A stretch of 64,000 nucleotides of DNA from Sipunculus nudus (lineage: Eukaryota; Annelida; Sipuncula; Golfingiida; Sipunculidae): assembly GCA_026874595.1 (NCBI GenBank), contig CM049311.1, positions 14,041,676 to 14,105,675 of the forward strand. Reading direction: 5' to 3'. The notes beneath the pieces are model-generated. The model made no database searches, was not told the DNA's origin, and saw only the letters and a list, made by a program, of their open reading frames with translations. Both the position numbers and the translations under genes were made by a program. Shown one piece after another: positions 1-64,000 of the stretch (within the stretch, counting starts at the first letter, position 1; each line of letters starts with the position of its first letter).

Positions 1-2285
1 AGCCTTGAAAACATGACTCACGCGCCCTTTTCAATGAACTTATGGAGCTTGGGACGGTTTTGGTGGCAAGCTGCCGCTATTAATCACTTTGTCCTTTGGT
101 TTAACGAGTTTGACTTGTGCCCGAGGCTGTAATGCTGTTATAGAATACAACTCGCATGACAATATATGATGATATGTTTGTGATACTTACTATTAACGTA
201 TTTAGACTGTCTTTGTATTATTCCTTTTGTAAAAGAAGTAATAGGCAAAGGTATAGTTTTTTGTTTACTTCTGGTTTATGTTGAATGTTCTTTTAGGGTA
301 CAGCATTTATGTAGATTCTTGTGTAATTGATATTTAAACTTGTAAAGCTGTTTCTAACCAAATTAAAAAAAAGTGTTTCTGTAATATTGTTTCACAGTGT
401 CATATCTTATAAGCCTATCGTGTTCCTTTTTTCGTCTAAAGTCCATTATTTTAAGATAATTACAAAAGTTTAGAATTTCATGGATTCATAAATCTCATTT
501 GTGCATTTCATGTTACTTTCGAAATTTGTCATTGTGGTATGTCGTCATTGTAATAAATACTAGAGCAAGGTAAATAACAACTTTTTAGTGTTTGAGTTTA
601 AAATAAGTTAACCATTTCAGTCATATTTTAAACATTAATATTCACTTTTTAACGAGTTTCTTTTGTGCACACGAAATTATGATTAAACTAAAAAAAAATC
701 TCAAGAAATGTGAAAGGTTAATTCAGTCTGATTCCAAACCAATTAGTTCATTAAGAGTTACTTGACAACAGTCATGTTACAGTAATAATATTTATACATT
801 TACAATTTCCAATAGATATTCCTGCTATTCTGTGAAGTCCGCACACAACTGACGAACAAGTTCTCCAAAGGTATGAACAACAGTTGTGAATATATTAGGA
901 CGTATGTGCAAGTTCATGTTTGTCGACTGAGAATCATGACTAACTGGACATCATGACCCACGGGTCACTTGTTGTATTCGTGTTCTTGCTTTCAATTATT
1001 TTTCCTAAGAGAACATTTTATATAGTCTAACTACAATTTTAAAAGCATATGTACCAGGTACCCTTATATATAGACGTATATATGTAAGTGGATGTTTAGC
1101 AGTATTCGCTACATGTAGCAATTCGTTTTTGTCGGTCACGCATTCCGCATGCCGGATCCGCGATCTCACCTTACTTATTTAGTCAATACCGATTTTATCC
1201 GCATTACGCATGCCGCATTTCATACATAAGGAATCTTAGCTGAAGTTTTTAAACTGGTACTGGTCCCCTCACGACTCCCCTGGTGTCTCGGCAAAATTTA
1301 CTTCTCAGAATGCAATTTCCTTAAACAGGCTTGTTGTAACCCATTGAATATTGAGCATTGTTGAATGTGTGATGTCTCATTTCTCTGACCGTAGATGGCT
1401 GGAAGGACTATTTCTTCAACACATTTCTTAAATTGTTAACTATGTAAATGATGACTAACTACTCAGGCCGCCTCGTCTCCGTTTCAGTTTAAAGGCGAGG
1501 CTTACTTTCTATAGAATCTTAATGGCAGGCCATCGCACTCTAAAGCGGGTTTTGTGTTCTACTTCAAAAGTATCTGAAAACCCCGTCTATAGTCTAAGCA
1601 CTGTCGGTGTATTCCAGTATGAATAAGCTAAAGGTGGCGTTCTTCTTGAAGTCAGTTTAACTACTTTTTATTCGATTGCTAAGAAACCACCATTAAGAAA
1701 AGAAATTACATTAAAAAAACGCATGCCTTGGACCGGATTCACTACCCAAATAGTATATATTTCCCTAAAATATATTTTCTCGAGTTTCAGTCAATACAAA
1801 ATAAAGCGTATACGTTGGTAAAAGTAGCACCTTGCAGCTATTCCCTGTTATACTGGCTTTAAGTATACATGATGGACTCTTTTTTTGTATCATTTATTGT
1901 ATAAATGAGAAAGAAAGTTCAAGTGTATTTATACCAGAGGGACACTTTCTCTGTAGATTCTTTGTATTATGAAGCCGTATGTATTCATGTATGCAGCTGT
2001 TCCTCGGAAATGTTTGTCTGCCGAGGAGTTTCTTTTCCATGATCACGCAAGACAAGTATATCCACAGTACGTTAGCTTGAATCTTGCTGAGCACGCACAT
2101 ATTTTCGGCAACAGATGCTCAGACTATTATTCTTTGTCCGATTCATCGATATACCCGAGGCTGCAGGTGTAGATTTTTTTTCTTATCCGATAAGTTTTGT
2201 TTGGTATTTTTCCCTGACGGAAAAACTTTATCCGTCCTCCCGTCTGCCAGTCCGTTTATATAACACAGATCATAACCGTTGGACT
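1..2285. other. Upstream intergenic DNA, no gene seen
   Basis: AT-rich DNA with scattered CpG and no open frame with coding character or splice-site support. An AATTAAA-like hexamer near 362 followed by T/G-rich sequence could be the poly(A) site of a gene ending left of the window, but this is weak. Short open frames near 1.9-2.3 kb have no recognisable protein features. Confidence 0.5.
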
Positions 2286-2345
2286 TTTTTTTTTGTTTTT
2301 TGGGGTTTTTTTTTTTTTTTGCTGGGGGTAACCGCCTCCATTTTT
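2286..2345 (-). repeat. SINE-like repeat, poly(A) tail end (family A)
   Basis: A T-rich run followed by GGGGGTAACCGCCTCC is the reverse complement of the family A 3' end (GGCGGTTACCTCC then A-rich) seen at 15030-15056, 16677-16700, 31212-31255 and 34303-34345. The body of this copy seems to continue at 2846, with another repeat lying between. Confidence 0.6.
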
Positions 2346-2740
2346 AAAGGTGCCTATTGACCTACCTTTTTGAAAAAAGAATATATGTGACTTCTGTTAC
2401 TTGTATTTATAACTGATAAGGTAATTTTGGTTGTGAAAAGTTCGTATAAGGCTTCGTTAAGAAAGTATGAAATTGTTTATCAAATTTTTTTTGTAAATAC
2501 AGCAATGTTGTCAAACGGGAAAAACATGTAATCTAAGGTGGTAGGTTGCAAATATGTGGAATTGGAAAGGCCTATTGCAACTTCAGGCTTTTCTGACTTG
2601 CTGCCAGATGCTCTTGTTGAAATTGTTTTGATTATTTTGGTGGGCCTCTACGTATTATAAACACGTTGATATAAACAAAACAAGCAGCCTGTGTACGGTG
2701 ATATCCACGTTTTCTGGCCTACTTTTATTAAAGCTTTAAA
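2340..2740 (+). repeat. Interspersed repeat R1, plus-strand copy
   Basis: About 400 bp that recurs in inverted orientation at 31890-32448. Shared stretches include AAAGGTGCC at the start, the segment around GTAATCTAAGGTGGTAGGTTGCA near 2529-2550, TTGATATAAACAAAACAAGC near 2668-2687, and GATATCCAC followed by TTTTCTGGCCTA near 2700-2722. No coding capacity and no clear terminal repeats are visible. This copy lacks the insertion present in the other one. Confidence 0.75.
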
Positions 2741-2845
2741 GGGATTACCTTTAGATTATAAAGGTCATATAGGTGATAGGGTCCCTCTAATGCTAGCATA
2801 ACTAAGTATATATTCATCTGCAGAATGCCATTCCGGTTTCGGACT

Positions 2846-3025
2846 ACGTGACAGGGCAGTATCACACTGTTCCTCTCACACCCTGGTGTAAACCAGGCCA
2901 CGTGACCTTTGCACCTGCGGGCCGTGGGTTGTGCATTTCCCATTGCTGGGACATAGCTCCCCACACGTGTTTGTGAGTGAAACACGGCTGTTTTGCACGG
3001 CCTTCCAATAAAGCCTGCAGAATCT
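2846..3025 (-). repeat. SINE-like repeat body (family A)
   Basis: GACAGGGCAGTATCACAC, CACCTGCGGG, CCCATTGCTGGG and the ACACGGC segment match 16701-16860 in the same order and orientation. The open frame on the minus strand across 2728-3072 is a by-product of this repeat. Confidence 0.7.
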
Positions 3026-4548
3026 AAACCGCCAGGCCCTTGAAGTTCAAACTTCACATGCTGACAGGTCATGATAGAATCTGTGTGAAAACCAAATAGT
3101 ATGTCACTGTGACTTATATTCTCCTAGTTATGTAGTAAAAACATCAGAATCCATCAATCAGTCTGTTAACAGGGCACAAATAACAACCGGGAAAAACAAG
3201 AACTTCAAAACTTCACTATATTCACAGGTCCTGATATATCCTCTGTGGAAACTGAAATATATATAGGCAACTTGGACAAATATTTAAATTCCCCCTTAGG
3301 ACACTTGGCATCGTTCCCGACACTCTAAGACCACAAATGGGCATTTCTTAAGCGTCACCTTGAAGGAATCGCGTGACATAGATGCAGTGCCCCACCATAA
3401 ATATGAAGAGTGAAAGTATCTGTTCTGTCTTTTCTATCTATTCATTTACTGTTCATCATATTTTAAATGAAAACAGGCCTATATATTCTGGATTGTCTGG
3501 CTGGTAATTTTTCACCCATTATATATAAAGCATATGCCCGATCCTTCGTCGGGACACGACCGTTGGTTTGTCATTCATATGTAGGGTAACACTATAAAAA
3601 CTGTCTCCCATTATTAATGGATTAAAGTTTCACGTATTTATATTACAATATCTTATGTTATTCAATAATTTACTTGGGACTGGACCACGTCTTCTTGATC
3701 AGACCACGCACTGTCGCAGGGATCCTTATTTTAGCTAAGGGAAATGAGAAGAGAGTAGGACTAATGCGTGTTTTGGCAACAACTTACGAAGTAAGGCAAG
3801 ACCACATACTAGTACTCATTTAGTACACAGTTTGAACAATTGTCCATTTCTCGATAAAATCACACCAACAAATAGGGATTCAAGCTGCTGTGAACAAACC
3901 AGGTCTGACCACCGAGATATTAACACATTACGCCATCTGTCGGCAAAACGCCGAATCTTTTTTTTGTGTTGCGTGTCACTTCACCATCCAATTTCCGAGG
4001 AGTTTTAAGAGTAAATGAGTAAAAATGGTTCCTCTGTCATTAGAATTGATTCGCTCATGCTGCAGTCTTTAGAGCGTCGGTATTTTAAATGACAACAAAT
4101 GAATATCATTATTACATTGGAATTTAATTCTGAAATAAGATTTGTCATAATTTTCAAACAAAGATGAGCTATTGCTTTCACACAAAAAATTTGAAATCCA
4201 TACCCAACCTGATTTGTCAGCTCATGCAATCTTCATTCTTTGCCTAACTTTTGAAAGGATCGTCCACATGTATTGCGAATTAACTAAATGTGTCATTATC
4301 CGGGATAAGTTGAAATTTATCACGCAACCTATACAGCACGTATAGATGTGTATAGCTCAATGGCGCTATTATTCAAATTACAAGATTCAACTGGAATTAT
4401 CTTAACTTAATACGCTCAGGCCAGACTTCAATGTAAAATGCCCAAAAAATGTCTGCTCTGGTACTTATCTAAACTTTACTTTTTTTTGTCCATGTTTCAT
4501 TTTCTGTTCTAGACTTTTAATCTTCAAAATTTATTATTGTTAATATTA

Positions 4549-4549
<1 letters not shown>
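3026..4549. other. No gene seen
   Basis: AT-rich non-coding DNA. A GTTAACAGGGCAC segment near 3165 resembles part of the repeats at 5670, 10080 and 36282, so old repeat fragments are present. Nothing else is supported. Confidence 0.5.
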
Positions 4550-4588
<39 letters not shown>

Positions 4589-4712
4589 TAAATCATTAAA
4601 ATAATTGATTTTAATATTCAAGATCTAATATTATTATTTTTATTATAATTATTATTATAATTATCATTATTATAATTATCATTATTATAATTATAAAAAT
4701 GTATTATTATTA
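4550..4712. repeat. ATT/TTA microsatellite, partly degenerate
   Basis: An uninterrupted (ATT)n tract at 4550-4587, then an imperfect AT-rich derivative with ATT, ATAATT and TATC units to about 4712. Confidence 0.9.
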
Positions 4713-4846
4713 TTCTTTTAGAAAGCACTCACAGCATGAAAACAATGGATTTCATTGCTCAAAACTAAATACAAGTTATATTATTACCAACATCATTTAC
4801 CCCGAGCATTAATACTAAAGATTCAATTTGTTTAATTATTGAATAA

Positions 4847-4847
<1 letters not shown>

Positions 4848-4887
<40 letters not shown>
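4848..4887. repeat. (TTA)n microsatellite
   Basis: About 13 uninterrupted TTA units. Read on the minus strand they give a poly-isoleucine run in a spurious small ORF. Confidence 0.95.
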
Positions 4888-4889
<2 letters not shown>

Positions 4890-5534
4890 TTACAATATCA
4901 ATGTAATTTAGCTGCATGCAGGGTATCGGCCATGCGACTGTCTGTATAAGGATAAGCTTAGACATAACGCTTAGCGACAGGGACCATAGGGAGTTATTCC
5001 AGGACTATTAATATACCTCTATTCTCTCGTATTGCTGCCCGGAATCTGATAAAAAGAGAATTTATCTGCTTACCAATGTCTCTTGTGTTCATACATTTAG
5101 CGACCTCTAGTGCGTGATACGCACGTTCAACGACAGGAAAACACACACGGGATTGTATGTCTGCCCATATAAGGACATTTTTAAAGACAATAAACCGTTG
5201 CCGGTGACCTATACATATAACATGGTCAGTGATCAAAGCACACATCAAAGAGGATTTCATCGGACCGAATAGCTGAAATGACCACATTGCTGTTAGGTAG
5301 AAATAATGCAACTAAATATTTAACTCCTCCCTACAAAAACTGTACTATCCTTTTGAAAGACCATCAAACAATTTTATCCATCAGCTTGGTGGAATGTCAA
5401 TAATGGCTTGTCGTTGTCCTCAAATTATATAGACCCTGTTTTCAAAATAACGGTTGAATGAAAAGCATGTAATTGCATGCATAAAACGTTATATTTGAGT
5501 TTGATGGAAGGGCTAAACTTGGTCTGGTAGAGGC
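4888..5534. other. No gene seen
   Basis: A minus-strand open frame of 105 codons (4994-5311) has no domain, signal peptide or splice support and is taken as chance. Confidence 0.45.
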
Positions 5535-5700
5535 CTTGAAATGGCTATAGCTGGAGCATATAATTCACCATGACCTAAAATCTTCTGGCCTCAGAGATTT
5601 CCAAAGGACTTTTCTGGATGCTCAGTTAAATGCTTCTAAGTCAAGCGGTTGTGATTTATGCCCTGTTAACGGACAATCAGATGGCCTACAGCCATGCAGA
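5535..5700 (+). repeat. Interspersed repeat B (SINE-like), copy 1
   Basis: The same ordered blocks occur at 9945-10110: a GGCTATAGCTGGA/GCATAGCTCAGTGGA-like head resembling a pol III A box, a TTTCCAAGG block, TCTGGATG, then AGTCAAGCGGTT, GATTT, TGCC and GTTAACGGACA. Both copies are diverged. The tRNA-like head suggests a SINE. Confidence 0.55.
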
Positions 5701-5854
5701 CGCCTAAATTTCTGATCCCATAAAGATAAACTTTAACAGTCGAGATTTCTATTTAAAAATCTATACCTATATTGCCTATAGTTAGTTTGTTAACTGTCCA
5801 CCATTGCATTCCTATCTCACTGTTCCTCTTTGTTCAATGTACGGTATAATTATT

Positions 5855-5856
<2 letters not shown>

Positions 5857-5896
<40 letters not shown>
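5857..5896. repeat. (TC)n microsatellite
   Basis: Uninterrupted CT dinucleotide tract of about 20 units. Confidence 0.95.
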
Positions 5897-5901
<5 letters not shown>

Positions 5902-6059
5902 CATCCATGGAGCTGTTATATAAAAAGGAACATTGCAGTGTCTTATTTAACGTTTATGTGACAAATTAAAAAAGATTTGATCAACAGTCCTTTATAATGT
6001 CAAGAATATGAACACGAGGTACTAAAAGCGAGAAAATGAGGTGATTTGACCAGATGGTA

Positions 6060-7560
6060 TTGGATTCCAATGATCAGCAACCGTTTAGGTAAGAAGAACC
6101 GTTATCTATTTTATGCCTAAGGAAGGAAAGGATAGAATTATTTTTTAAGAACTTAACTCTCGACGGACTATAACATTATTACAAAACTGCTGGATAATCG
6201 GTAAAAACCATTATTATCAGAACTTGTTCACGGCGATCAGACGGGTTTTAATCAAGGGGAGTTATATAGGGTGAAATATTTGTGTAATACAAGATATGTT
6301 ACATATTAAAAAATGCAAACAAATGGACGGCATAATGGTACAAATAGATTTAAAAAAAAGCTTATGAAACCCTGGAAATAAATTTTATCGATAAAGCCTT
6401 GAGGAGTTTGATTATCGGTGAAAAGATTCGATGATGGGTCTAAATACTTTATATTAATATGTCCACTTGTGAAGCCAATAATGGATATCTTTCCAATATC
6501 TCTCTCCGCAGCGGGGGCATTAGACAAGGTTGTCCTTTGTCATCTTTTCATTTTGTTCTAGTAACTGAATTGTTTTCCATTCACACGCGCAATAACACTG
6601 TTTTACAAGGTATAAAAATAGAACACGCGGAAAAAATTTATCTCAATTTACAGATGATACTTCTTGTCTCTAAGCAAATGTAAACCCAGGTAAAGAATTG
6701 TTAAGAAGTTTATCTTAATTCGGTGAATGTTCTGGTTTAAAGGCAAACTTAGACAATAAAAAAGAGAAAAGGTATCTCGGTGATACAGTAGGGAGAGAGG
6801 ATGGAGATCTGCCTGTCAGACGGTGTTCCGGCTATTTTAAGTCTTTGGATATCCACTACAGACGATAAAAGTACTACTTCGATACTAAATTTTAACGAGA
6901 AATAAGAAAACCTTGAAAGATATCAAAATATGGAGGAGACAAAATTTAACATTAAAAGGACCTATTTTAGTAAGTTAATATCTGGCCATTTTCTCAATTC
7001 ATATACATGATGTCAGTTATCCACGCACCAACGAAAAGGCATAAAACATGCCCAATCAATAATAAATCAGTTTATATGAAATAATAAACCGCCTAAGATA
7101 AAACATAAGGTTTTAATGTCTTCAGTTAAGAATAGATGATTGAACGCATCGGACTAACATATACTCAATGACTCTTTGAAATAAACTTTGATTGAAAGCT
7201 ATACGTTTGGAAATGGGTTTCAGTGGGACAGCATTTTTATTGTTTTTTTCAGTAATCGGATTCTAAGTCCTTCGGATATTTTTCTTGATAGCTGTAATGG
7301 CCAGTATAATTAGGACATTCCATATTTTTACCAAGCTTTGCTTTTCGCCTTAAATAAATTTTATGGCAAGCAAGAAATTACAAACACAGAGCATTTAAAA
7401 AAAGAAATGCTCTGGAACAATAAATACATATAAGGATAAAAAACAAAACTGTTTTACCCTAAATGGCATGAAGCCAGCATTAAGCGTGGATATGACATAG
7501 TGACTTATCATTGAAAATTTTTATCTCCAACTTAATTAAAGGGAAAATATGGCTCGAGTT
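6060..7560 (+). pseudogene. Dead LINE: reverse transcriptase remnant
   Basis: A degraded non-LTR retrotransposon ORF2-like protein on the plus strand. Read across frames it shows, in order: MPKEGKDRII near 6113 (start of the RT fingers), DQTGF near 6238, a palm block DLKKAYETLEINF near 6346-6385, NNGYLSN near 6478, GIRQGCPLS at 6516-6542, the catalytic box FTDDTSCL at 6647-6670 (the family's F-A/T-DD motif), then the C-terminal LWNNKYI near 7411 and FYPKWHEASIKRGYD near 7451. Frameshifts near 6355 and 6640 and several in-frame stops break it. The order and wording resemble L1/Tx1-type LINEs, but clade assignment needs a phylogeny. No endonuclease domain, 5' end or poly(A) tail was identified. 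The only uninterrupted piece is the frame at 6459-6683. The element cannot make an active enzyme. Confidence 0.85.
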
Positions 7561-8903
7561 TATTTCCTGGAATATATAGCACTAAAAAGCTCCATTCCTC
7601 GCTTAGACGACCACTTTGAAAATGTGGCCGAATTGTGGTCGTAATTTCTAGGTCTTACATTAATTGCTTACGAATATCCTTGTCAGTGCACTTCCGTTAT
7701 GTAATCTCACATGAAAGGGACGTCTCCTCCATAGAACCCGAGAGCAAAACGTAGTCTCCTGATTCCTGACTCTTCTCCGTCCCACTTTATTATGTATAGC
7801 TTATGGTAACATAACAAGCTGTACTTTATTGATGAGGCTCGAACTCTCCCAGGGGAATCTTTAGACAGGTATTAAGGTAATCGTCTACTTAGACACTGAA
7901 GGTAGTGGCTGAGGAGAAAGAAGATTATGCATTCCATGAAAAAAAATCTTTTTGTATTTCCAGGTGCACCCAAGTATATCTATGATAAGCATGTGGTCAC
8001 ATCCGTAGCCGTGACGCAAACGTAAGTAGGCCTACAAGAGTCAGCGCTGAGCGCACGTTTGAGTTCCCTTTTTCGGCGAACCATCGGCACTAAGCCCACC
8101 CTTCCAACAGATGTCGTTTCTACTCAAAACGAATCTCTTGTTTCGACGCTGTTGGATGGCCGAGACTACAAGTCTCAACTGTCAAACTTCAAAACAAAAT
8201 GTGTCATTTCAAGGAAACACCCTCTATTTACATTTCACATTCGCATGCTAACAAATTTTTACTTATTACGTAAAGTCCTTACCAATATATTAACCCATGT
8301 TTATGTAATTTACTTTGAAACAATTCTTATTCAACCCATTCTAACGGACAATAGTTTCCTTTTCACTACATTTATACCTACGCCGCTGGTGTATTCAGGA
8401 GCCCCGGTGCATTGTGGGACTTAGATTTTGAATCAAACAATCCCTAAACACCAGAGTCTAGCCCATCCTGGGCTTTAGTATATTTACGTTTTCTACTAAA
8501 ATGTTAAAATAAAACTCGATGTACCGATAGACGTTACTCAGTACTAGCTCGTATAACTATAGCCCTGTAAAGTCCGTATGGTGCATCCCTGATATATGCA
8601 TATTAGGGCGTCACAACTCTCCTGACGATTTTCTCGCATTTGCATATCAGGCCGTCACGCCTCCTGTGAATGGCATCGTTGCTATGAGGACGCTATAAGC
8701 GGTCCCATTAGCAATAGCTCAACCCGCTTGGTAACATTCACACTAAAATCATGTATACAGAAAGTCAATACACGAACCTTCGTGTTCTATGATATATCCC
8801 TGCTGTTCGAACATTACGGTCCATAGGCCAAATGTTAGTGCACTGTAGACAATATCGCAACGATTTTGTAAAGGGTATTTGCCACTTGCCAGTTGAAAGT
8901 CTT
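7561..8903. other. No gene seen
   Basis: A 121-codon open frame at 8059-8424 starts at a TTG and has no recognised domain. At 8592-8665 a short direct repeat, TGCATAT followed by an AGGGCGTCAC-like block, occurs twice about 54 bp apart. No RNA gene could be recognised. Confidence 0.4.
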
Positions 8904-8912
8904 CCCACTCTT

Positions 8913-8990
8913 TAGCCCGATTGAATCGGACTCTAAGATAAAAACTCTTGATAAAGAGTTTTTATCTTAGAGTCCGATTCAATCGGGCTA
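8913..8990. mobile_element. Micro-MITE: 78-bp perfect hairpin with 9-bp TSD
   Basis: Two perfectly complementary 37-bp arms (8913-8949 and 8954-8990) separated by GATA. The arms begin TAGCCCGATTGAATCGGACT. A perfect direct repeat CCCACTCTT flanks the element at 8904-8912 and 8991-8999, which looks like a target-site duplication. A 9-bp TSD is typical of Mutator-like (MULE) insertions. There is no coding capacity and almost no interior beyond the inverted repeats. Perfect arms and perfect TSD imply recent insertion or strong arm homogenisation. Confidence 0.85.
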
Positions 8991-9180
8991 CCCACTCTTA
9001 AGTTGCCAACACGCTGATCGTTTCAGTCAGCCGGTACATGAATAACAGTTTGACTGAGTTCGTCGCGTTTGGACCTGAATATCACACGCTGATTGGCTGA
9101 GCTAGAGATACATTTTAAACCGGCCTGCTTTGAAAGTCGATGGTCTGATAAACGGGGACACACTGACTCACTGAGGCTGA

Positions 9181-9944
<764 letters not shown>

Positions 9945-10168
9945 AACAGAAGCATAGCTCAGTGGATATGGGTTACAGACTGAGAGACCTAATTACAGGT
10001 TTCCAAGGAGATTTTTTATGGCCCTCTCTGGATGTAGAGTAAGAAGATTCTAGGTCAAGCGGTTACGATTTGTGCCTGGTTAACGGACAGACAGAAGGAC
10101 AGACGACGGATTAAGGGTGATCGCTATAGCACAGTTGAATTTCAGTCAGCTGAGCTAAAAATGGCAGA
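9945..10168 (+). repeat. Interspersed repeat B (SINE-like), copy 2, joined to a repeat terminus
   Basis: Begins with GCATAGCTCAGTGGATA, an A-box-like sequence, followed by blocks shared with 5535-5700. It continues through GTTAACGGACAGACAG and ends at AGTCAGCTGAGCTAAAAA (10150-10167). That end is the reverse complement of the TTTTTAGCTCAGCTGACT terminus seen at 36213 and, in the same minus orientation, at 32055-32076. Confidence 0.6.
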
Positions 10169-13100
10169 TATAGTTCATAATATAATCACCCACTTTTTTT
10201 CTGCGAAGCTATCAGGAAGTTTAGAACACGTTCAAATTATAAAGTCTGCTTTACGGCCCACGAAAACGCTGAGTATTAACGTATAATATCGTGTATACAT
10301 GAGGCTACGTTGGCGTTGCGTGTGGGATTTCCTCGGATCGCAATCGTAAAGCAGACGTAAGGTTATATGACGACACGTTAACCTGCCATCGGAATGGTCA
10401 GAAAGTGCAATTTTTACGTCTTTACGTCAGAAAATAAACAGCGTAAATTCTTCTGCACAAAACGGCACATCAACGTCATGAATGCAATTTCCTTATATAT
10501 CGCCTAGAGACGTAACGCCGTCGTCGCGTTATGTATATGGAAAACTGATGTTTTTTTGTGGTAAGGCAGATGATAAATTTGTACACGTGCGTACTAAATT
10601 GCTAATCTTAACACGTTATGTGTACACAGGGCTTCAAATACAGTTTGTCATAGCTAATGGTTACAGCAGTTTGGTCCTCCTGCCGTATACGAAAATCTGC
10701 TATCCTTTCAGACTTCAGCCTTCTGAGTTGTGTATTATTGGCTAATTGAGGGGTATGTGACTGTGGTAGCAGGTTCTATATAATACGTGCAGGAAAGTCA
10801 GCCACACAATGTTGACCAGTACACCATTTAGACTTAGTTTACTTCGGTAATTAAAGTACCATTGAGGTCAAGGAGGGAAGGTTACGCTGAAAAAAAAATC
10901 ACATATGGTTGATAAAGCAGCACGGGTTCTTTGATGTCTTTTAATGATGCGTTTGTTAAATTATCTGTAAGTGCCCTTTCATAAGCCCATGGCCCCGGGA
11001 TTCCATCTGGAAAATAAATTTCCTCCGCACTACATCCTGGCAAAACCTTTGAAATTTTCCTCAGGGAGACTTTTTAAAGCGAAAATTTCTTTATTAGAAT
11101 TGGATGAAAATCTTGGGAAATCTTCCCGTCCCAAAGGTATTGAAAGAAAGAGGTGCTTTAGAAATTTCAGCCCCCGAATCGAAAAACAAGCACAACATTT
11201 GAGCCGTCGTCAATTTGGCCTATAAAATGATAAAAAATAGCAACAATACTGAATACGTGTTTTGGTAAATATTTTGTTGAAATTTTATTAAATCATTCCA
11301 AGCATGCCCGTCAGTTTTCTTCCAAATACAGTAGGTTGTATATATAAGTCGGTTCCTTAAACAAAAAAGACACATAAAAACAAAACTTTTTACACTATGA
11401 TTATGAGAGACTTTCGGAAAATATTAAGTCTGGCGGGAGTTAATGAAAAAGAAAGCTGAGTCTGTATGGACAATGGACATCTTCACTTTCTATTCGTTTT
11501 AATGAACGCTCAAGCTCGCTCATACAAAACGCGGAAATGTCAATGGAGCCGCATGAAGCTCATCTGGCGCCTACACCTCTACTTGAACGCTTCATTACAG
11601 TGGCAAATAGAGTGAAGAAAATGAAATTTTTTCCCGTAGGTGTATACCGACATGCTAAGTGGTTTCTTGGCAAAAGTCCTACAGACCTTGGCAGCCACTG
11701 CGGAGTTTTGCGATCCCATCTTGTGTTTGGCTCTGGGTGGTCGGTCGTCCTTGCTCAGTCACTGGCTATGGGGATCGATCATTCCTGGTGACAGCGTGGT
11801 TCCTGATCAGCTTACTAATAAAGACTTAACTGTACAGAATGTTCCATCAAGTTAACCAATGAAATATCATTGGGATTATGAGGTTATACTTATAGTTCTA
11901 TTACAGAATGAAAACAGAAAACCAACGTAGTAAAATTAAGCTTAAGATATTACATTTATCATTCTATTACCAAATGAGAACAGTCAGACTTTCATTTGTT
12001 AAAGGATATATATATATATGTTCTAGGCCTGTAGGAAGGATTGTCTTCTGAACGTTAATAAATGTAAATTTGCAATCAGAATGAAATATCAAAATGCAAT
12101 CTGGTTTTCAGGTTCAATTCGCAGCGAGTTAGGAATTAGGTTAAAACCTTTCATTTAAACATTTGGGCAGGTTCTAATGATTGTTTACTATTTTTGCCTT
12201 TCACGCAGTGGCACAAAAAAAAAACTTTGGAAAAGCGCAATTTCGGCCTTCTGACATGCAGGGAGTCCACTACCAGGTCGGAATACCATTACATCTTGTA
12301 TTGAGAAAGGGGCATAGTAAACTTCATGAGGATGCAAATATATTCGTCATTTTTTACGTCTCATCGCCTACAAGTACGCTGTCACTTGACATTAACCAGA
12401 CCAAGTTTTGGCTTTTTAGTATACTTCCTAATAACACTTACAATTCCGTTGTAACTCAGCATATTGGTAAATCCCCCTGCATGTTTGTTGAATTTCATGC
12501 ATATTAGCATGACTAGCACACGTTACTCGACGATAGCCAAAGCAGGCAACACAAAAAATGACTCGTTGCCATGGAGATTTCACTTTGGGTTTGTTAGTTC
12601 ACATGTATTCTACTGAGTTAATTCATCACCTTAAGGTATAAAGTTAAGGTTTTCGGATGTTTACTAGGATAGCAATGTATCAGGACGGATGGCCATTGTA
12701 GTGCATTTTCCCACATATGGCCTGTGTCACCTGCCACCCTAATATAAAGCCTACTCAGCCGTGTGTTCACGGCTAGGATTGGCCGAGGATCTTCCCTGTC
12801 AGGCTATATATTTCCTTCTTTAAATCTCTCTTCTACGTGTATTTTAAAGTACCTTCTTTTGAGGCATCCGTTATGTCAAATGTTTTGTTTCGCATGTATT
12901 GGTGCAACAACAAGTCCAAGTAGACAGGGGATTGCGCGTGGATTGCCAGAATGTATAAACAGCTTAACATCAAAATATCTATTTTTTTCAACGTACAATC
13001 TACAATAAAGAGAACTTTATAAAAATAAAATTAAGGATTAATACAAGAACACCAAATGATGCCTGGGTCATGAGCTTTATGCGGCGGTCAACTGTGGCGT

Positions 13101-14954
13101 CAAAATTAAAGAAAATGCAGACGACACTACCAGACGCTTGCAGTAATGGAAGTTCTGCAAGCAGTTCCTGGAAATGTAGGTACTTTATATAAAACCTAAC
13201 GAACAGGAGAGAAGTAATGGTATTTGTTTCATCACAGTGACATAATTTCAAATCTTCTCGCAGGTCCCTTCAGGGTCTTTCTGTATGTGTAACTGAAGTT
13301 TATTTGTAAATTTCTTTGCTCAAACTGTCCTTCTGTATGAAATTTTACGGTAAAGTTTCTTTATTCCACCTTGCAGCTAAAACGTAAGTCTTAGTGACCC
13401 CATTTCGGGGTTCACAAAGAGCACTCTTTTTTATGTTTATTTTAATTTGTTAGGTCTTATGGGTCAAATGAGTATCCTTTTAACGGCCGACATTTCAGCA
13501 AAATATTAACATTATAGTGTAATATATACTGTACTAGACGGAGGTGCCACTCAACCGTTGTTACGCTACTTCTCTGTGGCCACGGCTCGGAAGTACCCGT
13601 TTTTGGGTCCTGGACTGTCGGGAACTATGCCAAGTCTGTCTTCAATGGTGACATTTCCCGTATTTTCATGGAAATCCTGAGAAATTTGATGTTATTTCTC
13701 AAAGGGACGTTTGTAGTGCCCTCTGTGAGAAACTACATGAACTATGCAAGAATGGGTTAATATGCTTGTATACTTGACTTAATCAATCTGAACAGCGTGT
13801 CAATATAATAAGACAATAATAATGCAAAATAAATATTTACTCTAACAATTATTTATAGGCAAAATAATTGTTATAATAGCTTCAATGTGCACATTCACCT
13901 TTATTTCGCAAAATAATTCAACATAATTATAAAAGGTCCTTAGACTTAATAATTCACTTAGATAACATCCCTGTAAAATAAAATTTTATATCCTCAAATG
14001 AAAATACTTAAACTGCATTCCGTTAAAATAATGACATAATAATTATATCTTTGTAAAACGAACCAAGGTGACATGTATCACGGAAAAAAGCTTAAAAGCT
14101 TAATAGTATATAACTTTGATCTTTACCGAGCCTCATGGTAAAATTAAAAATAAAGGAAAACTGTGACCCAAAATAGCCTTAGATTCATGCCGCCGATGTA
14201 TTGAGGACAAGACGTCATGCAGCCGATGGTATATGCGAAACTTTTGGGATAGGCAGCCTAGTGTATACCCGGCCAATTTTCTTTTGACTGAAATTCTGAC
14301 AGGAACTGTAAATCCTGTTAGGGACTGCGTTTTATGGTCTATAGAAACAGTACTGAGTATTAGACCTGTCAGGGAAGGCTGTTCCTCATGAAGCCGCACG
14401 CAGGTTGTGAAATGAAAACCTGGATTTAGCCCGGCCTTCTTTGGGGCTATGTGCTGCATGTTTTAATAGTCTTAGATGGATTTATATGTATAATGAGAAA
14501 AAAATATCACGTAATATGAAAAAAAGGTGAGTGACGCTTGGAAGGAGATTATGTTTTTGCCCGTGTCTGTTTATAAAAAGCGGATAGTAGGAAAATTTTG
14601 TCATGGCGGTGGTGTTTATAATATAATTATAATAATATCAAAATATTGCTCATGCGCAAGAAATTATATTCCATAATGTCTATCCAGACATAGGTCAGAT
14701 GAGACTGACATCCTTGGTGATATCATAATATATACCAAACCTTTACCTTCAATTGGCTATATATACAGCTGTGCGAGGTCAAAAGTGTAATGTCTAAATA
14801 TCTCAATGAGACTTGAAGCACCCTACTAAATGAGAACATGTCTCCAGAGATATTATGGCCCCTTGACATACTTTATTCCTAATATAAACCGAATTCTCCG
14901 TCGATCATCTTCTCGAATCCCTCTCCATGCAAGAATCACATACACGGGCCTGTC
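10169..14954. other. No gene supported over 4.8 kb
   Basis: Contains open frames of 80-110 codons (10482-10745, 10971-11225, 11537-11855, 12181-12507, minus 14133-14459). Most start at non-ATG codons or overlap in competing frames, and none shows a domain, transmembrane segment, signal peptide or flanking splice sites. A short (TA) tract lies near 12008-12018. Some of this may be old transposon sequence. Confidence 0.4.
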
Positions 14955-15056
14955 ACAGAGTCCGAAACTGGAATGGAATTTTGCACATGTACATAGGCCT
15001 ATACTTAATTAAGCTAGGTGAAAAAAAACGGAGGCGGTTACCTCCAACAAAATGCC
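14955..15056 (+). repeat. SINE-like repeat, 3' part (family A)
   Basis: The block CAGAGTCCGAAACTGGAATGG through GCACATGTACATAGG, AGCTAGG and GGAGGCGGTTACCTCCAAC matches the 3' part of the copy at 34236-34345 in the same order. Only the 3' portion is convincing. Confidence 0.65.
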
Positions 15057-15167
15057 TGCCTGCCAGGTGAGGCAAGACTTGACAAGAAACAGATTCGACA
15101 TATTGATTTAATTGAGGAACTGATACACATACACTATACACCCATACATACTCTATATCTTTGATTG

Positions 15168-15170
<3 letters not shown>

Positions 15171-15237
<67 letters not shown>
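15171..15237. repeat. (AT)n microsatellite
   Basis: About 33 uninterrupted AT units. Confidence 0.95.
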
Positions 15238-15241
<4 letters not shown>

Positions 15242-15300
15242 AGGTAGAGTTACCCTCGGGTGAAGTGCTCCATGGCCTTCAGACAAGGCCAGATTGTCTT

Positions 15301-15438
15301 AACACTGAAGAAAAACAACACTGTAAATTCACTATACAGACCGTTTCACGGGATGCGACCCAATCCTCAGCTCCTGATGATTGGGTCGCATCCCTTGAAA
15401 CAGTCTGTAGTGAAATTACAGTGTTGTTTTTCTTCAGT

Positions 15439-15441
<3 letters not shown>
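15301..15441. mobile_element. Inverted-repeat (hairpin) element, 65-bp arms
   Basis: The left arm (15301-15365, beginning AACACTGAAGAAAAACAACA) and right arm (15379-15441, ending with its reverse complement) pair over almost their whole length, with a few mismatches and a 13-nt loop. It directly abuts an (AT)n tract on the right. It is probably a MITE, since TA dinucleotides at the edge would suit a Tc1/mariner-type insertion, but the left target-site copy is not clear. Confidence 0.7.

Positions 15442-15485
<44 letters not shown>
15442..15485. repeat. (TA)n microsatellite
   Basis: About 22 uninterrupted units immediately following the hairpin element. The tyrosine/isoleucine-rich ORFs at 15260-15568 are products of this tract. 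Confidence 0.95.
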
Positions 15486-15488
<3 letters not shown>

Positions 15489-15570
15489 CATCTGATTATT
15501 CCGATAACCTGAAAACACGTGTTCACTCTGAACTGACCATTAGCATAATAAATAATGTGTACTGGTAAAC

Positions 15571-16468
15571 TTTTCTTTCGCACGGGATAACTCAACAACA
15601 AAATACTGCAGCTTTCCTAAAGTCACAGGGACGATTGGTACCTATGACGGCTCCAGACCTATTGAATTACAGACTTGTCGGATTTCAAATATAGCAGCTA
15701 CAGCCTGATCGCTGATTTTCTTTCGCACTTAAAATTCAACAACAACATACTGCAGCTTTCCCGAATTCACAGGGATGGTTGGTACCTATAAGGGCTCCAG
15801 ACCTATTGAATCACAGACCTGTCGGAATTCAAATATGGCCACCACAGCCCGATCGCTGATTTTCTTTTACGCGCGATAATTCAACAACACCCAACTGCAG
15901 CTTTCCGAAATTCACAGGGATGATTGGTACCTATAACGGCTCCAAACCTATTGAATTACAGACCTGTCGGAATTCCAATTTGGCCTCCACAGCCCGATCG
16001 CTGATTCTTTTTCGTGAACGATAACTCAACAACACCCAACTGCAGCTTTCCCGAATTCACAGGGATGATTGGTACCTTAGAGGGCTACAAACCTATTGAA
16101 TTACAGACCTGTCGGAATTCCAATTTGGCCGCCACATCCCAATCGCTGATTTTCTTTCGTGTGCGATAACTCAACAACAACCACTTGCAGCTTTCCCAAA
16201 TTCACAGGGATGATTGATACCTGTAAGGGCTCCAGACATATCCAATTACAGACCTGTTGGAATTTCAATATGGCCGCCACTGCCCAATTGCTGATTTTCT
16301 TTCGTGCCTGATAACTCAACAACAACCTACTGAAGCTTTCCCGAATTCACAGGGATGATTGGTACCTATGAGGGCTCCAAACCTATTTAAATTACAGACC
16401 TGTCCGAATTCCAATATGAATTACAATTGCTCAAAATCAATTATGGCTAACAGACTACATTCGGTGAT
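15571..16468. repeat. 145-bp satellite array, about 6 copies
   Basis: Unit starts (TTTTCTTTCG-like) fall at 15571, 15716, 15860, 16005, 16150 and 16295: steps of 145, 144, 145, 145 and 145. Each unit carries AACTCAACAACA, CTGCAGCTTTCC, CACAGGGATGATTGGTACC, GGCTCCAGACCTATTGAATT, ACAGACCTGTCGGAATT and GCTGATTTTC with point differences. The last copy degenerates after about 16410. Confidence 0.92.
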
Positions 16469-16676
16469 TTTCTATTGCACACATTATTTCAGACATATCT
16501 TCTTTAATCCAGTATGAATTTTCCCTCATGCATATTGATAAAAACCTGTTTCTGTTTTTGATATTTTTCAAATTTAACTTAATTTTTCACCCATATGTAA
16601 ACTAGTCCAGCACTAGCAGAAACACGGGGCCCTCTGAGGACCATTGTCCGACAACATCTAGTTTTCTTATATTTTT

Positions 16677-16990
16677 TGTTGGAGGTAACCGCCTCCATTT
16701 TCATGACAGGGCAGTATCACACGCTTTTATATCCAGGTATTAACGGGGCCCAGTGACTACTTCACCTGCGGGACCTTGGTGTGTATATTCGTCCCCATTG
16801 CTGGGTCATATCATATCGTTTGTGAATGATACACGGCCGTTGGATACGGCGTTCCCATTAAGCTTACAGAGCGCTCACCTTGTATGGATGGGGGCCGACT
16901 ATGAAAAATCTCACCGCCTCAGCTAGGATTCAAACTCACGATCTCCCGGCTTTGAGTCCTGTGCTCTATCCCTGAGCCACAGAACCCGGT
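16677..16990 (-). repeat. tRNA-derived SINE (family A), most complete copy
   Basis: Read on the minus strand it begins with a tRNA-like head: GGTTCTGTGGCTCAGGGATA (A box), a CTCAAAG anticodon-loop-like stretch (CAA in the anticodon place), and GAGTTTGAATCC (B box). A unique body follows, then GGAGGCGGTTACCTCC and an A-rich tail. Length about 314 bp. Related copies lie at 2286-3025, 14955-15056, 30840-31255 and 34090-34345. The D-arm and B box suit a pol III promoter. The anticodon stem is degenerate, so this is not a functional tRNA gene. Confidence 0.75.
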
Positions 16991-18027
16991 CTTTATTTTA
17001 GGCTCCGCTCGAAATAATCAGACACTCGAAATAATTCAGAGCAGAGGTTTGTGACCTTTCTAATAAAGGCATCCATCCTTATAGTGTCCTTTATTGTGAC
17101 ACTTCCACTTTCTGTGTAATATCAATTACATGTGTAGGCCTACATTTGTGACCGATAATGAGACGACCGTGGTCAAATCACCAGCCAATTACCAGCCGAC
17201 ATATTCGTACGAACATGAACAAAAATCTGTGTTATACAAGGACGTAAATCAGCAAATCATCTGTTTTTAGCAGGGCAATTAGTGGCAAGTACCAAAATTG
17301 TACTAATTTGTAGTGCGATATTTTTAGATTTTGTGCTTCACCCAGTAAAATGTAAATTACTGAGTACTTTATGGTCCCCTAACATTTGCTAAAATATAGC
17401 ATGTAGGAGACAATTTGTCAATTAAGTTAGGAAGCCCCTGAGGGCCCTGGATGGATAGGTGCTCCCTTCGGCTGACAGGTTTGCCCATGGGGACAGACCT
17501 GAATACGAGTATACGATACTGCTGTGTAAAAAGATGAGTGCAGGTCTTACGCAAATCAGCCCCCTCCTGCATGCAGACAATGTATGCGGGACATAAATAA
17601 AACACAATGCATTAAGATGAACGTATAAATTGCTTAGATGTCTGCTACGCAACGGACGGCACTTGCATATACCTTTTCAGTTGTACTTATTTGTACTGCC
17701 CAACAGGTTTTTCGGCTTTATAATCTTTCAAGCAAAATTACGAAATGTATTAAATTTTCGTCTAAATCTCCTTACAACTTTCCCTCGAGACAGGTAAAGT
17801 GATCCAAAGAAAATGTTCAATTTATTTATCACATCGTCTAAATGTTTAGGTGAAACTACGGTCCGTTTGTCTGTCTATCTGTCTGAATGATTCTAAGCAA
17901 AAGTTCTTTACGAAACTAATTTACATTTTAAGTCTTAGCCATACGGCTAGAAAACTTCTCCGTCTCAGCGTGAGTCTCTCAATCTCTGATTATGGATCTC
18001 GTACGTCTCTTCACGACATTATAAATA
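16991..18027. other. No gene seen
   Basis: Two overlapping minus-strand open frames at 17369-17652 have no recognised features. A short duplication of a CTCGAAATAATCAGA-like block lies near 17008-17038. Confidence 0.4.
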
Positions 18028-18134
18028 CAGTGGTGCCTCTTCTTATGGGCGCCTCCATATAGTGGACACCTCCATATAAAGTAGGCAGTTTGTTCCAGTC
18101 CCACGGGTGTACAACTTATATAGAGGTTTCACTG
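18028..18134. mobile_element. Small MITE with TA target site
   Basis: Left end CAGTGGTGCCTCTTCTTA and right end (reverse complement) CAGTGAAACCTCTATATAAG are imperfect terminal inverted repeats, each preceded by TA (18026-18027 and 18135-18136). Length is 107 bp. The CAGTGNNNCCTCT terminus with TA duplication suits a Tc1/mariner-type non-autonomous element. Confidence 0.65.
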
Positions 18135-18529
18135 TAGTCCAGTAGGTTTACTTTGTGTCGTGGGGCGAAAGAGAACTGTGCATACACGGTTGTCCATATT
18201 ATTTCAGTAATGTCACTGAATATAACACTCATGCAATCTTCATATTATGCTCAGAGAGAGACTGTCACACAAAAGATAGCTTGAGTGAGAAAAAATTAGC
18301 GCGCGTCCCGACTTCATGCATGTCGACCATCTACGTTTCCTTGTGACCTGATATGGTAAAGCTGTCAATCACGGAAGCCGTGATAGAACAAATTGCCCCA
18401 CCAAAATTTAAGCAAACACGCTAGATTTGTAAATGGTTATTAACACTCATTATAATTTCCAGTAGGAATATATCATTTTTAAGTGATTATAAAAGTGATG
18501 TCTAAAAAATTAGAATAAGGCCAACAAAA

Positions 18530-18830
18530 TAAAGGTAAGAATCTCAGTAACATTTTTCATAAATCAGTGCAGGCGGGCGAAGTATTTTTTACCTTTTTTT
18601 GAATGCTTCGATAAAAATGTCATATGGTCAGGGAAAAATGCATGATTATAACATAATTGTTTTGCTGAACAGGTAAAAGCACTAAATAACAAAGGAAATC
18701 TGAGCAAATTTGTATCATTTTATCTTCTTGAAAGATGGAAATCAAAATACTTATTTTTATGCGGGGGTAAAAATTGACGCGCGCGGTGCCTGAGAACCAT
18801 ACCTTTATGGTTTTTTTTTTGGTCTCACTT
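18530..18830 (+). repeat. Interspersed repeat R2, plus-strand copy
   Basis: Matches 29812-30085 in inverted orientation. Shared blocks include GTCATATGGTCAGGGAAA, GCTGAACAGGTAAAAGCAC, TTTTATCTTCTTGAAAGATG, GAAATCAAAATA and GTGCCTGAGAACCATACC. No coding content. The GCGCGCGG near 18779 shows this copy keeps CpGs that the intronic copy has lost. Confidence 0.8.
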
Positions 18831-20565
18831 TGTTTCCTCATTAATATTTTCACCAATGCCAGATACTTGTCATTAGATACCTTCAACCGCCAGAGGGGGG
18901 AAACGTGGCTTCATTAGCATGGTCCAACGAAAAAGTGTGCTGTAAATTTGTTGTCTTATATCGAAGTTTATGTTAACTTTCTTTAAAGTTGGTATTTAAG
19001 TTCAGCCTTTGTGGAATTATGCGCTCTGGTGAGTGATCTCTCAGTTGTAAAGTATATTCTGTATCATAACGCTCACTGCATGGGCAGTTATAACAACTTT
19101 CATACGTCTATATTAACCTGTCGCGGGTATAATGACAATGCCCATGCACCGTCAGGCATCAACCAGGCATCAACAGGCATATTCTGGCTGGTTTTGAGTC
19201 TACAATAAACGGATCATGTTTTTATTTTGTTGTTTTTCCCCTAAGCCGCTTTTATGTAGTTGCATCTGTTTGAGTAAGAAGAGAGTTATTGAATAACTAT
19301 ATTCCAGCTACCATTTGCGGTGTTGTCCATGTGTCACTTAATCCGACAAAGCTGACAATCTAATTGGTAATTAAATTCAAGTGGTACATGAAACATCGGT
19401 GCTTTATGTCCTTAATATGCCTTTTCTATAGATGAATATACCGTCGCTCATCCGCCACCCCAACCTACCGCCGATAATTCCCGTTGTCCTGACAATGGCG
19501 AAAGGATGAGGGTATACTGCATTTTATATGACTTTTGTCGTACTTTCGAACAGAACGTATTTTTCAGTATGCTTTGTCTCGCAGGCATCGGAGACACGTG
19601 AACTGTGTCCAAGACCTGTTTAAAAATAGCATGCTACTGCTGTGCAACGCGACCATACGTCATGAAACGTTAACAGGTCCGGGACGTACCTCGGCTCTTG
19701 ACCACTGCTTCTTGAAAACAAACACTTGAATAGGCTATATATAAACGCATGTGTTTACCCTTCCCGGTAAAGCCTCGAATATGTGAGAAAATTCTTGCTT
19801 GCTACAATGTCGCAATGTATGATTTTCAAAGTCATGTCCAACTATTTGTTTTGTGATTTAATGTTTTACCAATTAACTCTGGCCTGCTATTTATTCACGG
19901 GGTTGAATGCTCGCGATTTTCACGAGGTTTCACCTTCGTGATCTCATCATAAAGCAGCCTACCCAAAGTTTATTCATTTTTATGTAAATGATTTAATTAA
20001 CAAACTGACCAGAAGTAAAGGAAGCGTCAATAGAGTGGAAATGCTTGTTAATTATTTGGAGACGCTATAAAAGATTTGTTATATATTTTATAGTATAACA
20101 TTATATATAACACAATTAGAATATTATTATGTATAATACATGTATTTGTCGTTCGACGCTACAAACGTGGATCAAATTCATGAGATGCAAATTCAGCAAA
20201 AGCATAATTTTGTGGATCAGCCGTCTAATTCACGACGGCATTGTCTTTGAATAACTCACCTTTCCTAAATATCGTGAATTTTAAACCTATGTGAACAAAA
20301 AGCCACCCATTGTATTTATTCGTGAATGTTACGGGAGATACAGGCCTGCGTGCATTTGGATGCACACCACGCCGGGTGTACTTCAATCACTGAAAACAGC
20401 CGTGTAATTGCATGGGTAATATAAGGGGCCCGCGGGCAGTAACGATGATTACAGGAAAAGCCTATATTGTCTTTTCAGCTTGAGCTTGATATTATGTTCT
20501 ATTCGTAAGAAACACTGTTTCAAGAATTCTTAGGGATCAGTGTTTTATAGTTATGCAAGGGGAAG

Positions 20566-20569
<4 letters not shown>
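18831..20569. other. No gene seen
   Basis: Non-coding. GGCATCAACC is repeated near 19156-19175. The stretches 19905-19945 and 20160-20330 carry CGCGAT/CGTGAA words like the MITE at 32898 and may be old relatives. Confidence 0.4.

Positions 20570-20634
<65 letters not shown>
20570..20634. repeat. (AT)n microsatellite
   Basis: About 32 uninterrupted AT units. Confidence 0.95.
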
Positions 20635-20637
<3 letters not shown>

Positions 20638-22098
20638 TGCAGTGACTGGACATGCTGACAAATATTTTGAAATTTTAAATCTGTTGATATGGGTAAAACA
20701 ACAATTTTTTCATAGTAGCTAAACCATTCCGTGACTATGCGGGGAGGTCAATCTTATTGTGGATTTGAACATATTTGATCAGGAGTTTCACGTGTACACC
20801 TATTCTGACAACATTTTCTTGAAACTGAAAAACAATATAAAGGATATGTAGGACTAGAAAGCAGACAGAAACCGCACATTTTCCTCCACCAGGGTCCTCC
20901 ATGTTCAACCTTGATTTGGGTTAAGTGATCGCAGGGTATATATGAACGCAAGCAAAGGGTAACATGTGGAAACGGTTCACTATAACCAATAACCTCCATC
21001 ATCAAAATTGTTAACACTTTTGGAATTTAAGCTGCTTACACGCAAACCATTCAAATAACAGAGGAAGACGAAATAAAAACATAATGCCTCATGATGGAAG
21101 AATAATAACTCCACTTTTCTTTTCAATTCATGAATTCAATAGCCATTTGTTTCATAGTATCAGATTCCTCTACCAGATGTCACCGCTAATGACCGTTCCT
21201 TGCAGGGACACATGTACAAGGAAACTAAAAATGACCTAACATTCATGTATATGCATCGCCACTTAACCAAAACATGAATGTAAGGGAAAACACACAAATG
21301 TAAATATATATATGCGTTGGTTTGGCATGTCTTCCTGTCCAAGATGAAAATGATGACGATGCCTGCAGTAATAACGTATGTTTATGTAATGTTTTATGAT
21401 CGTCTGTACAATACGTTATTTCAAACGTAATTTGGTTATGAAACAAACAACTTCAACAACAGGCACGACAACTTCAATGCCTCCAGTCAGGCACAATCAT
21501 TGGATCTAGTGTAAATATAGTACTAAAGGTAAGACGCCCGTGAAGACTTGGCGTCGCGGTTTACTTTGTATATATGTTTAAGTGGCAAATGAAATTATGA
21601 ACGTATAGGCAAAATATATAATATGGAATAGGGAAAATAAACATTAAGTGCATTTCATGGGAAATTTTAATCTTATTGTTGAATGAACAAAAAGGCAAAT
21701 TTCCATGCGGAGAAGTTACTGCATACACTATAAATCAACAATTTGCACACCAAACTTTATCAGATATATTGTATAAACACTGTATATTTACATTTATTAT
21801 GTATAATCGATTTCTCAATTATTTATGTATAATTGATTTCTGGATTCATTCACAAAGTATTTTATTTCATATTTGTTGTGGAGCCCCGTCCATTGACGCC
21901 TAATTCTGAGCCTTGTGCCTAGCGGCAGTATGCCATCCAAACGTCAATGTTAAAGTTTATCTTGAATAAAAAGTCCTGCGAATCATGTTTTCATGCTAAC
22001 CAATACCAAAATCAATTTAATGAACCTGGCAGGATTATAAATCAAAAAGTTTCCGAAAATAAGCTGTCATTAGAAAACATTAAAACGCAGTTAACATT

Positions 22099-22101
<3 letters not shown>
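20635..22101. other. No gene seen upstream of the promoter region
   Basis: AT-rich DNA with only short open frames lacking coding features. Distal regulatory elements of the gene starting near 22.8 kb could lie here, but none is identifiable by eye. Confidence 0.4.
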
Positions 22102-22145
<44 letters not shown>

Positions 22146-22156
22146 GTCTCTCTCTC
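22102..22156. repeat. (CT)n microsatellite about 0.7 kb upstream of the coding start
   Basis: CT repeat with two TGTC interruptions near 22141-22148. Confidence 0.95.
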
Positions 22157-22261
22157 AATAAATCAACTATGTAAATAAACAAGCCCTTGTAATAATAAGC
22201 ACATGTCGTTGCGTACCTGAACATCAGAGACGCGGTTACAAAACCAGAGAGATCCGTTGCG

Positions 22262-22829
22262 ATTGGCTAACAAGAAAAACAGCGAGCCCACGTGCTGCTT
22301 GTGTGGCTGGAGACGTTAAGTGTCAATCGCGACGGGGTTTTCTTTCTTGTGACACCGCTGACCCTTGGCCAAGGCGTCAAGACCAAATTGCCTTGGAACT
22401 CTTACACATTTTCATAATGTACACGAATAGATGAGAAATGTCAATAATTTGGATGTGAGCCGCCAGCTGGTAAACTGCGTGCCTTCAGTACGGGTGCTCG
22501 CCAGGCAGCCTCTCTCGCACAGTGAGAGTATTGGGCAAGTAAAGCGCAGCTGACGCCGGGCTGCCAGTTACTGGTGCAGGCTTCTAGGGGTACCCGCTCC
22601 TATCTATGGGTAGCCCGTGTGTGTAGTCTTTATTATTATACAGGTATAATAAGCCCTTACAGACTTGACCCGTGACTCTTAAACCTGCGCTGCGGGGCCA
22701 GTCAAGTTACTCAGGGCTTGGTGAGTCCGTGGACTTGAGGTCCGTCTCTAACATTATACAAACGGTTTTCCACGGACTCGGATCGCTAGAAATACGAATT
22801 GTTGGATCGATGCAAGTTGCACGCTAACC
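22262..22829 (+). promoter_or_regulatory. CpG-rich promoter and 5' UTR region
   Basis: This stretch is much richer in G+C and CpG than anything downstream: 37 CpGs by hand count in 22261-22860. Visible elements are an inverted CCAAT box (ATTGG, 22262-22266), a CACGTG E-box (22289-22294) and a TATA-like TATAATAAG at 22645-22653. If the last is used, transcription would start near 22675-22685 and the 5' UTR would be about 150 nt. A GTGAGT at 22721 could be an alternative 5' UTR splice donor. The start site is inferred and not visible. Confidence 0.55.
22810..22827 (+). promoter_or_regulatory. Upstream ORF, five codons
   Basis: ATG at 22810 opens a MQVAR-stop reading frame whose TAA (22825-22827) ends two bases before the main ATG at 22830. 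If the transcript starts upstream of 22810, the uORF would be translated before the signal-peptide start and could dampen its use. The sequence is directly visible; the role is inferred. Confidence 0.5.
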
Positions 22830-22938
22830 ATGCGGAGTTCCCGGCCGCGCTGGCCGCGTTTACAGACCTCGCAAGCTGCGGCAGCAGCCCAACTCATCCT
22901 GATCATCCTCGTTGGAGCATCTTCCAGCTCGGAGACAG
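22830..22938 (+). CDS. First coding exon: signal peptide of a secreted or membrane protein
   Basis: The ATG at 22830 has A at -3. The 36 complete codons read as a textbook signal peptide: an arginine-rich n-region (MRSSRPRWPR), a hydrophobic core (AAAAAQLILIILVGA, residues 16-30) and a serine-rich c-region (SSSSET) that could be cleaved after about residue 31-35. The exon ends in ACAG followed by GTAAGT at 22939, a near-consensus splice donor, in phase 1. A phase-1 intron just after a signal peptide is common in animal genes built from shuffled extracellular domains (receptors, adhesion molecules, matrix proteins). The exon sits in a CpG-rich block with high G+C codon content, unlike the AT-rich DNA that follows. 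Nothing in these 36 residues identifies the family, so no gene name is given. The rest of the gene lies downstream, probably mostly beyond the window. Confidence 0.75.
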
Positions 22939-23908
22939 GTAAGTGCTAAGGACATTGCACTCTAATGTTCCGTACCCATCTCACGTGCACGCTGTGCTGG
23001 AGTCAATTAGTATGGCCGCCTGTATCTAAAGCAACCTACCGACACCAGGGGGCCTTGGCTCTGTGACAGCAAACCAGTTAAGTCCAATTTGTCTCATACC
23101 CATTTGGTGAGAATAATTGAATCTTGGAGCACTTTTAGTGCCTGCCAATCAGTTCGGGATTGTTTCTAATGTGCAATCCCCGCTTTAGCTTGGCTAAATG
23201 GCAAGCACAGTTACAACGCGGTTTCTTTGGAGTAATGAAATAAAGCTCATGTCTTTATTCCATTTAACTCGCTCATTTGCAGCAGGGGCCCTTCACTGTT
23301 TCTTAACGTCTCCGAACGCCAGGTGAGAGGGGGAAAAGGTGGATAGCGTTTCCAAGAGCGCCATAAAGTCGGGACTCCTGTGTCCCAGCGCCCAGTGATG
23401 GCTTTAGAATCGGTTGCTTTTAGAACCCTCGGTTAGTTTTATATGGTGTGAGGATATCTCGGGGTTTCAGCTCGGCAAAACCAATACAAACACTGTCCAT
23501 CAATCATTATGTCGCCATTATATAACCGTCAACCAGACATGACATTTTTCACAAGATCAAGAAAGGTGACAGATTTGTCAAGACGTTTCCATAGAACCCA
23601 GAAGAAACACTTTGGATTATCTTGTAATTCTTTGGTATTATTGAAGGCAATTTATAATTTTCAAGAAAACGTGACAAATATCATATGAAATGCAACAATA
23701 ATTACCCATAATAACCCTGAAATACTTAAAAAAACTTGCCCACTTGTTTGAGGAAAAATGTACATGCAACCCCTGAGTAAATTTCACTCTGAAGACAGGG
23801 CAAGTTAAAATAAAGTGTGTAAAACCCAAAGAAAGCGCTTCAAGAATAAATTGTAATCGCACCCTACCTTTACATGTAAAGAAAATGTGATTTTTCGGTC
23901 TTTTGCAG

Positions 23909-24047
23909 ATAAACTGCCCAGGCTTCTTTCACCTTTTGCTGTGGTTTTATTTTCAACATATGAACGAGAAATTCAAGTACACCTACGTCAAACTGTTGTA
24001 TTGATATCTTTTCACTTTCGCCCACGTCAAAGATTATGGGTTATCAG
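23909..24047 (+). CDS. Candidate second coding exon (in matching phase)
   Basis: A pyrimidine-rich tract, TTTTTCGGTCTTTTGCAG, ends at 23908. The sequence after it, joined to the last G of exon 1, reads D-K-L-P-R-L-L and stays open for about 46 codons (ending ...LWVIR) before a CAG/GTTAAT donor-like site at 24048; an alternative GTATGT lies at 24054. A stop follows at 24073, so the exon would have to end by then. The acceptor is good, the donor is weak, and the encoded stretch matches no domain I recognise. The frame agreement has about a one-in-three chance of arising by luck. The exon end nearly coincides with the point where CpG becomes rare (about 24.07 kb). The intron between would be 970 bp. 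Confidence 0.3.
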
Positions 24048-24104
24048 GTTAATGTATGTATCAGGCCTTAGATGATAAATTTTGAAATTGTATGATGCAT
24101 ATTA

Positions 24105-24182
24105 TGATATGATACATTGAATGATATACATGAGGTATTTTCATGATATGATACATTGTGTGATATACATGCGTTATTTTCT
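24105..24182. repeat. Tandem duplication, 39-bp period, two copies
   Basis: TGATATGATACATTG, TGATATACATG and TATTTTC recur at a 39-bp offset (24105 and 24144). The sequence is unrelated to the 39-bp array at 54.8 kb. Confidence 0.8.
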
Positions 24183-27100
24183 AGGGTCGATACAAAACCA
24201 ACTAATGTAGGCCTATTTTTACTATTTAATAGTAGGATTAACAAACTTCTTCTCATAAAGTTATTTACAAACCCTCAATAATTATTTCCTTAAAATTAGC
24301 CAAACTGGTGTTGCCATAAAATTACTAATCAGGTGTAGTTCAGCTTGTTTCTGTCCACTGAATTTTTACCTCACATGCCTTATATAGTGCTGAGAGACTA
24401 TTATTAAATGTCAGAGATCACTTTTTATTGGCCACTGAAATGACACTGCTGTATCAATATATAATGAAACAAAGAAATAACAGTACCAATGCAATTATAT
24501 ATAGTCACATTTTAATGTGATGTATTAGTGCACAGAGGTATTGTGACAGCCCTAATTTGTTAGTTTCTTTACAAATCTAAAAACCATAAGTCTACAAACA
24601 AATGTACTGGTTATATATAAAAATGACAAATGACTCTTGGTGCTGCAGGACTTGAGAGGGACAAAATGCTCGCACATTATAATAGGGCTGGTGGCTTTAT
24701 TCATGGGAAATAACATACAAAACAACTGTAAAAGTAATGGCAGGTGGAGAATTTGTCCAGACACCACGAGGGACAGAGGTTCTTCTTGTCATCGTTGTAG
24801 ACAAAGCAGAGACACAATATGACTTCTAGCACCTGGCTCTAAAGATAGAATGGTCCTTGTCTTCCTCTGGATCCTGTAAAAGAAGTGTCTGACACCTCAA
24901 AGTCTGAGTCCATCAGGTGGAGTCTTACACAGAAATGGCAGAGATAAATTTGGCACAACTAACGACGGTACTAATGGCACACCTTGTATGTCACAAAAGA
25001 TGCACCTATAATTTGCAATTGATAACTAGCATTATTTAGTCTATAAATAGTATAATTACCATGTTGAACATGACAGGGACAGAAAATAATTTCAAACAAA
25101 CCTAGAATAAGATACAAATTCATGAATTTTGACCATATCTGAATAATATCCAAGTCTGCATATGTACTGATCATAAAACAGATATACTAGTAATATTTAA
25201 TATAAGTTTGGTCACTTTGGTGTATGAATTACATTTTTTTGTGAAAGTTTCAAATTCATGATATTTGCAAAAAGGAAATAATCGTGAATATATAATTGAC
25301 ATTCATAAATAAGACCTTCATCTGAACAGGTGAAAAGTCATATATGATATAGCCTCATAATATAACCTCATAATATAGCCTCATTGGCCTTTTATGTATG
25401 TTATCCATGTGACCATCCCTGTTGGTTTAAAAGCGTTTAGAAAAAAGATTGATACTCTTATTCAAAACATGTATTTTATATGTAAATCAAAGTAAACCCT
25501 ATAGATAACATTGGAATTTCAATTCACATTATCTGCGTATAAAAGACATGAATTTTTTCTAGTTGTTTGTACTTGATGAAAAACTGGTAATATATAAAAA
25601 TGACAATTGTTAAGATTGAGTATGCAGATTAAATAATCAGCATGATAATGGGTATACTGTATGTGTTATTAGCTGCATGGTAAGATCAAGAAAATGGAAC
25701 CCACACAAAACATTGAAAAGTTAATATCGTTAAATATTAGCCTTACAAATATAAAAAACAGCCACAGCATAAATAACTCGAGGAAGGATTAAATGCCCAT
25801 GATAATTGTAGTTTCAGGTTCTCATATTTTATGTCACCACATATATATATATTTATATATTTTACAGGATTAGGGCCTGCTGTAATTTGTCCAGATCCTG
25901 ATCTAGACTATTCAGTCTGAACCCTGATCAGGATCTGGTCAATCCCAAATTCTGATAAGGGTTTTGGGCTAGACTGAATCCTGTCCAGGCTTAGGTCTTG
26001 TCCAATGCCTAGTTGGTCAAGACCATTTTCTGGTTGGTCAAGATTAGGATTATAAAAATAATTATACATTTTGATACTTAGCGTACAATAAAAAGCAGAG
26101 GATAGCATGATCAAATATTATCAGTGTATCAATTAGGACTACAGTATAACAATTTATTTACAAGGGCATGAATATATCACAATACAAAGTCAAATATCAT
26201 ATCTGTATTGCCAGATGTCCCTGTATTGATACATTGATGATACATGACAATTCAACAGAAAGTCCAATATTTAACAATACTGATCTCTAACATTTAATAA
26301 TAGTCATTGGCCCAGCAATGTGTACGGTAAGACATCATTAGAAAGAAATAAATTAATCAACATTTGATTGGCTAACTGCCACAAGACAAAACCAGCTGAC
26401 AGGGTTGTTTCAGTATTCGGTATTCCTTAAGCCTAGAACCAGTTGCAAAAGTTATCCTGAAATGTTATTTAACTCCCAAAAACAGAGAATAGCAATGACA
26501 TAAAATCTTAACTCTAATACTACGTATATGTTTTGTATCATGTATTGTGTTGTGGACTGAGTATCTTGATCATGTTGAATCTGAGATTATGTATTGTTAC
26601 ACACCAAGTATCAATACCATTCCATGATACTGGTATGATGTAAGACTTTGTAACATGATGTGAAAGTCCAAATTTAAATACAGCCTGGAACCATGTCAGC
26701 CAGGCTTTTGTCGCTCTGTTGGACAAAACTTGACTATCATGGCTCAACTTTGTTTGGCAAAGAGTCAACTGGCTTCAAATGATTTATACGATACCCATTA
26801 GTATTATAATTACAATACATGAAGTATTATTTTCTGTTAAGGGAGGTGAGAAGCTGTTTTAAGTGCAATTGATCATGTCTGCAAATAGTCCTTGAATGCA
26901 TACTTAGTAGTTTATCTTGATAGTGTGATTGGCCAACCAAAATGACTTTGCCCATATAGACCTTTTTTTGGTTTTGTCTTTATGGAGAGCATATTTTATT
27001 CAGGTAGCATTAAGTCACCTAGTATGTTAAGACTAGTGGCACTGTGGCTCAAGATAAAAATCCAATTCAGTCTGGAATTCCACAAGTTCACAAAATCAGA

Positions 27101-29811
27101 ATTCAAATGTAGACCTGTTCATAATGGTGATTCAGTGTGCAATATGACATGTATGGCTCTTCCATGTGTGGGATGTATAGTGAATGAGATAAATAGAGAT
27201 GTGCAAAGTTGGGGTAAATTAATGAGATCATGTTATGGGGGGTTATTTGCAGGATTGGGAAGTTTACATGATTACATCATAAGCTGACACCAAATCCTAA
27301 TAAATAAGATTTCTCACACCCTCATCGATTAGCATGTTATCAAAAGTAAAATGTTGGTTTCTTCTGAAATAATTACCGCCTGTATGGTGTGGATGGCACT
27401 GCAGATTGGAGATAAATTTAGAAAACAGACAGTAGGAGTTACATTTTATAATTGATTTTTGTTAGCAAATTTTAAAAATAAACAAAAAAACACAAAATAC
27501 TGTAGAAAGATGTGACTTTATTAATCCTACTTTATTCCCAGTATTTCCCAGGAATTCCCATTATTTCCCAGAAAATCCCACTTCTGTGAGAAATATGCTT
27601 ATTCTCAGGAAATTGACAGTCCTGATTTGATTAAGGTGAAAATTTTACATGTTTCCACATACAATCTTGAGGAACATTTTATACTTAAAAAGAAAAAAGA
27701 AATAAATGAAATAAACCAGCATTTTATTAAACTGGTCAAAACATTTTGAATGCTTATTTTAAGAATTATGTAAACATCAGATTTTTGTTTTCATGTATAT
27801 TTATTTATACATATGAAATTACTGGTTTTCTTTCCAGTGCAGCTTTGGAATTCATACTAAGAGAATATATAAGCATACAACAAATGCAGTAAATAATTAT
27901 ATATGAAAAAAAATAAAATACGCAAATTAGTAAATATGTACCATTATTTCATGCATAGAAATAATTTTACAAACTGAATTTTAATTCAATTTAAGAGAGT
28001 GTAAAACCTGTGTTAAATATAAGTTGATAAGTTTTCTACACAAAATTAGTGACTGATTTGGGAATAAACAAAAAGTCAAACAAAAAAGTCAACAGTGATT
28101 TATAAGTGGAAGAGATACTAATTATAGATAAGGAACCAGTGGCATTTATGAATGATTATATGCTGTTGGGAGACTTCATTAGAATCTATTGATCATTTCT
28201 TTTTTATCATGACAGGAACCCACCCTGACAAGACATGAGATATTGAAGAGTGTAATTTATGACTTTCTGTAGGAAAACTTTCGTAGCCTGTAAAATTAAA
28301 AATCGTTGACAAGGTGCCAATACTCCATGTGTGAAAAGGTGGATAGTCTGGACTGCCCCACTATTTTCCTCATATTAATTAACTTTTTCCTGCTGCACAA
28401 TAGAAAGTAAATAGCATTGTCAGTTGTTTAGATTTATTATTGAATGATTTTAAAGGGTCACAGGCTGCTCAACTTGTTTGTATGAATCATCAAATTGTGG
28501 CATGTTTTCAATATATATGAAATGACTTGAGACACAGAGTATTTCTTTAACATTTCCTACCACCAGTCAGAATCTCTGATAAACAAAAACTTAAAGGTAA
28601 TTTTGGTCTATTCCATCAGAAAAGCTGTTGGTTATATTTCACATATTTGATATGTAATATAAAGATTTTGTGCCACATCTTTTTATTTTAGTTTTTATTT
28701 TAGCCTTTTCATGACCATACACAACCTTTTTATAAATAAAAACCTTGGTTATATATTAGGCCTTTGTGAGGAAAGGAGTGATTTTAAGGAGATCTGCATT
28801 AATACATATAACATTCCAGTTTTATATATGTCAATTATTTCATAATTAATATCTTGCATTTATTCATAATATCTTTTAACATCAAACTCTTCACAAATCA
28901 ACTGGTGTAGTATACATATTCTCCAAATGTCTATCAGCTTATGCATATTGGAGCATCCTGCTCCGTAGAAAACCCAAAATGTTACGTAAAATCAAAGTTT
29001 ATACAAATATTCTGTTTTTTTTCTAATCTTGCTATGTTAAAACTACAAATTTGATAACCCCATAAATTGCTTCTGCTGTGCAAGCCACTGAATTCAAGAC
29101 CACAATATTTACACATTATATGCTATACACTGTATTCTCAGTTTCCTTTAATTCATAGCTTCTACAGTTCATGAAAATAGCTGATTTTTTTGTACATGCA
29201 CATTGAATGTAATTTGCCATAAGACTCCTTTATTTCTAGAAAAAGGGAGGGGGGGGATTGCAGATTAATATACATGAGCTCATTATAATATCCATAACCA
29301 GCAGGAAATTATCAGAAATAGGCAATTTATTCAAGAAAAAAACCATTTACATACATGATACACAACACTGCAAAACATAGCATCGAAAAAACAATTTGCT
29401 ATATAGCAGTGACATATTATGTAACCATGGAACCCCATACAAGACCAATTGAAAAACAACTTCCTCGGTCTTTACTTGTCAGCAGTTGCTTAGTCACTGT
29501 CATTGACAGAACCAGTCTGAGATGTTGTCATGAACGTGTCCTGATAAAAACTGACGGCTTAGTTATCACAGGTGGAGACACATGCATGGTGTCATTTAAA
29601 CATGGATTTATCACTCAGATTTTTACAGAGAGTGCCAGATGCCATCTTCTTTCAGCTCAGTTTTGGCCTACTCAAAATTTCTGACCAGTCTGTGTGTACC
29701 TATATATATATATAACACATTTAGGTCAAACTCTAAAGGACCTATATGTGTAGTAGGAAGTAACAATACATTTTCCCGGCCTTGACAAATATTGTACAAG
29801 TGTTAGGCAAA
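24183..29811. other. Intronic DNA, no gene or large element seen
   Basis: AT-rich and CpG-poor. A 16-bp unit (ATATAGCCTCATA-like) is repeated about 2.5 times at 25345-25385. A segment at 25885-26050 is rich in CTGGTC/GGTCAAG words and loosely resembles 61765-61850. Open frames of 101 codons (26982-27287) and 109 codons (29355-29684) lack splice sites and domains. A slightly CpG-richer patch lies at 24668-24970. Confidence 0.45.
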
Positions 29812-30085
29812 AAAAATAAAAGGTATGGTTCTCAGGCACTACCTGTGTCATTTTTAACCCCCCACATCACAATTTTTTATTTTGATTTTCATCTTTCAAG
29901 AAGATAAAATAATACAATTTTGATAGAATTTACTTTTTTATGTAGTGTTTTTACCTGTTTAGCAAAAAACCCTGTTATTTCCATGCTTTCCCTGATCATA
30001 TGACAGTTTTATTGAAATGTACAAAAAAGGTTAAAAATAAAATAAAGCTTACCTGCAGTGATTTCTGAAAAAAGTGCCTGCCTTT
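29812..30085 (-). repeat. Interspersed repeat R2, minus-strand copy
   Basis: Reverse complement of 18530-18830, sharing GGTATGGTTCTCAGGCAC, CATCTTTCAAGAAGATAAAA, ACCTGTTTAGC and TTTCCCTGATCATATGACA. It has fewer CpGs than the upstream copy. Confidence 0.8.
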
Positions 30086-30839
30086 TTATTTTTGTTTTGC
30101 CTAAACATAAAGTGTATCTCCAATCTATAAACTCACTTTCATATAAGATTCATATTTCAACTATATAAACAATCTATTTCCAAACTTATTAGCCAGTCAT
30201 ATGCCATTAAGCTCATTTCTGACTGATAATATTTCATGTTAAAGGCCTTATATAGTGTAAGAGACCACTAGTTATACTGAATGGCAGATGTTGCTTTTCT
30301 GAGGATTAAAAAAATGATAAATTCATTGACATTTGATCAGGTGATGAGTCTTACTCTTTAGAGTCAAAAGCTTAATATAATAAATGTTCTTTTTGTATAA
30401 AACTATGTACATTCTTTTCTGCAGTTGCATTATTGATCTATCCAATTAGGGTGTACTCTGTTGACCAGCAGATAGTATGGCAGGGACCAAGGTGAACTTT
30501 ACTTATATATCTCTCTCCCTTTAAATATACTTGCTCTGCCTCCATCTTTACAGTTCTAGCACACTTATTAACATTTCCTATAAATTTCAGACTTTCTTTT
30601 AACTGATGAGGATCGAAGGTCAAGGCCATGTGATGGAGTTTAAACAAGCTGTACAGATTTGCCAGTGCGGGTCTTGTTCTTCTTATCATCCTAGCTGGTT
30701 TCAGGGAAGTTATGTTTTCTCCTGTGTCTGCTTGCTTTCATATCAAGGAGTTGAGGTGTCTTTCAATAAGGTTCTTGGCCTGTTGGTCTGACACTGGACA
30801 AAAGAGGAAAAAAAAAATCAAAATTTCAATGTGGTCAGG

Positions 30840-31255
30840 AAAAACAGGAAACAGGGGGCAGATCCAGAGTTCAAATCTCAGCCAAGGAGAGATAAAGCTT
30901 TCATGGTCAGCCCTCACCCAGGGTGAATGCTCTGCAGGCTTAATGGGAAGTCTGTGCCCCACAGCCATGTTTCATTTAAAAAATGAGTGCATCTTTGGGG
31001 GGTTTCTCAGTGTCATGACCCAGCAATAGAGATGATTATATACACACTCAGGACCCGGGGGGGGGGGGGGGGACACCAAGCCTGAGTTACACAAGGATGA
31101 AAAATAACTTGATGGGAAGCAAGTGCCGCCACCCTATCATGTCTTCCCAAAATTGAACGGTGCAGATGCATATACCTAGATCAAGAATTAGATATGGCAA
31201 CATAACAATATAGGCGGCAATTACCTCAACCCCAAAAAAATATATAAAAAAAAGA
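30840..31255 (+). repeat. SINE-like repeat (family A), diverged copy
   Basis: GAGTTCAAATCTCAGCC (B-box region), GCTCTGCAGGCTTAATGGGA, ACAGCCATGT, CATGACCCAGCAAT, and GGCGGCAATTACCTC followed by an A-rich tail match the minus-strand reading of 16677-16990 in order. A run of 12-13 G at 31060-31072 interrupts it. The ORFs at 30606-31029 come from this repeat. Confidence 0.7.
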
Positions 31256-31889
31256 TTATCCTGCCTTTGCTGAGGTATACACCCTCTGTGATGTCATTTT
31301 GTTGTTACTTAAATGGGGCTCAGAATAATTTTCCCCATTGGTAACATTTGGGCTAATGATTGAACCAGTATATGGTTTGATCTTGGATATTTATAGTAAT
31401 GTGCATGTCAAAAGGTTATTGCATAAAGTTATACAAGGACAGTATTTTGAAAGATAAAAGATTTTCCTATTTATGATTTTGTTAGTTTTTCATCCTAAAA
31501 ATTCAAAAAGTGTACATAAACAGAAGTTTGAGGACTGATTGTTTGAAGGTAAATGGAATATTTCTTAAGGAACAGAAACATGATAGCTCAGTGTTGTCTT
31601 TATACTTGATGGCTCTTCATGTTCATGTTGGTATAATAACCCTAGCCTAAAGTACAACTCATTTTGCCATCAAAGGAATTCTAACAGGTACATTTCCCTT
31701 CAGTAAATGTTTAAACATGAGTTCAAGAATTATTGTGGTTTAACATTCACTGCCATCTGCAGAGCCCGTTTTATGTTCATGAAAAATAATCAAAGGAAAA
31801 GCTTAATATGTTTGGTAAGTTTGACAATGCGTACTATATATGACCTTGCTTGGCTTGTGGGGACAGAGCTGAACTAGGGAGAACTCTCT

Positions 31890-32448
31890 TGGAGATTTGA
31901 TAAAAATAGGCCAGAAAATGTGGATATCATCGCAAACATGCTGCTTGTTTTGTTTATATCAACATATTTATAACACTAAAATAATCAAAACAAATTCAAC
32001 AAGGGCATCTGGACGGACGGACAGATGGACAGATGACGGACAATGGACCACTTATAGTCAGCTGAGCTAAAAATACATGTACTTGACTAGTACCTGAAAT
32101 GTACTTGTACAAGTACTGTACTTTGTAAAAAGTACCAAGTACAAGTACAGGCCAAGTACTGAAAATTTTGTACTTGAGTATAAGTACCAAGTACAAGTAC
32201 ATGTACTTGACCCAAGCCTGATCTGGATGCAAGTCAGATAAGCCTTCACATATATGCAACCTACCACCTAAGGTTACATGTTTTTCCAGTTTGTCAACAT
32301 TGCTGTGTTTACAAATATGATGTTGAAAACAAGTTCATACATCCTTTACGAAGGCGTGATAAGAACTTTTCACAATCAAAATTACCCTTAGATCACATAA
32401 ATTCTTTTTCAAAAGGTAGGTGAATGGGCACCTTTAAGGGCCATGGTT
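31890..32448 (-). repeat. Interspersed repeat R1, minus-strand copy with nested insertion
   Basis: Reverse complement of 2340-2740 on both sides of an insertion at about 32012-32247. Shared blocks include GGCCAGAAAATGTGGATATC, TTGTTTTGTTTATATCAACA, TGCAACCTACCACCTAAGGT and AAAAGGTAGG. The copy upstream of the gene lacks the insert. Confidence 0.75.
32012..32247 (-). mobile_element. Composite insertion inside R1
   Basis: Made of two parts. The proximal part (32012-32076), in minus sense, is TTTTTAGCTCAGCTGACTAT followed by GTCCGTC-type runs, the same terminus as at 36213. The distal part (32077-32218) is dense in palindromic AAGTAC/GTACTT words and, in minus sense, starts CAGGCTTGGGTCAAGTACAT, which resembles a hAT-type end. 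ATCCAGAT/GTCCAGAT words at the two junctions may be a roughly 8-bp target-site duplication. Confidence 0.45.
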
Positions 32449-32897
32449 CAGTCCATGCTAGTGGCACAATGGCAAGATAGCTGTGATGTAGTCAATTTTC
32501 ACACCATCCGAGTCTGAGTGGAAGATTAAATCCAGACCACTCAAGTCTAAGTTAGAGTCTTTGAGATTAGAGTCCACCTTCTTTGAGTCAAAATCATTTG
32601 AAACATGAGTCCTAGTCCAAGTCCAATCTAAATCTTCTTATTAAAAGAAGTTTTAAAAGGACATTGGAGGTAATCATCTATTTTATGTTCATTTACAAGT
32701 GCCCTTGAATGTTCAATTATATTTACTGCCTGATGCAGAGCTAGAACTTAATATATGTATAGTCTTATTTTTTGTTTTATTTTGTTGGCTATAAACCTAT
32801 GTGCACAAGCTTGATTAATTTTTTGACAGTTTTCTTATCTAATGAACGGAGATGGACTCTGCCTGATTTTTTGGTCCTTATCTCTGAGTTGAGGATA

Positions 32898-33334
32898 CTG
32901 TGGTTGCCTTTTTGTTCGCGAGGGTTTTAATTTCGCGATATTCGCGAATGGGAAATAATCGCGAAAATGAAACCCTCGGGAATAATCGGCCAATTGAGAA
33001 TGTTCTTCTTATTTAGTGTAATCAATACTTGTATGGTAATAGGTTAGAACAGAGAGAATTTTTTAATAAATTACATCCTTGCAGGTATAGGGAAATTTAA
33101 ACCTTAAATTTGAACTAAACCACCTATGCTGTGTGTACTGGCCCATCATTATATAAGAAAATGTCACAAACTCATGACCTATTCTCATTATATAAAACAC
33201 AAAGGTATATGGTTTTGCCAGAGATTTGATATACTAGTAGGTTCTTGTGAGTTCGGGAAAATGAAACCCTCGCAAAACATTAAAAATGGAAAAATCGCGA
33301 AATTTCAGCCTCGCGAATATGAAGCCAACCACAG
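32898..33334. mobile_element. MITE with CTGTGGTTG ends and TA target site
   Basis: The left end CTGTGGTTG and right end CAACCACAG are inverted and each is flanked by TA (32896-32897 and 33335-33336). Subterminal CGCGA words (GTTCGCGAGGG, TTTCGCGATATTCGCGAA near 32915-32948; AATCGCGAAATTTCAGCC and CTCGCGAATATGAAG near 33293-33325) are also inverted. Length 437 bp. It looks Tc1/mariner-type and non-autonomous; the 99-codon frame within it is not a transposase. Its density of CpG contrasts with the host intron. Confidence 0.8.
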
Positions 33335-33439
33335 TATATCAGAGTCCAGGACCCTCAAAACCAAGTCCTTAAAAAGGGTTGAGTCAGGTTTAGAATCATC
33401 ATATCTAACAGGACTGCAAGACTGAATTTGAATGGAAAC

Positions 33440-33870
33440 TCAGAGATTTTCATATGCCATCATATGAATCCATATGATGTATATCCATTGTCCATCTGTC
33501 CATCAGTTAACTTTTAGCGTCGCTATGATAACTTGCCAGGGCTTTGATGGATTTTCACCAAACTATCCATAACTACTTGCCAACAGATTATCTTGGCCAA
33601 GTTCAATTATTGGCAAAATCCACACATATTTTGAGGTGTCTCTGTGATAACTTACAAAAAATAAGAAGGATTTCCAGCAAAATCCATGCATATTTAATGA
33701 GGTCAGGGTCACCACACTTTGGAGCACCTTGATGACTTAACAAAAATCCTATGGATTTTCATTAGACACATTATACATATTTACCAATAGAGTTTCTCAA
33801 TACCATTAGATTCCTCAGCAGATTTCATGCATATTTAATGAGGTCAGAGGTTACAAGATGGCGTCTAATG
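33440..33870 (+). repeat. Degenerate interspersed repeat segment
   Basis: The phrase CATGCATATTTAATGAGGTCAG occurs at 33685 and 33826 (141 bp apart), with TGGATTTTCACCAAA-type wording typical of repetitive DNA in bivalve genomes as I recall them. Boundaries are unclear. Confidence 0.4.
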
Positions 33871-34089
33871 CATGTTTGCAGTGCTCTTGTTTTCTTAAGA
33901 TTAACAAGGGTTTTAAAAAGATTTCTGGATTATTCCTAAACTAGTGCATAAAAAACCTCTGAAATCAATAAAGGTTTGATAACAACATGCTAATCTTATT
34001 ACATCATTACTTTCATCCACATAAAATAGACAGTGTTGCTAAAGGTCAAAAGACCTATCCTTAGAAAAAAAAGAATGGCAATTTTGTGC

Positions 34090-34345
34090 ATATGCACAAA
34101 GATGGACCCCAGACCAAGGGTGAGTGTTATGCAGGCTTAATGGGAAGCTTTTCAATCACGAACAAGTATGGCTTTAAGGGTTCCTCGGTGGTATGATTAC
34201 ATAAGAGGAGGCATGTGGTACTGAACTGTCATGTAGTCTGAAACCAGAATGAAATTCTACACACATAGGTGCTTTAAGATAGGCTAGCATTAAAAGAATG
34301 GGGGCAGTAACCTCCATTAAAAAAAGGATTAAAAAAAAAGGAAAA
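34090..34345 (+). repeat. SINE-like repeat (family A), 3' part
   Basis: GTGAGTGTTATGCAGGCTTAATGGGAAGC matches 30920-30950. AGTCTGAAACCAGAATG through CACACATAGG matches 14960-14998. GGGGCAGTAACCTCC plus an A-rich tail ends it. Confidence 0.7.
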
Positions 34346-35039
34346 TAGATTTCACTATAGATTTCACATAGATATCTGAGGGTCAGAGCTAAATGCCATT
34401 ACTTTTCAAGACTTAAATTGCTATGCTTTTAATGTCCTTGTTAGAGAATTGCAGTAAGAACTTTTTCATTTACTTTGAGATAAAGCATGTTGGCAGCTGA
34501 GGAAATAAAGATTTTGCAAATATGTAAATACATGTAAATGCCATCCTGAGTTATGTTAAACATATATGTTTTTATGATCATAAGTATGTACATGTACTGT
34601 CACATCTTTTAGTTAAGTAATGCAAGTCTTTAAAGTATGCGAAGCAAAGTTCTTTAAGTTTAAAGTGTATAATGAGGCGAGCAGTTCAAATTTGACCATG
34701 TATTAGGATAATCATTAAAAAATGTAACACAAATTTACCAAAAACTGCCAGAGACTTTGAAGTATGATGCATTTCTTATAGTGTGAAATAAAAAAAAATA
34801 GGTCACAATAAATGTTGTCAAATGCATCATTCAAAAAAGGGCCAGGTGAAAAAAGTTTATCATCTGATATTCCTCGGTGAGAGTCTGACTTTACCCTTTG
34901 TCATCCCATAGTCCCTGAGGCCTGTTCAGTGTTGTAGTTTTTCTCGACTCTCTTGGGAACATACACCCTAACACTCACCTTCATAGAAATAGGATTCACT
35001 TCTACATTTGGCCTCCCACCCATTCATGACCATTAACCA

Positions 35040-35172
35040 TTCAATACTGGGTGGAGAGGGCATACCCATGTGGTTAAGACTTTGGCCTGGAGTCTTTATT
35101 ATCGAGGAAGGTGGTCTGAACAGGATTCAAACCCATTCAAAGTCAAGTGCTCTAACCTTTGCAGGCTCCACA
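35040..35172 (-). repeat. tRNA-like SINE fragment
   Basis: On the minus strand GGTTAGAGCACTTGACTTTG followed by AATGGGTTTGAATCCTG gives an A-box-like and a good B-box sequence, but they are too close together for an intact tRNA. On the plus strand GTGGTTAAGACTTTGGCCTG is another pol III-like phrase. Read as a decayed SINE head, not a tRNA gene. Confidence 0.4.
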
Positions 35173-36210
35173 ATATTCTGGATAAACAAATAAGATTTCT
35201 TATTTTCTTGGTTAATTCCAACAATTGGTTTAGTCGGTATATATTTTTTTAAATACTTACTCTTTAATATGAATGTATCTTATTTTCATACTACCTGATC
35301 CAACCCTACATATTACATATTCAGAAAGTATAATAGATATTAATATATATTTGGAACAACAATGTTCATACAGCAAAAATATACCAGGAATACAAAGTCA
35401 GGCTTTCTGAGAACAAGGATTATGTGAGGTGCTTAAAATCCCTAGACATCAATATATAAATAAAAGATGCATTGCTTTTATCATCCGCAAAACTTGACAA
35501 GATCTTTCATAACATGCGAGTGATACAAAATGACCTGATTTTTGCACAGAAAAGTGTCAAGAGTACCCACAAAAGAGGGCTCGGCTCCTCGCTATGACCT
35601 GGGTGACTTTGTGAAGAATGTTTAATCATTCATCTTTGTGATAGTGTCACTGCTTTGATCACAGTTTCTTTGGGTTTTGTAACAAAATGGCAGAAGCCAA
35701 TCTGAGTTCGCTGTTTATACCCAGTCAGTTGTGAATAAAGAAAAATAATTCTCATGAATTATTAATAGGTTTTTGTTCATATTTCCTTTTTATTTAATCC
35801 TTTTCAGGAGATAAAAAATGCTTCAAGGACAAATAGTTGTCACCAAATCTAAAAGTAACCTTTTACCAGGGATTATCCAACACATTTAGTCCGTGAACTA
35901 TCTGATATGGCTGGTTTGATTTTTCAATATATTATCATATCCTTTTGTTCAGGTCAACCAGTACAAGCATGGCTCCTATAAGCTCAGATATCAGATGTGC
36001 TTTGGGTAATTTTTCATTGTCATTTTTTTTTTTTTTTTGCTTACATTTATTGAAAATAGTTTTCCTCACAAATATATGTTAGAGAGACTTTGAAGAATTC
36101 ATACATTTTAAGAAATAGTAGATTATTTCCTGCAGAACGGACTTATTTGTTGAAAAAAAAATGAAATAGTCAACAGGTTCATTTTAGAGAGATTTGGAAG
36201 AATTAAAATT

Positions 36211-37856
36211 TTTAGCTCAGCTGACTATAAGTCATCTGAGCTATAGTCGTGGTCCTTTGTCCCTCGTCCGTCCGTCCGGCCGTTAACAGGGCACGTTTTA
36301 AAACTGTTGGACCTACGAATCCAAAATTCTGCATACCATTAGATGTCCCCAACATCTCCTACCATATCAAAAATTGGGTCATTAGAACTTCGTTCCTTTG
36401 AGATATTAAGGAAAAACCTCCGTTTTCCATAAAAAAGCCATTGTTACACTTCAAGGCTGCCTAATATCAAAACCACTGATCTGTTTTTGATCAGATTTAG
36501 TATTCATATTCTTCCATACATTTTCTGTGCACATACCAAAAATTAGGTCAGTATTGGGTATTATTTTGAAGTTATAAGCCCAAATATAATGCAATTTTTA
36601 AAAAATCAGGAAATATATTTGTTCACTTAACATGAGAATTGCTGAAACTGGAGACTTTTTTCAGGAATATAACTTTATTTAATCAAGATTTAATTGTTTA
36701 CCCAGAATTAGATCTGAAATTTGCAAATTGTTCAAGTTATTAGCATAAATAAAAAATCAATACCTTAAATTTTGTCCAAATTTGGCAGTGGCACGTTTTT
36801 TCCCTGTATGTACTGTTGATTCTATTTTCACAGCATATATACATAAGGATTTAATCTTTTAAAATCTGAAATTTCAAAGAAATTGTTTGAAAAGAGTAGC
36901 TTTTATTCAAGTTTTCATACACCATGTCAAGTGTTGTGCACATCTGGCCCACCTAGTAGTACAGCCTTCACTTGCATTATGTAACCCACCTCAGGCAGCT
37001 TGCCTTGGCCCAGCTTGGCTACTACTAGCAGGCTTCCCCTCTGCCCTGCACTCAACCCCCCCCCCCCCCCAGCTGGTGCATAAACTAGATGAATGTTATA
37101 ATTTTCTGTATTTTATTTTATTCTTGGACATGCTACATTTTAGATTTTGTATTGTACCACCAGGGTTACAATGATTTAAGTGCACATTTAATTGTGTCCA
37201 CAAAGTGATGTATTGCTATGAAAGTATGGATGTTCATCAGATAAGTAATGCTTTACTTCAGAAGAGTAAAACTTCACCAGGTGTGAAATTGACTATTAAT
37301 TCCAGTAATTAATTATAGCTGAGATTGTAATTAGCATAATGATATTGTTTGTCCCTCATTCAACCAACAGTGTGTATACTTTATTTGAAAAGATGTTTTT
37401 ATTTTATCAAATGTATTGAATCTTTTATTTTATTTCGGTGAATAAAATTAAGCATGTACTGAAAACTCCAATGTGCAAAACTTTTTAATAGGGATTCAAG
37501 GAATAATTTTGTAGATGCCATGTTGTTATATATAAACTTAAATGCATTATTCCCTTGAAAGTGAAATGAAGGTATTAGTCCATTCTGTCCACTTGCCTGT
37601 CCATCTGCAAATTTTTCATATGCATCACAGTATCTCAAAACTTTTACTGTTTTTCTTCATGACAGTCTTGTCAGAGTATTAGTTTGCTATCATATATTGA
37701 GAACTTTACTATAACCAAGTAGGAGGGCCCTTTCCTCTTAGCTTCTAATATGCTTATATAAATAAAAAACATTACAATAGAATATTTTTCATATTTTGTA
37801 TTTGCAAAAATTTCAAACTTAAGCTGGTTGTCGTGACCCATGGGTCCTTTGTTTAT
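36211..37856 (+). mobile_element. Non-autonomous repeat element, about 1.6 kb
   Basis: The 5' end is TTTTTAGCTCAGCTGACT, which with ATCTGAGCTATAG forms a short stem-loop, then CGTCCGTCCGTCCGGCCG. The 3' end is GTCGTGACCCATGGGTCCTTTG at 37833-37854. As recalled, bivalve genomes are full of elements with this pairing of ends. There is no transposase and the interior is AT-rich with a C13 run near 37050. The class (Helitron-like or other) is not settled. Confidence 0.5.
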
Positions 37857-38221
37857 ATTCTGGATTCTCAACATCATTGTTTGGCTAAAACTGAATAAAT
37901 ACCAGACATGGTGCGAATACTTGGCAAATGTATATGAATATGAATATGAATATGTACTCCATTATAAAATTTCTTGCATAAGAATGGGAATTCAGGTAAA
38001 AATGAAAGTATTTGAATACCAGTGCAAATACTTTCAAAATGTATTCATGAATGCATTCATGAATATATTCTATAATATTATTTTATTAATCATTTCAGTT
38101 ATATTTTATTTAAAAAATCATATGATTCTCTTATTATTTTTAATAAAAATTATATTTGGCACAATATTTGTTATTAAATATTGATAAATAGTTAAACTCT
38201 TTATCTTATATGTGCTGCTTA

Positions 38222-38467
38222 TCAGTTATATGGCCAAACCAAAATCTGTATGACAGTGGCATGCACTCCAATTGTTAATAAAATAAATGAAATCAATCTC
38301 TTCCCTATCTCTAAAGAAACTATCAAAATCATACATAAGCTTAACACTAACAACTCATAATACAGCTTATATTTATTTCCACACAAAACCAGCATGTGCC
38401 TCATTTCAAAATCATATTTTTTTATCTTATATAACAGCTGAGCGCTGTGACCCATAGGTCCCTTGTT
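38222..38467 (+). mobile_element. 3' end of a second copy of the same element type
   Basis: AACAGCTGAGCGCTGTGACC, CATAGGTCCCTTGTT at 38436-38467 matches the 3' end at 37833-37856. No second 5' terminus was found between 37857 and 38222, so this copy is truncated or the first is nested within it. Confidence 0.45.
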
Positions 38468-41252
38468 ATATTTTAAGTAATTTTACATGATTTTAAGCAA
38501 AAGTAACCTAAATTAATTTGTTTAAAATTTAATAGCCAAATTTATCATTATTTTATTTAATTTAAAAACAGTTGCAATGACATATTAATGGAACTGATAC
38601 ACAAAAGTGTATGTTTTGTATATCGCATAAGGAAACCAAGATCTGTACTGACAGAAAAGCAGCCATTAGCTTGAAGAGTGGATGAGTCCTTTGTTGTGAT
38701 GACAAATTGTGTTGGGAGTTGATGATATGCAACCTTTACTATACCTGGTAGATGAGAGGCTTATGATCAATTTTCATGGAGTCTGACTGTACTATGGTTG
38801 CCATCAGATAACGTGGTTATTTCCGTTGAATACCTCATCAAAGTCATAAATTCATCCCTAAACCTCAAAATGGTCCAGTAAGTCCTTGATCTGCTGAACT
38901 GAAACTATGAATTCATGACCTAGCTTTGGATAGAAGACCAAAAAAACTGGTCAATTTATGCCACTTTAGCGCCACTCTACTCCTCCAGTCAGAGCGTGGT
39001 ATTACATTATGACTGTAGTAAATAATTTTATGCTATGATCCCTGAAGTTCTGTATATCCATACAAGAAAAGCACCGCCGATCTCAGTACACCTTATACTT
39101 ATGAGACGATTCCTGACGGTATAGAATCATTATCTGTCACATATCCTGTGCTTTAAGATTAATGTTGGTGCTGTATATCCAGAAGTTTGTCACAGATTCT
39201 AACAGGCCAGTGTACCAACCACTAAGTGTTGTATAGTTGTGGTAGTTTTAAAAGATTCCAACTCAGCTATGAGAGTAATTAAAGAAGGATTAAAGTAGGC
39301 CTCTTATTCTGTCGATCCATACAGCATTCCAGCTTCCTCTTTCTCTTGCTCTTCCTATCTTTCTCTCCCTTGCTCTATCTATCTCTTGCTTTTTCTTGTT
39401 CTTTCTCTCTTTCCCTCTCTCTTTCCCTCTGTCTCTTTCCATATTAAGTATTCCATCTCTTTCTCACCTTCTATCTGCATACAGATTCCATTAATCTCTT
39501 TCTTGCTTACTCTCTCTTTCCATTATGTCTAGTACGAGTCAAAGAAAATTCAATTTGACCAGCTGGGCTCATGCAGGTGTTAACTAACAAAGCATATTGT
39601 CACCGTCTTTGTAGTCAACCAGCTAGGTCACACCGGGAAGCACTGCAGAGTAGCTTGGCAGGTACAAATAACACTCCGAACCTAGGGATGACACCTTGGT
39701 AAAGAGGAATACACAGTTCCAAACATGTCATAAGCCCTAAGGTAACTGATAATAACATGCAAAATAGTTAAAAAAAACAGCATTTACAGTTATTGTTGTT
39801 GTGAATATTTTATTGATATCTGACTAAAATAAAATTCATCTTGATACAAGTTTTTGGGATTGAGCATGAGCATATAGCTCATTAGTCACTCTTTCCCTGT
39901 ACATTTCATAAAAGTAAATATGATCAGATAATTGAGAATGAACATTATGCATCCTATAAAACATAGTAATGCCCTTCATGAACATGGTAACAGTGAATAT
40001 AGAAGCCAATCCTTGAAAAAGAGTTGGTTATGTGAAGAGTACACATGGAATGTAAAGAAGAAGAAAGAGTCATATAGATGGTTGGATGTTATGATAAAAC
40101 AGCATTTACAGTAAAAAAATGAAATATAATTCTCTGTGAAATAAATGTGCAACATTGTTATCTTTCATTCAACTCAGGACATATTCAACATAAGAAATCA
40201 GGAAAGAGGAACTTTAAAGACAACACCATGCAGTAATCAAGTGACACCTGATATACATGAACCTCCCTTGGTTTATCTTTTGTAGAAAATGAATTTTACT
40301 TTTTTTACTTTTTATACTTAACAGACTTAAAAGACTACGATGGGTTAAAAAAACAGTCCAGCTGCAGATTTAGAAAAGGTTCCAATTGAAGTGGTAATAA
40401 CTGAAATGAGAAAATAAAACCTAAGCATGTATAAATTTGCTGGGATGGTAGTTTAATTAAAGCTACTGACTGTCTTAGCATTACTCATTAAAATACATTA
40501 AAATATATGAATATATGTCTTCAAGCTCTCTGTCTCAAGTTTACATATAAACTGCATCTATCAGTATTTTCACTTTCATACACTTCCTAAGATTACACTA
40601 GATCGAGATTATGCAGTCTTAAACTTGTAGTTGATGATCGCTTTATTATTTGCCATCGATGTTGTAAGCTGTTAGGCCATTTGTCTGGATCAGTAGCTGA
40701 AACTGAATATGGATTGTTTTATTTATTATCATTAGAGGCCTGTGAATTGTGAGGGATCTCAGAATCTATTCAGTTATCAATTCTATACATTTGATTCATT
40801 TCTTGATTCAAATCTTACTAATGTAGATAATTTCAGACTTTTAAAAAATAAAATCAACTTGACCAAAATGGATGTTAGTAAATTACAGCAAAGATAAGAA
40901 AACTGTAGCTCTCTCTCTCTCTTAGTGTCTCCGCCTTTATGTTTTTGTGCAGGTGGAATATGGTCTACCAGTGAACGTGTAAAGTAGATTTAGGGCATAT
41001 GGACAATATAAAGAGCTTCGACATCACCAACTGCTAAGTAAGATTTGAGAGCTCACAGAGGACTTCAGGATGGCACTTCAGAGAATAATAGTTGAAATGA
41101 ATTGATTCAGAGGTTAATAATCAATTACAGTTTAATTGGGGGCATGCTGTTCAATGCAAAATCTTTTTGATGCATTGTTACACCCCTAAATATCATGTGT
41201 TTTTATGACACAAAACTTCTTATTTGAATGTTTGATAACATTCCAGATGTAG
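38468..41252. other. Intronic DNA; pyrimidine-rich tract at 39340-39530
   Basis: No gene seen. 39340-39530 is a long imperfect CT-rich tract (TCTCTTGCTCTTCC, CTTTCTCTCTTTCCC and similar), with a smaller CT run at 40908-40922. The patch 38967-39125 holds several CpGs. Confidence 0.5.
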
Positions 41253-41430
41253 AGTTAAAGCTATATAGTGTTATTTTTTTTAATATTCTGTTTGTTGTTT
41301 GAACATTTAAATATTTTTTTACTAGCTTAGCCTGATTTCTCAGTTAAAGCTATATAGTGTTATTTTTTTTAATATTCTGTTTGTTGTTTGAACATTTGTA
41401 TTTTTTTACTAGCTTAGCCTGATTTCTCAG
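41253..41430. repeat. Tandem duplication, 89-bp unit, two copies
   Basis: AGTTAAAGCTATATAGTGTT starts at 41253 and again at 41342. Each copy runs through TTTTTTTTAATATTCTGTTT and ends CTTAGCCTGATTTCTCAG. The copies differ mainly by a small deletion in the A/T tract, so the duplication is young. Confidence 0.92.
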
Positions 41431-43600
41431 ATCATTACCTATGATTTCCAAGTCAAGAACCCTGTCTGGATTCAAGACCTGTGTCACTGAACCCAGCACT
41501 ATAAGCTCTGGAAATCTGCGAAGTATGTTGAACATGTTCACAGCATGATCTGGCTTGTATATGTAATGTAAAAATAATACTATTAATGTAAAGATAATAT
41601 CATACATCAATGATACTCATCAGACATTACTGTTCAAACATGTTTACTCTGCTAACTTTGTAGCATTGAATGTGTGACAAGAATTCTGTTGATATTTACT
41701 GGGAACAGTGGTCACAAAGAAAGGCATTGTGGGTTACATAATAGGGGTGACAAGAACCATTTTACATTTTGTTTGTCAAATATAGCAGGCATTGGGGGTT
41801 ACATATTGGATTTGTCACAGTCCATAAGTAACACAAGGCGAACCAACATAGGGACAGAATTGTAATGTCATCAGTTATTAAAGAGCATGTTTACATAAAG
41901 GGAAGCTTTGTGTGTGTTAGTCACGGTTGCTCTAAGATGACTATACGTCATTATACAGAGAGAGTTGACAAGCTTTGAATGTGTGCTTGACAGAGTTCTG
42001 AAGATGGCAGTCAGAGGATGGTATTTGTATTCATTGGTTGTTGTTAAGGAATGCATGAGGGAGGGTGGTTGATTCAAGCCGTCGTGTATATGTATGTTGT
42101 ACGTAGAAGTCTGTGCATTGAGGCGGTAGAGCTGGTTAGACACAATTCCTGGTATTGTGCAGAGGTTGAGCCGCCTTTCACGCCAGGCCGCACTTCTGAT
42201 ACAAGAGAAGGGGACAGACCACAGTTATTGGTAACTCTCGCTGCTGATTGAACCTGGGCACTATTGACGAGACAAATCAATCACTCACATTGCTGACTTC
42301 ATTATGTTTGTTTTGTAACTCTGAATGGAGCTTATATTCGGTGGAGGCTAGTTAGACTACCAGATCACTGTTTGTAAAAGCAGCGGAAGGGAATTTGTGT
42401 CATATACTGGACTGATGAACCCCTTGTAATTTGTTACTGCACGGACACTATTAGTCCGTACAATACTACATTCTTGTTCAAAATTTACAGTAATTTAAGC
42501 TTAAGAGTGCAAGGTTATTACTAAAGATTTTACATTGAGCATATAAGCAAAAGATTGCTATCCTTATATAATTCCTGGGGTTAAGCCGTATTTGACCTCT
42601 AATTCAGAAATTTCTCAAGTATAAGGATGGTATTAACTGTAAGGTAATACATTCCTATTTTAGTAAACTTGATTGTCAAAACTGATCAGCAGACAGTTCA
42701 TCTAGACTGTGAGCTCTGCCTAATTCAAGATAGGTTGGTTACTGAACATCATGATTGAAAGGTTCAAGTTATTCAGCATTCAGTCAGAGTAAGGCATCAT
42801 TTACATACAGATATAAAAGGAGGTCACTGTGACCTAATTTTATGACTTTAAAACTGTGAGAGAAAATCATTAGCAGGGATATTCAGTTCTGATTTAAGTA
42901 TTTTACCTACATGTAAATGCTTGTACCTGTGTGTTTGATATTTAAAACTTCTTGAACTGAAATAAGAATACAGTAATATAACATGTTATCACTTTAATTA
43001 ACATTTCATGTTTTCACATGTAAAAGAAAAAACACAAGTACACTAGCTGTTTGCAGGCCACATGTATTTTAAAATCATTTAACTGAATTGTGTGTATATT
43101 TTTCCACTCAAACAGATTCTGTTACAGAATGTTTGAATTTCCACAGCTGTACTAGTACATATGATTGTTTGTAGCTTGTCCCTGTAGTTTATTGAACCAA
43201 TATTTGGCCTGAGGGCATGACTTAAAAACTTGTGGACTTCCCATGTGGGTCCAATGTTTACTTGCTGTCTGAATTTTATTAATTTGTTACCAGCATAAGC
43301 AAGGCATGTTTCAATAATTCTCATCTTATGTAAATAGTATTTACTGTCATGTATTTTCATACAATAGTCTTGTGTAAGTAAAAAAATAATTAATATTGAA
43401 GGCTAAATATAGAATATATATTTATAATATTAATATGCAATATTTGTTTTAAGCTATTGTTAAATATTCATGCAGTTGTGTTATTAAATGGTGTGTTTTA
43501 TAAAAAAAGGTCATAATGATCTAATTTATTAAAATACTTTAATTCATGGAGGGAACCAGAAGAAGTTGCATTGGGTATATATATATACACACACACACAC
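41431..43600. other. Intronic DNA, no gene seen
   Basis: Apart from the CpG-richer islet at 42060-42275, CpG-poor sequence without exons. TATATATATACACACACACACAC at 43577-43600 is a short microsatellite abutting the foldback element. Confidence 0.5.
42060..42275. promoter_or_regulatory. CpG-richer islet in the intron (candidate enhancer or unannotated exon)
   Basis: Nine CpGs in about 210 bp, in an intron averaging about one per 100 bp or fewer. It contains GCCGTCGTG, GAGGCGG and CACGCCAGGCCGCA, and ATCAATCACTCA just beyond. Open frames on both strands cross it (42051-42251 and 42074-42280), so coding use cannot be excluded, but no good splice sites flank them. Confidence 0.35.
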
Positions 43601-46197
43601 ATGTCACAGTGAAATTACAGTTCAGTGGGATTAGAAATTCCAACAGGTAAAATCACAATTGGGATCTCCCCTAGGAGAGACCACAATTGGCACCTCCACT
43701 GGCTTGAGCCTATAGTGGAAATCACAATTGTAATCAACACTAGGAGAAATCAAAATCCTACTGAATATCCTGTCACCATTTATGATATTATGTATGGAAA
43801 TCATTGAATGAAGGGTGATTTAATAATGATAAGATGTTCACAAATTTTAATGTAAAATGCATTAAAAAAATATAATTTGTCCAAAGATATCTTACAATAA
43901 ACTGTGTTAAGACAATTTGTTAATACAGATACATGAAAAACCACAGCTGATAAACCTGTGTTGATCTATGAGAGTGATTTCAGTATAGGAACAGCTGATC
44001 AAAGGCTTTCTTATTATCATTATAATTGAGTTTGTTAGTACATGTACCTTCAAACAACACGTAGATTTGATCAGGTGCTTGTTCCTATTTCATAACAGTA
44101 TTGTTAGTGGTGGGAGTCGGTTCCTTTTTCATAATCGATCATCAGTTTGGGCAAACCGATCAATGATCGATTATTAATCAGTTCAGACAAATATAAAGAA
44201 ATGTGCAATTATCTTTGAAACTGTACTCTCTTAAGTCAGCCTGCATGTCTTTGTAATTCTACCTGAAGAAAAGAAGTTTTTGCCTTTTTTATATTTTCCT
44301 TTTATCACTAAGATATGCTATTCAGAGTTTCATTTTAAATAATTATAGTAATCGAATAATTTTTGTCTATAACATAAAGACATTCTGGTAAAAACAATCA
44401 TGAGTATGATGTAATCAATCATGAGTATGATGTTATCGATAGTTGCCTTTGGTAATCGAGCGCTTGAAAGTGGCAGCAAACCAACCAACTTTCGAAAAAA
44501 CTCTATGATCGGCCCACCACTAAGTATTGTTGATCAAAGGATTCCTTCAGCATCTAACAAGTATGTTTATTAATACACAAAACTGATCAAAGAGCTTAAG
44601 ACAATGTGTTGAGCTGATACTGGTAAGTACTATAAATGCAACCTTGAAGGAACATATGTCATTCTGTCTGTAACTATGGACAAGAAAACTTACTTTTACC
44701 AGTTGTTAGATGACTATTGCTGGTCATAGTCCCAAGAAACAAGAATCTTTTGTGTAAAACAAGGTAAGTATGCAAAGATTCTTGCCTCATTAGTACTACC
44801 AAAAGGATCAAAATGTACTGAAGGTGCTAATTTCAAATTCCAGTTCCAAAAGCATTTTAAAGTACAAAAATCAGGAACTAACAGTATTGTCTGCTCTCAA
44901 AAGACTTCATGCCAAGTTGTAAGTTATGAACAAATGTTTGAAAATATTTCAAAATTTCATGTTTGAGTTGGCCATTCTAGCCAGCAGAAACAAAATATGG
45001 AATGAAATAAAAGCAAATTACTCTTGATTAGATATGATATAGTGAGCATATTCCTCAAGACCTGTGCTTCATGTTCTTATAATTAGAGAAAACCAGTGAA
45101 AAATCTTCCAACAGGAGGCCTATGATTTCCTTGGATTTCCCGCTGAGAGTCCAAATAGATCTCATTAGCATTCACAGGTTTCGGATGTAAAATGCCACTG
45201 GAATTACAAGTATATGGTTTAAGGCTGAAGAGCTTGTAGACATGAAAAATGTACACATCCTGTCTTTGTCTCAAGCAAGCCTGGATGATTAAGAGGAGGT
45301 GACTACAGTTCAGGCTTCAAGCATAAAGACCAATTGGCAAGGTACAAAATATACACACAACATGTGTAAGTGTAAAGGTAGCTGCATTTCTAACAGGTGT
45401 TGCTGCAAAAAAAATCTGGATAAGATAATAAAAAGACACCCTTTGAAGATCTCATTGGGTTAAAACAGTATGTTATTTTTAACAGAAAAAGCAACTAGGA
45501 TAAAAAAAACAAGGCTACTCCTTATAATAATTCTTCTCTTCAGACAAAAGATAAGTTCAAATTAAAAAAATTAAATACATGTGCAATTAACAATATATGT
45601 AAAGCATTATACAAGAAAATCTTTATGTTCAAAACAATATTAAACATGTACATTAAGGAGAGCAACCTTAGAGTACAAGCAACATATGTGTAAGGGAATC
45701 TATGTTTTATTCTGTTATTATCATCAGGATATAATAATTATTTGCAACCCTTGCCCTGATTATACTGTAAATAACAGAAAATACTTGCAGATTTTTTTTT
45801 TTTTTTGTGAATATGAATTACTGTCTATTAGAATATTCAGTGTGCTTTGATACTAGTATATTCTTTATGCCTGAAATGTCTGAAAGGATTCATGAGTGAG
45901 GCAGATTTGGTTGAATATGTTTATGCAGTTGAATATATTAGATAAAAAATACAATAGTCTTGTTGTACTTTTAGACTCATTCTGATATCTTTTTTCTTGT
46001 AGGACTTCAAATTCACCTAGTAGGATTGGAAATTATCCTTGTGAAATTTAAGTTTTTAGGAGAGGTTACAATTGTGATTTCCACTTGGCTCAAGCCAGTG
46101 GAGATCCCAATTGTGATCTCTCCCAGGGGAGATCCCAATTGTGATCTCACCTAGTGGAATTTCCAATCACACTGGATTGAAATCTCCACTGTGACAT
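43601..46197. mobile_element. Foldback element 1 (long structured terminal inverted repeats)
   Basis: The left arm 43601-43763 (starting ATGTCACAGT) and right arm about 46011-46197 (ending ACTGTGACAT) are inverted copies. Each carries repeated AATTGTGATCTC/GATCACAATTGG words around CCCCTAGG and a CTGGCTTGAGCC block. The arms share most of their length, with gaps in the left arm. The interior has no transposase frame. A 418-bp hAT-type MITE is inserted at 44105-44522. The right end lies 16 bp from foldback element 2. Confidence 0.75.
44105..44522. mobile_element. hAT-type MITE with 8-bp TSD
   Basis: The left end is TAGTGGTGGGAGTCGG and the right end, reverse-complemented, TAGTGGTGGGCCGATCAT. 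The 8-bp direct repeat AGTATTGT flanks it at 44097-44104 and 44523-44530. TIR sequence and TSD length both suit a non-autonomous hAT element. Internal ATCGAT/AATCGAT words and a 20-bp tandem pair (CAATCATGAGTATGATGTAA, 44396-44440) are visible. No transposase. Confidence 0.88.
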
Positions 46198-46213
46198 ATG
46201 TCTATATATATGT

Positions 46214-48286
46214 CGAGGCCCAGATTAGAATCTGGCCCAATTTAAAACTGGGCCAGCCCAGATCAAAATTTTGATTTGGACCGGCCCAGATCAAAATTCT
46301 AATCTGGGATAGACCAGTTTTAAACTGGGCCAGCCCAGATTAAAATTTTGATCTGGGCCGGTCCAGATTAAAATCCTGTGGTGAAGACTTCAGGATTTAA
46401 ATCTGGTCTGGACTGATTTTAAACTGGGCTGGCCCAGAATAGAATTTTGATCTGGGCTGGTTAAGTTTACAATCCTGTGGTGGACTGATTTTAAACTGGA
46501 CCGGCCCAGATCAAAATTTTAACCTGGGCTAGTCAAGATTACAATCCTGTGGTAGACTGATTTTAAACTGGGCCTAACCAGATCAGAATCCTGATCCTAT
46601 CTTAGGCTAGCTTGATTTTTTTTCATCTTAAATCAGATAATACAGTAAGCATTTATTCCAGATACACCATTTTTAAGGGCACAAAACACATAATGAACAA
46701 GATCATTTAAAATATTTTAGTGAGGAAAAAGTTAACGAACAAATGCAATGTGCTTCTTTGGTTTCATCTATTCTTCAAGCATGCAAGTTCACATTTGAAC
46801 TTCACCTAAACCAACTACCATATTTTATCACAGTTTAGGATATGTGTCAGTTCAGAAACATCTACTTGACTTAATATCAACATTTTCAACTTAACTGAGA
46901 TAGTTTTCTGTTTTGAATATCAAAATTACTTGTGTAATATTAAATATATACATGCATAATTAAATACCAGCTTTACTCATTTATAAGTGAACAAAAGTAA
47001 TTATCAGTCTTGATGCTCATTTTTGTGAGCAGCATGACATTGTGCCCTAACAATGGGCTTGGGAGAGGTTTGTGATACCATTACTGTAATTTTCAATAGC
47101 AGAAAATCCACAGCTGAGAAAATTATATGATTGCTGTCATTTGGCAGTCTCAAAAATAGAGGTGAACATGAGTGAAAATTGGATTTAGAATTTTATTTCA
47201 GAGGGTGACAAACATGGTGGAGGATTCACTTTCGAGTTAATAACTTAAAAAAAAGCTAATCTATTAACTGATAACTAATCTAAATTGAAGTTAGTTAAAT
47301 GCTGCTATACAAATATTCTCTACCTTCAGTAGTTAAAATGCTGAGTTGGTGAATATTGTTCCCCTTGTTCTATCTAAATACATTCTGATTGTGTTAATAA
47401 TATATGTACACTAGATGTTTAAATAGATGTTTCAGCTAGGGCCTTCGAATCTTTCCTTAATATGTAGTATGTTATAAGTTCTAGGTCCAATGTAACAGTA
47501 TGTGCAGATTTTTAAATGGGTGACTGGGGGGAGGGGGGGGGGGGGGATGATCACGGACCAAAACCCCAACTTATGATAAATGATAAATAACTTTAAATAA
47601 CAAATAAAATTTTGAATTTACTGGTCTTTGATCACAATTTAAATATTTTGTAAAATATATTAATAATTATTGATTAAATTTTGTTTTAGTATGTTGAATC
47701 AATGCACGTGTTCAGCAAGCTATATTTCTAGTTTTAGCTTTAAAATACCAATGTTTAACATGATTATTTTATAATTATATTTTAGACATTTCACATAAGA
47801 GGTAAAATTACAAAATAAATATGACAGGAGTCCAACCAATGATATTTTCATAGAATATGAAATAAATTCATAAAATATTAATTATTATTTACTTACAATG
47901 TTTTACAAATTCTTTGAATTGATGAAAGGCCAGCTAGTTAAATATAGTGTAATTGAAGCCAGCCTAGGAGTAGATTAGGATGCTGATCTGGGCTGGTCCA
48001 GTTTAAAATTAGTCCACCACAGGATTGTTAACTTGACTGGCCCAGATCAAAATTCTAATCTGGGCTGGCCCAGATTCAAATCAGTCCAGACCAGATTTAA
48101 ATCCTGAAGGCTTCACCACAGGATTTTAGTCTGGACCGGCCCAGATCAAAATTTTAATCTGGGCTGGCCCAGTTTTAAACTGGTCTGGCCCAGATTAGAA
48201 TTTTGATCTGGGCCGGTCCAAATCAAAATTTTGATCTGGGCTGGCCTAGTTTTAAATTGGGCCAGATTCTAATCTGGGCCTCGACA
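46214..48286. mobile_element. Foldback element 2 (arms built from CTGGGCCGGCCCAG-type units)
   Basis: The left arm 46214-46613 begins CGAGGCCCAGATTAGAATCT and the right arm 47956-48286 ends with its reverse complement; both lie next to TATATA. The arms are made of alternating TTTTAAACTGGGCC, GGCCCAGATCAAAATTTTGA and CAATCCTGTGGTGGACTG units, many themselves palindromic. The left arm has two copies of a roughly 73-bp unit where the right has one. The 1.34-kb centre is AT-rich with no open frame. Size and structure recall FB/TU-type foldback elements, but I recognise no named family. Confidence 0.85.
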
Positions 48287-48722
48287 TATATATATATGGA
48301 TCTTTTGCTTGTCCTTCTGCTTTCTTAATGTTTATTTAAATCATCACTGTAGCTTTTTGAAAGGATTTATCCCAGCTTCTAGCCTCGAGAAGCTTCAATT
48401 CAATTCATACTGAACAACAATTACCAAATGAAGTCATAACCTCTTGGTACCAGAGAGAAAAGCTCGAGGGACGATTTATTCTTGAATTGATAATGATTTT
48501 GCTGATTTTTTTCCTGAAGTCCTTATTGGTATGTCATAGAAAAAGCTGATGACAAGGTGTGCAGCTTTGTAAAGGTTATTTATTGTTAGTACAAAATCTT
48601 TTAAAGCAGGATTTGGTGAGGGAAATATTTGTTTGGAAAAGCAGATTATGTTAACGCATGGCAGGACCTGGGCATGCATGGATTCCCAGAAGGCCTAGAC
48701 ATCGTGCATCAACCCAACATTG

Positions 48723-48737
48723 ATTGTCAATGCAAAT
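48723..48737 (+). promoter_or_regulatory. SOX-like word next to a perfect octamer
   Basis: ATTGTCAATGCAAAT holds ATTGT (SOX core) and ATGCAAAT (POU octamer, 48730-48737). The spacing is one base longer than the well-known SOX-OCT composite site, so this is only suggestive. Confidence 0.2.
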
Positions 48738-50131
48738 ATGGGTTGTCTTTTTGATCATATGGTTTGTTTGTTTAGTCATGATAATTGAAGCAGTGCAGGA
48801 AATGTCGTCTTGTCTGGTAAGATAGCAGTACAACAATTACATTTTTTTGCTTTGGAGATGCTTGTGTCATTTAAAAGGTTGGGTAAGGATGACAGTGTAA
48901 GGTCATTGTTAGATTGACCATGCTCTGCGTCTGATTATTTTGCGTACCTGTGACATTGATTGATTGATAATGAGCCAATGCTCCATATGCAGAGACAATA
49001 GAAAACTATAAAAAAAATAACCATAAACCATGATTTCATTTAAATATGGTTTTAGGAGCTACGCAGACAGAATTGGAAAACAAGTGTACCGGTTTAAGAA
49101 TTTGTAAAGGGTCATAGTTTAAAAAAAATAATTCATTTGAAATCAAATGTAAAATAGCATGGAGGTGTATATGTTTTGTCAAAATGCAGTACAATGACCA
49201 ATTTTTAATAGAAAATTTGGTTGCAACAGTCTATAATAACTAAGACTGACTTACATGCTGTTAATTTTTACTCAATTTGTGAATATATCTTAAGATTTCA
49301 GAAAGTTTTAATTTTGTATGAAATATTATACATTTGAATTAAGAGAATTAAAAATTTAATATGCAATATATGCTTGCATAATCACACTTAGATTTGTGCT
49401 GGGAATGAATGCCTAAAGTAGCTGAATGTCCATAAATGGCACCATGGAATCATTAAAAAAACAATCAATTGACATGATTTCCAGGCAAGCTTGGGAAATT
49501 AATTTAAGTGAAATAACAAGGATTATAAGCACAAAATTACCAAAGACATGACAAATGGATCATGAGTATTCTGCTAATATACTGGTAAACAGGCCTGGTT
49601 TGTACTCCTTAATTGCTCCTTGAAAAGTTAGGAAATTGGAAATGTGAAATGAAAGTACCTGAAGTCATTCAATTTCAGAAAAACGGTATAAAAGTGATTA
49701 AGAAAAATGGTCTAAAAGACATGGACATGCATGTAAATGTAATCAAATTTTGATTGTCAGGAAGTTTAGAAAATCTGTTTTCAGTCTTTTTCCAGTCCAT
49801 CATTGAATATTGAATAACAGATATGTATAAAACTATGTACAATCATTGAGACAAAATTGGGCTTTCCTAAAAATGATGCGAGCCTTAATTGCATATTTAT
49901 AAGTTGTGAAGTAAGCTACTTTGCTTTTTCAAAAAAGTCGTTAAAGTAGGAATGAATTTTAATCTTCGGGAAGTGTGTAGCCCTGTGTACGTGGCACTGA
50001 TTCATAGAAATTCAGGTCAACTGCAAAAGATTTCTAGCTGAAAAATAGTTATTCTCCTGCGGAATATTCACTGACTTCCTTTCTCAGTTCCAGCCCTGAT
50101 TGACTTATAAGAAAAATGTAGAAAAATTAAG

Positions 50132-50540
50132 GTGCCATGCCGGTCACATATTGAAGTATCAAAGTGTTTCACCACATTTCCTCCCTCAGAGCTTTACATA
50201 AATTTAGTTATCATGGTGTGTTTCAGCAGAAAACCGTCAACAGATTTATGTTACCCTGGTTTCTACCGCTGGGAGTTGCTGATTAGGGGAAAAACGGAGG
50301 ATCTCCTTGCACAGAGCAAGGCAACTGCGGATGCGTTCATGTGGTATTTGTCTTCGGCCAATTCTTGTTACTTGTCCCTGCACTAATATTACCAACTGTG
50401 ATTGGCCGTAACAAACTTGGGATGGTGGGCCTGGGGGTGATGTAGTAACGGTATGGTCTGTGTAACTATGGGGGGAGTAATGTAATATATACATGTAATG
50501 GCTCGCAGAGAGACTAGCATACCAATCTGGTGGTTCTGTA
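50132..50540. promoter_or_regulatory. CpG-richer islet in the intron
   Basis: Eleven CpGs in about 400 bp. Open frames run on both strands (plus 50132-50386, minus 50246-50704), which often accompanies G+C-richer DNA and is not evidence of coding by itself. It may be a regulatory element or an unrecognised exon. Confidence 0.3.
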
Positions 50541-50999
50541 AACCATAGCGTCCCAAGACACTCATTTTCTCTGAGTGGGAATTTTTTTTTTCTACCACTG
50601 GCCTTTTTCCTGCAATTTTTCTTTAAATGGTTTATTTCCCAATTGATGTCACGGCTTAAGAGATTTTTGCTACTTTCAGTCTGTGCTATTTTACTTATTT
50701 TCAATCTTAACTCGTTCTACTCAGAATAATTAATTTAACTATTTAATCAACTTCTGTATTATTTACAATAAAGAAGGGGATCTTTTGTTTATAAATTCGG
50801 GTTTTAATCACATCAAAATTATCTGTGACATTTTGAGTCCTAAAGTATGATTGTAATCTTCAGAACAAAGTTAAACTGGTCTCTGACAAATAACATTTCC
50901 CTTGGCATATCTTAATGAGAAAAAAAGAGAAATTTCTGATGAGGCTTTCTACTTGATTATCTAATAAAATCAGGATAAATATCTAATTGGCACATATGA

Positions 51000-51002
<3 letters not shown>

Positions 51003-51045
<43 letters not shown>
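51003..51045. repeat. (TA)n microsatellite
   Basis: About 21 uninterrupted TA units. Confidence 0.95.
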
Positions 51046-51048
<3 letters not shown>

Positions 51049-52490
51049 CCATGAATTTGTATCCTAGTGTATCAGTTATTCACTCTTTGTATTGTTCCAG
51101 CCTCATTATATACAAGTACATGTATATCATTGTATCATAAATACTAATGGTGTATGGCATTAAAAAATGTCACACAGTACAGAAAATGAAAATGATTTAT
51201 GGGAGAGGGACACAGATTAAAAGTGTTTTATATATGTCAACATTATAAAAACGTGTATTATCTTTTCATATATAGAGTATAAGGGATAAGGCACAAGAAA
51301 AAAGATAATGTAATACTTAACAAATATATTTCCTGATCAATATTATAGAATCCTCAAAAACACCATTTCAATATCAGATTGGATTGACAGTTTTTAGTAG
51401 GTTAGACATTTTTTAAACCCCCTGCAATCCATAGTTTTCATACAAGTCACAAAAAAACACTGAAAAAGGCAACATTGCCCTACAGCTGGCAGAAAATAAC
51501 TTGGAAGGCATAAAAATTCAATCCTTGACTGGCTTACTATACATAAGAAGCCGGCAATATGCTTTTACTGGCCATGAAGTGATGCCACATTAAACATACC
51601 TATGGTTATACCTGCAGTTAATAGGTGTCTTGTTAGACTGATAAAAGCATGAAGGGCTTTGCAGCTGGTAATTACAACTTTTTTTTCATTCATAAGTTAG
51701 GATTAGGGTATATGCATCTTCAGTGGGCAGGTCAATTTGTAAGGTCACCACTCTTCTGTACTCTGCTGTGATCTTTGTGTACTCAAACAGAGATACTATT
51801 CCCATAATTTCCAAAACACCCCTCATGACAGACTGAAGGGAAAGCTTTCATGTCAGCACTGCAGTCACCTGTCATGCCATCATTTCTTTGTAGTGCAGTC
51901 ACCAGATTTGGACAAACAAAAACTCATTGCACAGTCCTTTCATTAGGTACACAATGGCCAGATTTGGAGGTGTTTTATAGAGTCTGACAGCATTGCTTGA
52001 TGGGGCTCTTTTGATAAATTACTCAGTTGTTATATATTTATCCCTTTTTCAATAACTGGTTTATTCAGAGATGCTTTGTTTACACTGGTTTCAGGTCTCA
52101 AATTCTTGCAAAGGTCACATACTCACTTCAGCGTTTCATGTGCACACGCAGAAACTAAACAAGAAATCTTGATATATCAGACTTTAAAAATGAACACAGT
52201 TAATGCAACATTGTCTGAGCCATGCAATCATATGAAGTGTATACAGATATAAGTAAGATCAATGACTGTTGTAGGTTGAGTCACTTCACATGTCCACTGA
52301 TCTTCAGGTTTTGAAGGAACAATTTTGGAAGAATAAAAGTCTCTGAAATATGGCAAGAATTATATACATTATCATTGATTTAATTATGCTGTACTGATTT
52401 CATAATTTTTACATACAAGGCTCTTGGAGACCCTTTTCTTTTGACATTGGTGTGGATCTGTTGATTCTGTTGAAATTTAATATTTCAGCC

Positions 52491-53466
52491 TGTAACCACA
52501 TGGCTCATACATCAATTAATCTAACTACATTGATCATTCATCAATGAAACCAACAGTGCTCAACCAAACTATGTAACCACATGGCTCATTAAACAATGTA
52601 ACCACATGGCTCATAAAGTAATTAATATAACCACATTGCTCATTCATCAATGGAACCAACAATGCTCAACCAGACAATGTAACCACATGGCTCATAAATT
52701 AATATAAGCACATGGCTCCTACAAAATTAATATAACCACATGGCTCAAACAACAATGTAGCCACATGCACTGCTCAACAATAATAGAACCACACGGCTTA
52801 TTCAACAATGTAACCACATGGCTCATACAATAATTAATATAACCACATTGCTCATCCATCAATTGAACCAACAATGCTCAACCAAACAATGTAGTCACAT
52901 GGCTCATAAAACAATGTTAACCACAAGACTCATAACAACAATGTAACCACATGGCTCATACAATAATTAATATAACCAAATTGCTCATCCATCAATGGAA
53001 CCAACAATCCTCAACTAAACAATGTAACTACATGGCTCATAAAACAATGTTAACCACAAGACTCATAACAACAATGTAACCACATGGCTAAAAAAACAAT
53101 GTAACCACATGGCTCATGGCTATAATTAATATAACCACCTCACTCATCCATCAATGGAACCAACAATGCTCAACCAGACAATGTAACCACATGGCTCATA
53201 AAACAATGTAACCACATGGCTCATGGCTATAATTAATATAACCACATCACTCATCCATCAATGGAACCAACAATGTTCAACCAAACAATGTAACCAAATG
53301 GCTCATAAAAAATATAAGCACATGGCTCATAAAACTGTGTAACCACATGGCTTGAACAACAACGTAACCACATGGCTCATAAATCAGTGTAACCATATGG
53401 CTCTTAAAACAAAGGAACCACATGGCTCATCCAACAATTTAACCACATATTGGCTCATCCAAATAT
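52491..53466. repeat. Minisatellite 1: TAACCACATGGCTCAT units, with 133-bp higher-order repeat
   Basis: About 35 imperfect units of 22-30 bp built on CAATGTAACCACATGGCTCA. A compound block (including TTGCTCATCCATCAATGGAA) repeats with a period of exactly 133 bp (CAACAATGTAACCAC at 52803, 52936 and 53069), and another at 107 bp (53118, 53225). After an interruption, a few units recur at 53725-53815. Confidence 0.9.
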
Positions 53467-54199
53467 TTAATATAAACAATTTTTTTAATTTACATGGCTT
53501 GTTGAACTAGATATAATAACTTAAAGGAGGCACTCTCCATGGCTCAGAGAGTGGTGTTTGGTAGTCTGCAGAGGTAGAAGAAACTGGAGAACCTGAAGAA
53601 ACCACTTCAGCCAACTCATAGTCACTCAGTGGGTCAAACATTGGTCACCATTGGAGAGATTGAGTTGAGCATTTTACCACTCAACTCGAGTCAACTGTCC
53701 AGGCACCAACAATATATCCAAGAATGTTCATCAAACAATGTAACCACACGGCTCATCCAACTATGTTCATGACCATGTACACAACTCATTCAACAAATTA
53801 ACCACAAGGTGCATCCAACCTATTTTGCTGATGTGACATTGATTCTGCAGTCCAGCGCCATTAACACTAGACTTAAATATTCTGCTTGCCAATGTGGTAT
53901 GAACGCAGTTGTCCTGTGGTGTATAACCCCTTGCCTATATACTTTTCCATTTTTTTATCTTACCCATTTTGCCAATATTATATGTCTGGAGCTAGCTCTA
54001 AAGGTCGATGCCATTACCACTTGGTGATATCCTACATGTTTAATTGGCAAGGTGGTTATGGCTATAATTAATTGAATGCTGATTGTACATAACCACTAGA
54101 GTACTTTTGCACTGTGATTCTGTCTGCCAGTGGCACCAGGGTGGTGTTTTAAAAAGATACATTCTGTAATAGACAGCAATAGTTGTGAATAGAACAAAA

Positions 54200-54400
54200 G
54201 GATGCTCGCTTCACATGAACTAATCAATGGCCCCGTGTCCGGGTGATTCATCACGCTGACGATTCTGTGTCCTTATTAAAGAGTCAAGAAGGCCCGGGTA
54301 ATCGGATTGCGACAGCACATTGTAGAAGTAAATTGGTATCTCGCAGCCACCAACCCTTATACGGGCTTGTAGTGGGACCAGCTTCAATTACATGTATCTC
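54200..54400. promoter_or_regulatory. CpG-rich islet just before the 39-bp array
   Basis: Eleven CpGs in about 190 bp (54206-54395), including CCCCGTGTCCGGG, CACGCTGACGATT and GCCCGGGTAATCGGATTGCG. ACTAATCAATGG and GGGTAATCGGATT are homeodomain-like words. No open frame with splice sites. A good candidate for a conserved non-coding element. Confidence 0.4.
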
Positions 54401-54756
54401 GTTGAGTTAATAACATTTCTTGTCACCAGAGGTGATGTAAAAGTCATGAATTTAAATGGAAAATACTCGTGTTGTATGTGTGCCAGATTGAAATTTGGCT
54501 CACAGCCAGGTTTACATATAAATTGCTCTCAAACATGATTATAATCATGTAAAGTTATATTGGTAAGTTATACTTGGTACACCGTCTTCAGTGGTTTTGT
54601 TTGGTAACTTTGGTTGTTCAACCATTGATTTTAGGTTTGCCTCCACATTTATTTATGAATGGGGAAATTACATGAATTTTATTACAAGAGGCAACCATTT
54701 GTAGCCAAACATAAAATTCTGCATGATGTTTTGATTGTTATGTTTTGATCTTTCTT

Positions 54757-57700
54757 CTTGGATCATATCATACTCTGATCATCAAACTCTCATCATGCTC
54801 TGATCATGCAGTGATCCTCATTCTGGGATCATCATGCTCTAATCATGCAGGAAACCTCATTCTTGGATCATCATGCTCTGATCATGCAGTGATCCTCATT
54901 CTGGGATCATCATGCTCTGATCATGCAGGGATCCTCATTCTGGAATCATCATGCACTGAACATGCAGTGATCCTCATTCTGGAATCTTCATGCACTGAAC
55001 ATGCAGGGATCCTCATTCTGGGATCATCATGCACTGATCATGCAGTGATCCTCATTCTGGGATCATCATGCACTGATCATGCAGGGATCCTCATTCTGGA
55101 ATCATCATGCACTGATCATGCAGTGATCCTCATTCTGGGATCATCATGCTCTGATCATGCAGTGATCCTCATTCTGGGATCATCATGCTCTGATCATGCA
55201 GTGATCCTCATTCTGGAATCATCATGCTCTGATCATGCAGGGATCCTCATTATGGAATCATCATGCACTGATCATGCAGTGATCCTCATTCTGGGATCAT
55301 CATGCTCTGATCTTGCAGTGATCCTCATTCTGGGATCATCATGCTCTGATCATGCAGGGATCCTCATTCTGGAATCATCATGTACTGATCATTCAGTGAT
55401 CCTCATTCTGGGATCATCATGCTCTGATCATGCAGTGATACTCATTCTGGGATCATCATGCTCTGATCATGCAGTGATCCTCATTCTAGGATCATCATGC
55501 TCTGATCATGCAGTGATCCTCATTCTGGAATCATCATGCACTGAACATGCAGTGATCCTCATTCTAGAATCATCATGCACTGATCATGCAGTGATCCTCA
55601 TTTTGGAATCATCATGCTCTGATCATGCAGTGATCCTCATTCTGGATAATCATGCACTGATCATGCAGTGATCCTCATTTTCTGATAATCATGCTCTGAT
55701 CATGCAGTGATCCTCATTCTTGGATCATCATGCACTGATCATGCAGTGATCCTCATTCTGGGATCATCATGCTCTGATCATGCAGTGATCCTCATTCTGG
55801 AATCATCATGCACTGAACATGCAGGGATCCTCATTCTGGGATCATCATGCACTGATCATGCATTGAACCTCATTCTGGGATCATCATGCTCTGATCATGC
55901 GGGGATTCTCATTCTGGAATCATCATGCACTGAACTTGCAGTGATCCTCATTCTTTGATCATCATGCACTGATCATGCAGTGATCCTCGTTCTGGAATCA
56001 TCATGCACTGAACATGCAGGAAACCTCATTCTGGGATCATCATGCACTGAACATGCAAGAAACCTCATTCTGGGATCATCATGCACTGAACATGCAGGAA
56101 ACCTCATTCTGGGATCATCATGCTCTGATCATGCAGGGAACCTCATTCTGGGATCCTCATGCCCTGATCATGCAGGGATCCTCATTCCGGGATCATCATG
56201 CTCTAATCATGCAGGGAACCTCATTCTGGGATCATCATGCTCTGATCATGCAGGGATCCTTATTCTTAGATCATCATGCTCTGATCATGCAGTGATCCTC
56301 ATTCTGGGATCATCATGCTCTGATCATGCAGTTATCCTCATTCTGGGATCATCATGCTCTGATCATGCAGGAATCCTCATTCTGGGATCATCATGCACTG
56401 ATCGTGCAGTGATCCTCATTCTGGGATCATCATACTCTGATCATCATTCTCTGATCATCATACTCTCATCATGCACTGATCATGCAGTTATCCTCATTCT
56501 GGGATCATCATGCACTGATCATGCAGGGATCCTCATTCTTGGATCATCATGCTCTGATCATGCAGTAATCCTCATTCTGGGATCATCATGCTCTGATCAT
56601 GCAATGATCCTTATTCTGGGATCAACATGCTCTGATCATGCAGGGATCCTCATTCTGGGATCCTCATGCACTGATCATGCAGGGATCCTCATTCTGGGAT
56701 CATCATGCTCTGATCATGCAGTGATCTTCATTCTGGTATCATCATGCACTGATCATGCAGGGAACTTCATTCTGGGATCATCATGCTCTGATCATGCAGT
56801 GATCCTCATTCTGGGATCATCATACTCTGATCATGCAGGGAACCTCATTCTAGGATCATCATGCTCTGATCATGCAGGGACCCTTATTCTGGAATCATCA
56901 TGCACTGAACATGCAGGGATCCTCATTCTGGGATCATCATGCACTGATCATGCAGTGATCCTCATTCTGGGATCATCATACTCTGATCATTATACCTTGA
57001 TCATCATACTCTCATCATGCACTGATCATGCAGTTATCCTCATTTTGGGATCATCATGCACAAATGCAGGGATCCTCATGTATTGATCATGCAGTGATCC
57101 TCATTCTGGGATAATCATACTCTGATCATCATACTCTGATCATCATACTCTCATCATGCACTGATCATGCAGTTATCCTCTTTCTGGGATCATCATGCAC
57201 TGATCATGCAGGGATCCTCATTCTGGGATCCTCATTCACTGATCATGCAGGGATCCTTTCTCTGGGATCCTCATGCACTGATCATGCAGGGATCATCATT
57301 CTGGGATCCTCATGCACTGATTATGCAGGGATCCTCATTCTGGGATCCTCATGCACTGATCATGCTGGGATCCTCATTCTGGGATCCTCATGTACTGATC
57401 ATGCAGGGATCCTCATTCTGGGATCATCATGCACTGAACATGCAGGGATCCTCATTCTGGGATCATCATGCACTGATCATGCAGGGAACCTCATTCTGGG
57501 ATCATCATGCTCTGATCATGCAGTAATCCTCATTCTGGAATCATCATGCACTGAACATGCAGTTATCCTCAATCTGGGATCATCATTCACAGATCATGCA
57601 GTGATCCTCATTCAGGGATCATCATGCATGCACTGATCATGCAGGGGTCCTCATTCTGGGATCATCATGCACTGAACATGCAGGGATCCTCATTCTGTGA

Positions 57701-58118
57701 TCATCATGCACTGATCATACAGGGATCCTCATTCTGGGATCATGCACTGATCATGCAGGGATCCTCATTCTGGGATCATCATGCACTGAACATGCAGGGA
57801 TCCTCATTCTGGGATCATCATGCACTGATCATGCAGGGAACCTCATTCTGGGATCATCATGCTCTGATCATGCAATGATCCTAATTCTGGAATCATCATG
57901 CACTGAACATGCAGTTATCCTCAATCTGGGATCATCATGCACTGATCATGCAGTGATCCTCATTCAGGGATCATCATGCATGCACTGATCATGCAGGGGT
58001 CCTCATTCTGGGGTAATCATGCACTGAACATGCAGGGATCCTCATTCTGGGATCATCATGCTCTGATCATGCAGTGATCCTCATTCTGGGATCATCATGC
58101 TCTGATCATCATGCTCTG
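54757..58118 (+). repeat. Minisatellite 2: about 85 copies of a 39-bp unit
   Basis: The unit is GATCATCATGCTCTGATC followed by ATGCAGTGATCCTCATTCTGG. Variants are CTCTGATC/CACTGATC/CACTGAAC and GTGATCC/GGGATCC/GGAACC. A nine-unit block repeats at 351 bp (9 x 39): GCATGCACTG occurs near 57626 and 57977. A variant cluster with CATACTCTGA recurs at 56431 and 56977 (546 bp, 14 x 39), then at 57116. Because 39 is a multiple of three and one plus-strand frame has no stop, frames of 308 and 368 codons arise, giving 13-residue repeats such as GSSCSDHAVILIL. No start context, splice sites or non-repeat sequence supports a protein, so they are treated as by-products. Confidence 0.95.
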
Positions 58119-58754
58119 ATCTCTGATCACCACGTACTGATTATCATGTCATGGTCTTCATGTCTGACCTTCATTGTTTACAAGTTCAGAACACCATTTT
58201 CTAAAAAAAAAATATGATCTGATCATGCTTTGATCCTAATGCTCTGATAATCATGCTCTGATCATTGTGCGCTGATCTCTGATCATCAGGTACGGATTGT
58301 CATGTCATATGATCTTCATGTTCTCATTTTCATTGCTTGCTCCAATCATCCTGCTACTTATGATAATCTTTCTCTGCACAATCACCTTTTCCAGATCATG
58401 CTATGCTCCTTTTGTACTGATCTTACTGTAACCATATTCTCTGACCATCACGCTGTTGTGATCATGCCTTAATCAGCAAGCTCTGATCATGTTTCTGATC
58501 CATACTCTGTGGTTACCATATGGTCATCATGCACTGTATTATAATGTTCTAATCCTGATGCTGTGAACTTTATGTTCTGATCATCATTCTCTGATTGCCA
58601 TTATATGACCTTCTTGCATTGTGAATGCTCTGACCTTTATGTCCTGATCATCAAGTTCTTATCCTTATGCCGTTATCCTGGTGTGATCGTCATACATCTT
58701 CTGATTATCATGATTTTGATAATCATGCTCTGATTAACATCATGTTCTTAACAT
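58119..58754 (+). repeat. Degenerate zone between the 39-bp and 17-bp arrays
   Basis: Irregular GATCATGCTCTGATC, TGATAATCATGCTCTGA and ATCATCATGTTC words without fixed spacing. It appears to be decayed repeat from the same ancestor. Confidence 0.75.
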
Positions 58755-59649
58755 CATCATGCTCTCACCCTCATCATGCTCTCATCTTCATTATGCTCTC
58801 ATCCCCAACATGCTCTCACCCACATCATGCTCTCACCCACATCATGCTCTCACCCTCATCATGCTCTCATCCTCATCATGCTCTCACCCTCATGCTCTCA
58901 CCCTCATCATGCTCTCATTCTCATGCTCTCACCCTCATCATGCTCTCACCCTCATCATGCTCTCACCCTCATTATGCTCTCACCCACATCATGCTCTCAT
59001 CATCATCATGCTCTCACCCTCATTATGCTCTCACCCACATCATGCTCTCACCCTCATCATGCTCTCACCCTCATCATGCTCTCACCCTCATCAAGCTCTC
59101 ACCCTCATCATGCTCTCACCCTCATCATGCTCTCATCCTCATCATGCTCTCACCCTTATGCTCTCACCCTCATCATACTCTCACCCTCATCATGCTCTCA
59201 TCCTCATCATGCTCTCACCCTCATGCTCTCACCCTCATCATGCTCTCACCCACATCATGCTCTCACCCTCATTATGCTCTCACCCTCATGCTCTCACCCT
59301 CATCATGCTCTCACCCTCATTATGCTCTCATCCTCATCATGCTCTCATCCTCATCATGCTTTCACCCTCATGCCCTTACTCACATCATGCTCTCATCCTC
59401 ATCATGCTCCCATCCTCATCATGCTCTCACCCACATCATGCTCTCAACCTAATCATGCTCTCACTCACACCATGCTCTCATCCTCATCATGCTCCCATCC
59501 TCATCATGCTCTCACCCACATCATGCTCTCAACCTAATCATGCTCTCACCCTCATTATGCTCTCATCCTCCTCATGCTCTCATCCTCATCATGCTCTCAT
59601 CCTCATGCTCTCACCCTCATCATGCTCTCATCCTCATTATGCCTTCATG
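58755..59649 (+). repeat. Minisatellite 3: about 53 copies of a 17-bp unit
   Basis: The unit is CATCATGCTCTCACCCT, with CACCCA, CATCCT and ATTATG variants and occasional loss of CAT. Three plus-strand frames stay open for 250-325 codons because the unit contains no plus-strand stop in any frame; the products are CSHPHHALTLIMLSPSS-type repeats. They are not considered genes. Confidence 0.95.
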
Positions 59650-62600
59650 TTCTGGTTTCACCCACTGATCATACTGCTTTGGTCATCTTGCACTGCAGTG
59701 GGCTTACTGCACAAACAGACAAATTATGCAAGATAACTTGAAACCAGACAGATGTAGAGCTCATGCTGTATTGCAATAAAATAAACCCCTTTTCTGTTAA
59801 TCTACTTCACTTTGATCTCACACATAACCCATTTTACATGAAACAAGGGGCAATAAAACAAGAAGACTGCTCATGGATATTATATAGCAGTAGATACTTT
59901 TCTTCTGGTATATTCATTCATTTCATTCTATAATTACAATTATCTATAATACAAGTAAAAGAACCGGGTATCCACCATTTTAGTATGTATATTATACCTT
60001 TTATTGCCAATTTTTCCCAATGTTCACATGTGATCGAATGTGGCTCAGTAACTGAAGTTTCCTATTCAGAACTAATTATTGTAAAAGCAGTTATAGAAAA
60101 TAAATTGACCCTATGTAGAGGTTTTTCCTGTATTTGGGTAAGCTTGAACCTATATACAGACAATCTACTTGTAGCCCAAATACAGGAATTCAGGATAATA
60201 TCATCAGTTGTCTTATGATAATCATCGTTCATCCTGCTATTGTAGAAAGCACCACCTATAGGCAATTGACTTATACTTTGAAACAAAAAATGATAATTTC
60301 AATTGAAATGCTGGATATATAGCAATGTCACCTTTATCCTGAATAAGGGATAGTAATAGTTAACATGCGCCTGTGAGCAAAAAAAATATCTTTTCAGACT
60401 GGAATTAATATGCCAGATCAGGTGACTCTATTGTGCTAATAAAGATTTGATTTTTATGCTATCATTCATGAAAATTAAAACCACAAGTTATCTGTGTGCT
60501 GTAATATCAATGTTTACCAAGAATCTTGAGGTTGAATGGAAAGAAAAAAATGTCTCTGCATGTCTGCATGACTAGCCAAACTCAGATAAATGTATCCCTT
60601 TATTGTGATACCGCAGACAATCTGTATTTGATAAAAAATAATATCAGAATATAATATGGCTACTTTGTAAAGGCCTTTTCTTCAGATAACCAGATTTCTA
60701 TACTTTATTGAACTAATGTGACTGGATTGGTTTGTATTGATATGTCACTTCAATAGGATACATGTCTGCTTTAGACACTTGGTCTTGTAGATTTGTGTAA
60801 TACATATATAAACTGGTATTTGTGATACATTTAAGTCGCCTTTCTTCTCTTTCTAAGGGTTTACAACAAGCAAAAGCTTTGAAGATTAAATATTTTGCAA
60901 TGTCCCATGACATTTTTTAGCATCCCAAAGGTGCAAATCAAATTTCAAATGGTTCATATATTTCTAAAACTTAATAGTTTTGAGAATATGAGAATTGCAA
61001 GAAGAACTATGGAACATGATCTTCAGCTTGTTGGTGAGTTTAAGAAAAATTTTGGACTGTAAATTAAGACTCAGTTGACACTGAGTTTGATGACAAAACC
61101 AGTAACCTCACAAAAGACATGAATTAATTAGTACACAGCCAGACCTGGAAAATACTAAAAAAGGCTAAAAAATTTGTTTCTTTGGCACTTCAACCATCAA
61201 ATTTGACCTTCAGGATCAAGACTTTTTATTTCAGTAGAAACTACAAAGTTTGAGCTCCACGTGCTCAGACATTTCTTTAAAGAATATAAAATAAAAAAAA
61301 TACATAATATTCCTTTTGCTATGTCGTGCATTCATCTTTTTTGCAAACCAGTTCTCTAATTTACATGTTGTCCCGTCATATGGAATTTTGTACAATAACC
61401 TTTAATAGAAAGGTGAAAATAATTGCCTACCACATTATCGATAGGAAAAAATATGGCATGAGAAACAAACCTTTTTCAGGCTTAGTTGTATAGTTTGACT
61501 GAATATCTGTTGATGTAGGTCAGCAATTGTGACAAATGCCTGCTTGGGATTGTCAGTTTTATAGCCAAAACAATATCTGCATCAAGCAGGATTTTAAAAC
61601 CTAGCATTTCAAAAGCATCAGAAAGACTAACCCATGCAATCCCTATATACCACTGTAGATATAAGTACCTCGGTGGTGTGTAACCATAGGACTGATGACA
61701 ACGAGGTGGAGGGACGATGTCCCATTCAACATGTTCTTCTGCACTGAAGACCCCTGGCCAATGGTTGGCCTGGACCAGATTGAGTTCATGATCTAGCTGG
61801 CCTGATCTGGCCTAGGTCAGTTATAAACTTGACTAGATTTGTATCTAGCCTGTAGCATATCCCAGGTTTTGTTTTCAAAACCAGTTTGTTGGGACACAAA
61901 TGTTATGGTTTTAAAACTAATGTGAACCAAAAGAAAAGAAAATTTTCCTGTTTCAGTTTGGAAATGGTGATATGTCTGTAAGGTCAGTTGCTCCATCAAA
62001 TACTGACACTGCAGAGAACAGGGATGGATCGAGGATTTGGGAAAGGGAGAGGGTCCAGCACTACATGACTAATTACAATGGTGAAAAAGGTCTTTGGTAC
62101 AGAAAGGAGGGAGTTCAGGAAAGAAAAATTGGTTTGAAATCATCAAAAAAGGTCAGGGACACCTTGGCCGTCAGCTGGTTTTGATTCTTGACAAGGAATT
62201 GAAAAAAAAGGAATTTTTATGGATTCCAGTGAAACATTGTGGATAGTTTTTTCTTTAAGGAAAAAAATTGTGAACTAGTTTGGCTGAAGTCAAATTTTTT
62301 ATCATGAAAATTCTGCTTCCGGGTGGAGGCATGTGCTCTCCTGGTGATGTCTATTTTTTCATTGATGAATCACCTTTAAAGGAATGGCAGTAGTCCAATA
62401 TTCCTTAATCCAATCTTCATAGATAGTGATCCAGATTCCATTAAGGAAGTGAATTCCAAAATCATTGGTCTTTTGTGTCCTCATTCTTTTGTTTTCTCTT
62501 GTGATTACCTTTTGAAATGTCTGATGGCAACAGATCTATCAGTCATGTATTGCGTATTTGTCATCGCAAAAACATAAATACAAATTGGTTTGAGATTTAT

Positions 62601-63908
62601 GCACACATCTGCTGGATAATCCTTTAATCTCAGATTTTAATCCCAGAATAATAATGATCAATTTTAGTTCAGTGCTAATTAGGATGTTGTTAATCTCTTG
62701 CAATGAAATCAAATAAATTAATATTGTCAGTGATTCAGGGGTTCTATTTAATCGGGAGAACAACATTACATTTTATCTGCTCATAATTACTGCTTTAAAT
62801 ACTGCTGAGGAGTACGAAATTGCATAACTCTGATGCTGTCAGTGGAATGTGTATGTTGTATCACTTAACAAACCCAAAAGGGCAAAATTAGGTGTTGTAT
62901 TGGGTTATATCTGCTTCTAGAATGAAGACATTCAAGTGGAAGTACATTTAGAAGACTTACTGAAGGACTATAAGTGTTTGATGTTGGTCTTTTACCCAGA
63001 TCTATGGAACACTTTATTTGATATAATGGGCTTTTTAAAGTCACTCTTACGTACATATTCATGATGAAGAATACCACTATCACCTGCCATTTCATCTTCC
63101 TGCCATATATGAATCAACGAAAGTCTATTCAAGGACTCTCACAGACTCCAACATGGACCGAGTATGCCATGTTTATATATGCATGCTTATACTCACAATG
63201 AACTTTAATCAGTGTTCTTGCGTTGGTTCATTTCCCGTTTCTCCAGCTAGCTCTGTTCTGTTTTGTCTACCATACCATTTTTGAAGCAAAGCATTAAATG
63301 AATACAAACCAGCCATTTCTCTCCTTTAAGACCTCTACGGGCTGAAAACAGTTGGCCAAGATTATTTTGCTTTTATTGAAGTAATAAAGAAACAGACACA
63401 TAAATAGTGTATAGATGTCATTTTAATTTAAAGATATCTAAAAGAATTCCATATACATTGCTATTAAATTATTGTTCAAAACATTGTGGATTTAGAAAAA
63501 TTTTGTGGGCTCAAAATGTAAAAGTTTCATTTGAAAAGCAGTTCATTTGGTTATAAATTTTATGGTCAGAGGTAATGCAGAATAAATTTGTCTGTAAACT
63601 CAGATCTTTGCCTTGAGTAAGTATGGATGGAGTACCCTTGATCAAGAACTATGAATACTTCAAAGCAAATAAAATTCATTGTAAATAAAGTCATTGTAAA
63701 TTTTAACATTGTATGCAGATGGTAAAGAAAGCAGGTGCATGCTTGTTTTTTCTTTATCAAAAAATTAATTCTTAAATTTGTTGAAAATGACAGCAAACAA
63801 AATCCATGAAAGTAAAAACCCATATATCAATTAGAATTCACAGTATGTATTAAATTTGATCAAGCAAAATTCTTTTTTTAGTTCATTTCAGTATCAATGT
63901 ACATTAAT
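59650..63908. other. Intronic DNA, no gene seen
   Basis: AT-rich and CpG-poor with only short open frames. 61660-61690 carries CCTCGGTGGTGTGTAACCAT, loosely like part of SINE family A at 34180. 61765-61850 carries CTGGACCAGATT and CTGATCTGGCC words similar in style to foldback element 2. Confidence 0.45.
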
Positions 63909-64000
63909 TTGATTAATGTCTTGTTGTATGTCTATGTATACTTTTATATTTTAATTAAAATATAAAAGTATACATAGACATACAACAAGACATTAATCAA
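63909..64000. repeat. Perfect 92-nt palindrome reaching the window edge
   Basis: Arms of 46 nt are exactly complementary with no spacer, centred on TTTTAATTAAAA between 63954 and 63955. The outermost bases are TTGATTAATG and CATTAATCAA. It may extend beyond 64000. It is either a hairpin-type element or an inverted-duplication artefact of sequencing or assembly. Confidence 0.95.

Follow-up and report, generated by a model that had tools for sequence, protein, structure and literature searches.

The hairpin at positions 8913–8990 of the window (the whole 64,000-nt stretch of Sipunculus nudus DNA analysed here, C6:14041676-14105675, in a genome of 1.43 Gb and 153 contigs) is a real transposon insertion of 78 bases with a true 9-bp target-site duplication, and this insertion is probably recent. 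On balance, we favour the interpretation that the element is an end-only, non-autonomous AcademH-like copy, and that tiny copies of this kind arose by loss of the interior of longer insertions, often in place. They form a class of minimal inverted-repeat insertions tied to a helicase-bearing group of transposons on which we found little literature.

The hairpin and its insertion site

The insertion and its surroundings comprise the following features.

8839–8903, no strand: left flank, lying in a dispersed host repeat, with four aligned paralogs empty at this position
8904–8912, no strand: left copy of the target-site duplication, CCCACTCTT
8913–8949, + strand: left arm, the terminal 37 nt of an A-type end (TAGCCCGATTGAATCGGACTC...)
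8950–8953, no strand: 4-nt loop, GATA
8954–8990, − strand: right arm, 37 nt, perfect complement of the left arm
8991–8999, no strand: right copy of the target-site duplication, CCCACTCTT
9000–9065, no strand: right flank, into which the host repeat of the left flank continues

A first-pass annotation of this DNA had described a 78-bp element that was all hairpin, with perfect 37-bp arms and a GATA loop, and this description was borne out: the 37 + 4 + 37 nt are arranged as stated, the arms are 100% complementary, and DNA folding gave −43.2 kcal/mol against a mean of −6.5 kcal/mol for 200 shuffles (z −17.9), none of which folded as well. The 47 nt at 8944–8990 are identical to the A-type ends of elements of 615, 651 and 726 bp. 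With up to three mismatches, the terminal 20-mer occurs at two sites in the window, where 0.01 were expected, and these are the element's own two ends.

The perfect 9-bp duplication and the transposed nature of the element, both claimed by the same annotation, were supported by the insertion site. The joined flanks have at least 41 matches in the genome, from 40 scored candidates out of 400, and two of these matches are the window's own halves. Four paralogs of the host repeat were fetched, and all four lack the insertion and carry the 9-mer singly, as CCCACTGTT in three and CCACCTGTT in one, so that the empty site fits an insertion as had been proposed. The variant CCCACTCTT is present in both copies in the window, as duplication on insertion requires. 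Nor is the element a single copy: a genome-wide search for its terminal 20-mer, allowing three mismatches, returned 653 + 609 = 1,262 matches, in comparison with 7 + 10 = 17 for a backwards control 20-mer. Given the empty paralogs, the hundreds of relatives and the perfect duplications at many loci, and with nothing found in its favour, the probability that the hairpin is a chance palindrome or an assembly artefact is practically nil.

Long relatives and the genes linked to their ends

To characterize the family, we used 100 listed perfect 20-mer ends, which reach C16:42.67 Mb and make up 77 loci. There are two main end types, A (TAGCCCGATTGAATCGGACTCTAAGATAAAAACTCTTTATCAAGAGTCCGATAACTATAGGG...) and B (...GGACTCAATATTATTAGGCCCTGCCATATATTGAGTCCGATAGCCATA...), which have their first 21 nt in common and both contain the subterminal palindrome ATCGGACTC...GAGTCCGAT. 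The long relatives are typically ~560 bp for B copies and 615, 651 or 726 bp for A copies, the 651-bp A relative having perfect 276-bp arms. A 33-nt A arm has 53 genome matches and its control none, and only 13 matches were obtained with an inner A stretch of 30 nt. Of 33 long copies, 26 could be typed and none of these joins an A-type with a B-type end. A variant end, A2 (CTCTTTATCTTGAGTCC), is found in the long copy L082 and, less exactly, in L101, and in both of these the two ends cease to resemble one another near nt 44, close to the position at which the tiny copies break; perhaps the inverted end was ancestrally only ~45 bp long. L082 was scored as A2 on the left and A on the right, although its right end leaves both arms near nt 43 and, since it departs from both, no clean A/A2 parent was seen.

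Several other loci are recorded here as separate observations. L008 (1501–2694) is a 1,194-bp B copy which holds another inverted-repeat element near its right end, with ends TAGTCCGTTCCAGCACCCC... and an apparent TA duplication, as read by eye. L071 (C2:34780892) and L072 (C2:34791230) present the same flank and end twice, 10.3 kb apart, apparently a duplication with its breakpoint inside the transposon; C2:34780892 had been considered as a 10-kb element and was rejected, as it shares with C2:34791230 the flank and ~40 nt of the end, beyond which it diverges. For the one-ended loci L074, L102 and L108, no second end was found within 2.8 kb. The interior of the 726-bp copy (A726) was likewise rejected as a coding remnant, the stretch being single-copy.

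A link to protein-coding genes came from an A end at C14:21842701, which matches A726 with 100% identity over 391 bp and is followed by a helicase gene. The identity passes the 276-bp terminal repeat and reaches to ~45 bp short of the putative start codon of the helicase, and A726 thus shares this stretch to just before the helicase start, as expected of a deletion derivative. The gene contains the Pfam domains DEAD and Helicase_C; RecQ is the best NCBIfam match for both exons, with scores under the full-length cut-off because single exons were given, and WRN/RecQ entries top the PDB list. A second, damaged helicase copy on C16 is 83 and 88% identical in two pieces, with one stop, and is located 13.4 kb inward from another A end, in the same orientation. 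Downstream of the C14 helicase, and convergent with it, is a DUF6589 gene, whose domain match (E 5e-7) scores 29.1 bits where the cut-off is 27. Across the genome there are 26 DUF6589 matches; 13 of the 26 (12 loci) lie no more than 20 kb from a helicase match, and all 13 are convergent with it. As random shifts produced a mean of 0.03 such pairings and at most two, the pair is a repeated unit. The putative full element appears to consist of an A-type end, a RecQ-type helicase gene and a convergent DUF6589 gene, with the linkage observed at one end, and we infer that the DUF6589 protein is the putative transposase of the family. No right end of the C14 element was found in the 9.5 kb read, nor among the 53 A-arm matches, the 13 inner matches or the 100 perfect ends listed, and no mention of DUF6589 was found in the literature searched.

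AcademH is reportedly a lineage of the Academ DNA transposons, attributed to Kojima in 2020. We file the present family as AcademH-like, with modest confidence, on the basis of its duplication length, its helicase and the shared ends. According to PMC10045372, AcademH makes 9- or 10-bp duplications, which are linked to its helicase; the family described here makes 9-bp and, once, 10-bp duplications, and its helicase gene lies behind an A end and is placed inside the element by that one end, in keeping with the helicase encoded by AcademH. The passages of PMC10045372 on AcademH do not mention tiny end-only copies such as those found here, and in the literature searched, by title and the start of the abstract, there were none for AcademH.

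The first-pass annotation had instead called the element Mutator-like and expected a MULE with the same terminal inverted repeat elsewhere in the genome. This label fared poorly, and movement by a MULE transposase now appears very improbable. The 9-bp duplication would suit it, although such a length is not specific to Mutator, as would the long terminal repeats of the relatives and the abundance of MULEs in this genome, in which there are at least 131 PF10551 matches (150 of 252 candidates scored). However, the 131 scored matches are all more than 30 kb away from the 100 listed perfect ends, which reach C16:42.67 Mb, the smallest distance being 30,447 bp; no TAGCCCGATTGAATCGGACT-type ends with up to five substitutions were found in the five MULE loci that we read; and the same ends are tied instead to the helicase/DUF6589 pair. 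The A-type relatives, with 276 bp of inverted end in 651 bp, do resemble in their long near-perfect inverted ends Foldback elements such as Tm1 of root-knot nematodes (Mutator/Foldback), but no link to a Mutator transposase was found for the family here. As for the MULEs themselves, 43 of the 131 matches carry a 607-aa open frame, so that they probably represent a young expansion, and one locus, L065, contains a MULE transposase gene with an FLYWCH domain (1567–3366) and, nearby on the opposite strand, a C-type-lectin ORF.

Sizes, joints and breakpoints of the tiny copies

The set of tiny copies analysed numbers 31 (32 candidates, minus the false pairings L045 and L062, plus L056) and spans 45–125 bp. 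Target-site duplications, scored as the best match within 2 nt of the element ends, are perfect in 18 of the 31, with 17 of 9 bp and one of 10 bp (the 45-bp copy L048); nine more have one mismatch, one has two and two have three, and L056 has no duplication. Among the 77 loci derived from the listed perfect ends, 25 are tiny (45–98 bp), 33 are long (523–1194 bp) and 19 are unsized (13 with one recognised end, five not fetched and one the helicase element). None of the 58 sized copies with two recognised ends falls between 131 and 499 bp and sizes in the family are bimodal. Random internal deletion of a 563-bp copy is predicted to place 83% of products in this empty range. Some loci have weak second ends, with seven errors in L076 (493 bp, duplication with two mismatches), L093 (453 bp) and L097 (284 bp) and five to seven errors in L077, L089 and L106; these were left unsized because seven-error matches arise 2.7 times per shuffled 801 bases. 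L076 could be a true mid-size copy, and L077, L089 and L106 match B over 458, 254 and ~334 bp respectively and then diverge.

In composition, 16 of the tiny copies pair two A/A2 ends, eight pair two B ends and seven pair an A-type with a B-type end, and in most of them ~20–49 nt of each end is kept. The two stubs meet by microhomology, by direct joining or through short filler, as in L023 with 9 nt. The joint of the 78-bp type has the microhomology AAGAGT, and the 84-bp joints overlap by 2 bp when scored without the A2 arm and by 6 bp with it. Breakpoints were determined by ungapped extension, because gapped alignment falsely extended L003, L033, L036 and L060, although ungapped extension shortens the indel-bearing copies L061, L081 and L088. 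In elements with an overlap of at most 2 or with filler, 10 of 42 ends break exactly at GA^GTCCGAT, against a mean of 3% and a maximum of 13% in 2,000 runs of a simulation with uniform breakpoints and without later mutations; the counts are not all independent, as some of the copies may have a common origin. This site lies 45 nt inside the A end and 49 nt inside the B end and, despite A and B sequences differing before it, breakpoints focus there in both subfamilies.

Clustering of the 31 tiny copies at an edit distance of at most 4 gave 25 clusters, of which 22 are singletons. Four sites carry the 84-bp joint, in diverged form at two of them, and the 78-bp unit recurs exactly at two sites, a number that rises to four when one edit is allowed: L009 and L010 are identical 78-bp units in opposite orientation with different duplications, and L011 and L013 are within one edit of them. 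Two B-type centres each occur at two sites. At the other extreme, the 75-bp L078 retains 70 nt from one end and 6 nt from the other, and its duplication is perfect.

Possible routes to the tiny copies

In the route that we favour, a longer copy, or a tiny unit, would insert into the dispersed repeat and duplicate 9 bp; the whole stretch that separates the subterminal palindrome of one end from that of the other would then be lost, and two stubs, mostly of ~20–49 nt, would be joined via microhomology, directly or with a short filler. This probably happens when a break related to the transposase is repaired at a site already holding a longer copy, in which case the ends may be copied or kept only to ~45–49 nt before being joined. 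The breakpoint focus may mark a stretch covered by the transposase, or a second cut. Both ends contain an AAGAGT/ACTCTT repeat, which can account for the joint of the 78-bp class, and the perfect 37-nt arms need no special event, because the 651-bp relative has perfect 276-bp arms. L078 bears directly on the order of events, as an element with 6 nt of one end could hardly insert in that form and with a perfect duplication; for this copy, it suggests that the interior was lost once the element had inserted.

Counting against collapse, A-type and B-type ends are joined in seven of the 31 tiny copies in comparison with none of the 26 typed long copies, and collapse of known parents does not explain these mixed copies. 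The recurrent 78-bp, 84-bp and B-centre junctions also fit mobile tiny units, that is, 78- and 84-bp elements which formed rarely and were then cut and pasted by the transposase of the family, a possibility that we take seriously without expecting it to hold. The identical units of L009 and L010 with their different duplications, together with L011 and L013, the 84-bp joint at its four sites and the paired B-type centres all speak for it. On the other hand, the tiny copies are mostly singletons, L078 has a perfect duplication without a usable right end, recurrent microhomology and breakpoints can themselves yield recurrent joints, and a duplex of 45–78 bp is stiff for the pairing of its own ends. 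From its perfection, the annotation had concluded that the element moved recently; a recent insertion probably took place, but that the 78-bp unit itself moved is doubtful in view of the 22 singletons and L078.

A further reading, which we regard as unlikely, is that the transposition machinery cuts a second site, GA^GTCCGAT, and turns full copies into stubs of ~90 bp that retain the old duplication, some of which may then move as tiny cut-and-paste units. Both the breakpoint focus in the two subfamilies and the size gap would be consistent with this. Such cutting predicts elements that start at the inner site, and there were none among the 13 inner matches: by coordinates, seven belong to the A726, A615, A651 and C14 copies and one to L062, and of the other five, which were fetched, four keep a degenerate outer end and in one, L121, the cut lies 14 nt outside the site. 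The inner motif resembles the terminus at 7 of 10 positions, a likeness equalled in 19% of random 70-mers. Less probable still is snap-back copying, in which one end, folded on CTCTT/AAGAG, would serve as its own template and be the source of both arms. The A end does hold CTCTT-TATC-AAGAG, the 78-bp product is its snap-back and the arms are perfect, but joining two identical ends gives the same sequence, and the seven tiny copies with two different ends cannot be snap-backs.

Returning to interior loss as the favoured route, its products can be set beside a known class. MITEs and the deletion derivatives of abortive gap repair are short and non-coding, and keep both ends and a target duplication. 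The tiny copies are similar to MITEs in being non-coding and numerous and in having inverted ends and a target duplication. They differ in their size of 45–125 bp, with no intermediate sizes among the sized copies, in the focus of their breakpoints at one conserved site, and in having mostly one-off junctions rather than one amplified sequence, with two to four copies of the 78-bp type and four of the 84-bp joint. From deletion junctions of this kind one can learn which route of repair was taken and how much of a transposon end is protected. Should the tiny units be mobile, they would have implications for how small an element can be and still transpose by cut and paste; should they be immobile, they would be footprints from which the frequency of collapse of longer copies can be gauged.

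The window contains other repeats as well. A 323-nt inverted repeat (46203–46525 and 47972–48294), 93% complementary, with its halves 1,446 nt apart and rich in CTGGGCCGGCCCAG-like palindromes, is perhaps another foldback-like element. Large minisatellites at 54790–58109 and 58738–59642, with 39/117-bp and 17-bp units, create long repeat open frames. Finally, a perfect palindrome of 46 + 46 nt without a spacer occupies 63909–64000 and, as it lies at the very end of the window, is perhaps cut.
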